This document shows positions 1-44,264 of a DNA stretch of 44,264 bases, piece by piece. The position numbers were made by a program, and so were the translations under genes. Source of the DNA: a virus; the IMG/VR virus record IMGVR_UViG_3300030118_002156, positions 3,681-47,944 of that record; one strand, given 5' to 3'. Below the pieces are notes generated by a model. That model was not told where the DNA came from. It saw only the letters and a list, made by a program, of their open reading frames with translations, and did not search any database. How positions within the stretch are numbered: the first letter of the stretch is position 1; every line of letters starts with the position of its first letter.

Positions 1-7
1 AAACCCC

Positions 8-427
8 CTACCATGATGTTCTAAAGACATGACCATTATCAGAAATTGAATAGTCCCATGAAAGACCATCTTCCCATGTTTCCTCCCAATCTATCTTTAT
101 CCATGTAGGCATATCATTAGGAATATAGCCACAATCATTACAAATATGCTCGGCATAATCTGCACCACTATCCCATTGACCATGATAGTTTTCTTCAAGG
201 TTTTCAATATCTTCGATACGAAAAATATCTAGCCAATCGTCAATAACTTCCTGACTATGATTTTCTAACAACTCATAATAAGTGTTAGCATATTCATTAA
301 AATTGTCTTCGCCATGCTCTCCTATAAAAGTAAGAAGATCTAATTCGCTAACATCATAAGAATCATTTAATTCAAAGATTTTCTCTTTGGTTTCTTCTGA
401 TAATTTGTTTAAGGTTTGATTTGACAT
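8..427 (-). CDS. ardA: ArdA-like antirestriction protein
   Basis: This 139-residue protein is very acidic, as expected of a DNA mimic that occupies type I restriction enzymes. The C-terminal half carries the ArdA-like pattern: an E-N-Y-H-G-Q-W-D-S stretch (about 80-88), D-Y-A-E-H, a Gly-Tyr, then I-D-W-E-E-T-W near 112-118 and a final G-H-V-F-R (about 132-136). Known ArdA proteins are longer (about 165), so the N-terminal domain is short or diverged. It is the most downstream gene of the minus-strand left arm. A GTAACA box (449-454) lies upstream. Antirestriction is an inference from family resemblance; a generic acidic phage protein is the alternative. Confidence 0.62.
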   Translation of the reverse strand: MSNQTLNKLSEETKEKIFELNDSYDVSELDLLTFIGEHGEDNFNEYANTYYELLENHSQEVIDDWLDIFRIEDIENLEENYHGQWDSGADYAEHICNDCGYIPNDMPTWIKIDWEETWEDGLSWDYSISDNGHVFRTSW

Positions 428-448
428 AATAGATAAAAATAAAGGGTA

Positions 449-510
449 GTAACATACTTAAGATATTTTTAAGGCCCCTTAGAAGCGATTCTGAAAGGAC
501 CTTTTTAAGG
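449..510. promoter_or_regulatory. Control region of the ArdA-like gene: TGTTAC box and hairpin
   Basis: A single TGTTAC box (minus strand, 449-454) of the kind found doubled before two other left-arm units lies just upstream of the ArdA-like start. Next to it is an imperfect hairpin (about 470-507) in which AAGGCC and CCTTAGA pair with TCTGAAAGG and ACCTT. A T-run follows it on the plus strand. It may end transcription between the DUF2786 gene and the ArdA gene, but its T-run is on the wrong side for the minus-strand genes, so the role is unclear. Confidence 0.35.
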
Positions 511-519
511 GAAGAGGGA

Positions 520-1299
520 TTAATATCCCCCTAATTGCTTATAACCTCCTCCTGCTACTTGTCTGGATAAACCTACTGATGAGCCTGCTGCTCGGCCTGC
601 TGAAGAGCCTGATCCTCCACCTGTATAACCTCGGCCTGACCTTAAACGAGGATATTTCTCCTTCTTGTATTTTTCTATAGCTGACCTCTCTGTATCATTA
701 GATTTAGTAACTGCTAAGGCTGATTGATTAATAGTTCTTTGCTCAGTCTGAATTTTTCTTCCATTAGTCTGCTCATCTTTTTTCATTTCAGCAAACCTTG
801 AGTGAACTTTTCTAGCCCATGCTTTTCTAAAACTATTTCTATGAGCCGATCCCATTATTGCAACTTGAAATGGATCTTCTTTGCAATGCTTAGTCCAATC
901 ATCTTGCAAAGCCTGTATTAAAAAATCAGTATATATCTGAATTTCTAACTTCCTAGCCGTTGAAGCAAGTACATCATGCTGACGATAACCATCAAAATAA
1001 TTACCATTCTCATCTTTAGCTGTATTTATAACTGTTCCGTTATAGAACTCAGCAACAGCTTGTAAGATAATTGAAACTGCGGGATCAATACGCTTATAAG
1101 GTTTTCCATATCTAAAAGAGGTAGCTTCTATCTCTTCAGAAACAGTGGACATATCTAGCTGCTGCTCTAGCTGCTCTCTAGTGATACCTCTTGCTTGTAA
1201 TTGTTGCTCTAATTTTTCTTCTGCTAATTTAGCTTCATGTGGATTTGAAGAAGCTGTTAAGCCTAAGATTTTTGAAAGAACTGATAATGATCTTGCCAT
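520..1299 (-). CDS. DUF2786-type protein with Gly/Ser-rich tail
   Basis: The first 50 residues resemble the DUF2786 helical motif: a leucine-rich helix, then S-N-P-H-E-A-K-L-A-E-E-K and a helix around G-I-T. This is followed by a region like the phage DUF7168 partner domain, ending in S-F-R-K-A-W-A-R-K-V (about 151-160). The last 40 residues are Gly/Ser/Arg-rich low complexity. Similar two-domain proteins occur widely in phages, with no role known to me. The ATG start is preceded by the shared promoter element at 1319-1380, so the gene probably heads its own unit. No catalytic motif is visible. Confidence 0.6.
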   Translation of the reverse strand: MARSLSVLSKILGLTASSNPHEAKLAEEKLEQQLQARGITREQLEQQLDMSTVSEEIEATSFRYGKPYKRIDPAVSIILQAVAEFYNGTVINTAKDENGNYFDGYRQHDVLASTARKLEIQIYTDFLIQALQDDWTKHCKEDPFQVAIMGSAHRNSFRKAWARKVHSRFAEMKKDEQTNGRKIQTEQRTINQSALAVTKSNDTERSAIEKYKKEKYPRLRSGRGYTGGGSGSSAGRAAGSSVGLSRQVAGGGYKQLGGY

Positions 1300-1318
1300 A
1301 AGATAAAGATAAATAATT

Positions 1319-1380
1319 GAACACCCTTATTATAAACATAATTTTGCTACTCTTAGAGAATACTGTAACAATTAGTAACA
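1319..1380 (-). promoter_or_regulatory. Promoter/operator of the DUF2786 gene (shared cassette, copy 1)
   Basis: Read on the minus strand there are two TGTTAC boxes exactly 10 bp apart (plus-strand GTAACA at 1365-1370 and 1375-1380). They are followed by TCTCTAAGAGTA (1348-1359), a TATAAT-like -10 (1329-1334) and GGGTGTTC close to the start codon. The same order and nearly the same spacing recur at 2594-2653, which is why I call it a promoter cassette. The box pair on one helix face suggests a protein operator. Confidence 0.55.
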
Positions 1381-1381
1381 A

Positions 1382-1657
1382 TTAAAATATAATTGCGAAA
1401 CCTACTGTAAAAAATAAAATTATAAATAAATGATTTATGTCTGTCTGTTTGCGTCTTAGCAAGTCTTCGTAAACCTTTTCTTGCTCATTTAACAGTGTAA
1501 GTGCGTCAGTGCAAGTCTCCGAGTCTTCAGTTATTTTATATTTTTTAAAATGTCTAACTATCCAATCATATTGTTGATTAAATTCTTCATCACTAAAAGA
1601 CTCATCATCAAACCAAACCCTCTCAAGTTCCGCAAGTTTCTGCTCTGGTGTAGTCAT
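1382..1657 (-). CDS. Small tail-anchored membrane protein, unknown function
   Basis: The 91-residue product is acidic and helical for about 70 residues, then ends in a single hydrophobic segment (about 75-91, L-F-I-I-L-F-F-T-V-G-F-A-I-I-F), the layout of a tail-anchored membrane protein. It is the last member of a train of five short genes, and its ATG directly follows the TAA of the gene upstream (TAAATG). The stop lies next to the promoter of the following gene. I do not recognise the family. Confidence 0.6.
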   Translation of the reverse strand: MTTPEQKLAELERVWFDDESFSDEEFNQQYDWIVRHFKKYKITEDSETCTDALTLLNEQEKVYEDLLRRKQTDINHLFIILFFTVGFAIIF

Positions 1658-1858
1658 TTATTCTTCCTCACGCTTTAATTTATTTAAAGTAATTTCTATT
1701 TCTTTAATGTAATAATTAACAGATCTATTCACTAATAACTTACCATCTGGATCTGTTGGCAAGAAAACAGTAATTTGTCTTCCTGCCATTGTGCAAGCTG
1801 AATCTAAGATAGCTTGAAGAATTGTAAGAACTTCTGAATCTGTATATTCTTTATTCAT
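1658..1858 (-). CDS. Small conserved-looking protein, unknown
   Basis: The 66-residue protein begins M-N-K-E-Y-T-D-S. I chose the ATG at 1858 because it overlaps the stop of the preceding gene (ATGAATAA), as other genes in this train do. An in-frame start seven codons upstream exists but would lengthen the overlap. The product is mostly helical with no membrane segment or metal motif. Its place in the coupled small-gene operon suggests an early accessory role, but no function can be assigned. Confidence 0.55.
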   Translation of the reverse strand: MNKEYTDSEVLTILQAILDSACTMAGRQITVFLPTDPDGKLLVNRSVNYYIKEIEITLNKLKREEE

Positions 1859-2030
1859 CTTCGTCCTCATCATAGTCAAACTCTTCCTCTACATTTTCAA
1901 ACTCTCCTATTGGGTGATTTCTAATAATTTCTAAAGTATCAACAATAGCATTATCAAATTCCTCTGATAGAGAAAGTCCTAAACCATGAGAAGTTAAACG
2001 ATCAAAATATTCTGCGATTGTTAAATTCAT
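1851..2030 (-). CDS. Small acidic protein, unknown
   Basis: This 59-residue ORF is easily missed because of its length. It starts with ATG overlapping the upstream stop (ATGA at 2027-2030) and ends overlapping the next start, so it is locked into the operon by translational coupling. The body is helical (M-N-L-T-I-A-E-Y-F-D-R) and the last 15 residues are almost all Asp/Glu with Tyr and Phe. The acidic tail could bind a basic protein or mimic DNA, but that is speculation. Confidence 0.6.
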   Translation of the reverse strand: MNLTIAEYFDRLTSHGLGLSLSEEFDNAIVDTLEIIRNHPIGEFENVEEEFDYDEDEDE

Positions 2031-2389
2031 GTTTTTACCTCACTATTACATATTGGACATTGTGGATCTAATGGCTCTTGTTGAACCATTGCACCTAAAA
2101 CAAGCAAAGCAAGTTTTGTTGGCGACTGTTCATTCGTAAATGGAATAATATTTTGGTTAGGAAACTCTAAACCATCTTTTGATACCACTATCGAATGTTT
2201 TGCTGAATAATTTGGACTATGGTTTGGTGTATGTACTTGCGAAAAGAGCAAGCCAACACTGCCATCTTTGTCACTTATACAAGTATGGGGAAGAAAGTCT
2301 GCCCATTCAAGACCAAATTGATCTAAACCTAGAACAAGATGGTCTATGAATACTTGAGCATTAGGGGGTAGCTGACGATCATCTTTCAT
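2027..2389 (-). CDS. Small protein with C-terminal CxxC, unknown
   Basis: A 120-residue protein that starts by a 4-bp ATGA overlap with the gene upstream and ends by the same kind of overlap with the gene downstream. It has a C-P-I-C pair close to the C-terminus, which could be half of a zinc site formed by dimerisation, and a beta-rich middle (S-I-V-V-S-K-D-G-L-E-F). I do not recognise the family. Its neighbours are all short, coupled, minus-strand genes. Confidence 0.55.
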   Translation of the reverse strand: MKDDRQLPPNAQVFIDHLVLGLDQFGLEWADFLPHTCISDKDGSVGLLFSQVHTPNHSPNYSAKHSIVVSKDGLEFPNQNIIPFTNEQSPTKLALLVLGAMVQQEPLDPQCPICNSEVKT

Positions 2390-2571
2390 TCTTTAACCTC
2401 CTGTATTTGACTTAAAAGAGAATAGACTTGACCCATATCTTGAAATGTAATCGGATCTATTCTGACCCTATGACGTACACCATCTTTAGGATCTAGTTTT
2501 GTAACACCTTTAAGAAGTTGCTCTATGATGTTGATTTGTGTCTGGTTGACTTTGAGTTGCTTGTCTGTCAT
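2386..2571 (-). CDS. First gene of the small-gene operon, unknown
   Basis: The 61-residue product is helical and amphipathic (N-Q-T-Q-I-N-I-I-E-Q-L-L). It opens a five-gene train (2571 down to 1382) in which every junction overlaps or abuts. The ATG at 2571 has no clear Shine-Dalgarno sequence but follows a T/C-rich leader ending in CTATCTACTA, and the shared promoter cassette lies upstream at 2594-2653. Function unknown. Confidence 0.55.
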   Translation of the reverse strand: MTDKQLKVNQTQINIIEQLLKGVTKLDPKDGVRHRVRIDPITFQDMGQVYSLLSQIQEVKE

Positions 2572-2593
2572 TAGTAGATAGAAATAATTTGTT

Positions 2594-2653
2594 GAACACC
2601 TTTAATATACATGATATTAATACTCTTAGGGAAGTTTGTAACAAACTGTAACA
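2594..2653 (-). promoter_or_regulatory. Promoter/operator of the small-gene operon (shared cassette, copy 2)
   Basis: Minus-strand TGTTAC boxes (plus-strand GTAACA at 2638-2643 and 2648-2653) are again 10 bp apart. TCCCTAAGAGTA (2621-2632) sits the same 17 bp from the box as in copy 1, and AGGTGTTC follows near the start. Reading TTGTTA as -35 and TATTAA as -10 gives a 16-bp spacer. The match to 1319-1380 in order and spacing is what supports the call. Confidence 0.55.
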
Positions 2654-2654
2654 T

Positions 2655-2891
2655 TTAATTAGGACCTCCGAACTGTTGCTTGTTGAAATAGTCCTCGATA
2701 GCGTCATCTAACAAATAGCCTGCTAAGACACTAAAAGGAATTGGTGGTCTAGCTCTAACATTAGGGCCATGATCCCATGCCTTATTACATGTAGGGCAAT
2801 GGCTGTATTTATAATGGTTAGACATTGATAAAAGTTTTTCGTAGTTCTCTTCACTAACCCTGCAATTAATTTGCTTTTTCTTGTAGTCCAT
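2655..2891 (-). CDS. Small protein with ribbon-helix-helix-like start and CxxC
   Basis: I start at the ATG at 2891 (M-D-Y-K-K-K-Q-I-N-C-R-V-S), because it follows a T/C-rich leader like other first genes here; upstream in-frame codons add an implausible hydrophobic stretch. The 78 residues open with a beta strand and helix like Arc/MetJ-type ribbon-helix-helix proteins. They then carry H-C-P-T-C-N-K-A-W-D-H, a possible zinc site. A DNA-binding regulator is plausible but unproven. A promoter with TTGACT as -35 (minus strand, 2938-2943) lies upstream. Confidence 0.5.
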   Translation of the reverse strand: MDYKKKQINCRVSEENYEKLLSMSNHYKYSHCPTCNKAWDHGPNVRARPPIPFSVLAGYLLDDAIEDYFNKQQFGGPN

Positions 2892-2918
2892 AGAAAATAA
2901 ATATAAACATAATAACAA

Positions 2919-2944
2919 TACTCTATTCCTACAGAGAAGTCAAC
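2919..2944 (-). promoter_or_regulatory. Promoter before the ribbon-helix-helix-like gene
   Basis: On the minus strand TTGACT (2938-2943) is followed 17 bp later by TATTGT, overlapping the AGAGTA motif (2920-2925) also seen in the two TGTTAC promoters. Here the -35 is near-consensus and the TGTTAC pair is absent, which suggests the same promoter core without the operator. Confidence 0.45.
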
Positions 2945-2949
2945 TATTG

Positions 2950-3714
2950 TTAAGATTTAAGTGCAATCTTCCAATCGTATCTGTCATAATTAGCTCTACT
3001 CTCTATCTGCCTTTGCCTGTCTGCGAGTCTCACTACAATACCATCTGTGGGAAACCTACTGAATAGTTGCGAGTTCTGCCAGTTATCAAATAAAGTTTTT
3101 ACCTTATTTACTACATTAGTTTTTACATTAATTAAACCACTACTTTGTAAACCTAAAGATAAAAATATTTCTTGTTGCTTTGATGGGTCATCTTGAGAAT
3201 CTAAAATCTCAAAAGCACAAAAAGCTAAACCTTCACCAGTAGGATCTTTTTTGCGTAAGTGACCTGATGCGAGTCTTTGAGAATAAGATGGTGTTTTATG
3301 AACACCGTATAATTCACCTCTAATTAATAAATTATCTTGCTTATCTTTTATTTCTAATGGAATATTTTTGACAGTAGTTAAGGCATATAGCTTATCCTTA
3401 CCTCTGCGAGTCCATGCGTTTGAAAGAAAACCATTTGAATAACGTAATAAAATAGCACAACCGTCTATCTTAGGCTGAACAACTACTGATGGCTTATCTT
3501 TAAATAATTCATACCATTCAGAGAAGATAGGTGTATCTAGCCCATCTAGGATTACACCTTTCTTTAGTTCGCTAAAAACTGGGTGGTTAGGATATTTAGT
3601 TTTTACCTTATTTTTAATATCATCAAATTCTCTGTCAGTTATAACAGCCTTGCCTGCACGATATAAAGCATCATGCCTAATAAGATCTATTGCGAGTTTT
3701 TTGATAGAAGACAT
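2950..3714 (-). CDS. Stand-alone NAD-dependent DNA ligase adenylation domain
   Basis: The 254-residue protein matches the nucleotidyltransferase part of bacterial LigA. The N-terminus has a domain-Ia-like stretch (about 18-31, I-T-D-R-E-F-D) that in LigA binds NMN. Motif I is K82-I-D-G with the adenylated lysine, then a R-R-G near 103-105, motif III R-G-E-L-Y (132-136), motif IV D-G-I-V-V-R (224-229) and motif V W-K-I-A-L-K (248-253). The protein stops there: the OB-fold, zinc, helix-hairpin-helix and BRCT parts of the usual 650-residue enzyme are absent. It sits among replication genes and starts after a CTATCT leader. Whether it seals nicks alone, needs a partner, or only transfers AMP cannot be told from sequence. 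Confidence 0.78.
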   Translation of the reverse strand: MSSIKKLAIDLIRHDALYRAGKAVITDREFDDIKNKVKTKYPNHPVFSELKKGVILDGLDTPIFSEWYELFKDKPSVVVQPKIDGCAILLRYSNGFLSNAWTRRGKDKLYALTTVKNIPLEIKDKQDNLLIRGELYGVHKTPSYSQRLASGHLRKKDPTGEGLAFCAFEILDSQDDPSKQQEIFLSLGLQSSGLINVKTNVVNKVKTLFDNWQNSQLFSRFPTDGIVVRLADRQRQIESRANYDRYDWKIALKS

Positions 3715-3753
3715 AGATAGGCTGTAAAAGCTGCTTCTATTATAGTAGTAAAC

Positions 3754-4548
3754 CTAATACTTTGCAAGTCTTTTAGTTTCTTCAATCCACATTTTTAATA
3801 TATGTTGCTCTGAAATTTTATGTACCATGCCTGCAAAAGTTAAGGACTTAGGTTTTACAGTGTTAATAGCATCATAAGCAAACAACATAAATAAACCTGT
3901 CTGTCTTTTTTTACCTCTACCTGATGCTACTTCTCTATAAATTCCTTTCTTAAAAACTTTAGTTGTACCATCTTTCTTCTTTACAACCTTGTCTTCTTTA
4001 AATGATATAACTCTTGCATCTTGTATCTTACCCATTTTTACAGGAAATCTACCTTTGTGTCCTCTTGTCTTCGCTAAACCTCTTATTGTATTTGCTGCTG
4101 TATTTGCAGTTGGCCTACCATTTTTTAATCTAAAAAAACCAAATTTTTCAGCATAAATATTTGGATAAGGGAAATCACCTTTATTCATATATCCACTTCT
4201 GACTAAATGCTGTGGAAATAATGTCTCATAAACAACATTAGATCCTCCTCCTATTGTTGGATATAAATAAAATCCTGCTGGGTTTCCTTTACCACTTCCA
4301 CCTCTTCTACTCATCACATTTTTTACACCAACATCTAGCTCTAAACCTCTTTGAACTGTAAAAGCACTATTTAGTGTAAAAGGAACTGCACTTTTAAAAG
4401 TATTACTAAATTCATCTTTTATATAATCTGATTTAAAATCTTTTGCAAATTGAGTTAAAGTTCTTCTTCCTGCAAAGTCAAGTTGTGTTTTTTCAATTAT
4501 TGATAATTTATCTTTAAACTTTTTCTCATTAAATGTTATTTTATACAT
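3754..4548 (-). CDS. Phage protein resembling a head-tail/minor structural family
   Basis: I use the ATG at 4548 (M-Y-K-I-T-F-N-E) rather than a TTG two codons earlier. The 264 residues are basic. The layout is that of a common phage family placed near head-tail genes: an N-terminal helix, a segment like V-P-F-T-L-N-S-A-F, then P-A-G-F-Y-L-Y-P-T-I-G-G-G (about 90-102) and a long region ending in a helix. That family is often annotated as hypothetical or as a tail-completion protein. Its place between the VapE-type helicase and the ligase is odd for a virion protein, so the structural assignment is tentative. Confidence 0.4.
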   Translation of the reverse strand: MYKITFNEKKFKDKLSIIEKTQLDFAGRRTLTQFAKDFKSDYIKDEFSNTFKSAVPFTLNSAFTVQRGLELDVGVKNVMSRRGGSGKGNPAGFYLYPTIGGGSNVVYETLFPQHLVRSGYMNKGDFPYPNIYAEKFGFFRLKNGRPTANTAANTIRGLAKTRGHKGRFPVKMGKIQDARVISFKEDKVVKKKDGTTKVFKKGIYREVASGRGKKRQTGLFMLFAYDAINTVKPKSLTFAGMVHKISEQHILKMWIEETKRLAKY

Positions 4549-4560
4549 TTCCAAAATATT

Positions 4561-4831
4561 AATTAAATATATTTTAGCAAGTCTTCGGTGATGAGACTGC
4601 GGACCAACCTGACCTACTAGGCCGTCACCTCTATTAAACTTTCCAAACTTTCCCTGTATTTTTGTCTATAGGTGTCTAAATGGCCTATATATGCTCCTAT
4701 AGCCCCCTTATTATATAAAAACATATATATTAGTGTATTAGGTTAGGACATAGGCCAATAGTAAGACGACCTGTTCTTAGAGAATGGATTTTAAAGCTGC
4801 CCTACCTCGGAAAGGTTAGGGCAGAGGTAGG
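4561..4831. other. Gene-free region rich in CCTA/TAGG, candidate origin or attenuator
   Basis: No gene is visible in these 271 bases. CCTA and TAGG words recur throughout (for example near 4614, 4673, 4684, 4695, 4740, 4751, 4802 and 4817), flanking an AT-rich core around 4710-4740. It sits directly beside the primase-helicase gene. These are features common at phage replication origins, but no iteron of fixed length could be confirmed by eye. Confidence 0.35.
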
Positions 4832-4835
4832 TCAG
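4797..4835 (-). terminator. Alternative hairpins at the end of the primase-helicase gene
   Basis: Arm A (4797-4808, CTGCCCTACCTC) can pair with arm B (4814-4824, GGTTAGGGCAG; about 10 bp with one bulge). It can also pair with arm C (4824-4835, GAGGTAGGTCAG; 11 of 12). Arm C overlaps the stop codon of the gene. The two structures exclude one another, as in an attenuator. The run of U after the A-B hairpin on the minus strand is weak, so termination is uncertain. Confidence 0.4.
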
Positions 4836-6994
4836 TCTATCGAGTCTCGAATGTAGACCCATTTGCGACTGCCTTGAATAGTTTTTCTTATTTTTCTATA
4901 GCCTAATTGTTTTAAAATTAATGAAACTTGCATTTGATCATATCTATTTTGTCTCTCTACAGGTTTTTCAATAGCGAGTGTAAGTACCTCTTCTGTTGAT
5001 AACTCACGACCATAATTTTGTGGGTTTTCAGTATAACTTTTTATAACTGATTTCCAAGGACTATCTATTAAATACTTTTCATTTTCAATATTAATTTGTT
5101 GTTGAAATTCTTGTTTTAATTGAAGAGTTTCTTCATTTTTAAAACAGTTATAAGCACTGCACCATATACGATCTCTTTGTTTATTTAATTCATCTATATC
5201 AATAGGATCAAACATTGTATGTGATGTTGGGATAATTAGGAACCTACGATTGCCTGTTTCATCTTGAAGTACACCATCAGTGGAGTTAGAAGTTCCCACT
5301 ATTATGCTTCTTCTTTTAAATCTCTCTGTCACCTTCCCATAAGGTACTCTATACATATCAGTTGACTGAGATAAAAAAGCTTTTATATCAGATGCAGCTT
5401 TCTTATTCGTTATGCTTTCCAATTCGGACCATTCGTGAATCCATGCAGAATTTATGATTTGATATGCGTCTTTACCATGAATATCTTTTAAACTATCGCT
5501 AAAAAATTCTCCTGCGAGTGCTTGAAAGAAACTACTTTTTCTTGCTCCTTGTGGGCCAACAATAATTAAGGCATTATCCCATTTATAGCCCGGCCTAAAA
5601 GCCCTATAAACTGCTGCTATGAGAGTCTTCTTAAGCATCTCATCATACATTGTAGGTTTATCATACTTCGAGTCTTCCGGTCTTAAGAATTGTGATGCGA
5701 GTCTGTCAATATCTATTGGAGTTTCTCTATGAGCAACAGTTAATAAATATTCTTTTACTGGATTATATGGTCTTTGTCTTGCTACTTGTACTGCACAGTC
5801 AATCGCTACATCTTTACTTATTTTCTTTCCAAGCTTTGCAAGTGTTAGATAAAATCGCTCAATAGAGTTTTCTCCCTCGCAAATCACTGCATCTTCTCCA
5901 TAACCTTTTTGAATCTGTTGAGTATATTCGTTGTATCTTAAAGATTCCATGCTAGTTGGTGGTACTTTCTCTAAATCAGCAAGTAATTCATTAGCTTGAT
6001 AAGTTTGTAATCTATCTACAGTTATTGTTAATTCTTTTGATGGATCATTTGGATCTTGCATCTTCATGACTTTAGGAATCTGAAAGCCATTATCTTTTGC
6101 AAAGTACCAGAAAGACGCTGCTGTTATTGCTTGACCACCGCTATCAGCTATTTGTTGAACATCTGTCCAATCTGGCGAATGAGTTTTCATTAAAGAAACT
6201 GCATCATCTTTTGTTTTACCACTTTCGAGACAAGCCTTTATAAGGCCCCACAGCAAGTTTCTGTAAATAAAATATGTGCCAGTTCCGGGTTTTCTAGGTG
6301 GGATACAGAATAAAGCCTTTTGTATCTGTTCAAAAGGTAAAGGTTCATATTGTTTAAAAGATAAAGCTTCTTTTACTTTTAATGCGTCCTTTTTTGTAGG
6401 TAAACATCTTTCAATATCTGATAAATTATAACGATTTTCTGATTGATGAATAATAGAGGTCTTATCACCTTTACCTTTATCATTCATGTGAAAAGTTCCG
6501 GGCAAACGCATTACTCTGGAAGGATTTTTTAATGCTCTATCTGCATCTGCATAATCAAGTAATCTCTCTTGTATTTGTCTCCAAGTCTTTACATCACAAC
6601 CTCGTTTTAAAACCCAGTAGTTGTGTATAGATTTCCCTCCGGTATTAATCTGAATTGACGGCTCGGGGAGTCCCAACTCACGCCACAAGTACACTTGTTC
6701 ATCAATATCTCTATCGTCCCATTCAATAAAGAAAGCTCTGCAATTTGTTATTTCACTATCGGTATCACCTCCATCATTAACAACAAAATAAACACCCTTG
6801 CCTGCATCTTGATTTTTTTGTATCCATTCAACAGCTTCAGCCCCATTGCTTGTTGACATCTTCGCTCCACGATCCTGAGCCTTTAATGGGTGTCCTTTAG
6901 GATAAAAAGATCTTAACCTTACTTGTTTTGTATCTTTTCCAAGAAGTTTAAAAAAAGACCGCCATTCCTCACGATCTAAAGTAGTGTTCGCCAT
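4832..6994 (-). CDS. PrimPol-VapE-type primase-helicase
   Basis: A 720-residue replication protein. The N-terminal third looks like an archaeo-eukaryotic-type primase-polymerase: I-E-W-D-D (90-94) as the metal-binding motif, S-I-H (122-124) as motif II, and D152 with R-L-P-G-T (163-167) as the third region. The C-terminal part is a VapE-like SF3/AAA helicase with Walker A G-P-Q-G-A-R-K-S-S (480-488), Walker B region W-I-H-E-W-S-E-L-E (518-526), sensor G-T-S-N (567-570) and an arginine pair in G-N-R-R-F (581-585). It should prime and unwind DNA at the phage origin. It lies downstream of the nuclease and SF2 helicase genes on the same strand. The leader TTATCTTCTATCAA precedes the ATG, without Shine-Dalgarno. 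Confidence 0.85.
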   Translation of the reverse strand: MANTTLDREEWRSFFKLLGKDTKQVRLRSFYPKGHPLKAQDRGAKMSTSNGAEAVEWIQKNQDAGKGVYFVVNDGGDTDSEITNCRAFFIEWDDRDIDEQVYLWRELGLPEPSIQINTGGKSIHNYWVLKRGCDVKTWRQIQERLLDYADADRALKNPSRVMRLPGTFHMNDKGKGDKTSIIHQSENRYNLSDIERCLPTKKDALKVKEALSFKQYEPLPFEQIQKALFCIPPRKPGTGTYFIYRNLLWGLIKACLESGKTKDDAVSLMKTHSPDWTDVQQIADSGGQAITAASFWYFAKDNGFQIPKVMKMQDPNDPSKELTITVDRLQTYQANELLADLEKVPPTSMESLRYNEYTQQIQKGYGEDAVICEGENSIERFYLTLAKLGKKISKDVAIDCAVQVARQRPYNPVKEYLLTVAHRETPIDIDRLASQFLRPEDSKYDKPTMYDEMLKKTLIAAVYRAFRPGYKWDNALIIVGPQGARKSSFFQALAGEFFSDSLKDIHGKDAYQIINSAWIHEWSELESITNKKAASDIKAFLSQSTDMYRVPYGKVTERFKRRSIIVGTSNSTDGVLQDETGNRRFLIIPTSHTMFDPIDIDELNKQRDRIWCSAYNCFKNEETLQLKQEFQQQINIENEKYLIDSPWKSVIKSYTENPQNYGRELSTEEVLTLAIEKPVERQNRYDQMQVSLILKQLGYRKIRKTIQGSRKWVYIRDSID

Positions 6995-7024
6995 TTGATA
7001 GAAGATAATATATAAGCCGTAAGA

Positions 7025-7381
7025 TTAGTTAATCTTTAAAATATTTAAGGCATCTTGAATACTACGAGCAACACCTGTAATACCTCCAGCCTTCTTAACG
7101 ACTTGCAACCAATTATGCTGTAGATCTGAAACTTTACCACGTTTATTTTTTACTTCAATGGAACAAAAGACTGCGAGTTTCTCACCAACCATATCAGGAG
7201 TAACTTCGATAGTTTTAAATCCAATTAAATCTGATGACCCTTTAGCCAAACCAAAATCCACCCACTTCCCAGTTCTGGGGTTAGGTAAGGAACCAGTTTC
7301 GTTTCTGAAAAGTCTTAAGTTTTTTTCTTGACCAACAGCTAAACGAATCTCTTGTTGAATTTGGTTCTCAGATTGCGACAA
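7025..7381 (-). CDS. VRR-NUC domain nuclease
   Basis: A small PD-(D/E)XK nuclease of the VRR-NUC family, usually linked to structure-specific cleavage in phage replication. Visible motifs are I-Q-Q-E-I-R-L-A at the start, L-F-R-N-E-T-G, G-S-S-D-L-I-G (catalytic Asp) and S-I-E-V-K-N-K-R-G-K (catalytic Glu and Lys). The start is unclear. No ATG exists in frame; the TTG at 7381 gives M-S-Q-S-E-N-Q-I-Q-Q-E-I, the usual family start, while a TTG at 7423 adds an unlikely hydrophobic segment. It lies 30 bases ahead of the primase-helicase start, so the two are probably co-transcribed. Confidence 0.75.
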   Translation of the reverse strand: MSQSENQIQQEIRLAVGQEKNLRLFRNETGSLPNPRTGKWVDFGLAKGSSDLIGFKTIEVTPDMVGEKLAVFCSIEVKNKRGKVSDLQHNWLQVVKKAGGITGVARSIQDALNILKIN

Positions 7382-7475
7382 AAATAAGATGTTTAGTATT
7401 AGTAATAAAATAGCAGAAGACAAAAAGATATGGTAATTTTGAATTGCAATCCTTAATTGCGGAAAAAAGGTTATT

Positions 7476-7507
7476 GCTTCTGATTTTACTGGGTTGGAAT
7501 CAGAAGC
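7476..7507. terminator. Perfect 10-bp hairpin with T-rich flank
   Basis: GCTTCTGATT (7476-7485) and AATCAGAAGC (7498-7507) form a perfect stem around a 12-base loop. On the plus strand TTTTCTTTT follows at once; on the minus strand a T6 run appears 8 bases later. It overlaps the stop codon of the 29-residue ORF. It may act as a terminator or partial attenuator between the SF2 helicase and VRR-NUC genes. Confidence 0.5.
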
Positions 7508-7589
7508 TTTTCTTTTGCCAATGCTTTATTAAAAGTTTTAATTCTTCAATTCTTTTTTTTGCTGCTGCAATTTTTTCTTCGACTGTCAT
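7500..7589 (-). CDS. 29-residue helical peptide between helicase and nuclease
   Basis: A very short ORF starting at ATG 7589 (M-T-V-E-E-K-I-A-A-A-K-K-R-I-E-E-L-K) and ending K-K-S-F. It is a single charged amphipathic helix with heptad-like spacing, so it could bind another protein as a coiled coil. It fills the gap between two replication genes in the same direction, and its stop lies inside the hairpin at 7476-7507. Function unknown; real translation is likely but not certain. Confidence 0.45.
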   Translation of the reverse strand: MTVEEKIAAAKKRIEELKLLIKHWQKKSF

Positions 7590-7612
7590 TGATATTATAA
7601 TTTCTCATATTA

Positions 7613-9319
7613 TTACCAATCCCAAGGATCTCCACTATTGTTTTTATTGTTATCAGAATTAAGTGGTCTGGAAGTAAACCTACGACCTTTTTTCCTAGAC
7701 ATAAATTTTGCATAGGCCCAGCCAGTTTTATATCCTCTTTTTTGTTCGATAACTTTTAATTCTGATAAAGTTCTTGCATTTCTTACTTCCATTTGTTCAT
7801 CTTTTTTTCTTACAAATCTTGCAAGTGAATATACATTTTTTCTTTTAACATAATTAACTTTTTTGCCATCATCATCTTCAATTAATTTTTTTACTCTTTC
7901 TATTGGTACTGATCTTTCTTTTTTGTTTGCAAGTTTTTCTAAGTGATGTTTTGCAATTCCTATGACGTAAGCTGCTTCTTGATTACCATCTTTTAAAACA
8001 AAAGGCATAATATTGTAATCGTTGGAATAGCAAATAAAAGTTAATTTTTTAGAAGTACTTAAATCAATAAATTCATCTCCGGCTTTCATTTTGAAAGTAC
8101 GATCTAATTTCTTTAATTCACCTTCTGCTTCTGTTAATTCTCTTGCAGTTGGAATTATTTGATGTCCACAAACAGGACATTTTTTTGCTGGTTTAAAGGT
8201 GGCAAAACAAACCTTGCAAGTTTGTACCCTAATTTTTTTCTCATCTTTCTTTCGCTTCTGCCTGTTGTTATGTAAATTCCAAAGCCTATCATCATCAACA
8301 AAACCATGTTCCTTTGTATTACCAACATGATCTAAAACTATTGCTGTTTTATTTGGTTGGGGTCTAAGTATTCTCCCCACTTGTTGCATGTAAAGTGACG
8401 TAGATTTTGTTGGTCTGAGTAAAATTCCGACTGCAACATTTGGAATATCCGTACCTTCCGAGACAATATTGCATGAGCATAAAACTTCGACTGATCCATC
8501 TGCTAATCCTTGTATAGCAGTATCTCTATCTTTACTAGACATACTGCCTTCAACAACTTTTGCCTTATATCCGGCTTTTACAAACTTATCACAAGTAACT
8601 TCGGCATGTTTAACAGATACACAAAAAGCAATAGCCGGTAAATGGTCTGCATGTTTTTTATACATTTGAACAGCGTCACCAACTATATCTGCTGCTAATG
8701 TTTTTTCTTCTAAATCTTTTTGATTGTAATCACCACCAATAGATCTGACTTTAGTTAAGTCAAGATTATTAGGTGCTGCAAAAACAATATGTGGTGCTAA
8801 ATATCCATCTTTTACAAGTTCTTTAATAGAAACACCAACTAATAAAGATTCAAAAAAAGCTCCTAATGGTTTGCCGTCTAATCTTTCTGGTGTAGCTGTA
8901 ACACCAACGCTAATAGCATTAGGATAATTTTTTAAAACTTTAGACCAAGTATTATTTATAGTTACATGATGTGCTTCATCTATAATTATTACGTCAGGAA
9001 TAAAATCTATTTTTCTTCTAACTAATGTTTGAACTGAAGCGACTTGAACATTAGATTTAGTCTGGGGAAATTTAGAAGCTATTATGCCGTGTGGAATATT
9101 AAACAAAGAACATTTATCACTAGCCTGCTTAACAAGCTCTCTTCTATGAACAAGAATTAAGACATTATTATCCTTTTTAAGGCATTGTTTAGCTAAATAA
9201 GAGAAAATAACAGTTTTTCCTGCTCCTGTAGGAAGAACTAATAATGGTCTTTTAGTGCCTGATTTAACATCAGCTACTAATTCGTCATAAATTAAATTTT
9301 GATAACCTCTGAGTTCCAT
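7613..9319 (-). CDS. SF2 DEAD/DEAH-box helicase with zinc ribbon
   Basis: I start at the ATG at 9319 (M-E-L-R-G-Y-Q), since the family begins with this Q-motif-like element; a TTG ten codons earlier lies inside the repeat array. The 568 residues carry Walker A L-P-T-G-A-G-K-T (29-36), D-E-A-H (114-117), T-A-T-P (141-144) and motif VI Q-Q-V-G-R-I-L-R-P. A C-K-V-C...C-P-V-C zinc ribbon follows the helicase core (about 373-391). The order is that of phage SSL2/RadD-like helicases, thought to act on branched DNA during replication or recombination. The C-terminal 180 residues are basic and not assignable. It is divergent from the recombination operon. Confidence 0.85.
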   Translation of the reverse strand: MELRGYQNLIYDELVADVKSGTKRPLLVLPTGAGKTVIFSYLAKQCLKKDNNVLILVHRRELVKQASDKCSLFNIPHGIIASKFPQTKSNVQVASVQTLVRRKIDFIPDVIIIDEAHHVTINNTWSKVLKNYPNAISVGVTATPERLDGKPLGAFFESLLVGVSIKELVKDGYLAPHIVFAAPNNLDLTKVRSIGGDYNQKDLEEKTLAADIVGDAVQMYKKHADHLPAIAFCVSVKHAEVTCDKFVKAGYKAKVVEGSMSSKDRDTAIQGLADGSVEVLCSCNIVSEGTDIPNVAVGILLRPTKSTSLYMQQVGRILRPQPNKTAIVLDHVGNTKEHGFVDDDRLWNLHNNRQKRKKDEKKIRVQTCKVCFATFKPAKKCPVCGHQIIPTARELTEAEGELKKLDRTFKMKAGDEFIDLSTSKKLTFICYSNDYNIMPFVLKDGNQEAAYVIGIAKHHLEKLANKKERSVPIERVKKLIEDDDGKKVNYVKRKNVYSLARFVRKKDEQMEVRNARTLSELKVIEQKRGYKTGWAYAKFMSRKKGRRFTSRPLNSDNNKNNSGDPWDW

Positions 9320-9330
9320 AAGATTACTAA

Positions 9331-9370
9331 TTGTTGCAATTATGTGCAATTAGTGGCAATTAGTTGCACA
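9331..9370. repeat. Four 10-bp phased repeats (TAGTKGCAAT-like)
   Basis: Four successive decanucleotides, TTGTTGCAAT, TATGTGCAAT, TAGTGGCAAT and TAGTTGCACA, occupy 9331-9370 without gaps. A 10-bp period puts every copy on the same helix face, as in an operator array. It lies in the 94-bp divergent region between the helicase and exonuclease genes, so a bound protein could control both. Confidence 0.65.
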
Positions 9371-9396
9371 TTGTTCCTTTATGATACATACTGTTA
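9364..9396 (+). promoter_or_regulatory. Promoter of the recombination operon
   Basis: TTGCAC (9364-9369) as -35 and CATACT (9387-9392) as -10 are separated by 17 bp on the plus strand. A TGTTAC box (9392-9397) overlaps the expected start of transcription. The -35 lies inside the last phased repeat, so binding to the array would compete with RNA polymerase. Confidence 0.45.
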
Positions 9397-9413
9397 CTAA
9401 ATACGTCAAGTGA

Positions 9414-10262
9414 ATGAATCAACAAGTACCTCTGATTGATATGTCTAACAAGGAATATCATCAAGATGATGCTAAATCTTCAACAGACATGAGAAACATT
9501 CTTAAATCAGATGAATTGTTCATGTCTAAATTAACTGAAATTATTGAACCTACTAAAGCTATGCAACAAGGCACAGCTTTGCATACATATTTCCTTGAAA
9601 GAGATAAATTTAAAGATGAAGTTGCAGTTAAAAGTTCAGATATTAAATTAACTACTAAAGCCGGTAAGGAATGGGTAGCTAAGCAAAAAGATAAAATTAT
9701 TATTGATGAAGAATTTTTTAATATTTTTCCAATAATTGAACAAAAAATAAACTCTAAAGCTAGTGATATTTTTAAGGTAGATGGAGTTAAAGAAGCAAGT
9801 TTTTTCTGGAAAGATAAATACGATATTAACTGCAAATGTCGGCCTGATTATTTAAGTCCTGATTTTAGTTATATGATTGATTTAAAAACTACAACTGATG
9901 CAAGTCCTCGTGGATTTAAAAGTTCAGTTATTAAATTTAATTATGCAGTACAAGCACAGTTTTATATAAGAGGTATTGAACAATGCACTGATATAAAACC
10001 TAGCAAGTTTTATTTTATAGTTATTGAAAAGACTAAGCCGTATCATGTAGAACTATACGACCTTGATGAAACTTGGTTGTCTATAGCTGATAAAGATATT
10101 GATGAAGCTTTATATCGGATAGACAGCTTAAGATCAAGAGATTATAAAGCTAATGGATACTCAACAGAATGTACGACCCTACACCCGCCTGATTATTTAG
10201 TTAATAGAGAAAAACCACAAATCCAAACTGGATTAAGTATTAACGACATACCTTTATTCTAA
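9414..10262 (+). CDS. RecE/DUF3799-type PD-(D/E)XK exonuclease
   Basis: The 282-residue protein resembles phage exonuclease VIII C-terminal (RecE-like) nucleases, which chew one strand of double-stranded DNA to feed an annealing protein. Visible motifs are Q-G-T-A-L-H-T-Y-F-L-E (about 51-61), C-R-P-D-Y, then M-I-D-L-K-T-T (catalytic D-x-K) and Y-A-V-Q-A-Q-F-Y. The last residues, N-D-I-P-L-F, look like the C-terminal tip of bacterial SSB. It starts the plus-strand operon, and its stop overlaps the next start (TAATG). The RecT-family gene two positions downstream fits the role. Confidence 0.8.
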   Translation: MNQQVPLIDMSNKEYHQDDAKSSTDMRNILKSDELFMSKLTEIIEPTKAMQQGTALHTYFLERDKFKDEVAVKSSDIKLTTKAGKEWVAKQKDKIIIDEEFFNIFPIIEQKINSKASDIFKVDGVKEASFFWKDKYDINCKCRPDYLSPDFSYMIDLKTTTDASPRGFKSSVIKFNYAVQAQFYIRGIEQCTDIKPSKFYFIVIEKTKPYHVELYDLDETWLSIADKDIDEALYRIDSLRSRDYKANGYSTECTTLHPPDYLVNREKPQIQTGLSINDIPLF

Positions 10263-10462
10263 TGCAACCAAATTTTCCAAAAGAACCATATTTAGGACAA
10301 ATTTATTACAGTCCTACTACAAAAAAAGTCTATAGATATGACGAACCTGTAGATAAAGATGGCAAAAAAATTAAAGAACTTTGCCAATGGGAAGACATAA
10401 CAGAGTGTTTTGTTAATAACCCAACAAACCCTTTTAAAAATACACAAGGAGAAGAATCTTGA
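10262..10462 (+). CDS. Small protein between exonuclease and RecT, unknown
   Basis: A 66-residue protein rich in Tyr, Pro and charged residues, with G-Q-I-Y-Y-S-P-T-T-K-K-V-Y-R-Y-D like a small beta hairpin. Its ATG overlaps the exonuclease stop, and its own stop overlaps the RecT start (TTGA). An AGGAGA Shine-Dalgarno (10447-10452) near its end serves the next gene. Tight coupling suggests it works with the recombination pair, but I do not recognise it. Confidence 0.6.
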   Translation: MQPNFPKEPYLGQIYYSPTTKKVYRYDEPVDKDGKKIKELCQWEDITECFVNNPTNPFKNTQGEES

Positions 10463-11136
10463 ACACTGACATCACACCAACTAATAACAGCGAATCTTCT
10501 GTTTATTTAAAAGATTCTGCTTTTGAAATGGCACAAAGACAAGCCAGAAGTTTAGCTGCATCTTCATTAGTACCACCAGAATATCAAGGAGAAAAAGGTA
10601 TGGGTAATTGTATTGTCGCTCTTGATATTGCAAAAAGAATGAATGTAAGTCCTCTTACTGTTATGCAAAATCTAAATATTGTTCACAACAGACCATCGTG
10701 GAGTAGTGCTTGGATTATTGCTCAAATACAAGGTTGTGGTAGATTTTTAGATTTTAATTATGAAGTTACAGGTAAAGGTGTTGATATGCAATGCTACTGT
10801 ACTGCTAAAAGGATAAGTGATAAAAAGCTAGTTAAAGGATCTGTTGTTTCTATAAAAATGGCACAAGCAGAAGGTTGGACAAGAAATAGTAAATGGCGAA
10901 ATATGCCAGAGCAAATGCTTAAATATAGAGCAGCTACTTTCTTCGGAAGACAATATATTCCTGATTTGTTATTAGGAGTTCAAACTAGCGAAGAAATAGT
11001 AGATATTACACCTCTTGATGTAACACCTGTTAAATTAGCAAATGGAGAATTAGGTGTTAATGAAAAAGATGTAGAGATTGATCCATCACCTGTAAAAATT
11101 GGAAAAAAGGAGGAAAAAGATGACTTCGACTTCTAA
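10459..11136 (+). CDS. recT: RecT-family single-strand annealing protein
   Basis: The 225-residue protein matches a RecT-type family found in many phages. The core has L-V-P-P-E-Y-Q-G, a G-N-C-I-V-A-L-D-I-A-K-R-M helix, S-P-L-T-V-M-Q-N-L, then R-P-S-W-S-S-A-W-I-I-A-Q-I and Y-R-A-A-T-F-F-G-R. It should anneal the single strands made by the exonuclease two genes upstream. The start is TTG, supported by AGGAGA seven bases before it and the overlap with the previous stop. The tail (E-E-K-D-D-F-D-F) is acidic and aromatic like SSB tails. Confidence 0.8.
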   Translation: MNTDITPTNNSESSVYLKDSAFEMAQRQARSLAASSLVPPEYQGEKGMGNCIVALDIAKRMNVSPLTVMQNLNIVHNRPSWSSAWIIAQIQGCGRFLDFNYEVTGKGVDMQCYCTAKRISDKKLVKGSVVSIKMAQAEGWTRNSKWRNMPEQMLKYRAATFFGRQYIPDLLLGVQTSEEIVDITPLDVTPVKLANGELGVNEKDVEIDPSPVKIGKKEEKDDFDF

Positions 11137-11317
11137 TGATTGTCCTGCCTTAATGAGTCAAAAACAATTAGCTGCAAGATGGCAAATGAGTAGAACAACG
11201 CTTCACCGAATGAGAGCAGAGGGTACAGGTCCACCCTATATAAAAATAGGAGTAAGTATTCTCTACAAATTGGCTGATATTGAAGCCTACGAAAAACAAA
11301 ACACTATCTCTAATTAA
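11120..11317 (+). CDS. AlpA/excisionase-like helix-turn-helix protein
   Basis: The ATG at 11120 has a strong AGGAGG (11108-11113) six bases upstream, which decides it over a TTG seven codons earlier. The 66 residues hold a MerR-like winged HTH: M-S-Q-K-Q-L-A-A-R-W-Q-M-S-R-T-T-L-H-R-M-R, then G-P-P-Y-I-K-I-G and I-L-Y-K-L-A-D-I-E-A-Y. Proteins of this type act as excisionases or small transcription regulators. No integrase is present in the window, so a regulator of the divergent promoter or operon is as likely. It overlaps the RecT end by 17 bases. Confidence 0.7.
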   Translation: MTSTSNDCPALMSQKQLAARWQMSRTTLHRMRAEGTGPPYIKIGVSILYKLADIEAYEKQNTISN

Positions 11318-11674
11318 ATGTTTAAAATCCGTCTACCCATTTTCTCTAACTCTGAAGAAAGCAACAAAAAGCTTTATGGAGAAAAATATGATTCATCTAG
11401 GAATTATCCTACACATTCTGGAATACTAAATATTCCCGAGTCTCAACTAATTCCTTTGATTGATTACCTACAGAAATGCAAACCTGATTTTGATGAAAAA
11501 ACAGGTGAGAATATAGTTCCTTTAAAAATTAGTGGTTGGATTACAAAATCTGAATCTGGCTTAAAATATTTAGGAATGAATATTGAGCCAAATTATAATA
11601 AAGAACAAGAAATTATGAATGGTTCAGATGAAGGCAAAAGTAAACCACCTGAGTCTGATAATTTTAATTTCTAA
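11318..11674 (+). CDS. Possible phage single-stranded DNA-binding protein
   Basis: The 118-residue protein follows the HTH gene with no gap (TAA-ATG). It is beta-rich, with P-L-K-I-S-G-W-I-T-K-S-E-S-G-L-K-Y-L (about 68-85) recalling OB-fold or DUF736-like small proteins, then a flexible linker. It ends S-D-N-F-N-F, an acidic-aromatic tip like that of SSB. The position after exonuclease and RecT genes is usual for a phage SSB. The family match is weak, so the call rests on the tail and context. Confidence 0.42.
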   Translation: MFKIRLPIFSNSEESNKKLYGEKYDSSRNYPTHSGILNIPESQLIPLIDYLQKCKPDFDEKTGENIVPLKISGWITKSESGLKYLGMNIEPNYNKEQEIMNGSDEGKSKPPESDNFNF

Positions 11675-11979
11675 GTAAGTGGCATTGTAGACCCCAAACT
11701 ATAAGTAAGCCCACTTTCTAGCCTGCTGTAACCACTGAGTATTTACTAGCGAAAAGGTATGTATCGCTGCTCGTTTTTATTATTATGGTTGATGACACTA
11801 GGACCAAGGCAATAATGATGAAAGCAGTTATGAGTTCTTATCTGGGATTTACAGTGTGTCTGCGTTTTTTTGCCAAACTTTTTTGATTGGGGTTTGGACT
11901 TTGAGCGTTCATAGCTGTAAATAAGCGATATGTTACAGCAGACTAGATTTTACTACAATATAAGAAACTATCTCTATCT
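11675..11979 (+). other. 305-bp region without a firm gene; possible terminator and small RNA
   Basis: A weak hairpin AGCGA/TCGCT (11748-11768) followed by T5 (11774-11778) may end the recombination operon. T-rich runs and a CCAAAC/GTTTGG pair (about 11873-11897) follow. A 33-codon ORF (11785-11886) encodes a basic peptide with one hydrophobic stretch but no ribosome site. Near the end TGTTAC (11931-11936) and TACAAT, 17 bp apart, form the promoter of the next gene. Confidence 0.4.
11931..11959 (+). promoter_or_regulatory. Promoter with TGTTAC as -35
   Basis: TGTTAC and TACAAT are 17 bp apart, and the leader ends CTATCTCTATCT directly before the ATG at 11980. The TGTTAC word is the same as in the left-arm promoters. 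Confidence 0.45.
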
Positions 11980-12378
11980 ATGTCTCTACAATTTAAAAGC
12001 AAACAAATAGATCGAGTAGTAAAAATAGATGAACTAAGTACTTTAAGGTCTTCTGAATTAATAATTTTAAAAGACGAATTAATATATGCTGTTAATGCTA
12101 TGAATAAATCATTGGTTGATGTAGCAGCACAAAAAAAAAGAGATAATGAACCTTACGATCAAGAGTGGCATCAAAGAGTAAGAAGAAAACAAAAAGTATG
12201 CCAAGCTTTTTTAGAAGAGATAGCAAGTCTTGATGATGCTTATGAAGCTATTTACCAAAAAAATTTTATGAAACTTTTAACTAATCATATTTCCACTGAA
12301 GAGTTAGATAAATTAGCTAGAGATGCAAGAATTGAAACTGATTTAAAAATCTTAGAAATGAAAAATATAAAATTATGA
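11980..12378 (+). CDS. Helical phage protein, unknown
   Basis: A 132-residue, mostly alpha-helical and charged protein with no membrane segment, signal or metal motif. Its start follows a T/C-rich leader without Shine-Dalgarno. It ends tail to tail with the minus-strand gene next to it, and the two stop codons share six bases (TTATGA). The helices around residues 20-45 and 65-85 could form a coiled coil. I do not recognise the family. Confidence 0.6.
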   Translation: MSLQFKSKQIDRVVKIDELSTLRSSELIILKDELIYAVNAMNKSLVDVAAQKKRDNEPYDQEWHQRVRRKQKVCQAFLEEIASLDDAYEAIYQKNFMKLLTNHISTEELDKLARDARIETDLKILEMKNIKL

Positions 12379-12645
12379 TTTAGTGTCATTTAACTTAGAA
12401 TAAATAGAATCTATGTGTATTCCGGCCTGATTAACGACTTTTATAAGCTTATAGTGATCTACAGCTAATTGTGAAATAAAATCTGGCATTTCTTCTGGTG
12501 GAATATGATTGTAAATTGTTCGTAAAATTAACTCTAAATTAAGTTCTTCTTCTAATGAGACATGAGCTATTTGCCATGACTCAATTTTTTTTCTTTTCTT
12601 GCCTTGATCTACTAACCAATCAGACCAAGGAAGTTTAATTTTCAT
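12373..12645 (-). CDS. Small phage protein, unknown
   Basis: A 90-residue protein with a basic N-terminus (K-K-R-K-K around 16-20) and a helical remainder, including I-P-P-E-E-M-P-D-F-I. It overlaps its convergent neighbour by the stop codons only. The ATG has no Shine-Dalgarno. It may be co-transcribed with the zinc-ribbon gene 25 bases upstream. No function can be assigned. Confidence 0.55.
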   Translation of the reverse strand: MKIKLPWSDWLVDQGKKRKKIESWQIAHVSLEEELNLELILRTIYNHIPPEEMPDFISQLAVDHYKLIKVVNQAGIHIDSIYSKLNDTKS

Positions 12646-12670
12646 TATGTTAGGAAACTATAACTTAAAG

Positions 12671-12898
12671 TTAGCTTATAAGTGAAGGTTTACAAGTCTT
12701 TCTTAAGAATGTACTTTCTGTAATGTTTTCTACTTGTTGTTCTGGTTCTTGTAAAGTATGCCATCTATGTTCACACTCTAAACACCATCTTCTTCTTAAA
12801 ATTTCATAATCTTCATTAACTTTAGTTGAAACTATTCTTTGTTCAGTAAGTTTTTTGCATTTAGGACACTCTATCCAAAGGTATCTTTTTCTTGGCAT
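12671..12898 (-). CDS. NrdR-like zinc-ribbon protein
   Basis: The 75 residues contain C-P-K-C and, after R-R-R-W, C-L-E-C, separated by a spacing like the zinc ribbon of NrdR (C-P-x-C ... R-R-R-x-C-x-x-C). The ATP-cone of full NrdR is missing, so this is a ribbon only. It probably binds DNA or protein as a small phage regulator. The tail is acidic and unremarkable. Confidence 0.6.
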   Translation of the reverse strand: MPRKRYLWIECPKCKKLTEQRIVSTKVNEDYEILRRRWCLECEHRWHTLQEPEQQVENITESTFLRKTCKPSLIS

Positions 12899-12954
12899 AT
12901 ATAGATTTGCAAGGTCTTATATTCTAGTATAAAAATAGCTACATTTTACAAATC

Positions 12955-13026
12955 ATGCCAAGCGGTAAAGGAACTTATTCCAAACCCGGAAGACCACCTA
13001 AAAAGAAAAAAGGTAAGAAAAAGTAA
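12955..13026 (+). CDS. 23-residue basic peptide
   Basis: A tiny ORF encoding M-P-S-G-K-G-T-Y-S-K-P-G-R-P-P-K-K-K-K followed by G-K-K-K. Short lysine-rich proteins with this start are, from memory, frequent in marine phages. Such peptides may bind nucleic acid. A TATAAA-like -10 lies about 20 bases upstream. It ends directly against the stop of a minus-strand gene. Size makes it uncertain, but the composition is far from random for this AT-rich DNA. Confidence 0.5.
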   Translation: MPSGKGTYSKPGRPPKKKKGKKK

Positions 13027-13209
13027 TTAATCAGGCAAGCTTGATATTTTTCTTGATGGAAATAATTGCTGTTCTAAATAATCAACAGCTTTGTCATCAA
13101 GATTATTTGAAGTTTGCTTGCAAAGCACTCTAAGAAGGTCAACTACTAATTGTTTACAAGCGGAAGTTGAAAGAAATTTTACTAAAATCTTTCTTAAAAT
13201 TTTAAGCAT
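13027..13209 (-). CDS. Small helical protein, unknown
   Basis: A 60-residue basic protein with an amphipathic helix (L-K-I-L-R-K-I-L-V-K-F-L) and the segment C-K-Q-T-S-N-N-L-D-D-K-A-V-D-Y-L. I have seen this sort of N-x-L-D-D pattern in short phage proteins of unknown role. It could lie on membranes through the N-terminal helix. It is convergent with the 23-residue peptide. Confidence 0.5.
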   Translation of the reverse strand: MLKILRKILVKFLSTSACKQLVVDLLRVLCKQTSNNLDDKAVDYLEQQLFPSRKISSLPD

Positions 13210-13294
13210 AATTTTTCTTTTATCTTTCCAAGCATAGCTTAATTAGCTAATTTAGGTATGGGTACACACACTACCCCTCCTCACACACTAAAAG

Positions 13295-13330
13295 ACCTCT
13301 GTTTAAAGCGACTTGAACAGGGGTTTTTTT
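13295..13330 (+). terminator. Strong intrinsic terminator, possibly bidirectional
   Basis: ACCTCTGTT (13295-13303) pairs with AACAGGGGT (13316-13324), nine pairs with one G-U, and T7 follows. On the minus strand the same hairpin is followed by TCTTTT, and the minus gene ending at 13329 lies just before it, so both directions may be used. Confidence 0.7.
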
Positions 13331-13559
13331 ATCGTCTAGGTTTTAATTCAGCTACTTTTACTTCTACTTCTTTTAATCTATGAAATACCTCCCTCATATC
13401 ATCGTGCATAACTTCTATTTTATCTGTAAGTAATTCTATAGCTGTTGTATTACGCACTAAATCATCTCTTGACTGTCTTCCTCTATAAGACATTGAACCT
13501 ACAGAAACAAAACAGGCTGTTAAACATGCCCCACCTAACGCTGCAATTACTTCTATCAC
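13329..13559 (-). CDS. Holin-like small membrane protein with coiled coil
   Basis: The 76-residue protein starts with GTG and has one N-terminal hydrophobic segment (about 3-22), then a charged amphipathic helix (K-I-E-V-M-H-D-D-M-R-E-V) of the kind seen in XhlA-like phage lysis proteins. Membrane location is well supported; holin or lysis function is an inference from size, topology and the neighbouring membrane protein on the other strand. It ends at the bidirectional terminator. A spanin or anchor protein is another possibility. Confidence 0.5.
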   Translation of the reverse strand: MIEVIAALGGACLTACFVSVGSMSYRGRQSRDDLVRNTTAIELLTDKIEVMHDDMREVFHRLKEVEVKVAELKPRR

Positions 13560-13602
13560 TTTACGAGTTCTTTATCTATGTTTATTATGACAGAAAAAGC
13601 TT

Positions 13603-14001
13603 ATGAAAACAGAATCGCCAGAAAAAACTGTAGAAAAAGAAGATGAAAAACCTGATTATCAAGAGAAAATTACTTTTTTAGTTTCTACATTTGCACAAGG
13701 TTTTATTTTAGCTTGGTGTTTAGTAGTTCTATCTTTAGGGTATATCAAGCTTCCAAATAAACTGTTTGGACTAGATATACCAGACCAGCCCAGAGTGGAC
13801 AGCACGTTCGCTGCGGGACTTTTGGGTAACATATTAGGCGGGCTAGGCATATCTGTTAATGCTGCTAGTGGAGCAAAAAAGAAGAAGAAAGAAGAGGAGC
13901 AAAATGGTAGCTATAATAAAGGTGCTGGGGGAGAGCAAATTATAGTGATTCGTCAGCCTATTGAGTTAATAACAACTAAACCAGAAGTTACTAAACAATG
14001 A
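13603..14001 (+). CDS. Holin-like membrane protein with charged C-terminus
   Basis: A 132-residue protein with a charged N-terminus, a membrane segment (about 25-47, L-V-S-T-F-A-Q-G-F-I-L-A-W-C-L-V-V), a second hydrophobic stretch (about 69-85, G-L-L-G-N-I-L-G-G-L-G) and a K-K-K-K-K-E-E-E run. Two segments with a basic tail fit a class II-like holin. From memory similar proteins occur in marine cyanophages. It opens a five-gene plus-strand operon, and its stop overlaps the next start (ATGA). A 22-codon ORF (13578-13646) overlaps the start in another frame and may be only a leader. Confidence 0.5.
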   Translation: MKTESPEKTVEKEDEKPDYQEKITFLVSTFAQGFILAWCLVVLSLGYIKLPNKLFGLDIPDQPRVDSTFAAGLLGNILGGLGISVNAASGAKKKKKEEEQNGSYNKGAGGEQIIVIRQPIELITTKPEVTKQ

Positions 14002-14507
14002 AAAAACTTATTTTTATTTTTTTATTATTTGCAAGTCCTTCAGTTAAAAGCGACATTCTGCACTCTGTCACGAGTTCAGTCAAACTACAAGTTGATGTGG
14101 CTGCGAGTGCTGCTAAGGCACTTCCGACATCTTACTCTGTTTCTGGGACAAATATTACCCCAACATACGATAGTACCGCCAATGCCATAGGGGGCATGAA
14201 TCTTGGCTCACTTACATCGGGAGTACCGGCTGCTTTAGAGACTACTTTCGCTGTTGCTACTCCGGGGGACAGTTTTTCCCTTAGCGAAAGCTGGCAAACT
14301 GGTGATACTACCCCTAGTGCAACAAGTTTAACTAATCAGGCTGTAAGTTCTTTACCTATGCTTGGTGAAACAACTACGACTGCTGGAGGATCTGCTGGCT
14401 CACTGGCCGGATCTATTGCATCAGATCATGCGATTACAAGTTTGACACCCGGAAATGCTGGTACAAGCGTGACAGGTCAAGTGATTACCTCAATCCAAAT
14501 TGATTAA
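13998..14507 (+). CDS. Exported Thr/Ser-rich protein
   Basis: The 169-residue product has a clear signal peptide (M-K-K-L-I-F-I-F-L-L-F-A-S-P-S-V-K-S, cut near residue 18). The mature part is low in charge and rich in Thr, Ser, Gly and Ala, suggesting repeated beta structure. It should leave the cytoplasm through Sec. It is coupled by ATGA to the holin-like gene. Together with two more signal-peptide proteins downstream it forms an exported set resembling one I recall from T4-like cyanophages. Function unknown. Confidence 0.6.
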   Translation: MKKLIFIFLLFASPSVKSDILHSVTSSVKLQVDVAASAAKALPTSYSVSGTNITPTYDSTANAIGGMNLGSLTSGVPAALETTFAVATPGDSFSLSESWQTGDTTPSATSLTNQAVSSLPMLGETTTTAGGSAGSLAGSIASDHAITSLTPGNAGTSVTGQVITSIQID

Positions 14508-14674
14508 TGAATTGTTGGCACTGTAATACTGAATTGATTTGGGGCGGGGATCATAGTGTAGATGAAAACTGTTATCCTCATTTATTAGAAGAGTATTCAA
14601 TGGTTACTAATTTATCTTGTCCTAAATGTCATTCTGACGTAGAAGTTTTAATGCCTAAATATGCCTATGATTAA
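14507..14674 (+). CDS. 55-residue double-CxxC zinc-ribbon protein
   Basis: This short ORF starts M-N-C-W-H-C-N-T-E-L-I-W-G-G-D-H and carries a second pair S-C-P-K-C-H, so four cysteines form one zinc ribbon. The M-N-C-W-H-C start is a pattern I know from many marine phage small proteins. Its ATG overlaps the previous stop (TAATG) and its end overlaps the next gene. It is the only cytoplasmic-looking member of the exported-protein operon. Confidence 0.72.
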   Translation: MNCWHCNTELIWGGDHSVDENCYPHLLEEYSMVTNLSCPKCHSDVEVLMPKYAYD

Positions 14675-15095
14675 ATATTTATCGTTATTATTTCTATTTT
14701 CTACACCAGTATATTCTACCCCAGTTGTCCCAAACTTCCAGACCGGAGTTTTACAGCAGCATGTAGAAACCAAAAGTACCATAATAGAAAATATCCAAAG
14801 TTTTGAGTTTCGCTCAGGCTATCAATTCACAGTAGGTGGGGTTAATGTTGAATCATCTACTGGGAATGTAGCTCCAGAAGGTTGGGAACAACAAAATTCA
14901 ACTGTACAAGGAGTTGGATCTACTTATGTAATTCCATCGCTGACTAATAAACCTTCATACAATATTGTTAATGAAGGTGCTACCTTTAATTACTACGAAA
15001 CTTTAGAATTTCCGGGGTTGTCTAACTACACAAATATAACGAGAGAAACCACCATAGAAAGTATTTCAGACAGTACAAGTACGTTTAGCCAATGA
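14661..15095 (+). CDS. Exported protein, unknown
   Basis: A 144-residue protein with a signal peptide (M-I-K-Y-L-S-L-L-F-L-F-S-T-P-V-Y-S). The start may be the ATG at 14661 or the one at 14667, which gives the more usual signal. The mature region is beta-rich with aromatic residues (F-E-F-R-S-G-Y-Q-F-T-V-G-G) and no cysteine. It overlaps both neighbours. The function is not known to me. Confidence 0.6.
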   Translation: MPMIKYLSLLFLFSTPVYSTPVVPNFQTGVLQQHVETKSTIIENIQSFEFRSGYQFTVGGVNVESSTGNVAPEGWEQQNSTVQGVGSTYVIPSLTNKPSYNIVNEGATFNYYETLEFPGLSNYTNITRETTIESISDSTSTFSQ

Positions 15096-15736
15096 AGAAA
15101 TACTTTGTTTTACTCTTATTTTTAAATAACCCTATCTTTGCAAATACTATAAATACTACAAGTAATTCAACTGGGTCTGTTACCAATCAAGCGGTACAAG
15201 TTGTCCCATCGAGACAGTTTCAGTACACAATGCAAGGTATTTCTTGCCAAGGAGCTACTTTAAATATTTCTCCATTCTTATCTACAACCTATGGCTTTGG
15301 ATCTCCCTATGAACCGACATATGAAAAACCAGTGTATGATTTATCAGATAATTTTGGTTTAACAGATGATGATGGTAACGATATTGGAGATGGAGTACCT
15401 GATTTTCCGGGCCGTGTACTCTATTACGAAACGGTAAGGACAGGAATGAGAGCTAGTAATACAAGTCTTAATGGTGGCATTACAGCTACTTTTAGTATTC
15501 CATTAGATAGGACACAAATTAAAGAATGTCGCACAGCGATGAAAAAACAGAATGAATTATACGAAGCGAGTCTTGCGTCTAAAAGGCTTAATTACGAAAT
15601 GTCAAGAGCCAAAACTTGCCATGAAATTTATTTAAAAGGAATCTCATTTGTTGGAGAGTTAGCAAAATTATGTGCTGATATTCGTGTTTCTACACCCCCA
15701 GTGCAAAAGCACACTCATAATTTATTAAAGAAATAA
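15092..15736 (+). CDS. Exported protein of a cyanophage-like family
   Basis: The 214-residue product has a signal peptide ending N-P-I-F-A, then a beta-rich domain with I-S-C-Q-G-A-T-L-N-I-S-P-F, P-V-Y-D-L-S, G-V-P-D-F-P-G-R-V-L-Y-Y-E and a helical C-terminal third with paired Cys (K-E-C-R-T-A, K-T-C-H-E-I, L-C-A-D-I). I recall the same succession of motifs in proteins of marine cyanomyoviruses, where the role is not known. It closes the plus-strand operon by ATGA coupling, then meets the minus-strand virion block tail to tail. Confidence 0.65.
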   Translation: MKKYFVLLLFLNNPIFANTINTTSNSTGSVTNQAVQVVPSRQFQYTMQGISCQGATLNISPFLSTTYGFGSPYEPTYEKPVYDLSDNFGLTDDDGNDIGDGVPDFPGRVLYYETVRTGMRASNTSLNGGITATFSIPLDRTQIKECRTAMKKQNELYEASLASKRLNYEMSRAKTCHEIYLKGISFVGELAKLCADIRVSTPPVQKHTHNLLKK

Positions 15737-15737
15737 A

Positions 15738-16478
15738 TTATTTATAAGCTGGTGGTAAATCTTTTTTCTCTCTGTATTTATTTGTCATAAGTTGCTGTTT
15801 TGTTAGCTTAATTGGTCTTTTTTTAAGTAAAAAAGCCTTAATTTTAGTTATTATCTGTTTTGCTATTGGTTTTACAATTTTAGTTAGCAAGGGTGCTGCT
15901 AATGTTGTCGCTGTTACTGCAATAGTTGTGATAGCAAATGTATTAGATACTGTATTTACTGAAGGTAAATATTTTTCTGTAATTGTACTAGGTCTATATT
16001 CCACCACACATTCTTTGGTTTCTTTTATATATTTAAAGCCAATGACTACTTCATCACCAGAAGTACTGTAATCACCTATTCGAGGATTATTCTTTTTTGG
16101 ATCGGGGCAAGGAGGATCTTTTGGAATTTCTGGAATATTAGCGACCTCAGTATTATCAAGGCTATTGTCTGGAGGATCAGGAGGTTGCGGAATTGGAGTC
16201 TCTGGTACAGGTTGTATCTTTTTCGCATCGTAAACCATTGGTGTGAATGTAGGTATTGCACAATTAATTGTTAGATTATTTTTCGGGTCATCTTTTGTGA
16301 GTTGCTTGCTTCTTAAACCATCTCTTCTTATCTCTACGCATGGCATTGTTATAGCTGGTATCTGCAAGTCTCTTGTTATATGTTTTGTATTAGGTATTGA
16401 TGTTTGATTTGGAATTACAAAAATAGATGTCCTTGGTATAGAAACATCTATTAAGTTAATATTTTCTATTTCTGGCAC
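15738..16478 (-). CDS. Proline-rich membrane-associated protein
   Basis: The 246 residues start with GTG, which overlaps the stop of the previous gene (TAGTG). They begin I-E-N-I-N-L-I-D-V-S-I-P-R-T-S-I-F-V-I-P-N-Q-T and continue with Pro/Asp-rich segments and scattered cysteines. Around 180-205 lies a hydrophobic stretch (F-A-I-T-T-I-A-V-T-A-T-T-L-A-A-P-L-L), and the C-terminus is very basic. The topology suggests an outside N-terminal part and an inside basic tail. It pairs with the small membrane protein upstream; both look like cyanophage proteins of unknown role. Confidence 0.55.
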   Translation of the reverse strand: MPEIENINLIDVSIPRTSIFVIPNQTSIPNTKHITRDLQIPAITMPCVEIRRDGLRSKQLTKDDPKNNLTINCAIPTFTPMVYDAKKIQPVPETPIPQPPDPPDNSLDNTEVANIPEIPKDPPCPDPKKNNPRIGDYSTSGDEVVIGFKYIKETKECVVEYRPSTITEKYLPSVNTVSNTFAITTIAVTATTLAAPLLTKIVKPIAKQIITKIKAFLLKKRPIKLTKQQLMTNKYREKKDLPPAYK

Positions 16479-16717
16479 TAAAAGCTAAGTGGTTTTGGAG
16501 TCTTCATTACTGGTGGTGTTGTTGTATTTGGTATTGAAGGCATATTAGTTTTTAAGAGACTTGGTAACTGTTCTTTTATCTTATCTCCTACAAATTCTTT
16601 AATTTCTTTTTGTTTTGTCTCGTTATTTACATACCAATAAATATAAATAATGCCAGAAAAGGCAGTGACAGCAGCAACCGTATTTAGTATGGTTAATGCA
16701 GTAAGAACTTTTTTCAT
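16478..16717 (-). CDS. Small membrane-anchored Pro-rich protein
   Basis: Starting at ATG 16717 the product is 79 residues: M-K-K-V-L-T-A-L-T-I-L-N, one membrane segment (about 5-30), then a charged helix and a Pro/Thr-rich end (P-N-T-T-T-P-P-V). The reading frame stays open upstream through a GTG at 16756 to about 16853, and encodes another hydrophobic stretch without a normal start. I prefer the ATG because this N-terminus is typical of related small phage proteins. It precedes the Pro-rich gene with overlap. Confidence 0.5.
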   Translation of the reverse strand: MKKVLTALTILNTVAAVTAFSGIIYIYWYVNNETKQKEIKEFVGDKIKEQLPSLLKTNMPSIPNTTTPPVMKTPKPLSF

Positions 16718-16852
16718 GTTTAGAGATGCTATGTTAAGAGCCTTAATTCCTGTCACATTGATTACGTTTTGTGCAGTGATGGCTTTAGCCCCACTATATG
16801 TAACATTATCAATGATGACAAGAACTATGACTACTAAAACAGCTAAATAAAT

Positions 16853-17206
16853 TTATAGCTTAATTTTTGTCCCGATTTTGGTTGCATAGCTATTTGAATC
16901 ATCAAATACAGCACTTAATTCACCATAAACAGATAATCTGTCATTAACATTAACGCTTCCACCTGTTTTAGCACTAATATTTGTTTCAGAATCTTGTCCA
17001 TCTACAGACTGAAGTAATCCACCACCTTGAATATACCAAGAAGCATTGTCATTGCTACCTTCGTACCCAACGTGCAAATCTGTATTATTAGATTGATAGT
17101 CAGTTTTTAAGAAACTTGCATTATTTTCAATATTTAGATAGAACCCTGCAAAGGCTGGAGTTGATAGTGCTGAAACAGCAGCTATAGATAAAGCTTTTTT
17201 AAGCAT
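16853..17206 (-). CDS. Secreted beta-rich, porin-like small protein
   Basis: The 117-residue protein has a textbook signal peptide (M-L-K-K-A-L-S-I-A-A-V-S-A-L-S-T-P-A-F-A). The mature part has alternating polar and aromatic residues (F-Y-L-N-I-E-N-N, L-H-V-G-Y-E-G, S-W-Y-I-Q-G-G-G) and ends in I-G-T-K-I-K-L, which looks like a few strands of an outer-membrane barrel. It is too short for a whole porin. It may alter the host surface late in infection, by inference only. Confidence 0.58.
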   Translation of the reverse strand: MLKKALSIAAVSALSTPAFAGFYLNIENNASFLKTDYQSNNTDLHVGYEGSNDNASWYIQGGGLLQSVDGQDSETNISAKTGGSVNVNDRLSVYGELSAVFDDSNSYATKIGTKIKL

Positions 17207-17256
17207 AATTTATAAAAATTAATTCGTTACATGCTAAACGATTTAAGATTTATTGC

Positions 17257-17757
17257 CTAAAAATAATTAAAGTTGATAACAATTCGTCTAGTATTAAACT
17301 CTCCTTTATGTATTTCTCCTGCGTGTTCAAGATGTGAATCAAATTTAACTAACCTATTTTGCTTACATTCAATTTTTTTATTATTTTTTTTAAATACTGT
17401 TTGACCGTTTGTATCTGACAAATAAAAAATTGCTGTTTTCCTGTTTGTTGTATCAAACATTGATCCATCAATATGAAAATTTGTTTGTATTTTATTAGGC
17501 TGTCCAAATGTACAATTTGCTTTTATAAGAATAGGAGCAATTACTTTTAACTTTTTAGCAAATGGTTCAAGTAAATAAAAAAAAGGACTAACAGTATTTA
17601 CTCCCCCATAAAAAATATGTTGTAAATTTAATATTCCATCTCCCTCATGTACTTTATGTTCTGCAAAAAACCAAGGGAAAGAATATGAAATTACTAAATC
17701 ATGCAATGCTTTATATTCTTGTTCATTCAAAAAATCATCAATAATTTCTATTGTCAT
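17257..17757 (-). CDS. 2OG-Fe(II) oxygenase
   Basis: The 166 residues fit the prolyl-4-hydroxylase-like family: H95-x-D97 and H145 as the iron ligands and an Arg pair (157-158) that would hold 2-oxoglutarate. The fold runs from the F-L-N-E-Q-E-Y start to the last strand. Marine phages often carry such enzymes near tail genes. Substrates are unknown; nucleic acid, virion protein or a host factor are all open. The ATG abuts the stop of the gene upstream. Confidence 0.8.
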   Translation of the reverse strand: MTIEIIDDFLNEQEYKALHDLVISYSFPWFFAEHKVHEGDGILNLQHIFYGGVNTVSPFFYLLEPFAKKLKVIAPILIKANCTFGQPNKIQTNFHIDGSMFDTTNRKTAIFYLSDTNGQTVFKKNNKKIECKQNRLVKFDSHLEHAGEIHKGEFNTRRIVINFNYF

Positions 17758-18306
17758 TTATTGATTTACAGCTACAAAAATAGGTGCAACACCACCTCTT
17801 AAATAGCCGTCAGGAAAATGACCTCTTGATGGTGCTTTTGACTTTTGTTCAATTAACTCATCTTTAGTGTATTTTTTATCATCTTTTGGATACTTTGCTT
17901 TTACCTCTTCTATTACCTTATTAATTTCTTCAAGTTCAGTTTTATCACCTGTCAAAACTGCTTTTATTAATGCACCTATAGAATCATTAGTAAAAGGATA
18001 AGAAACTCTTCTCATTAATTTATAGTCAAAAGTATATGAAGCTTCTAATTCTTGTTGTTTTATTAGCTCCTCTTTGATTGCTTTTTCTCCTTCTTGTATT
18101 GTACTTATTGTTCCAGTATCGCCAACTTTAAAAGGTATATCTTCAACACTACCCTCGTCAACTTCATTATATCTTTGTTGTATATTAGCTTCAATCCACT
18201 CTTTATCAACCCAAGTCCTAATAGGAATAACGACCTCCCTATCATCTTGATATTTTACTTTTATAAATTCTTTAGTAACTTCTGTTACTGTGTAATTAAT
18301 TGCCAT
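17758..18306 (-). CDS. Tail-fibre accessory protein, unknown
   Basis: A 182-residue protein with a beta N-terminus (Y-T-V-T-E-V-T-K-E-F-I-K-V-K-Y), a long charged helical middle and a C-terminus with P-S-R-G-H-F-P-D-G-Y-L-R-G-G. The position after the fibre genes and the absence of enzyme motifs suggest a chaperone or adaptor for the fibres. It abuts the oxygenase gene, so they are likely co-expressed. No family recognised. Confidence 0.45.
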   Translation of the reverse strand: MAINYTVTEVTKEFIKVKYQDDREVVIPIRTWVDKEWIEANIQQRYNEVDEGSVEDIPFKVGDTGTISTIQEGEKAIKEELIKQQELEASYTFDYKLMRRVSYPFTNDSIGALIKAVLTGDKTELEEINKVIEEVKAKYPKDDKKYTKDELIEQKSKAPSRGHFPDGYLRGGVAPIFVAVNQ

Positions 18307-18332
18307 CAGAAAAAATAATAATTTTAAAAAAG

Positions 18333-18866
18333 TTATGGAGTAACATAACTACTTGAAGTAGTTCTATTTGCGTAAAAATCAAAATGTCCTCCAAAGTCAT
18401 CGCCACTTGCAGATTGGTATGGATCAAGTCTTTTTGAGAAATATCTCCAACCACTTACAGTTCCATTATGTTGAGGGAAAGGTACATTATTTGTTATTCT
18501 AGCTATATATCCTGACCCATATTCAATATAACTCCAAGCATTATATGTCATACTTACTGTTCCAGATGATGCTCCCCCTGCACATACTTTAGTACCACTC
18601 CATTGTGTATAGTACCCTTCCTGTCCAACCCATGTGTCGTACCACGCTATAAAATAAGTCGCAGAACTATAATTACTTCCTGTAAAAGTATAACTCCTTT
18701 CTGTGGTTACACCACTTTTACCATAAAACTGACTAATACTAATTTGACCAGAGCTAGGTATTCCTGATGCAACACCGTAATATTCAGATAACGAAATAGG
18801 GTGTGAACCACCAAATTCGTTTTGAATGTCTTGCAGACTTATAGCTCCAGATGATTGTAAAGCCAT
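18333..18866 (-). CDS. Marine-phage virion protein (MALQSSGAISL type)
   Basis: The N-terminus M-A-L-Q-S-S-G-A-I-S-L-Q-D-I-Q-N-E-F-G-G and the following S-L-S-E-Y-Y-G and S-I-S-Q-F-Y-G are a pattern common among marine phage structural proteins. The rest (about 60-177) is a Tyr/Gly/Ser-rich beta domain, variable in the family and probably exposed. It overlaps the gene upstream by one base and belongs to the fibre set. Likely a distal tail or fibre subunit. Confidence 0.65.
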   Translation of the reverse strand: MALQSSGAISLQDIQNEFGGSHPISLSEYYGVASGIPSSGQISISQFYGKSGVTTERSYTFTGSNYSSATYFIAWYDTWVGQEGYYTQWSGTKVCAGGASSGTVSMTYNAWSYIEYGSGYIARITNNVPFPQHNGTVSGWRYFSKRLDPYQSASGDDFGGHFDFYANRTTSSSYVTP

Positions 18867-19261
18867 TATTCGCTAGGAGTAGGGTCAGGATCAGGTGTTA
18901 TTTCTGGCAATGATGGATATGATGTTTCATCTGTTTTTACTTCTTTTGATTTGTTATATGTACCATTGTGTTGATCTATTAAATTTTGAACCATATTTTC
19001 TAATTTAGTAACTTTGTATTCTGTAAATCCATTTTTTACCCAATCAACAATAGTTGATTCATTTTCTGCTTTTTTTAAATCATCAATAGATTTAAAATCA
19101 GTAACATCAGCTTTTTTACCTGGAAAAACACATGATGCAGAAGTCATTTTTGTAACCGAACCCTCAGTGCCATATATATTTACCAAAGCTTCAAAAATAT
19201 AATTATCATCACTAGGATCTGTTTTTAATGAAGATACTCGCCAAGAAAAAGTTGCTGCCAT
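18866..19261 (-). CDS. Small fibre-associated protein
   Basis: A 131-residue protein with a beta start (F-S-W-R-V-S-S-L-K-T), a helical middle that includes W-V-K-N-G-F-T-E-Y-K, and a Pro/Asp-rich tail. I recall cyanophage proteins with the A-T-F-S-W start near fibres. It lies between the giant fibre and the MALQSSGAISL-type gene. Structural or assembly role inferred from place. Confidence 0.5.
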   Translation of the reverse strand: MAATFSWRVSSLKTDPSDDNYIFEALVNIYGTEGSVTKMTSASCVFPGKKADVTDFKSIDDLKKAENESTIVDWVKNGFTEYKVTKLENMVQNLIDQHNGTYNKSKEVKTDETSYPSLPEITPDPDPTPSE

Positions 19262-19295
19262 TGTTTTTATTTAAAGTTTAACCATAAATGATAGT

Positions 19296-22200
19296 TTACT
19301 CAACATTTAATTTATTTTCTAGTACTTTAACTTTATTTGTAAGTTCTTTTATAGATTCTATTAGTAATGGTACAAGTCTTCCATAATCAACAGTTTTATA
19401 ATCTTTGCCTGATTTGCTAGATACTGACCCATCATCAGCTACTTCATAGTCAAAAGGTGCTAGAGCTACAACCTCTGGAACTACTTTTTCAACTGATTGT
19501 GCTGAAACACCTAATTGCTTATCATCTTTATTAAATCCAAATTCTTTAGCAAGTTTATTTTCTCGATAGAAGAATGTTTCTATTTGATTAACTTTAACTA
19601 AAGCATCTTGTATGTTTCCAAGTTTTTCTTTTAATCTCTCGTCTGAATAATAAGCAACAACATTTTGTGTTGAGCATAATTCTTTATAATGTATTGTTCT
19701 ACTTGTATCAATATTGACGCACTCTTGATTATTTGCCCATAGTTCTAATTGCCCATCACCATTTTGAGCTACACCTGTATCGTTATCTCCTAAAGCAAAA
19801 GCAGCATTTCTACCATTAAATGAACTTGCGGGTGTTGTTCCAAGCCCCATTTTTTTAGAGCTAAAGTTTACAGTCTCAGATTTTCTTGCAAAATCTGATG
19901 CTTGATAACCATCAAGTTTGTCTGCATCAAGCCCAGATCCCGACCCATCATTACCAACATTCCAAACTGTATTACCGTTAATTTTTACACAGTTATTATT
20001 AGCTGTATCAAGATTTATACCGTCATTTGCATCATTACGACTACTTATAACTAAAACTGATCCAGATAATCCACCTGTATTAACCGTATGTAGTATATAA
20101 GCTCTGTCAGTAAAATCACTTGTACTTTCTTTATCAAATCCAGTAAAATCAATCATTCTCGATTGATTTGTTGTTGTTGCTGTACCAGTTAACAATAAAT
20201 TTCCATGTAGATTTAAGTTGCCTGACATTGTGTCAGCATAAATATTTCTCCAACGTAAGGAACTTGACCCTAAATCTTGACTGCTATTAGCATTAGGTTT
20301 TAAATGACCTTTCCATCTTGCAGAAGAAGTACTATCTGCGTAAAAACCAACTTGACTACTGAAAGCAGAGTTTTGATAACTATAAAACGCACCACCTTCA
20401 TAAGCGTGATAACTACCATCTATTAATACATGACCTTGACCTGACTTGGATAAAAGAACAAACTCTGCTCCACCTGTCATATTCATTCCATTTTCTCTGG
20501 TGAATCCATTGCTAGTTAAATCACCAGCCCAACTACCACTTTGTCTAAAGAATCCAGATGCTTGAATACCATCTAAAGTGTCACTATCTAAACCAGAGCC
20601 AGAGCCGTCATTTCCTTGTCTCCAATACTTGTCACCAGTACCACCAGAACCATGATAAATTTGACCATCTGTTTCTATCCAAGTTTTGTCAGAACCATCT
20701 AATCTAAATTGAACAATTCTATCAGCATTACTGTTTGCAACTATATACCAACGATTTGAATGTGCTTGTATTTTTAAAGTTCCTGATCCCGGATTGCCTG
20801 TCCAACTTGAACCGCCAGCCGATCTTATGTCTGAGCCTGTTATTGTTAAAGCACCAGCACCACCTGAGAATGTGACATCTCCTGTAAATGTACCGCCTGA
20901 TGCGGGTATGCCTGCTGCTGGTATGCTTGGTTTATTAGATAAATTATTGTAATTAAGGTAATAAGAACCTTGCTGTCCGTCTAATAAGTCTGCATTGACG
21001 TTAGTTATATTTGAACCATTACCATATAAGTTGTCAGCATAAATATTTCTCCACCTAACTGAACTTGTACCTAAGTCAAAACTACTATCGCTTTGTGGCC
21101 GATGATGTTTAGATTTTATATATCCTTCATGTGAACACCTAAACATTTCTGTCAAGGTGTTTGAAGTCGCACTCACATCTACTCCACACTGAACAACAAA
21201 GTCTGCTGTTCCTTCTTGTACTTGAGTTGAAGATGGGTCTTGTGCTTGCGCTCCAATTCTTACCTGTGGTGTAGCATTTGAGTTGCTGTCTCTAAAAGTA
21301 AAATCAATCCAAGTGTATTCTGTACCTATATCAGCTATGTAATTGTCAAGAGTTAGTAAAGTTGTAGCTCCATTATCATTACCATTAACATCAATAGTTA
21401 AAGCTCCTGTTATAGAACCTGCTTGATCTCTTCTTAAATAATTCGAGCCTTCAACACCATCTAACTTATCAGCATCTAAGCCAGAGCCACTACCATCATT
21501 GCCTGCGTACCAAACTAAACTATCACTAATTTTAAAATTACCTGACCCAGAAACTTTACTAAAGTTAAGATCACCATTAGCTTTATGTCTTACAGCCCAT
21601 TCTCTTGTTCCACTATTATTGAACGCAAAAATTACTCTTTCGTTACTGTCTCGATTAATTTCAAAATTATTACCATTTGGATTAAAATTAATTTGTCCAT
21701 TAAAAGTAATTGCTCCTGTAGCAGTATCAGCAGCATCAGATCTTAAATAACTAGCTCCTTGTACACCATCTAAGGTGTCAGCATCAAGCCCAGATCCAGT
21801 TCCGTCATTGCCCTCATGGAAGACCTTATATTTTGTTGCTGCATTACCAACATAAACATTACCTAAATTTGAACTCCAACTATTAGCACCTCTTACTCCT
21901 GTACCAATGCCTGCATTTAAAAATATATCGCCAGAAGATTCAATCGCAATAGCATCACTAGAACTAGCGTTAGAGGCATCATTTTGTATTCCTATTAATA
22001 AAACACCATTTTCAGTACTATCATTAATCCTATAAGCATTTAAATCGTCATACCACCAGATATAAGCGTGATCTGAAGTACTGTTTACTTGTGATCTAAA
22101 AACAATACCAGTACGGCCACCACTTACACTTGGTTGTAAATTTATAGCTCCATTGCTAACTGATGGATCTTCATTTCTTGAACTATTTGTAAGTACCCCT

Positions 22201-25097
22201 GACCAACCATCACTCGTATCAGCCCTTAAGAAACTTGAAGCTTGTACACCATCTAATAAATCTGCATCAAGCCCACTTCCAGATCCGTCATTTCCAGCGT
22301 GAAATATTTTGTGAAATGTTGAATTGTCCGTAGAAAAATCAAGGTCATCTTTTATACGAAGTGTTGCTAAATCTTCTTGATTCTGAAGTCTAAAATAACC
22401 ACTTGAGTGCCATTGGATAAATGCTTTATCAGTAGTACCTTCTTGAAATCTTATGTAAGGATTATTTGAACCAGCTAATCTTATTTTTTCGTTATCACTT
22501 ACATTAAAAATTAATGTTCCAGTTGTTGTATCAACTTGATCTGATCTAAGGAATTGTGTTGAATCAATGCCATCTAATAAAGCTGCATTACCGCCATCTG
22601 AAGCCCCTGCGAGTGCTGCTGATGTAATGTAGCCTGCACCATTAGTTAGCTGATTATTATTAGTTGGAATTGTTGGTTTATTTGAAAAATTATTGTAATC
22701 GAGGTAATATGATCCCTGTTGGCCGTCTAATTTGTCTGCATCTAAATTAGATCCAGAGCCGTCATTTCCAGAGTGCCAAACAGTTCTTTCATTACCGCCC
22801 TCATAGAAAACTAAACCATTAGAACCATTTTTGATGCGTATGCTCTCTGCTGATTCTTGATTAAATAGTTCTAAGAAACCATTTGAGTTCCATTGAATAT
22901 ATGCCTTGTTAGTTGTACCTTCTTGAAATCTTATATAAGGATCACTTGAACCAGCTAATACTAATTTTTCATGACTACTCCTATTAATTGTTAATTTTCC
23001 ACTAGCAGTATCATCTTGATCGGATCTTAAAAACTGGCTTGAGTCAATACCGTCTAAACTTGCAGCGTTACCACCATCACTAACCCCAGATAATGCAGCA
23101 GATGTGATATATCCAGCCCCATTTGTGAGTTGATTATTATTAGTGATATTATTAGCACCCGCAGCAATACCATCAAGTTTATTACCATCAGAAGCCAAGT
23201 CTCTGCCATCAACTGTTCCTGAGACTGTGATATTACCAGCAACATTAAGACCAGAATTTGTAATTTTTACACGTTCAACATTTGCAGTAGAAAAAGCTAA
23301 TTGATTATCTGCTGGTCTGTATATAGCTGCTGCTGTAGAAGGAGTTGAAATTGAACCAGAAAAGTCAATATAGCTAGAACTTAAATTGAGGTTTCCAGTT
23401 AAAGTACCACCCGCAAGAGGTAATTTGGTTGCTATTGAGTTGGTGACAGTTGTTGCAAAATTCGGGTCGTCACCTAAAGCAGAGGCTAATTCATTGAGTG
23501 TATTTAAAGTTGAAGGGCTGGAGTCAATCAGATTTGCTATTGCTGTATCTGTATAAGCTGTAGTTGCAATTTTTGTTGAATTATCGCCTGCCGATTGAGT
23601 CGCTGCTGTTACATTTTGAAGTACTCTTGATGCACTAATAACTGTAGTCGAGCCAACTCCATATCCATTTGTTGACCGTATAAAGTTATTAACTTCTAAA
23701 TTATCAGCTATATCTACAGTTCCATTAGATGCAATAGTTAATCTATTAACACTATCAGTTTCATCTCTTATTGCAAAAACACCATTTTGATTTTGTATAG
23801 AAAAATCATCATTATTATCAGAATCAACAAGAAAAATTGAAGGATAAAGATTTGTTATTGTTAAATTACCAGTTGAAGTTATAGCTCCTGTTACGTCAAG
23901 ACCATTACTTATATCAACATTAGCTAGTAAATCAATATGACCATCTGTATTTATTTGTAATCTGTTTGAACCATTAGTTTGGTCAAAAATAGCAAACATT
24001 CCATCATTGTTTTGTATTCTCCAATCAGGATTATTGTTTGAATCATATAAATTAATTGCTGGATAAGTACCTCCAACAGTTAAATCTCCTGTTGTAGTAA
24101 TATTTCCAGTTGTTGTTATATTTTGACTACCAAAATCAGGTGAGATCTTTGTACCAGCTATCGCTGCACTTGCATTTACTTTTGAGTTTGTTATAGATCC
24201 ATCAGCCAATCTATTATTAATAATTGACAAAGTGGCTATTTGATCAGTCCCAACCGCATCATCAGCTATTTTTGATTGCGTAATAGCATTATTGTCAATA
24301 GTTAATGTGTCTCCACTATTTGAGACAACAATATCGCCCTTATCTCCGTTAGTTAAACCTCCACTAGAAGTTACAAATCCAGAATCATTTGTTAGCTGAC
24401 TTGTTAATGTCGGGATAGTTGGTTTGTTAGATAAATCGTTATAACTACCACTGAACAAACTAGGTTTATTAGATAAATCATCATAATCTCCACTAAATAA
24501 ACTAGGTTTGTTTGATAAGTCATTATAATTTCCACTAAATAAAGATGGTTTATTTTGTAGGTCGTTATAATTTACAGTTTTTGAATTACAAAAAACCGCA
24601 TTACCCATATACCCATGAAAACCACATTGATAATGCAAGACCAATGGTGTTGTATCACCTATTGTTATTTCGGTGTATGCTCCTGACTGCCCTGCTGTAC
24701 CATTAATGGTTACATCTGTACTATATAAAGTTGATTTATCTGATTCTAAATAAAATTTAAGAGGGTGGTTGCTATTACTTGAGTCTGACTGGTCAAATCT
24801 ATATGTATTTCCGGGTGTAAGAGTTAAAAATGGTGAGAAAACACCATTTATTTTATAACCTAAACTTGAGCCTTGACCGTTATATCTATGAGCAGAGGTT
24901 TTACTAGCTACTGTCACTGTATAAGTAATAGTAGTGCCACTAAAAGTGCCTAAAAGTTCTCCAGCTTCCCATATATAACCAGAATCATTTTCAGTAAATA
25001 ATTTACCCTCTGCTGTATTTATTGCAATTTCACCTACCAGCAAGTCTGATGGGCTAGGTTTTGATGTTCCTCTTTTATGTAAAAGCGTATTTGGCAT
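19296..25097 (-). CDS. Giant tail fibre with cupredoxin-like and S74 chaperone domains
   Basis: This 1933-residue protein begins M-P-N-T-L-L-H-K-R-G, a fibre attachment segment known from cyanophages. Residues about 52-170 form a cupredoxin-like domain with H111, C158, H161 and M164 placed as in type-1 copper proteins. Four 14-residue repeats (S-L-F-S-G-x-Y-x-D-L-S-N-K-P) follow. Long beta-helical repeats then recur with G-N-D-G-S-G-S-G-L-D-A-D-K-L-D-G at least six times. The end holds an intramolecular chaperone (peptidase S74) with S-D-E-R-L-K and a C-terminal coiled coil; family members cut themselves before the Ser after trimerisation. It should bind the host surface. Confidence 0.85.
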   Translation of the reverse strand: MPNTLLHKRGTSKPSPSDLLVGEIAINTAEGKLFTENDSGYIWEAGELLGTFSGTTITYTVTVASKTSAHRYNGQGSSLGYKINGVFSPFLTLTPGNTYRFDQSDSSNSNHPLKFYLESDKSTLYSTDVTINGTAGQSGAYTEITIGDTTPLVLHYQCGFHGYMGNAVFCNSKTVNYNDLQNKPSLFSGNYNDLSNKPSLFSGDYDDLSNKPSLFSGSYNDLSNKPTIPTLTSQLTNDSGFVTSSGGLTNGDKGDIVVSNSGDTLTIDNNAITQSKIADDAVGTDQIATLSIINNRLADGSITNSKVNASAAIAGTKISPDFGSQNITTTGNITTTGDLTVGGTYPAINLYDSNNNPDWRIQNNDGMFAIFDQTNGSNRLQINTDGHIDLLANVDISNGLDVTGAITSTGNLTITNLYPSIFLVDSDNNDDFSIQNQNGVFAIRDETDSVNRLTIASNGTVDIADNLEVNNFIRSTNGYGVGSTTVISASRVLQNVTAATQSAGDNSTKIATTAYTDTAIANLIDSSPSTLNTLNELASALGDDPNFATTVTNSIATKLPLAGGTLTGNLNLSSSYIDFSGSISTPSTAAAIYRPADNQLAFSTANVERVKITNSGLNVAGNITVSGTVDGRDLASDGNKLDGIAAGANNITNNNQLTNGAGYITSAALSGVSDGGNAASLDGIDSSQFLRSDQDDTASGKLTINRSSHEKLVLAGSSDPYIRFQEGTTNKAYIQWNSNGFLELFNQESAESIRIKNGSNGLVFYEGGNERTVWHSGNDGSGSNLDADKLDGQQGSYYLDYNNFSNKPTIPTNNNQLTNGAGYITSAALAGASDGGNAALLDGIDSTQFLRSDQVDTTTGTLIFNVSDNEKIRLAGSNNPYIRFQEGTTDKAFIQWHSSGYFRLQNQEDLATLRIKDDLDFSTDNSTFHKIFHAGNDGSGSGLDADLLDGVQASSFLRADTSDGWSGVLTNSSRNEDPSVSNGAINLQPSVSGGRTGIVFRSQVNSTSDHAYIWWYDDLNAYRINDSTENGVLLIGIQNDASNASSSDAIAIESSGDIFLNAGIGTGVRGANSWSSNLGNVYVGNAATKYKVFHEGNDGTGSGLDADTLDGVQGASYLRSDAADTATGAITFNGQINFNPNGNNFEINRDSNERVIFAFNNSGTREWAVRHKANGDLNFSKVSGSGNFKISDSLVWYAGNDGSGSGLDADKLDGVEGSNYLRRDQAGSITGALTIDVNGNDNGATTLLTLDNYIADIGTEYTWIDFTFRDSNSNATPQVRIGAQAQDPSSTQVQEGTADFVVQCGVDVSATSNTLTEMFRCSHEGYIKSKHHRPQSDSSFDLGTSSVRWRNIYADNLYGNGSNITNVNADLLDGQQGSYYLNYNNLSNKPSIPAAGIPASGGTFTGDVTFSGGAGALTITGSDIRSAGGSSWTGNPGSGTLKIQAHSNRWYIVANSNADRIVQFRLDGSDKTWIETDGQIYHGSGGTGDKYWRQGNDGSGSGLDSDTLDGIQASGFFRQSGSWAGDLTSNGFTRENGMNMTGGAEFVLLSKSGQGHVLIDGSYHAYEGGAFYSYQNSAFSSQVGFYADSTSSARWKGHLKPNANSSQDLGSSSLRWRNIYADTMSGNLNLHGNLLLTGTATTTNQSRMIDFTGFDKESTSDFTDRAYILHTVNTGGLSGSVLVISSRNDANDGINLDTANNNCVKINGNTVWNVGNDGSGSGLDADKLDGYQASDFARKSETVNFSSKKMGLGTTPASSFNGRNAAFALGDNDTGVAQNGDGQLELWANNQECVNIDTSRTIHYKELCSTQNVVAYYSDERLKEKLGNIQDALVKVNQIETFFYRENKLAKEFGFNKDDKQLGVSAQSVEKVVPEVVALAPFDYEVADDGSVSSKSGKDYKTVDYGRLVPLLIESIKELTNKVKVLENKLNVE
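24421..24585 (-). repeat. 42-bp tandem repeats in the giant fibre gene
   Basis: Units begin at 24421, 24463, 24505 and 24547 (last one partial) and encode the 14-residue Y-x-D-L-S-N-K-P-S-L-F-S-G repeats. Differences between units are mainly synonymous, so the repeats are old and kept at protein level. The repeat length could vary by slippage. Confidence 0.8.
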
Positions 25098-25129
25098 AAA
25101 GCAACTCCGTAAGTTTTAATAAATACTTC

Positions 25130-26098
25130 CTAAAAAGTTCCACCATCAAGAGTTATGCCATCAATCGTTCCTCCATCTATGTTTACGGCTGTGTTATTTT
25201 GAGTCGCCATTGAACCAAGTCCAAGAGTTCCTCTTGCTGTAGCAGCATCACCATCATCTAAAAGTGTTCTAGCGTAAGCTGTAAAGTCAGCGACATCAGC
25301 TTGAGCAGCCCCAGTAAAGTAAGCAATTTTATTTGCAGCACTTGAAACACCAGCTAAAGCAGCCAAGTCAGCATCAAAAGCTTGAACATCAACCCCAATC
25401 TGAACCCCAAGATTAATCCTTGCATTGGCACTATCTGACGCTCCAGTACCACCATGAGCTACGGCTATATCGGTTGCGTTCCATACACCCGAAGTAATTG
25501 TGCCAACAGATGTAAGACTTGATGCAAGAACTGTAGATCCAAGACCTGTTTTAGTTAAAACATCTACATTATCAATTCTAAATTTTTTATTTTGTGCAAG
25601 TTCAATATGTTCAGATGATGTCCAAGAATCAGTGCCGTTGACCCAATTAAATGTATGTGAGGTATCTCCAAGCAAAGTTATACCCCCTCCATCTGCGGTG
25701 GTATCACTAGGACTTGATACTTTTCCAAGTTCTAAGTTTTTATCTGCAACAGTTATTGTTGTTGAGGAAACTGTGGTTGTAGTACCTTGAACTATTAAGT
25801 TTCCAACAACTGTCAAATTTTGACTTAATGAAAGACTTGGTATTGTTGCACCACTAAGATCAACTGTACCTGTAAAAACCTTGTCGCCAGATATAGTCTG
25901 ATTACCTGTTCTATCAACAAAAGCACCCGCACCCGCAATAGCTTTTATTGATGCTGCGTTTCCACCACCACCACCAGATCCAACCCCAAGATACAGGGTG
26001 TCATCAACTTCGTTGTATGCGGGTTCTGATTGTTTTAATGCAGATGGCGAGCCTGCTGCACCTGACTCTCTTCTTTTAAGCCTTAAAATGTTTGGCAT
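25130..26098 (-). CDS. Tail-fibre protein with beta-helical repeats
   Basis: The 322-residue protein starts M-P-N-I-L-R-L-K-R-R and continues with a domain found at the start of cyanophage fibres (P-A-Y-N-E-V-D-D-T-L-Y-L-G). A glycine-rich hinge (G-S-G-G-G-G-G) and Thr/Gly-rich beta repeats follow (A-V-A-H-G-G-T-G-A, G-L-G-S-M-A-T-Q). It has no S74 domain. The N-terminal likeness to the giant fibre suggests that both attach to the same tail site or form one hetero-fibre. Confidence 0.7.
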   Translation of the reverse strand: MPNILRLKRRESGAAGSPSALKQSEPAYNEVDDTLYLGVGSGGGGGNAASIKAIAGAGAFVDRTGNQTISGDKVFTGTVDLSGATIPSLSLSQNLTVVGNLIVQGTTTTVSSTTITVADKNLELGKVSSPSDTTADGGGITLLGDTSHTFNWVNGTDSWTSSEHIELAQNKKFRIDNVDVLTKTGLGSTVLASSLTSVGTITSGVWNATDIAVAHGGTGASDSANARINLGVQIGVDVQAFDADLAALAGVSSAANKIAYFTGAAQADVADFTAYARTLLDDGDAATARGTLGLGSMATQNNTAVNIDGGTIDGITLDGGTF

Positions 26099-26133
26099 AG
26101 TTTACCTCAAGAAACTAATAATGGTAACAGATG

Positions 26134-26361
26134 TCAGAAATTTCCTCCATCGGTTAATTCTAGGTCGGTTGTAGTTGTATCTGCTATATATTTTTGAGCA
26201 GATGAACTAAACTTAACTAAACTACCATCTACTCTATTAGTATCATCTAATTCTAACCCTTTTGCACCCTGCGGACCCGGAATTAATACATTTACAACTT
26301 TAGTTTCTGAATTAACAGTAATTTGCTTCTGTGGTTCAGTTATTTCAATTTTTTTTGTCAT
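26134..26361 (-). CDS. Short fibre protein with collagen-like turn
   Basis: A 75-residue protein with an N-terminal beta stretch, one G-P-Q-G-A-K-G triplet run and a short beta end (D-L-E-L-T-D-G-G-N-F) that resembles the ends of neighbouring fibre proteins. Its start overlaps the gene upstream by four bases (ATGA). Probably a small connector in the fibre complex; family not recognised. Confidence 0.5.
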   Translation of the reverse strand: MTKKIEITEPQKQITVNSETKVVNVLIPGPQGAKGLELDDTNRVDGSLVKFSSSAQKYIADTTTTDLELTDGGNF

Positions 26362-26711
26362 AATCTTGAATAACCTTCTAAAACTTTAATACTGCCCCTA
26401 ACGTAAGGTTCTCTTTCGCCAAGAGCATTTATAAGCACTATGTCATATTCTAATTCATCAGGAAAATGAAGTGTTTGACTATTTGATAATTTTAAATCAA
26501 ATTTTCCATTTACAGCATCAACGATAACTACAGAAAAATCTGCATATTTAATTTCTCTTTCTTCGTCCCAAACCTGTGCGATAACAGTAAAACCTGTTAT
26601 ATCCATTGGTAAAAAAGAACCATCAGTTTGTTTAGTAGATAGAGCTAAAGACTTTTTATAGTCATTAGCTCTAGTTACTTCAATATCATTTAATGCTGAT
26701 GGTGATGACAT
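26358..26711 (-). CDS. Baseplate/fibre beta-sandwich protein
   Basis: The 117 residues look like an all-beta domain seen at the N-terminus of phage baseplate proteins (BppU-like): Y-K-K-S-L-A-L, M-D-I-T-G-F-T-V-I-A-Q-V, F-D-L-K-L-S-N and a final strand with E-P-Y-V-R-G-S-I-K-V. It would link fibres to the tail tip. Similarity is by pattern only. Confidence 0.5.
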   Translation of the reverse strand: MSSPSALNDIEVTRANDYKKSLALSTKQTDGSFLPMDITGFTVIAQVWDEEREIKYADFSVVIVDAVNGKFDLKLSNSQTLHFPDELEYDIVLINALGEREPYVRGSIKVLEGYSRL

Positions 26712-26716
26712 GATAA

Positions 26717-26989
26717 CTAGCCTGCGTCAGGATTCTCAGCAGAAGGTGCGTCAGTTATAGGTGTTACCTCTGCTGGTGGTAAAGGTTCTTCTTCATTATA
26801 AACTTCAACCTTTCCCTTGAGTTTTTCACCTAACAAGACTATTTTATTTTGTTGCTCTTGTAATTCTTTAATCCTTTGATTACCCTCTTGTTGAATTTTT
26901 AAAATTTCATTCTGCAAATGAGCAAATTCATTTTGTAAATTTTCAATTTGCTTTTGTGCAGCTTCTCTGCGTTCAGAAATAGAAGACAT
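26717..26989 (-). CDS. Coiled-coil fibre accessory protein
   Basis: A 90-residue protein whose first 60 residues are a long coiled coil (Q-I-E-N-L-Q-N-E-F-A-H-L-Q-N-E-I), followed by a Pro/Glu-rich tail. It lies between two fibre genes. A trimerising connector or chaperone is the likely role, from shape and place alone. Confidence 0.5.
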   Translation of the reverse strand: MSSISERREAAQKQIENLQNEFAHLQNEILKIQQEGNQRIKELQEQQNKIVLLGEKLKGKVEVYNEEEPLPPAEVTPITDAPSAENPDAG

Positions 26990-27030
26990 TTAGATAAATA
27001 TAATTAAACGCATTATAAATCATTTTTGAA

Positions 27031-28695
27031 TTATAAACCGTGTTTATGTTTTTTTTCTAATTCTTTTATAGCTTCAATTAATAATCCAATAATATTGCCA
27101 TAAGAAACACTTTTATACTCACCATCTACTACAACTTCTGGTAATACTTGTTCAATCTCTTGTGCGATTACTCCAATACCTTTAATTCCAAAATCTTTTC
27201 TATCAAAACTAACACCTCTAAGTTTTTTAACTGTTTCTAATGCGTTTGGAATAGTTTTAATATTTTCTTTTAAACGCTCGTCTGAATAAGCTGTTATGTT
27301 ACCTACGGCTGTCCAGTTACCACTATCATCACAATAAGCACCATCACCACCAGCTTGAGTAAGGAATCCAATTTTATTATTATCATTTTTTATTCTTCTT
27401 TGTCCATGATTTGAATCCCCCATGTAAATATTACTTTGATCATCATTATCATTTACAAATATCGAACCATTAAAAACTCCTTGATTAAATTCAACATCAC
27501 TTGATTTGTTTAAAGATTGATCTGCGTTAAATGTTGTAAATCCACGACCATTTGATATTTGATTATTATCGGTGACAGCACTTGGAATGGTTGGAGTTCC
27601 TGTTAATGCTGAATAAGGAATACTTGTTAAAGAACTACCGTCACCACTAAATGTTCCTGAGATTGTACCTGTAACTTGCAAGTTACCGTTTACTTTTGCT
27701 GCTGTTTTTATATCAAATAAACTACTTGCTGCATCTAAATATGTAGTTCCTGACTCTGACTGTACAAGTACTTTATCACCTCTTAAAAACAAATCATCAT
27801 TATCAGCACCAATATATGCACTTCCCTCGCTGTTTTGTAATCTTATAAATGTTCCACTAGCATCAGTTCTCTTAATATGTAAATTATGAGAGGGATTATC
27901 AAAATTACCTATACCACAATTACCACCACTATCAACAACAAATCTTATAGTATTACTTGTTTTAAATAACATATCAGCAGCTTCATTTGCATTAAAAATA
28001 AAATCTCCTGTTCCCCTATGAGCTATATGTGATTGGCTATTCTGACCACTATTTAGTCTAATGATCCTTAAACCATAATCTGCATAAGTAGTATCACCAA
28101 CAAGATCAATATAAGCATTTCTATTACCTGACCCCCCTGTGCCAACCTCTAAATAACTATCATTAGAACCGTTTTGAAGTCTAAAAGTACCAGTAATATC
28201 TAAAGTGTATGCTGGATTTTGAGTAGCTATTCCCACCTCGCCATTGCTTTGAATAGTAAGTCTTGGTGTGCTGTTTGTTGCTAAAGCTATTTCATTGGCT
28301 GCTGGTCTATATAAACCATTAGCAGGAGCGGTAGATCCTGTGACATTTAATCTTGACCCTTGAACTTGATCTGTTGCTGTAATAACATCACCTGACACTG
28401 TTCCTGTGCCAGTAATATTTGAAGCCTGTAGATTAACAAATTTATGAGTTCCAGAGTTTCCCTCAAGTCTTTCCCAATTATTATTAGCTGAATTTCTTCG
28501 TTCAAAATAACTATTAGAAGCGTTCCATCTTATAGACCTTTGCCCCCAAGCAGATGAGTTGTTCGCTGGTAAGTTACTTGGTGCTGGAGATAAATCTGTT
28601 GAATATAATGAGCCAACAACTTCATCTCTGTACTTTAACTCAGTAATAAAATCAGTATATGTGCTTGTTAAGCTTGGTTTTGTCCAGTTAGTCAT
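27031..28695 (-). CDS. Tail fibre with S74 intramolecular chaperone
   Basis: A 554-residue fibre, beta-repeat-rich, with a C-terminal S74 domain: Y-S-D-E-R-L-K-E-N-I (about 459-468), G-V-I-A-Q-E-I-E-Q-V-L-P-E-V, S-V-S-Y-G-N-I-I-G-L-L-I-E-A-I-K-E-L and a short coiled coil. The family cleaves itself between the fibre and the chaperone. The start abuts the stop of the J-like gene, so it is the first fibre on the transcript. It is unlike the giant fibre at its N-terminus, so it should attach differently. Confidence 0.82.
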   Translation of the reverse strand: MTNWTKPSLTSTYTDFITELKYRDEVVGSLYSTDLSPAPSNLPANNSSAWGQRSIRWNASNSYFERRNSANNNWERLEGNSGTHKFVNLQASNITGTGTVSGDVITATDQVQGSRLNVTGSTAPANGLYRPAANEIALATNSTPRLTIQSNGEVGIATQNPAYTLDITGTFRLQNGSNDSYLEVGTGGSGNRNAYIDLVGDTTYADYGLRIIRLNSGQNSQSHIAHRGTGDFIFNANEAADMLFKTSNTIRFVVDSGGNCGIGNFDNPSHNLHIKRTDASGTFIRLQNSEGSAYIGADNDDLFLRGDKVLVQSESGTTYLDAASSLFDIKTAAKVNGNLQVTGTISGTFSGDGSSLTSIPYSALTGTPTIPSAVTDNNQISNGRGFTTFNADQSLNKSSDVEFNQGVFNGSIFVNDNDDQSNIYMGDSNHGQRRIKNDNNKIGFLTQAGGDGAYCDDSGNWTAVGNITAYSDERLKENIKTIPNALETVKKLRGVSFDRKDFGIKGIGVIAQEIEQVLPEVVVDGEYKSVSYGNIIGLLIEAIKELEKKHKHGL

Positions 28696-31600
28696 TTAAA
28701 CACCTCTTACAGTAAAGTCTACAGTAGTATCTCCTGATGGAGTACCGCCAGAATTAGTAAATACAAATATTCTAAAACCATTTTTTAAATCAGGATTTGG
28801 TTCGTCTTTAAAATCATAAATAACATATCTTGCTCCAGTAGAACTATTCTGTTGACCTTGAATAGATAATGTAATTGAATCAACGTCTACAAAAGTTTCA
28901 GTTAAGGAAACATTTTTACCAAGTAACTCAGGCGGACTTGTACCCGGTTTTGTAGCTGCTGCTTCTGCTGCTGTGATTGTTATTCTTCCTTGATCTGTTT
29001 TACGTTTTAAAAATGTTTTAATTTTTAGACTTTGTACTTTTACTAAATCATCATTGTTAGCTCCGTCAAAATCAAATTTTACTTTTATAAATCTAAAATT
29101 AGTTCCTAAAACATTTGAATTTCCAGACCCTTTACTTGTGTAAGAAGTACCATTAAGAGAAGTAAAAATCTCAGGTGTAATAGTTGTTGATCCTACTGTC
29201 TCACTTGGATCTAAACCTAATGTTGCTTCAATTCGTGTTGAAGCTATTACTGCACCTGTGTCTATGATTTCTTCGTAACTCCCTGAGTTTTCAGTAGGTA
29301 AAGCATAAACAGTGGAAGCACCGTAAACACCAAAAGTTCTACTCGTATCGTTGTTACTAGGGTCAAAGTGCTGTTTCCAAGTTCTTGAAGTATTGACATT
29401 AAAAAATAGCCCTCCATCATCTAAAAATCCATTTACTATAGTACCGCTAAAAGTACTATCAACTTCATCTGTAAGTACAAAATCAGGAGGTTGATTAACA
29501 TTTGCTGTAGTTTGTTCTTGACTGCCCTCTACATTCGCACTATTTACTGGAATTAGAATATATGTAAAATTACCGCCAACTTGCTCAAAAACTGTTGTAA
29601 AAGTTCCTTGTTTTTGTCCAACTAAATTAGCTGCGTCAGTTGTATTTCTATAAATGTTGTAATGAATAATTGGAAGCTGATTACTTCCTACTGCACTTTC
29701 TTGCCATCTTAATAAAACATTATTGTCAATAACTTCATTTCTGAGATTTGTGATTTTACTTGGAATTGCAACAGTGAATAAAACCTCTTCTAATTCCCCT
29801 TCATTTCCATTAGTATCAACTGCTCTGACGAAATATTTTTGTTGTGAATCTGTCCATAAAACTCTCTCAGTAATTTGTGTTCCATTTTGTTGAAAGTCAG
29901 CAGTACCAACAGTTGTAGCTAATGAAGATTCCCTGTAGATCTTGTAGTCTCTTATTGGTAACCCATTGCTTAAAGGTGTAACTGTATCCCAACTAACAAA
30001 AGCACTATCTGATTTTATTACTGCTGTTAGGTTTTGAGGTTTTGGTGGTGCAGCTAAAACAGCGTCAGGAAAGTTAGTAATACCAGTTCTTCCTACATCT
30101 CCTCTGAAACCATTTGCATCTAAAGCTACAACAAAAAACCTGACAGCAGTTCCAACTACAAAACTTGAATCAATATCTAATACATAACTATCAGAATTTA
30201 TTTTATCAACTAATGTTGCACTACTTATGTTTGTAGTAGAGTTATTACTACGTCTGATTTCATATTCTTTTATTTTTGTGTTGCCTGCCGTAGGTTCTGA
30301 CCAAAATAATCTTAATTTTGTACCTTCAAACGCAATATTAATATTTGGTGCTGCTGTCTTAACAAATGGAATTGTTTTTGTTGTAAATGAACCTACTTTT
30401 CCAAGTATGTCAAATGCTCTAATTTTTATTATTCTATCGGTGTTAAAATTAACTGGCAAAGTAAATGTTGTAGAACTTACTTTACCTAAACTTGTAGCAT
30501 CATCAAAAATTTCATATTCCTTAATAGCAAATTGACCAGATCCTAGAGTTGGTTCTACCCAATTAATTATTAAGTTATCGTCTTTATATTCATGAGTAAT
30601 TGTATCTACATCTATTGATGGTGGATTATTAATTGTGATAGAAGCTGTTCTATTATCAACACTTAAATTTCCATCAGAATCAACAGCTTTAATAGAATAA
30701 ACTTTTGCATTATCAGTTTTACTAGGCAAAGTTGGCACTAAAACATTTGTTGTATCAAATTCACCGATTAATATACCTGTATCAAAATTACTACCATCTT
30801 TAATAATATATCCTCTTATATCTAAGTCACTAAAATTTGGAGGTACAGCTTCTATTGCAGTCCATGAAAGTTGTATTCCTAAATGAGGATCAATCTCCCC
30901 TGCAAAAGTATTACTCACTCTACTAGGAGGAGTATTTTTACCATTAACTGTCAAAGATGTTTCTAAGGTGTCTGTTGATTTTCTCCCTGACGCACTGATG
31001 CTTTTAACTTTAAAATTAAAGATAGAACTTGTAGCAGTATTTACATTTACATCATCAATATCAAAACTAGGACTTTGAGTTGTAACAACAATTTCTGATT
31101 TATTATCTTGATTGTAAATAAGTTCGTACTTATTAACACCCTCAACAGGTTTCCACTGAACAATAACTCTTACTTTAATTTGATCTCTATACTTATATAA
31201 AGACTCAATAGGATAATTTACTGTAGATCCGTCAGATAAAACAGCGTTTGCAAAGTTTTCTGGTGCTGTAGGTATTTCATCGAGATTAGTAATATCACGA
31301 TGTTCTAAAGTTTCTAACCTTTCTACTACACCATATTTACTTTCATTATGTGAAACTGCTGAGATATTAAAAGTAAAATCATCTCCTTCTTCTACAGCAA
31401 CTACTTTAAATTGATTTGAATTTATAGCCTGACTTGGAGTCCCTGTGGTTTCTAAAACCCATATACTGCCTGTATTTGGAATTTTATCTTGAAAAGTATC
31501 AATATAATCAGGATTTTCTTGTAAAGATTCTAAAAAAGGTTCATTGTTATTTGAATCTTTTATTTTTATTTGAAATTTACCATTTATTGTTATTTTTTTA

Positions 31601-33702
31601 TTAACAGAATCAATAGATTGAACTGCTTTTTTACTTACTTGACCATTAGGCATTATTACACTTACAAATCCACTTAAATTTGGAAGATTACTTTGATCTG
31701 TTGTAATAACATGATTACCACTTACTGTTGCTGTGTCAATTATTCTTCCTGCTCGTCTTATACCACTTTTAACTTCATCTTGAATTTCAATTAACATTCC
31801 CGGTCTACATAAAGCTCCTGCTTCCAATGTCGTTGTAAAAGTTACAGTTTCTATTTCTGTCGCAACTGTAGTTAAAAACCATTTCCCAAGTCTTCTTGCC
31901 TGTGTTCTTGATGTAACCCCAAAACTATCTATATTTTTAGAAATAGCTCCATACTTGTTTATTTCATCTTGATTAATAACTTCTTCATAAGCAGCATCTC
32001 GTAATTCATTATCAAAATATTTAACTACAACTATATTTGCACGAGTTTTTTGTGATACTCCAGAATATGTAAAACCGTCTTCAGTTACATTAGTTTTATT
32101 AAACAAAAAAGAAGGATCAATACCTTCTTTATCTTGAACCATAGAAATAGATCCAGCAGAATAAAGTGGCATGCCACGAAATACAGAAGACAAAGAATTT
32201 ATAACTTTAAAAGCATCTTGTCTTTTCCTTAAAACACAATTTAATGAAAATCTTGGTTCTTTTATTGTTTCTACATTTCCATCATTTCTTCTGTCTTTAA
32301 AAGTTACAAGTTCTGAACTATATTTACTTATTGCATAAAAAGAATATATATCCAAGTTTGCGAGTTTTACAAATTGACCAGTGCCATATCTTTCTGACAA
32401 TAAAAGATCTAGTAAGCAAAAAGCAGGATCGTTTGTATATTGTGCTGCTGTAAGTTGACCATTAAAAATATAGCCATTGGGATAATGTATAAATCCAAAA
32501 CTCTTAATTTGATTTGCATTACTTATACCTAAACTTGCAGCTTGAGTAGCGTTTCTAACAACAACTGGTGTACCAGTTGAATTTGAAGCTGGTATTCTTA
32601 CCTTTAAACCATTTATTAAATATGCTCTTCTAGGTATTGAATTAAATTGTTCAGCGTCTATTTTTAAGCCTACTAATGCTGAATTTGGATAATTTAATAC
32701 TCTATTAAATTTACAAGAGCCATTTACTACAGTCTTAGATTCAGTATGTTGAATTATAAATGATGTATCACTAATTACTTCTGTAATAACAAAGTTACCA
32801 TTAAAAGGACCAGTATAAGAATTATTTCTAACTTGATTTCCATTACTAAAACTAAATTGTTGATTAGATCCATCTGTTAAAAATTCAAATCCTAAACTAT
32901 CTCCTAAAACTTTTAAATGGTCCTCAGAAGTATTAACTGTGATAGTATTTCCAGATTGAGAATATGTAGCTTGTATAGGATTATCAAATTCTTTTATTAG
33001 TTGATAAGAACCTACTTGAAAAGTACTTGTATGATTTATTAAGTTATCTGAGCTATTTGCATTAATAGTTGTATCATCATCAGTCAAACGAGAAACTTCA
33101 AAAGTGACAGGGAAGTTATTTCCTGATATATCAAAATTGTATTGTCTTGTATATAAATCACCAGTTCTACCTTTAATAGTTTCAGTTTTAAGTATTTGAG
33201 TGCTTTGTCCACTTTGTTGCTTAGAAAATCTAAACTGAACTTCAGTTCCTAAAGTATCACCATCTTTATTTACTTTTTGTAGAGCTAAAAACCTCATATC
33301 AATTAAAACTGAAGTAACAGATGGATCTGTAACAGTAAAAGAAACAGGAGCAGCTTTAGTAACAGTTCTAGTTAAAGAAACAGGTGTTGAGGACGTATTA
33401 AATCCTTGTAAAACAGATTGAATAGCAGTACCGTTGTTTTTTTGTATAGAAACATCTAAAAAATTATCAGTTCCATCAGAATTTTTTAAAGGTGTATTAT
33501 TTAAAAATATTGACTGCATAAAGCTATTAGTAAAACCACCGGGATCATGTAATCCTTCTATTTCACCTTCAGATATTAGATCTAAAATATTTGCAAAACT
33601 TTTACTATTTAATGAGTCTTTTGCTGTGGTAGGAGTTCGAGAACCTCCACCTCCTTTACTTCCACCGCCCCCTCCAGAGCCTTTAATAAAATCATTTGTC
33701 AT
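28696..33702 (-). CDS. J-like tail-tip host-specificity protein
   Basis: The 1668-residue protein has the glycine-rich start of lambda J-like proteins (G-S-G-G-G-G-G-S-K-G-G-G-G-S-R-T-P-T). The baseplate-hub domains follow (N-I-L-D-L-I-S-E-G-E-I-E-G-L), and from about 810 several fibronectin type III repeats run to about 1430 (for example P-P-K-P-Q-N-L-T-A-V and W-K-P-V-E-G-V-N-K-Y-E). The end is beta-rich. It should form the central tip that meets the receptor. It directly precedes the 554-residue fibre gene. Length is above the lambda protein (1132). Confidence 0.85.
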   Translation of the reverse strand: MTNDFIKGSGGGGGSKGGGGSRTPTTAKDSLNSKSFANILDLISEGEIEGLHDPGGFTNSFMQSIFLNNTPLKNSDGTDNFLDVSIQKNNGTAIQSVLQGFNTSSTPVSLTRTVTKAAPVSFTVTDPSVTSVLIDMRFLALQKVNKDGDTLGTEVQFRFSKQQSGQSTQILKTETIKGRTGDLYTRQYNFDISGNNFPVTFEVSRLTDDDTTINANSSDNLINHTSTFQVGSYQLIKEFDNPIQATYSQSGNTITVNTSEDHLKVLGDSLGFEFLTDGSNQQFSFSNGNQVRNNSYTGPFNGNFVITEVISDTSFIIQHTESKTVVNGSCKFNRVLNYPNSALVGLKIDAEQFNSIPRRAYLINGLKVRIPASNSTGTPVVVRNATQAASLGISNANQIKSFGFIHYPNGYIFNGQLTAAQYTNDPAFCLLDLLLSERYGTGQFVKLANLDIYSFYAISKYSSELVTFKDRRNDGNVETIKEPRFSLNCVLRKRQDAFKVINSLSSVFRGMPLYSAGSISMVQDKEGIDPSFLFNKTNVTEDGFTYSGVSQKTRANIVVVKYFDNELRDAAYEEVINQDEINKYGAISKNIDSFGVTSRTQARRLGKWFLTTVATEIETVTFTTTLEAGALCRPGMLIEIQDEVKSGIRRAGRIIDTATVSGNHVITTDQSNLPNLSGFVSVIMPNGQVSKKAVQSIDSVNKKITINGKFQIKIKDSNNNEPFLESLQENPDYIDTFQDKIPNTGSIWVLETTGTPSQAINSNQFKVVAVEEGDDFTFNISAVSHNESKYGVVERLETLEHRDITNLDEIPTAPENFANAVLSDGSTVNYPIESLYKYRDQIKVRVIVQWKPVEGVNKYELIYNQDNKSEIVVTTQSPSFDIDDVNVNTATSSIFNFKVKSISASGRKSTDTLETSLTVNGKNTPPSRVSNTFAGEIDPHLGIQLSWTAIEAVPPNFSDLDIRGYIIKDGSNFDTGILIGEFDTTNVLVPTLPSKTDNAKVYSIKAVDSDGNLSVDNRTASITINNPPSIDVDTITHEYKDDNLIINWVEPTLGSGQFAIKEYEIFDDATSLGKVSSTTFTLPVNFNTDRIIKIRAFDILGKVGSFTTKTIPFVKTAAPNINIAFEGTKLRLFWSEPTAGNTKIKEYEIRRSNNSTTNISSATLVDKINSDSYVLDIDSSFVVGTAVRFFVVALDANGFRGDVGRTGITNFPDAVLAAPPKPQNLTAVIKSDSAFVSWDTVTPLSNGLPIRDYKIYRESSLATTVGTADFQQNGTQITERVLWTDSQQKYFVRAVDTNGNEGELEEVLFTVAIPSKITNLRNEVIDNNVLLRWQESAVGSNQLPIIHYNIYRNTTDAANLVGQKQGTFTTVFEQVGGNFTYILIPVNSANVEGSQEQTTANVNQPPDFVLTDEVDSTFSGTIVNGFLDDGGLFFNVNTSRTWKQHFDPSNNDTSRTFGVYGASTVYALPTENSGSYEEIIDTGAVIASTRIEATLGLDPSETVGSTTITPEIFTSLNGTSYTSKGSGNSNVLGTNFRFIKVKFDFDGANNDDLVKVQSLKIKTFLKRKTDQGRITITAAEAAATKPGTSPPELLGKNVSLTETFVDVDSITLSIQGQQNSSTGARYVIYDFKDEPNPDLKNGFRIFVFTNSGGTPSGDTTVDFTVRGV

Positions 33703-33707
33703 TTTGT

Positions 33708-34307
33708 CTAAATATCAGAAGTTGAGATTTTTGCTGAAATTGGAATAGATCCTGTCAAAACATGACCATAACATACTGGGACAGCTATGCCCGCCCTAGA
33801 AGTATTTTGAACACCACTAAAGTTAAATGATTTAGTTGGGTCTTCTTCCTCTTCTGGTACCTCTGGTGTTGGTGACAATAAGCCTGCAATACCTCCTAAT
33901 ACTAAAAGCAAACCAATATTACCAACTAAGGCCATACCAGCAGCACCTCCAGTAAACCCTCCTAATCCAAATTTTAAAGCAGGAGTTAAAGCACCTCCAG
34001 AAAAAGCAAAAGCAGCACCAATTAAAACTACACCAGCAATTATTCTTCCAACATTACCTGATCCGCTAATAACAGGAATAATTTTTATATCACAATTATT
34101 ATTAGAAAAATTTAATTCTTCTTCTTTTATACATTCATCACCGCAATATACTTGATAATTATTTTTAATAATATGATTTTCTGCACCTTTGAAATTAGTT
34201 ATTAAAAAACGAACAGCATCAATAGGACTGTTTAAAACTGCTTCAAAAACATCGTTTCCTCCGCAAATGTCTATTAATTCACCATAAAGTTTTATTTTAT
34301 TTAACAT
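33708..34307 (-). CDS. I-like tail assembly protein
   Basis: The 199-residue protein resembles lambda gpI: an N-terminal ubiquitin-like part (L-Y-G-E-L-I-D-I-C-G), then Gly/Ala-rich hydrophobic segments (about 85-142, A-G-V-V-L-I-G-A-A-F-A-F, L-G-G-F-T-G-G-A-A-G-M-A) and a C-terminal stretch with S-R-A-G-I-A-V-P-V-C-Y-G. It is needed for tail tip assembly in lambda. Between K-like and J-like genes, as expected. Confidence 0.8.
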   Translation of the reverse strand: MLNKIKLYGELIDICGGNDVFEAVLNSPIDAVRFLITNFKGAENHIIKNNYQVYCGDECIKEEELNFSNNNCDIKIIPVISGSGNVGRIIAGVVLIGAAFAFSGGALTPALKFGLGGFTGGAAGMALVGNIGLLLVLGGIAGLLSPTPEVPEEEEDPTKSFNFSGVQNTSRAGIAVPVCYGHVLTGSIPISAKISTSDI

Positions 34308-35001
34308 AGCGAATCCTTTTTCCGGTACATTTCATGAGCCATTCTCCATAAAAGTCTCTTGAACTTAGTCTACCTTCAATATGATGTAAAATCATTTGAT
34401 TTTTTAATAGTACACCTATATGATTCAATCCTGTACTATTTAACGAAAAAAGTAAGCAGTCATTTACTTGTAAGTGTTCTGAGGGTTCTAGTTCTCTAAA
34501 ACCAGTATCTATGAAACATTTTTCAAAATATGGATTATCACAAAAATCTTTTGGATTTATTGGTCTATCCCAATCTCTAAGAGTAATATTTATTGTTTCA
34601 AAATAATCTCTTATTAGACTCCAACAGTCATGTATTCCAAATACATATTCTCTTCCAACTAAAGGTGCTTTATATCCAGATGGTTGAAAATCAAACCATT
34701 CATCAAAACAAACTGAATAAATAAACCAAGGCATTTTATATTTTTCACAAATTGATTTATCTGCTGGAGAAGGATAAGGTTTTTCGTTTGGGTGTGAATG
34801 AAAAACACCAATGATAGTCCCTATATCAGCTACGTCTGCATAATCTTTTGGTCTAATAATAAATGTTTCTTTCGGAGAAATTGATATATTTTCACAAGGT
34901 TTATATTTAGTTTTACCTTTATGTATATAAATCAAACCACAAGCTTCTTCTGGTAAACATTTTTCAGCATGTTTCTTAGCATCTATTTTCCAATCAAGCA
35001 T
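34297..35001 (-). CDS. K-like tail protein: JAMM and NlpC/P60 domains
   Basis: The ATG at 35001 gives 234 residues and overlaps the previous stop, with GGGGAT upstream; a TTG four codons earlier is less likely. The N-terminal JAMM/MPN metallopeptidase part has E19, then H68-S-H70-P with S78 and D81 as the zinc motif. The C-terminal NlpC/P60-like part has C126 (H-D-C-W), H194 (L-N-H-I-G) and H206-H207. In lambda-like phages this protein is thought to process tail parts or cut peptidoglycan at entry. Both catalytic sets appear intact. Confidence 0.85.
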   Translation of the reverse strand: MLDWKIDAKKHAEKCLPEEACGLIYIHKGKTKYKPCENISISPKETFIIRPKDYADVADIGTIIGVFHSHPNEKPYPSPADKSICEKYKMPWFIYSVCFDEWFDFQPSGYKAPLVGREYVFGIHDCWSLIRDYFETINITLRDWDRPINPKDFCDNPYFEKCFIDTGFRELEPSEHLQVNDCLLFSLNSTGLNHIGVLLKNQMILHHIEGRLSSRDFYGEWLMKCTGKRIRYVK

Positions 35002-35917
35002 GAAAACTACCAATCCCCGGAAATTCTCTTGGCAAACATTGTCTTCTTGGTAATTTATATTGTGGCATATCTATTGGTGCTGCAAGCTCAAACTCAACTA
35101 TACGTCTATTTTCTGTAGATTTTCTATCAATTATAAATATCATGTCCTCAAATCTTACGTTTGGATCTTCGTCTGGATTACTTGGTGCTGCTGAAACACT
35201 TATTGTATTTCCCATATTATTACCATGAACAGAGCATGAATATCTTGCAGCATGATTAGTATTTGTAGGTATGTATGAAAGAACACCATTAATCCCAGCA
35301 GTTCCGTTTCTACTAATTCCTATACCAACTAATTCACTCCCAGATGCGTCTTTTAAAATTAAAGGGTGTCCTGTATTAGTTGAATCTGACTGTACGAATC
35401 TATATGTATTACCTTCAACTAAACTTAAAGTAGGTTTATAAACACCATTTAAATAAAAATAATTTGCTCCTCCTACATTTTGGACAGTTACGACATAAGT
35501 TATAGTTTGACCACTTAAATTTGTTGATGATATAAATTTAGCCATTGTTCTAAATCTAGTAACTTTGGCTCCTATCAAATCATTGTGAGGAGTGATACCA
35601 TTAATTTCAGCAAGTATCGTTGAAACTGTAGATAATAAATTACTAATCCTTAATGTAGGTCTAGGTAAACTAGATTTCTGACTAGATCCTTTATAATCAA
35701 AGCCTTCTGCTTCAATCGGCATTTGACTATAAGTATTACTGTTAAAAACTAATTCACCTTGCGAGTTCTGTGCTACACCACTATGCCATCTATAAACAGT
35801 TGTAATACCTAACGGATTACCAGTAGCATAATGCAATCCTTCAACAAGTTCTAACTCAAATAAATCTATTATTGCTGATGGATTTGTTTGCTGTAGTTCC
35901 TCAATAGGTATAGTCAT
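34994..35917 (-). CDS. L-like tail-tip protein with inserted cupredoxin-like domain
   Basis: The first 130 residues match the start of lambda gpL (L-F-E-L-E-L, then P-R-P-T-L-R-I-S-N and D-L-I-G-A-K-V-T-R-F-R-T) and residues about 248-290 match its middle (M-I-F-I-I-D-R-K, E-F-E-L-A-A-P-I-D, L-P-R-R-Q-C). Between them, about 131-245, sits a cupredoxin-like domain with H184, C228, H231 and M235. The usual C-terminal cysteine-rich iron-sulphur part of gpL is missing; the chain stops 15 residues after L-P-R-R-Q. It overlaps the M-like gene by four bases and the K-like gene by eight. Confidence 0.82.
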   Translation of the reverse strand: MTIPIEELQQTNPSAIIDLFELELVEGLHYATGNPLGITTVYRWHSGVAQNSQGELVFNSNTYSQMPIEAEGFDYKGSSQKSSLPRPTLRISNLLSTVSTILAEINGITPHNDLIGAKVTRFRTMAKFISSTNLSGQTITYVVTVQNVGGANYFYLNGVYKPTLSLVEGNTYRFVQSDSTNTGHPLILKDASGSELVGIGISRNGTAGINGVLSYIPTNTNHAARYSCSVHGNNMGNTISVSAAPSNPDEDPNVRFEDMIFIIDRKSTENRRIVEFELAAPIDMPQYKLPRRQCLPREFPGIGSFHA

Positions 35918-36282
35918 ACTTCAAAGACCTCTTGAAAAACTAATGAAATATCATATAACCCTGCTGATACTACGGTGACAGAGGGATTAGCACATGTAAA
36001 TTTACCACTTGCTCCGTAAGGAGGATCATAAGTAAATGCTTTTGCACCTCCATCTCCTTTTAAAGGATCAGCTAAAAAAGCAAGAATATTATCAGTAGTA
36101 GTTTTATCTCTGTTATTAAAACTAAGAGTATATTTTCTTTTTGTTGAATTTAATCCCGATCTTAAACGCTGGGCATATCCATCACCTAGATTTACCTCTA
36201 TTATGTCATTTTCAATCTCAAGAGTAGGTGAATAACTTGGTGCGACATCAGAGCCGACTGTTTGAGTGTCAAAAGTAGCCAT
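35914..36282 (-). CDS. M-like minor tail protein
   Basis: The 122 residues follow the minor tail family of lambda gpM: S-Y-S-P-T-L-E-I-E-N-D-I-I-E-V-N-L-G-D-G, Y-A-Q-R-L-R, N-R-D-K-T-T-T-D, A-F-T-Y-D-P-P and a final strand D-I-S-L-V-F-Q-E-V. Members form a ring below the tape measure. Position just after the tape measure gene supports this. Confidence 0.82.
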   Translation of the reverse strand: MATFDTQTVGSDVAPSYSPTLEIENDIIEVNLGDGYAQRLRSGLNSTKRKYTLSFNNRDKTTTDNILAFLADPLKGDGGAKAFTYDPPYGASGKFTCANPSVTVVSAGLYDISLVFQEVFEV

Positions 36283-39200
36283 TTATTCGTAAAGAATACC
36301 TCCGGGCATTTTTGCTTTAACAAGTTCTGCTTGGATAGCACTACCAATCATTTTACCTAGTTGATTAGCTTTTACGTTGTTTCCCTGTGCAGAAGTGCCA
36401 CTAGCATTGACCGAAACATTAACAACATTATTACTTGTAGCACCACTTGTTTCAACACCTAACTTACCTTGCTTATTCCTTCGTAACGGCATGATTGCTT
36501 CTGGGCCAGCTTCTCCCATAAGTCCTGCCCCATTAGCCATTGGGAAAATAGTTGGACGGGACACTATACCCCCATAAGCGTAAGGGACGATTTTGTTCTG
36601 AGCCAATACTTGACCTTTTGCTGCAACAGCCGTTACGTTCTGAATTTCATTTCCTCCACTAACTACTCCACCATCTTTAAATCCTAAGAAGTTCTTAACA
36701 CCCATTATTGCTTTAAAGAATAATGCTTTTATAATCATCTTCTGTATGTCTTTCAGTATAGAAACAGTAAGCTCTGCAAAACTAGCCTTACCATCAACAA
36801 CAAGATCAGCAAACGCATCTCCCATGCTGTCTATACCTGTGATTAAACGCTCTCCAATATTAGTTTCTAAATCTAGTGCTGATTCTGCAAGCTCTGCGAA
36901 ACTTTCTTTAAAGTTAAAAGCTTCTTGTGTAGCAGCAGTTAGCTTCTCTGTTATTTGTTCAACAGAAAGTGATTGACCGTCTATTATACCTAATGTTTCT
37001 CTATGTATCTCTCTAGCTCTTGCTGCTATCTCTTCTCTTTCAAAGTCTTTTTCTGACATAAGACCTAATTCTCTAAGTATGCTATTTTTTGTAGCTAATT
37101 CTTTTTCTTCTAAAGCAACCCTATCTTTCTCAAATTTCAAACTAATAGCCTTTTGTTGGTTTATAAAATCTTGCTCATCTTTTTCTGATAATTTCTCTTC
37201 TCCTTTTTTACCTGTCTTTTTCTTATCAAATTTATTTTGAAGCTTCTCTAACTCTATATCTCTCTTAATTTCTAATTGTTTAAGTGCATTTCTTTTTTCA
37301 ACAGCTTCGTTTAACTGTTTATTTAGACCTACAAGTTTTTCCGTTCTTTCGTTAGCACCTTTTAAAGAATCAAATTGTTTTTTCCCTCCAACTGTTATTA
37401 GAGTTCCTTCAGCAGATTGTATAATTTTATCTTGTGCTTGAATTTGTTCAAATAAATCTTTCTTTTGTTGTTCTTCGGTTATTGTTACTGTTCTATATCT
37501 ATTTTTTTTGCCCCCTTGTCCTCCAAATCTAACTCTCTTTGTTATATCTCCAGAAATTTCTTCTCTTTGCTGGATCAGTTTTTCTCTTTTCTTTTTAGCA
37601 TTTTCGATTTCTACTTTTAATTGATCTTTTGATAATCCACTAAGTTTTTTAATTGATTGTTCTGTATCATCAACAAGTCCTTTTTGTGTTGATCTAAATT
37701 TTAACAGCAAGCCAATAGCTGCTGCTAATCCTGCTGCTAAAGCAACGTAAGGATTTGCTAAAGCTACAAGGTTAAATGCAGCTTGTGAACTAGCAGCACC
37801 AGCAATAGCTTTGCCTAAAAGGAGCCATTTTGCTTTCAATACGGTAAGAAGACCACTAAGCCCTCCAATCTGTGCAATTAATACTTGAAGTTTTAAAGTT
37901 GCAAATGCAGCAGAAACAGTACCCACAACAATAGCAATATCAGCAAAGTTCTGAACAACAAACTTAAGGACTTCAGTAAGAACCTTAAATCCAGCTACAG
38001 CTATTTTTGCAAACTCTCCAAAAGCAGGAGCTAAATCTGTTAATAATTCAGCCCCTAATATTTGAAATTCTGCACCAATATCTTTAAAGTTTTCGCCAAC
38101 AGCTAATCTCATTTTATTAGTTGCAACTACTAATCTAGCTCCAGCTTCAGCATTTGATTCAGCAATTTTTTCTGCGATTGGGATATATTCTTTACCTAAA
38201 CTTTCAATAAATTTAGAAAGCATATCTAAACCAACAGTTCCATTTTTGAGTGACTCTTGGAGAGATTGAGTGGTCATATTATTAGCATCAGCAAATGCAG
38301 TCACGGCACCGGGGAATCTCTCTCCCAGTTGGCCCGAAAGCTCTTCTGCCGACACTTTGCCCTTTGAGAATATTTGGACCATTGCGGTCAGTGCGGACTT
38401 AACATCATCTGCTGTACCACCTGTAGCTTTAATGGCTGCAACTGTATTTATGAAAGCTTCTTCCGCATTATGAACATTACCTCCAGCACCAATAACAGCA
38501 GCACTTAATCTCTGCATACCTTTTATTGCCACTTCTTGAGGTACGTTAAATTCTTCTGTAGCTCTATTTGCAGCCTTTAGAGCAGTTTCAAAAGATGCTT
38601 CATCTTTAGTAATTCCTCTTAATGCTATCTTTGCTTTATCTAATGATGCTGTGTATTTTGCCGACTCACTAATAGCTCCAGCTAAAGGCTGTATTATTTG
38701 ACTTCCTACTAAACCACCAGTAACTATTCCTGACGCTACATCTCCTCCTGTTAATGCTGAAATACCTCCTCCAGCCAAACCCCCAACTAAACCTGATGGA
38801 CCTCCTACAAAAGCAGATCCTAATAATGCAGTACTTGCACGACCTAAATTAAAGTTTCCACCTTTTGCTTTTCTAAGTTTTTTATCTATTAAATCTATAT
38901 CTCTACCAAGTTCTTGAAATTCTTTACTGTTTAAATCAGTTTGATTTTGTAATGTTTGTAATGCTGCTCTTTGGTTGTTTAAAGAATTAACACTATTACC
39001 AGCAGCCCTAGCAGCATTATTTATATCTACTCTTAACTGATCTGTACTAAGACCCAATCTCTCTGTCTGTGCTGTTACTTGAGTTAGTCCAATATCAGAT
39101 ATTTGTTGCATTAATTGGCTAGTACCGCCAAAACTGCTTCTAGCAAATCTTGCATCAGCAAGCATGCCCCTTTTTTGTGCAGCAGTTACAGGAACTTTGT

Positions 39201-39504
39201 TTAATGCTTCTAACTCTGCTTTTGCCCTTGTTATTTCATTGGTTAATGTTTTATATGAATGACTATTAGTTCTAACTACACTTCTTAACTCTTCAAAAAG
39301 CTTAACTTGACCTTTTAAAGCTTTTTCTGACAGTTTGCCTTTAGAAGAAAAATCTTTAAATTGTTCTATTTGTGCTGCAAGTTCTTTTTTTGAAAACTTT
39401 ACATTTGTTGTTAAGTCTTTAAAAGCAGAAGTAACTTTTTTAAAAGCACCTTGATTTTCAACTTCAAGTCTTAATTTTATGGTTTCTATATTTGGTGCAG
39501 CCAT
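36283..39504 (-). CDS. Tape measure protein
   Basis: The 1073-residue protein has an N-terminal coiled coil, hydrophobic Gly-rich stretches (about 230-275) and the tape-measure core (A-T-G-G-T-A-D-D-V-K-S-A-L and L-S-G-Q-L-G-E-R-F-P-G). Membrane-like segments (about 560-650) and more coiled coil follow, then a lambda H-like end (F-K-D-G-G-V-V-S-G-G, G-E-A-G-P-E-A-I-M-P-L-R-R). Using 1.5 A per residue, the tail would be near 160 nm, which is an estimate. It is the longest gene before the tip genes, as usual. Confidence 0.9.
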   Translation of the reverse strand: MAAPNIETIKLRLEVENQGAFKKVTSAFKDLTTNVKFSKKELAAQIEQFKDFSSKGKLSEKALKGQVKLFEELRSVVRTNSHSYKTLTNEITRAKAELEALNKVPVTAAQKRGMLADARFARSSFGGTSQLMQQISDIGLTQVTAQTERLGLSTDQLRVDINNAARAAGNSVNSLNNQRAALQTLQNQTDLNSKEFQELGRDIDLIDKKLRKAKGGNFNLGRASTALLGSAFVGGPSGLVGGLAGGGISALTGGDVASGIVTGGLVGSQIIQPLAGAISESAKYTASLDKAKIALRGITKDEASFETALKAANRATEEFNVPQEVAIKGMQRLSAAVIGAGGNVHNAEEAFINTVAAIKATGGTADDVKSALTAMVQIFSKGKVSAEELSGQLGERFPGAVTAFADANNMTTQSLQESLKNGTVGLDMLSKFIESLGKEYIPIAEKIAESNAEAGARLVVATNKMRLAVGENFKDIGAEFQILGAELLTDLAPAFGEFAKIAVAGFKVLTEVLKFVVQNFADIAIVVGTVSAAFATLKLQVLIAQIGGLSGLLTVLKAKWLLLGKAIAGAASSQAAFNLVALANPYVALAAGLAAAIGLLLKFRSTQKGLVDDTEQSIKKLSGLSKDQLKVEIENAKKKREKLIQQREEISGDITKRVRFGGQGGKKNRYRTVTITEEQQKKDLFEQIQAQDKIIQSAEGTLITVGGKKQFDSLKGANERTEKLVGLNKQLNEAVEKRNALKQLEIKRDIELEKLQNKFDKKKTGKKGEEKLSEKDEQDFINQQKAISLKFEKDRVALEEKELATKNSILRELGLMSEKDFEREEIAARAREIHRETLGIIDGQSLSVEQITEKLTAATQEAFNFKESFAELAESALDLETNIGERLITGIDSMGDAFADLVVDGKASFAELTVSILKDIQKMIIKALFFKAIMGVKNFLGFKDGGVVSGGNEIQNVTAVAAKGQVLAQNKIVPYAYGGIVSRPTIFPMANGAGLMGEAGPEAIMPLRRNKQGKLGVETSGATSNNVVNVSVNASGTSAQGNNVKANQLGKMIGSAIQAELVKAKMPGGILYE

Positions 39505-40184
39505 TTATTTTTTCTCCTTATTAATAATCTTCAAGGCAGTGGATTCCATGATTTGTAAACCATACATAACTTTTGATCTGTCTTCTATCTTAAACAAGTC
39601 AAAAAGTCCTCCCTTCAACAATAGTACCTCATATTTCAATCCTACATAACCACCATAAGCAATATTCCATTGAGTCTGCATATTAAGAAACATTATTACA
39701 GTTTCCCAGTTTTCTTCCTCGACTTCAAAATCTGCTCTTTGAAAAGTCTCAGGGGGCAATTTTGAAATATCTACACCTAAAGCTTTCATATCTTCAAGTG
39801 CAGTATTTTTTCCACCTTCGCCACTACTAGCCCAATATTTAGCAGCGTCTTCTAGTTTTTTACCAGACCTATCTGAATAAAATCTTTAAATGCAGATATA
39901 ACCGCATTACGAAAAGCAAGATCGTCAGCGACTTCATGCAAGTTTTTCTTATTAAAAGGTATATCAGTTCCATCTTCTTCGGTAACACCTTCCCAGCCTT
40001 GCACAGCAGTTTCTAAAGCTTTATCCTCAGATAACTTGTCAAACTCTGCAAGTTCTTTACCACCAAGTCTTTTAAATTTAATAGTAATTTCTTCAGTTTC
40101 TAATTCTCCAGCTACAGTCGATGAAGGAGAAGCAATAGAAACTTTCCAAGGAAAAACTTTCGTTTTCTTTCTTACAAATGCCAT
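39505..40184 (-). CDS. GT-like tail assembly chaperone made by -1 frameshift
   Basis: A -1 slip on A-AAA-AAC (39855-39861) at the end of the G-like frame continues as L-E-D-A-A-K-Y-W-A-S-S-G without a stop into the T-like frame. That frame contains M-K-A-L-G-V-D and ends I-I-N-K-E-K-K, giving a fusion of about 226 residues. In lambda and relatives this GT form binds the tape measure while the short form coats it. I translated the junction by hand. The T-like part has no convincing start of its own. Confidence 0.85.
39852..40184 (-). CDS. G-like tail assembly chaperone (zero-frame product)
   Basis: The 110-residue protein starts M-A-F-V-R-K-K-T-K-V-F and reads through a beta domain (E-E-I-T-I-K-F-K-R-L-G-G-K-E-L) and a helical end (A-V-I-S-A-F-K-D-F) to G-L-V-K-N-stop. 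The stop sits just after the slippery heptamer. In the lambda group this is the abundant form. It lies between tail tube and tape measure genes as expected. Confidence 0.85.
   Translation of the reverse strand: MAFVRKKTKVFPWKVSIASPSSTVAGELETEEITIKFKRLGGKELAEFDKLSEDKALETAVQGWEGVTEEDGTDIPFNKKNLHEVADDLAFRNAVISAFKDFIQIGLVKN
39855..39861 (-). other. -1 ribosomal slippery site A-AAA-AAC
   Basis: The heptamer is in the zero frame of the G-like gene, directly before its UAG. Both tRNAs can re-pair after one step back. It is the classical form of the site, and no alternative is needed to join the two frames. Confidence 0.85.
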
Positions 40185-40235
40185 AAATTTAGTGGATAAA
40201 TATATATACCTTCTTATTCTAGCTATTAACTTAAT

Positions 40236-41177
40236 CTATGTATAAATTAATTGAACTTCATCATTTCCTGATGCACTAGGAATCAAAGTATAAGGTATTT
40301 CATAAGTAGCAATACCATCAGCATCTCCAACACTAATATCACCAATATCAGCTTTAGAAGAAATAAGTTGAACCTTATTTCCTGCTCCAACTCCATGTAA
40401 TACAGATAAAGCACCTAAACTTCCATCAGTTTTTGCTGCTGCATAAAAATCTTTTGTCGCCATCTTTACAGCATCTATTGTCACAGATCCATTTACAGCC
40501 CTTTGTGTAAGAAGAACTTCTTTTTCTGTAGAACCACCAATTACTTCTCTATATGTAATTTCATTTCCCAAATCCATTGTTAAAGAATTTAAGCCTGCCT
40601 GATGGCCTAATAAACTAAAACCTGATGTATTTCCGGGTTTAAATATAGTAGGAGTAGGCTGATGATTAAATGTTGGAGTAGGTAATGCTTCGTCTACAAC
40701 ATCTACATATATGCCAGTAAATGTAAAATCTAATGTTGGAATTTCGCCCACATTTGCATTAAGGGCCACATTGCCCCGGCAACCTCTAGCTGCATGTCTT
40801 ACTCCATCTAAGTTATAAAAAATTACCGCAGAGCTAAAACTGGAACTAACAGGAGCGTAGGTAACGCTTGTCCCAGCACTAATTGTTTCTGAAAGTCCAC
40901 ATGCGAGTAAAGCCTTAGAATAGCCGGGAGGAGTACCAGCCGTCCCACTAGCTACAAACTCGACTGAAAAACTTATTTCAACTTTTAGGTTGGCGAGTAG
41001 TGATTCTGATGCACCGTAATAAGGTCTTACATATTCTCTGGTGACAGAATCACTAGACATTGGAGTAACACTTAGATTAGAAACTAAAAGAGCGTCAGCA
41101 CCAGTAGGAGTGGTGTTATCGTTATACGCTGATTCTGTTTCAATCGTTAGACTCTGTTTGTTGGTCAGTAGTGTCAT
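40236..41177 (-). CDS. Major tail tube protein
   Basis: The 313-residue protein resembles phage tail tube proteins: S-L-T-I-E-T-E-S-A-Y, then a beta-rich region with S-V-T-R-E-Y-V-R-P-Y-Y-G, E-I-S-F-S-V-E-F-V and L-D-F-T-F-T-G-I-Y (about 165). The C-terminal part adds a second beta domain. It forms stacked hexamers around the tape measure. Position before the chaperones matches the lambda order. Confidence 0.8.
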   Translation of the reverse strand: MTLLTNKQSLTIETESAYNDNTTPTGADALLVSNLSVTPMSSDSVTREYVRPYYGASESLLANLKVEISFSVEFVASGTAGTPPGYSKALLACGLSETISAGTSVTYAPVSSSFSSAVIFYNLDGVRHAARGCRGNVALNANVGEIPTLDFTFTGIYVDVVDEALPTPTFNHQPTPTIFKPGNTSGFSLLGHQAGLNSLTMDLGNEITYREVIGGSTEKEVLLTQRAVNGSVTIDAVKMATKDFYAAAKTDGSLGALSVLHGVGAGNKVQLISSKADIGDISVGDADGIATYEIPYTLIPSASGNDEVQLIYT

Positions 41178-41295
41178 CAGTTTTTACCTCGGTGTTTTTG
41201 TCTGGAGATGGCAAAGTCCTTTTTATAAGTGTTCTTTTGCCAGTTTTAGGATCAAGTAGGTAACTACCACCCTCACCCGGATTTTCATTACTCAT
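41140..41295 (-). CDS. 51-residue tail-region protein
   Basis: A short ORF, M-S-N-E-N-P-G-E-G-G-S-Y-L-L-D-P-K-T-G-K-R, then I-K-R-T and a Thr/Asp-rich tail. The G-G-S-Y-x-x-D-P-K-T-G-K-R-x-L-x-x-R-T pattern is one I have met as a short protein in marine phage tail clusters. It overlaps the tube gene start by 38 bases. Function unknown; perhaps a tube cofactor. Confidence 0.6.
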   Translation of the reverse strand: MSNENPGEGGSYLLDPKTGKRTLIKRTLPSPDKNTEVKTDDTTDQQTESND

Positions 41296-41338
41296 TGTAG
41301 TGAAAAGTTGCGTATAAAGTAATCATATTATTTATAAA

Positions 41339-41761
41339 TCATGTTGACAAATCATTGTATGTAGATCTGTAATCAATTTCATAATTACAAGTATATATTC
41401 CTGCTGGTGTATCAGCTTCAATAGACTGAAAATCAACTGATAAAGGTCTTACATCTATAGCCAAACCTCCTAATGTTGAATCTGCAACTAACTTCGTATG
41501 TAAACTTTCAACTGTAGCATCAGCTTTTGTGTCTGGATTCTTATGCCTACATATAACTATTACTCTTATAGCTAAAGTCCAATCAATAAAATCACGATTT
41601 CTTAAAGAAGGATTATCAGATGAAAATTCAACAACAATACTAGGTGATTCTTCACGAGCAAATGGTTCTACCCTGTTTCTATATATACGTTTATTTATAC
41701 CTGTTGTAGAAGTTAAAGTAGTTTTAACTTTTGCAAGTATTTGCTCTCTTTTAGTCGTCAT
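41339..41761 (-). CDS. Tail terminator protein (U-like)
   Basis: A 140-residue protein, with an N-terminal helix (R-E-Q-I-L-A-K-V-K-T-T-L), then P-S-I-V-V-E-F-S-S-D, a strand with L-A-I-R-V-I-V-I-C-R and a final C-N-Y-E-I-D-Y. This matches the lambda gpU-type fold pattern that caps the tail tube. It overlaps the joining protein gene by 11 bases. Confidence 0.72.
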   Translation of the reverse strand: MTTKREQILAKVKTTLTSTTGINKRIYRNRVEPFAREESPSIVVEFSSDNPSLRNRDFIDWTLAIRVIVICRHKNPDTKADATVESLHTKLVADSTLGGLAIDVRPLSVDFQSIEADTPAGIYTCNYEIDYRSTYNDLST

Positions 41762-42038
41762 CGTCTTTACTCAAACTAATGATTGAAATTTTGCCATCAT
41801 CTATTTTTCTTATATTTCTTACAACATAATCTTCTGAGTTTACTTTTATTACTTTATCAAATACAACATCTTTAAAATCACTTGTTTTTACCTTTAGCTC
41901 ATATTCAGTTGACAGAATAGTATTGTCAGCAATTATTTCATCAGGTTCATCTAACATTCCTATAAACGTAGAATTATTGTAAATCACCTCATCAGTGAAC
42001 TCAGTGAAAAATAAATTTAAGTTTTCTTTAAATGCCAT
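41751..42038 (-). CDS. Head-tail joining protein
   Basis: The 95 residues fit the small FII-like family: an initial helix, F-T-D-E-V-I-Y-N-N, F-I-G-M-L-D-E-P and a strand run with K-V-N-S-E-D-Y-V-V-R-N-I. It should sit at the head-tail connection. Just upstream lies a strong terminator, so it probably needs readthrough or its own promoter, which I do not see. Confidence 0.72.
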   Translation of the reverse strand: MAFKENLNLFFTEFTDEVIYNNSTFIGMLDEPDEIIADNTILSTEYELKVKTSDFKDVVFDKVIKVNSEDYVVRNIRKIDDGKISIISLSKDDDD

Positions 42039-42039
42039 A

Positions 42040-42062
42040 AGAAAAGCCCCAATAAAGGGGCT
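42040..42062 (-). terminator. Intrinsic terminator between head and tail genes
   Basis: On the minus strand AGCCCC TTTATT GGGGCT (42045-42062) is followed by TTTTC. A 6-bp GC-rich stem and U-run are standard. It ends the head transcript only a few bases before the joining protein's start, so partial readthrough would set the head-to-tail ratio. Confidence 0.8.
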
Positions 42063-42068
42063 AATAAT

Positions 42069-42449
42069 TTAACCGTACTTTTTCAAGCCTAAGCCTGTAA
42101 CAGAAAGATCAAATGTTGGAGATGAACCACCTATTGTGAATTTCACTCTTACATATCTTTTGCACTCATCAGCACTGATAGATAATTTCTGTGTTGATGC
42201 TGAACCTGTTACTTGTGTAAAAGCTGCTCCTGATAAAGATCCAAATGTTGAATTATCAGCAGAGTCCTCGATAGTTACATCGAGAGTTGGTGATGATCCA
42301 CCACCAGCAGCAGAGTCAAGAATAAAAAGAATATCTCCTTCATATCCTTGAAGATCAATACCTGTACCGTTTCCAGTAGCAGTTTTCGTAGAAGTTCCTA
42401 AACCTGTTAAAAGGTCTAATCTTTCTAAATTAATGCGGTTAAGTCCCAT
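42069..42449 (-). CDS. Putative head/decoration protein
   Basis: I use the ATG at 42449 (M-G-L-N-R-I-N-L-E-R-L-D-L-L) because upstream codons in this frame are only the shadow of the Lys/Pro repeats of the other gene. The 126 residues are beta-rich with G-Y-E-G-D-I-L-F-I-L-D-S, S-A-D-N-S-T-F-G and a terminal L-G-L-K-K-Y-G. This pattern follows capsid genes in many marine phages, and I think it a decoration or head-tail protein. It overlaps its neighbour by 11 bases and ends at a strong terminator. Confidence 0.6.
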   Translation of the reverse strand: MGLNRINLERLDLLTGLGTSTKTATGNGTGIDLQGYEGDILFILDSAAGGGSSPTLDVTIEDSADNSTFGSLSGAAFTQVTGSASTQKLSISADECKRYVRVKFTIGGSSPTFDLSVTGLGLKKYG

Positions 42450-42642
42450 TGTCTTTGTCGTTATCAACTGTAGGTTTTGCTTTTGGTTTTGCTTTTGGTT
42501 TAGCTTTTGGTTTTTCAGTTTCAATAACTGCTTTCCCGCTTCCAATTAGCGTTCTAGCTAAATCATTATCAACGTCTAAAGAAAGGCCGGAGTCCTTGTG
42601 GACTCCAGCTATCAATACGCTGCGTATTAATTTAACTTTCAT
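42439..42642 (-). CDS. Small head-region protein with K-P-K-A repeats
   Basis: The 67 residues start with a beta segment (M-K-V-K-L-I-R-S-V-L-I-A-G) and G-S-G-K-A-V-I, like small phage proteins placed after the capsid. They end in about four K-P-K-A repeats and an acidic tail. The repeats look like a flexible, basic arm. It follows the capsid gene with one base between. Confidence 0.6.
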   Translation of the reverse strand: MKVKLIRSVLIAGVHKDSGLSLDVDNDLARTLIGSGKAVIETEKPKAKPKAKPKAKPTVDNDKDNGT

Positions 42643-42643
42643 A

Positions 42644-44264
42644 CTAAGTAGCGAAACAAAATGCTCCCGCTTGTCTCACGGCATAGTCTATGTCCTGCAA
42701 GGCAATTATTCTTACAGTACCAGCAGTTGCCCCAGCGAAAGGATCAACAGTTAGATCTAAACCAGACCACATACCAACAATAAACTGACTGAAATCACCA
42801 AAGATTGCGTCATTATTTACAAGTTGGTTTGTAGTAATTGCTTGATAACCATTAATCTGATTATTTTCAAACACGAAGTTAGCAGTAGAAGTACTTGTCT
42901 TCTCTGTTGACTTTAAAGCACCTCTTGTTGTTGCATTGATGAGATACTTCATTGCGTTGCCCTCTGCATTTGCAACCGCAACATCAGTCTCCATACCTAT
43001 GTACTCACTAAATGTGCCTGTACCTGTCAAGGATTGAGAGCCAATACCAGAAGTTTGAGTTAGTCCTAGTGGCTGATTAGAAGAACCAGTTCCATAGATA
43101 GCTGTACGATCTAGCTCAAGAGCGATCTTCTTAGCAATCTCATCTCTAACAAAAGCTTCAATATCAATAGAAGACTGTAAAAGAGTTTTTCTAGTGAAGT
43201 CAGTAAATGCACCGATTGTTTTTGGTGTCATTGAGATCTGAGTAAAGCTTTGCTGTCCCTCTGTAGGTGCTGCACCTTCTCCTACCCAGTAAGCAGCTGT
43301 TGTCCCATCTTGCTTAGGAATTGCAATATTGCCCTCTAGTCCCGTTAGCATGGTAACTCCTGCTTCCATAATAGCCATCTTATTCCTTAAGATTTCTATA
43401 AATGAGCCACTGAGTAAGTCTGTGGACACAAGATTACCTCCGTCCGCAGCAGTCCCAACATTCAAGTCCCTCTTGAGTACTTCGTTAGGAATTAAAATAC
43501 CTTTTGCTGGTCTACCATAACGCTTTGCTGCTTCTTCAGAAACTTCACGCTCGTATGTAGCTGCTTCCTGTGCTGCTTTATCAGCAGGGTTTGCAAGAGC
43601 ATTGATAGCTCTTAAGAATGAGAAGCTTTGTGCTTCTTTTTTATCTAAGAACTCCTCAGATTTTTTGCCTTCAATTTGCATGTCGGTTGAACGAATAGGG
43701 GTTACTTTTTTATTTTTCACAAGATCTAATATTGCAGATCTTGCTTCAGTAGCAGACTTACCACCCTTAATTAAAGTTTCGGTAAGCTCTTCTGCTCCGT
43801 ATTCTGCAAACTCACGACAAGTTGAAGTGATTTCAGCAACACGAGCATTGTTCTCATCTAAAGCACGTTGCACTTCAGCTTGAACATCAATTTCTACGGC
43901 TGGCTTTGTTTCCACCGCAGTTTCTTTAGTTGTTTCTTCCATAGACGGATTGGATTGTGCGGTAGATTCCGCAGAACGAGTCTCCTCAAGAGGAGCGTTA
44001 TCATTAATAATAATGTTTTCCTTCTCTAAAGTAACATTTTCTGATGAAATATTCTCTACTAAAGATCTACCAAACCCAACTGAATTGTCTGCTGGGATCG
44101 TTGCCAAGCTAACTTCGTGTGGGGTCCAACGGGTCGCACGGAGTCCAGTGTCCGTTTCTTCCACTTCGTCCAGACTGTACCCAAAGCTAATACCACGCAA
44201 AATACCGTCTTTAACGTCTTCTAAGACTTCAGAAGCGAATTTAGAGCGAGAAAAGCGGATTTTA
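42644..44264 (-). CDS. Prohead protease-major capsid fusion, 5' part missing
   Basis: The frame is open to the right edge, where it reads K-I-R-F-S-R-S-K-F-A-S-E-V; with the following G-Y-S-L-D-E-V-E-E, T-P-H-E-V-S-L-A-T-I-P-A-D and V-G-F-G-R-S-L this is the C-terminal part of an S78-type HK97 prohead protease. After an acidic, coiled-coil linker of about 200 residues comes an HK97 capsid domain: N-L-V-S-T-D-L-L-S, A-Y-W-V-G-E-G-A-A-P, R-K-T-L-L-Q-S-S, G-L-T-Q-T-S-G-I-G and the final V-R-Q-A-G-A-F-C. The linker probably serves as the scaffold (delta) domain. Its catalytic part lies outside the window. Confidence 0.88.
   Translation of the reverse strand, partial: KIRFSRSKFASEVLEDVKDGILRGISFGYSLDEVEETDTGLRATRWTPHEVSLATIPADNSVGFGRSLVENISSENVTLEKENIIINDNAPLEETRSAESTAQSNPSMEETTKETAVETKPAVEIDVQAEVQRALDENNARVAEITSTCREFAEYGAEELTETLIKGGKSATEARSAILDLVKNKKVTPIRSTDMQIEGKKSEEFLDKKEAQSFSFLRAINALANPADKAAQEAATYEREVSEEAAKRYGRPAKGILIPNEVLKRDLNVGTAADGGNLVSTDLLSGSFIEILRNKMAIMEAGVTMLTGLEGNIAIPKQDGTTAAYWVGEGAAPTEGQQSFTQISMTPKTIGAFTDFTRKTLLQSSIDIEAFVRDEIAKKIALELDRTAIYGTGSSNQPLGLTQTSGIGSQSLTGTGTFSEYIGMETDVAVANAEGNAMKYLINATTRGALKSTEKTSTSTANFVFENNQINGYQAITTNQLVNNDAIFGDFSQFIVGMWSGLDLTVDPFAGATAGTVRIIALQDIDYAVRQAGAFCFAT

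Follow-up and report, generated by a model that had tools for sequence, protein, structure and literature searches.

The closest described systems to the locus analysed here are the Apl protein of coliphage 186, together with the related P2-like Cox proteins that are grouped with it as the closest known mode of control, and the BldC protein of Streptomyces. Apl binds six-base operators that are arranged as direct repeats 10-11 bp apart, does so in a highly cooperative manner, and represses both promoters; the purpose of this control outside excision is described as poorly understood (PMC7498355). BldC is a MerR-like protein made of a single winged helix-turn-helix (wHTH) of ~68 residues, and it forms a head-to-tail oligomer on direct repeats of variable number, with the consensus AATTXXXX(C) (PMC5859096). 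At the BldC site smeA-sffA there are four repeats, with one DNA turn per protomer (PMC5859096 and PMC11963761). A third close system is the excisionase RdfS of ICEMlSym-R7A, which binds its own promoter and negatively autoregulates; its sites are described as showing no clear motif (PMC11963761).

Like Apl, the system described here combines a small phage HTH protein with one-turn repeats between and over two opposing early promoters (PMC7498355). It is found in a 47,944-base linear IMG/VR virus sequence whose head and tail proteins are in keeping with a long-tailed phage, and the window, meaning the whole stretch of DNA that was analysed, comprises 44,264 bases. A preliminary description had reported four ungapped 10-mers in exact 10-bp phase at 9331-9370, and both direct reading and shuffled controls confirm them:

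9331-9340, plus strand: unit 1, TTGTTGCAAT, with core TTGCAA at 9334-9339
9341-9350, plus strand: unit 2, TATGTGCAAT, with core GTGCAA at 9344-9349
9351-9360, plus strand: unit 3, TAGTGGCAAT, with core TGGCAA at 9354-9359
9361-9370, plus strand: unit 4, TAGTTGCACA, with core TTGCAC at 9364-9369, which is also the proposed rightward -35 box

The conserved part of the units is the core TTGCAA, with the variants GTGCAA, TGGCAA and TTGCAC. The column-majority score of the array, 34 out of 40 at 9331 (35 at 9329), is the highest that four copies at period 10 reach anywhere in the window. Dinucleotide shuffling of the window did not match it in 300 trials, nor did shuffling of the 94-bp intergenic gap in 5000, and when every period (6-21) and copy number (3-5) that was tried is corrected for, the score is reached in 0 of 2000 shuffles. 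Single 10-mers are not enriched across the window (15 matches against 10.6 expected). An exact-sequence search with an 18-base piece of the array gave no match in viral contigs, and no earlier description of the array was found in open-licence papers. We consider it probable that the phage's own HTH_17 protein uses the array as an operator, through which it would cooperatively repress both flanking operons.

The array is located between two divergent operons, and the genes that matter for the argument are the following:

4832-6994, minus strand: VirE-like primase/helicase (PHROGs 36873 and 1313)
7025-7423, minus strand: VRR-type nuclease/resolvase-like protein (PHROGs 93 and 5702)
7613-9319, minus strand: superfamily 2 DNA helicase, first gene of the leftward operon (PHROG 16, E 1e-102)
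9320-9413: intergenic gap of 94 bp, between the helicase ATG at 9319 (leftward) and the exonuclease ATG at 9414 (rightward)
9414-10262, plus strand: exonuclease VIII-like nuclease, first gene of the rightward operon (PHROG 412, E 8.6e-61)
10459-11136, plus strand: RecT-like single-strand annealing protein (PHROG 561, E 4.9e-56)
11120-11317, plus strand: HTH_17 winged-helix protein of 65 amino acids, the proposed binder of the array (PF12728, E 3.8e-9)
11318-11674, plus strand: small conserved protein with an acidic C-terminal tip, kept after the HTH gene in relatives

The rightward order is exonuclease, a 66-amino-acid protein, RecT, the 65-amino-acid HTH_17 protein and the small protein with the acidic tip. 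The last of these is probably an SSB-like protein; in the phages S-H1, KBS-S-2A and FoX3 the gene at or near the position after the HTH gene is annotated as a single-strand binding protein. The C-termini of the helicase, of RecT and of the 11318-11674 protein all have acidic aromatic tips of an SSB-like kind (DPWDW, DDFDF and DNFNF), which may be a docking tag that they share. The ~300 bases from the SSB-like gene to the gene after it (11675-11979) contain no open reading frame of 60 codons and no Rfam match up to E 1, and an RNA or control region might lie there unrecognised.

Both operons appear to start from sigma-70-type promoters within the gap. The best-fitting divergent pair with 17-bp spacers has its -35 boxes exactly 40 bp apart and its -10 boxes abutting:

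9364-9369, plus strand: proposed -35 box of the rightward (exonuclease) promoter, TTGCAC, within unit 4 and matching the position of the rightward -35 unit of relatives
9387-9392, plus strand: proposed -10 box of the rightward promoter, CATACT, 17 bp after unit 4 and resting on conserved geometry
9381-9386, minus strand: -10 box of the leftward (helicase) promoter, TATCAT, abutting the rightward -10 box
9404-9409, minus strand: -35 box of the leftward promoter, TTGACG (CGTCAA on the plus strand), in register with the array at a distance of 40 bp from unit 4

The leftward promoter (TTGACG-17-TATCAT) agrees with the consensus at 10 of 12 positions and is absent from the preliminary description, which had placed the -35 box of the plus-strand promoter in unit 4. 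That placement fits the conserved geometry of the relatives, but the promoter itself (TTGCAC-17-CATACT) is weak, agreeing with the consensus at 7 of 12 positions and being missed by a simple promoter scan. Across 12 chosen sequences, an offset of 40 bp between the -35 boxes gave a summed score of 173, while none of the 27 other offsets within 28-55 exceeded 158. Rightward -35 box and exonuclease ATG are separated by 50 bp in the window and in the relatives L003, L031 and L034. On the other side, the distance from the helicase codon to the rightward -35 box is 4, 14 or 44 bp in 10 of the 11 loci compared, and 6 bp in L019. Length differences therefore come in whole 10-bp units: the window has exactly 30 bp more than L003 upstream of unit 4, and resembles an L003 enlarged by three 10-bp units, as L034 resembles an L031 enlarged by one. 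It is worth noting that the -35 unit and the unit 40 bp from it are themselves promoter boxes, so the 40-bp phase follows in part from promoter geometry and would not by itself prove an operator. What the promoters leave unexplained are the unit in the spacer, the unit at +30 in a GC-rich clade of relatives, and units 1-3 of the window. The arrangement also differs from that of coliphage 186, where pR and pL converge and keep the lytic genes apart from the lysogenic ones; the two promoters here diverge and overlap, with abutting -10 boxes, and drive helicase and recombination operons.

The preliminary description had taken conservation of the array wherever both flanking genes occur as the point on which its reading would stand or fall. 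Relatives were collected by a RecT search, which gave L002 and L003 (73% identity), and by helicase alignment, which gave 80 further loci; these succeeded where searches with the exonuclease or helicase protein alone found no close relatives, and there are no direct DNA relatives among named phages. By tblastn, many of the relatives have the same two divergent operons, and the module shared among IMG/VR relatives consists of helicase, VRR-nuclease and primase leftward and exonuclease, RecT and HTH_17 rightward. The divergent gaps of the relatives show cores on a 10-bp grid, among them TTGCAT, TGGCAA and CCGCAA. As an example, L024 contains CTGCATGAGG TTGCATCTAA TGGCAACAGG CTATAGGGTG CCGCAAGTCG CCACAACC, and L034 contains two copies of TGGCGACGTG plus TGGCAAAAAG. 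The nearest relatives, L002 and L003, have in-phase units that are spaced and not four in a row. Over 25 loci grouped into 12 sequence groups, 18 pairs of GCA cores are 10, 20 or 30 bp apart where 1.5 would be expected, a number that none of 500 shuffles reached, and 12 such pairs, again for 1.5 expected, are left without the window; this count is only descriptive, since the loci were picked by eye and the motif was chosen after inspection.

Units were also scored over 81 loci, excluding the window and repeats of the L003 contig (L001, L011, L012), duplicate or truncated loci (L002, L016), loci without a helicase start (L058, L065), and those without a helicase match. At least three in-phase GCA units upstream of the exonuclease or the helicase are found in 21 of the 32 loci with exonuclease, RecT and HTH (at least four in 14), while 11 fall below three units; L032 and L009 are off the 10-bp grid. 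The same score is reached by none of the three loci that have the HTH gene without having both exonuclease and RecT, and by none of the 46 helicase loci without HTH (0/9 with exonuclease, 0/37 with neither). At five loci (L022, L025, L028, L033 and L035) the exonuclease operon is apart from the helicase, and there the in-phase units are found just upstream of the exonuclease and not of the helicase, which assigns the array to the HTH-encoding operon. A scan of viral contigs for the DNA pattern, using no protein information, gave 12 stretches, all 12 of them upstream of an exonuclease operon with RecT and HTH; the pattern was derived from relatives in the GC-rich clade, and four of the stretches are contigs already seen, leaving eight new ones. 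In L108 and L110 the helicase is ~450 bp from the array, so that a unit overlapping the helicase start elsewhere is not simply helicase coding sequence. The array is thus largely conserved in kind, that is in spacing and core, in 21 of 32 loci and 12 of 12 scan stretches; in its letters it is not, as the exact 10-mers differ.

The looser AT-rich pattern of the window matched 13 other viral stretches, none of them beside the helicase, exonuclease and HTH module, and the HTH profile picked up no more on these 13 than a weak frame of 35 codons in L126. The unrelated viral contigs L121 (12258 onwards, five copies), L118, L120, L122 and L123 have tandem 10-mers built on the core TGCAATTA, and no similar HTH gene was found in the stretches examined around them. 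In seven named phages that have an HTH gene beside exonuclease/RecT genes, or have the exonuclease, gaps were inspected by eye and the best period-10 place was computed, and no comparable array was seen; five of the seven have an annotated HTH gene adjoining the exonuclease/RecT genes. The period-10 scores here were 34 for L096, from a simple repeat far from the operon, and 32 for L100 and L102 at other places.

The HTH protein at 11120-11317, which the preliminary description had named as a candidate binder, is a plausible one and is now better founded, going by its sequence and predicted structure. It is the sole HTH_17 protein in the record, and each of 12 records with the module (12/12) contains at least one. 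It is a small single-domain wHTH (65 amino acids, PF12728) with no separate dimerisation domain, and its gene is located inside the operon that the array would control, although not as the first gene, unlike in P2-type phages. A profile of 25 sequences, compared with solved structures, matched the RdfS excisionase at E 6.2e-6 and BldC at E 0.0014. The AlphaFold2 model (pLDDT 80.7) has the order strand-helix-helix-strand-strand-helix; in a structure search with it RdfS ranked first (E 3.1e-3, rmsd 1.0 over 50 columns), DNA-bound BldC third and Pukovnik Xis 35th, with no match below E 0.001. RdfS is thus the best match in both sequence and fold, and lambda Xis and Pukovnik Xis are likewise wHTH excisionases. 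The RdfS sites are described as lacking a clear motif, whereas the units here are recognisable, and no integrase partner was found here. Apl, too, binds att as an excisionase. The array is not filed as an excisionase (recombination directionality factor) system, because neither a tyrosine integrase (PF00589, 0/12) nor a serine integrase (PF00239, 0/12) was found in the 12 records, which are linear and may be incomplete.

The comparison with BldC extends to the sites. The window has AATT at 9338, 9348 and 9358, so that its units carry the motif every 10 bp; unlike in the BldC consensus, the conserved core here is GCA, and AATT is absent from the units of GC-rich relatives. Direct repeats at about one turn and in variable number are found here as well, with four units in the window and 10-bp phase and whole-unit changes in the relatives. 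BldC is a cellular developmental regulator, and here the protein is a phage HTH. From the Xis/Cox/Apl class the locus has operator-like repeats over opposing early promoters and a candidate regulator in the controlled operon. By analogy, the array may work in the manner of Apl, Cox and BldC, with the 10-bp units as the likely binding sites of the HTH protein.

In the mechanism that we propose, HTH monomers would bind one per 10-bp unit, all on the same face of the helix, and neighbouring monomers would touch head-to-tail to form a short filament. In the window this filament would cover 9331-9370, including the rightward -35 box in unit 4, and would block the leftward transcript at its start, expected near 9374, and in its leader; a filament in this place would hence repress both operons. 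For the exonuclease-RecT-HTH operon this would amount to negative feedback, and the helicase-primase operon would be repressed along with it. Divergent promoters with abutting -10 boxes are already mutually exclusive, so what the filament would add is a cooperative off-switch, thrown as the HTH protein rises early in infection. If this is true, it gives a defined early-gene switch for an untargeted group of environmental phages, an apparently integrase-free case joins the Apl/Cox/Xis mode of control, and the whole-unit length differences among relatives are natural variants for relating filament length to repression. A further suggestion, which we make tentatively and hold to be rather doubtful as a whole, is that in these apparently integrase-free phages a protein of excisionase fold may have been given over to timing the replication/recombination switch. 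The divergent promoters along which it would polymerise overlap fully, and their -35 boxes would serve as filament units as well; on the helicase side, the strength of the brake would evolve by steps of exactly 10 bp, the rightward start being preceded by one, two or four units.

The array might instead be a phased operator for a different protein, such as a phage repressor or activator, a host regulator or a nucleoid protein, with the HTH protein acting elsewhere. Presence and absence cannot single out the HTH gene, since exonuclease, RecT and HTH travel together, and neither does covariation between HTH and operator: over 25 loci the partial r is 0.22 (P 0.032), compared with 0.23 for the exonuclease and 0.33 for the helicase, and over 11 distinct HTHs it is 0.04 (P 0.43). 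Units group by recognition-helix type, which is suggestive only, as the grouping follows phylogeny. There are also other possible regulators in the window, for example an NrdR-like zinc ribbon at 12671-12898, and the rightward promoter is weak by consensus, so that activation is possible. Against a different binder, the array tracks the exonuclease-RecT-HTH operon even where this is apart from the helicase, it is missing from all 46 helicase loci without the HTH gene, and the HTH belongs to a fold class that uses one-turn direct repeats. We therefore regard a different binder as unlikely.

Units 2-4 also form an imperfect dyad of 30 bp (9342-9371, no strand), which we read as a by-product of the palindromic core. 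It could work as a palindromic operator for a symmetric dimer, or, at the RNA level, as a hairpin of the helicase leader by which transcription or translation is tuned, and the plus strand does fold at -15.6 kcal/mol (z -3.35) and the minus-strand leader at -10.5 kcal/mol (z -1.9). The stronger hairpin is however on the plus strand, whose proposed start, predicted near 9399, is downstream; relatives, by inspection, keep the direct 10-bp units without the dyad, and the window has no Rfam match up to E 1, leaving only a small chance for this explanation. A similarly small one is left for iterons or a DNA-unwinding element of a replication origin, which the neighbouring helicase and primase genes and the short AT-rich direct repeats would suit; the units coincide with promoter boxes and follow the exonuclease operon away from the helicase, and most relatives have only 3-5 units, overlapping promoters. 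Functionless slippage duplication, for which the tandem 10-mers with the TGCAATTA core in unrelated viral contigs (five copies in L121) and without such an HTH found nearby could be cited, is close to negligible, given a phase that is maintained across diverged sequences, tied to one operon and coincident with promoter boxes.

Some minor observations can be added on the rest of the window. A few N bases are present in the record at ~3680-3690 of L010 (G000), inside a gene near the left end of the window. The protein at 12671-12898 (minus strand) is a stand-alone zinc ribbon that resembles the N-terminal part of NrdR and is without the ATP-cone. At 2950-3714 (minus strand) there is a 254-amino-acid protein whose match to NAD-dependent DNA ligase is limited to the adenylation domain, and 8-427 (minus strand) encodes an ArdA-like antirestriction protein.

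Follow-up and report, generated by a model that had tools for sequence, protein, structure and literature searches.

Marine cyanophages account for much of the turnover of picocyanobacteria in the ocean, and in most of these phages the genes for breaching the host envelope are not annotated. In the T4-like cyanophages, T4-GC 218, 219, 234, 235, and 237 together with a "plasmid stability" protein form a gene cluster (Sullivan et al. 2010, PMC3037559). The cluster occurs in 15 of 16 cyanomyoviruses, S-PM2 being the single T4-like phage of that set without it; it bears mobility signatures, and the authors proposed that it is mobile and that its genes are linked in function (PMC3037559). In the same paper, which reports the virion proteomes of S-SM1, Syn9, and S-PM2, it is described only as encoding hypothetical proteins. 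Described here is a related locus in a window of 44,264 nucleotides (the whole stretch of DNA analyzed, positions 3,681 to 47,944 of IMG/VR record IMGVR_UViG_3300030118_002156). The gene set was already known in T4-like cyanophages, without a function; new is the observation that it is common to T4-, T7-, and lambda-like cyanophages.

Organization of the locus

The phage is lambda-like, as the first-pass annotation had stated, with J, K/L-type, and tape measure proteins encoded, and its DNA-level similarity to isolates is weak. The open reading frames g1 to g9 overlap or nearly abut from 13603 to 17757, and a lysis-type cassette diverges from them.

13027..13209, minus strand: g0b, a 60-aa phrog_2738 protein in the same cassette as g0a (5.9e-14)
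13329..13559, minus strand: g0a, 76 aa, N-terminal transmembrane (TM) segment and coiled coil, holin/spanin-like, heading the divergent cassette
13603..14001, plus strand: g1, DUF6450/phrog_2714/phrog_721 membrane protein with a charged C-terminal tail, core (PF20048, E=4.2e-6, over the cutoff)
13998..14507, plus strand: g2, phrog_564, Ser/Thr-rich beta protein with a Sec signal, core (profile match 1.8e-38)
14507..14674, plus strand: g3, 55-aa zinc ribbon, accessory passenger (zinc-ribbon Pfams at ~4e-4, below cutoffs)
14661..15095, plus strand: g4, DUF6322/phrog_650, Sec signal, core (PF19847, 2.3e-22)
15092..15736, plus strand: g5, phrog_848, Sec signal, core (profile match 1.8e-56)
15738..16478, minus strand: g6, phrog_570, Pro-rich arm, C-terminal TM segment at 180-198 and basic tail, core (6.2e-36)
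16478..16756, minus strand: g7, phrog_568, single N-terminal TM segment and Pro-rich tail, core (4.7e-7)
16853..17206, minus strand: g8, Phage_OMP PF24653/phrog_417, small beta-barrel with signal peptide, frequent companion (PF24653, E=3.8e-36)
17257..17757, minus strand: g9, 2OG-Fe(II) oxygenase, accessory passenger (phrog_274, 5.6e-39; PF13640, 3.3e-5; HxD...H...R motif)

As can be seen, the three signal-peptide proteins that the first-pass annotation had placed in a plus-strand operon are present (g2, g4, and g5), as are its fourth, beta-rich secreted protein on the facing strand (g8), its zinc ribbon, and its oxygenase. The two facing-strand membrane proteins are likewise there (g6 and g7); the count was incomplete, however, for g1 is a third. 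The likeness to T4-like cyanophages that it had noted extends to the published cluster itself (PMC3037559), with which the window shares the phrog_564, 650, 848, 570, and 568 and DUF6450 families in convergent order. T4-GC219 was not identified in the window. The two arrangements differ in that DUF6450 leads the plus-strand operon here, whereas in the T4-likes it ends up beside phrog_568, and in that the window module adjoins a holin-like cassette and has Phage_OMP downstream. A literature search by the PHROG and DUF names of these families returned no papers.

Co-conservation was evaluated in 38 well-covered relatives recruited through the phrog_848 (g5) gene. The conserved unit is a six-gene module comprising g1, g2, g4, g5, g6, and g7, all of which occur together in 37 of the 38, so that the alternative of genes never co-occurring, raised beforehand, is excluded. 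The zinc ribbon and the oxygenase, originally counted as members of the set, fall outside it: g3-type ribbons are found at 5/38 loci, with relatives at varying positions, and a g9-type oxygenase at one. The g8-type barrel is present at 17/38 and adjoins g7 in most siphophages of the sister clade. Within the module, DUF6450, phrog_564, DUF6322, and phrog_848 converge on phrog_570 and phrog_568, and the order 564-650-848 facing 570-568 is identical in the window, Syn9, S-SSM5, and Oinezvirus. Three of the products carry Sec signals (g2, g4, and g5) and three are membrane-anchored (g1, g6, and g7).

Nearly all viruses infecting picocyanobacteria of the ocean carry the six proteins, irrespective of body type, and the g5 gene is present in 455 phage records. 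The module occurs in T4-likes, in S-TIM5, in the T7-like Oinezvirus, and in the present lambda-like group, and a reduced version is found in P-SSP7 and P-SCSP2. Since it is common to T4-, T7-, and lambda-like cyanophages, and all phage-record matches are to cyanophage or marine/uncultured virus records, the module is host-linked rather than virion-linked. The earlier suggestion of a transferable, envelope-directed set thus holds across three tail types. A reading of g5 as a cellular protein was rejected: its genome-contig matches, in MAGs and one Prochlorococcus SAG, look like phage contigs because the same cassette is present on them.

Properties of the individual proteins

Signal peptides were scored by a crude n-h-c pattern, which 5% of control open reading frames pass. 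The pattern is present in 121/121 homologues of g2, 90/119 of g4, 84/132 of g5, and 39/41 of g8. With pass rates far above those of the controls and family matches down to 1e-56, the locus lies beyond chance. By direct reading of the sequence, the cleavage sites of g2, g4, g5, and g8 lack a Cys; lacking a lipobox, none of these exported proteins is a classical o-spanin. The g1 protein has one or two TM segments plus its charged tail, and g0a has one; neither matched a holin family. The g1 homologue of P-SSP7, gp43, is annotated with two TM segments and matches DUF6450 at 2.3e-32. In g6 homologues the TM segment lies around relative position 0.73, and 110/117 g7 homologues have one TM-like segment. 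The database label of phrog_568 (g7) is "plasmid stability"; a role for the module in plasmid stability or DNA function was ruled out, phrog_568 being a one-TM protein.

The g2 protein is a distant paralogue of g4, for which the predicted fold is a long hairpin of two beta strands carrying a small beta head (AF2 pLDDT 83, pTM 0.46). Strands plus a 42-aa helix are predicted for g5 (AF2 pLDDT 74), and four Cys are invariant in its A2 alignment. A Foldseek search of the PDB gave no match at E<=0.001 for either model, nor did the sequence profiles of the two proteins find a meaningful match among PDB sequences. The top fold neighbor of g4 is a phage tail protein (E=0.0024), and its hairpin resembles the pore stems of PA, CDTb, and lysenin at E values of only 0.03-0.6. 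A TolC/OEP reading of g5, taken from the Foldseek ranks, was rejected (PF02321, hhalign probability 0.6%). The g8 barrel scores 124.5 bits against Phage_OMP PF24653, where the cutoff is 27.

Late-promoter motifs and position at or beside the lysis locus

In the T4-like relatives, the two unit leaders have the motif NATAAATA/[AC]TAAATA at 16-42 nt upstream in 25/37 and 27/37 loci, as compared to 19/571 (3%) of other open reading frame starts. NATAAATA has been published as the late promoter of cyanophages (PMC2984593), and by motif the module is predicted to be under late-promoter control in these phages.

The set also lies at or beside the lysis locus in T7-like and lambda-like relatives. In P-SSP7, a T7-like cyanopodovirus, homologues of g1, g4, g5, and g0b form one operon (gp42-gp46); gp42 matches phrog_9426, which window g6 also touches weakly. 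The P-SSP7 set differs in being all on one strand, between the tail fibre and TerS (small terminase), and homologues of g2, g7, and g8 were not found in that phage. The same slot holds a phrog_181 endolysin in P60 and a glucosaminidase in S-CBP1. In the siphophages, the module diverges from g0a-g0b, and in the sister clade that cassette runs into a C39-like peptidase. In S-CBS3, the g0a homologue (gp20) precedes the endolysin by three genes, and in S-CBS1 the homologue is likewise by the endolysin. Homologues of g0b come after g5 in P-SSP7 and before TerS in Syn5, and in the sister siphophages the C39 peptidase follows them. In the T4-likes the cassette sits between replication genes and does not adjoin a lysis gene.

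In a census of a few families, an endolysin or lysozyme was found in 8/9 module-less cyanophages versus 2/10 carriers (Fisher p=0.005, the phages not being independent). The module-less S-PM2 has its own GH24 lysozyme and an RlpA-type lipoprotein; Syn5 has neither the module nor an endolysin of the families searched. On the window's contig, which is incomplete, GH24, Amidase_2, M15_3, M23, and phrog_181 gave no match. Strict replacement of the endolysin was ruled out by the SleB-type hydrolases of S-SM1 and S-SSM5 and the C39 peptidases beside the sister-siphophage modules. With a wall hydrolase alongside it in some carriers, the module is not a simple endolysin substitute.

Discussion

On the strength of its predicted late switch-on and of its position where lysis genes sit, the module probably helps to open the host envelope. 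We would give an even chance to its being a late, host-specific envelope-breaching (lysis or release) set of marine cyanophages. None of its proteins has a recognizable lytic or pore domain. Late in infection, g1 may act in a holin-like manner in the inner membrane, with g7 and g6 as putative inner-membrane-anchored arms. The exported beta-hairpin pair g2/g4 and the disulfide-rich g5 would come together in the outer membrane or periplasm, and this assembly would open or destabilize the envelope such that progeny escape. The module could work alongside a wall hydrolase where one is present, or with an unrecognized one, and the g8 barrel would be an optional outer-membrane companion. A bolder proposal, which we put forward tentatively and consider somewhat doubtful, is a new type of lysis system specific to picocyanobacterial envelopes, in which a holin-like DUF6450 protein would act with a pore-forming pair of exported beta-hairpin proteins and with membrane-anchored arms to rupture the envelope; the set would be able to replace a classical endolysin and spanin and would be exchanged between unrelated cyanophages.

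Remodeling of the cell surface or periplasm, as the first-pass annotation had inferred, is the foremost alternative, albeit an unlikely one. Exported proteins would cover or modify the outer membrane of the host and block superinfection or progeny readsorption, in the manner of lambda Lom or phage receptor-masking lipoproteins. The export of the products, the mobility of the module between unrelated phages with common hosts, and the small g8 barrel downstream of the tail fibres, comparable to lambda Lom beside J/stf, are all consistent with it. Six proteins with three inner-membrane anchors are, however, elaborate for exclusion, and envelope breaching is favored because the promoters are late, not early, and because the module lies in the lysis slot of T7-likes and siphophages.

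It is quite unlikely that g2, g4, and g5 are exported fibre- or tube-formers of an appendage ending on virions or on the cell. Late promoters, long S/T-rich beta strands, a low pTM suggestive of oligomers, and the tail protein as best fold neighbor of g4 would fit such a role; Sec signals and a module common to three unrelated tail architectures would not. Moreover, the virion-proteome paper on S-SM1 treats the cluster only as hypothetical proteins (PMC3037559), and no cluster protein is labeled virion structural in the S-SM1 record. Least probable is a trans-envelope conduit or envelope-support complex serving uptake, secretion, or envelope integrity during replication rather than release, for although the module combines inner-membrane and exported parts and lies close to pstS in S-SSM5 and S-SM1, it has no transporter homology, the TolC/OEP link fails, and its expression, judged by motif, is late.

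Widespread across three unrelated virion types, the module is a concrete candidate for envelope breaching. If it functions in lysis, it fills a gap for the dominant ocean viruses; if it remodels the surface, no set of this kind known in marine cyanophages is more widespread.

Among known systems, the holin-endolysin-spanin cassette, such as gp20-gp23 of S-CBS3, resembles the module in its exported proteins, its location, and its late timing, the last by motif in the T4-likes; the small TM proteins g1 and g0a may correspond to its holin. The window cassette differs in having neither an endolysin of the families searched nor a lipoprotein spanin and in consisting of six novel families. Lambda Lom adjoins J/stf, and g8, a small beta barrel with a signal peptide by the tail-fibre region, is like Lom (Phage_OMP PF24653) in this; it differs in being a companion of the module and not part of its core.

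Results

The cluster is part of a 47.9 kb IMG/VR contig (34% GC) from a lambda-like siphophage with a J-type central fibre, K, L, and tape-measure tail genes, RecT, and exonuclease VIII. It is bordered by recombination genes on one side and tail fibres on the other. The first-pass annotation had described an envelope-directed set of exported and membrane proteins with a zinc ribbon and an oxygenase, and every listed member is indeed present as an open reading frame. Numbered along the window, these are as follows.

g1, plus strand: DUF6450, transmembrane segment
g2, plus strand: phrog_564, Sec-type signal sequence
g3, 14507-14674, plus strand: zinc ribbon
g4, plus strand: DUF6322/phrog_650, Sec-type signal sequence
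g5, plus strand: phrog_848, Sec-type signal sequence
g6, minus strand: phrog_570, transmembrane segment
g7, 16478-16756, minus strand: phrog_568, transmembrane segment
g8, minus strand: Phage_OMP, Sec-type signal sequence
g9, 17257-17757, minus strand: 2OG oxygenase

The gene junctions overlap or almost abut (ATGA-type). A crude signal-pattern test on homologues was positive for 121/121 (g2), 90/119 (g4), 84/132 (g5), and 39/41 (g8), as compared with 5% of control ORFs. Direct reading of these four sequences revealed no lipobox cysteine. The phrog_568 label "plasmid stability" is unsupported, as g7 and its homologues are one-transmembrane proteins with a proline-rich tail. The family phrog_274 is named "DNA endonuclease V", yet its member g9 looks like a 2OG-Fe(II) oxygenase. 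Positions 8-427 of the window encode an ArdA-type antirestriction protein (phrog_36653, 1e-24; PF07275, 5.5e-6).

Loci were fetched from IMG/VR and annotated phages, and iterated HMM searches of them defined a conserved unit, hereafter the module, of g1, g2, g4, g5, g6, and g7. It is complete in 37 of 38 loci with sufficient flanking DNA, whereas g8, g3, and g9 occur in 17, 5, and 1, respectively; since the loci were recruited by g5, these counts represent co-occurrence given g5. In siphophages the plus-strand operon is headed by g1. In T4-like phages g1 instead comes after g7 on the minus strand, so that g2-g4-g5 faces g6-g7-g1. Both arrangements keep the convergence of g5 and g6. The T7-like Oinezvirus S37C6 carries all six genes and g8. 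The small zinc-ribbon gene recurs in L016-L069 of the fetched loci; its position around the module varies, and a minus-strand site flanked by g6 and g7 is common.

The g5 signal sequence lacks a nearby start codon in T4-like and P-SSP7-type phages (loci L076, L077, L132, L161, and others). The g5 frame, which is -1 with respect to that of g4, stays open upstream for at least 56 codons in 40/41 T4-like loci and for 40 codons in P-SSP7, whereas at the siphophage ATGA junction it is closed. An overlapping N-terminal extension or a programmed frameshift is possible.

By tblastn, the g5 gene was found in 411-455 phage records, every one a cyanophage or a marine/uncultured virus record. Ten bacterial or archaeal contigs with g5 also have the cassette; they appear to be phage DNA contaminating MAGs or, in one setting, to come from an infected Prochlorococcus cell. 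Where cyanophage-type cassettes have been binned into MAGs or assemblies under the names Nonlabens, Lewinella, Chloroflexota, Euryarchaeota, and others (L162-L164, L166-L171), contamination is probable.

The late-promoter motif of S-PM2 and Syn9 is NATAAATA (PMC2984593). Of 37 T4-like loci, 25 have a loosened form of it, [AC]TAAATA, 16-42 nt upstream of g2, and 27 have this form at that distance upstream of g1, against 19/571 other ORF starts in these loci. No enrichment was observed at the g4, g5, g6, or g7 starts. The motifs fit an organization of the T4-like module into two late transcription units.

Models of g4 and g5 were predicted with AlphaFold2 from 71-row alignments. That of g4 (mean pLDDT 83, pTM 0.46) has two ∼24-residue strands around a small β head, and that of g5 (pLDDT 74, pTM 0.39) a 42-residue helix; g5 also contains four invariant cysteines. 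Foldseek against the PDB gave no match for either at E≤0.001. The nearest neighbours of g4 were a phage tail protein (0.0024) and β-hairpin stems of oligomeric pores (0.03-0.6); g5 had none. Among viral predicted structures, most of the matches to g4 were small phage proteins, including ones from S37C6 and S-H9-2. On these results, a pore or tube is offered only as a hypothesis.

In the siphophages, the module is divergent from g0a (13329..13559, minus strand; 76 residues, N-terminal transmembrane segment and coiled coil, holin/spanin-like) and g0b (13027..13209, minus strand; 60 residues, phrog_2738). In S-CBS1 and S-CBS3 an endolysin ends the operon headed by the g0a homologue. In a sister siphophage clade g0b is directly followed by the gene for a C39-like peptidase, whose N terminus bears a hydrophobic segment; the window clade has g0a-g0b without this gene. 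The peptidase gene, which is unannotated (minus strand; L083-L126 and similar, e.g., L112 2266-3138), may encode a signal-anchor endolysin of marine siphophages. A reduced form of the module (g6-like, g1, g4, g5, g0b) occurs in P-SSP7 and other T7-like cyanopodoviruses; in P-SSP7 (gp42-gp46) it is flanked by tail fibre genes and TerS. The equivalent slot holds a phrog_181 endolysin in P60 and a glucosaminidase/C39 lysozyme in S-CBP1.

Nineteen phages were compared for some hydrolase families. Among the nine without g5, an endolysin or lysozyme is encoded by eight: S-CBS1, S-CBS2, S-CBS3, S-CBS4 (annotated), S-CBP1, P60, S-PM2, and P-SS2 (PMC2784084). Within the families searched, none was found in Syn5. 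Two of ten g5 carriers, S-SM1 and S-SSM5, have one, a SleB-type hydrolase; their GH24 matches, within ∼920-950-residue ORFs of the baseplate gene region, were excluded. The Fisher p value is 0.0055, for non-independent phages and a subset of the hydrolase families. In S-PM2, regA adjoins hsp20 where other phages have the cassette, and the phage has its own lysozyme, C39 peptidase, and RlpA-type lipoprotein. The annotated 72-residue "putative lysin" of S-PM2 (L204, 116286-116696) is part of a 169-residue open frame matching the phage lysozyme family over its full length.

Discussion

Location and distribution thus link the module with lysis loci. Replacement of the endolysin by the module is not established, because sister siphophages and some T4-like phages have both. 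The most economical account, to which we give an even chance, is that the module helps breach the host envelope at release. It is favoured because six exported or membrane proteins, apparently late-expressed, are co-conserved at lysis loci in unrelated phages of one host group. The mechanistic roles of individual module proteins are ones that we infer. A function in superinfection or surface change is unlikely, a virion or extracellular appendage is improbable, and another trans-envelope complex is the most doubtful.

In the open-licence literature we found no paper on the module in siphoviruses or tying it to lysis. A cluster made up of T4-GC 218, 219, 234, 235, and 237, frequently accompanied by a "plasmid stability" protein, was reported by Sullivan et al. 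(2010; PMC3037559) from every cyanomyovirus of their study but S-PM2. They proposed clustering for functional reasons and possible mobility, and gave no function. In S-SSM5 and S-SM1, g1, g6, g5, g4, g2, and g7 are labelled GC 218, 234, 235, 236, 237, and 414, respectively, and therefore the set was already known in T4-like phages.
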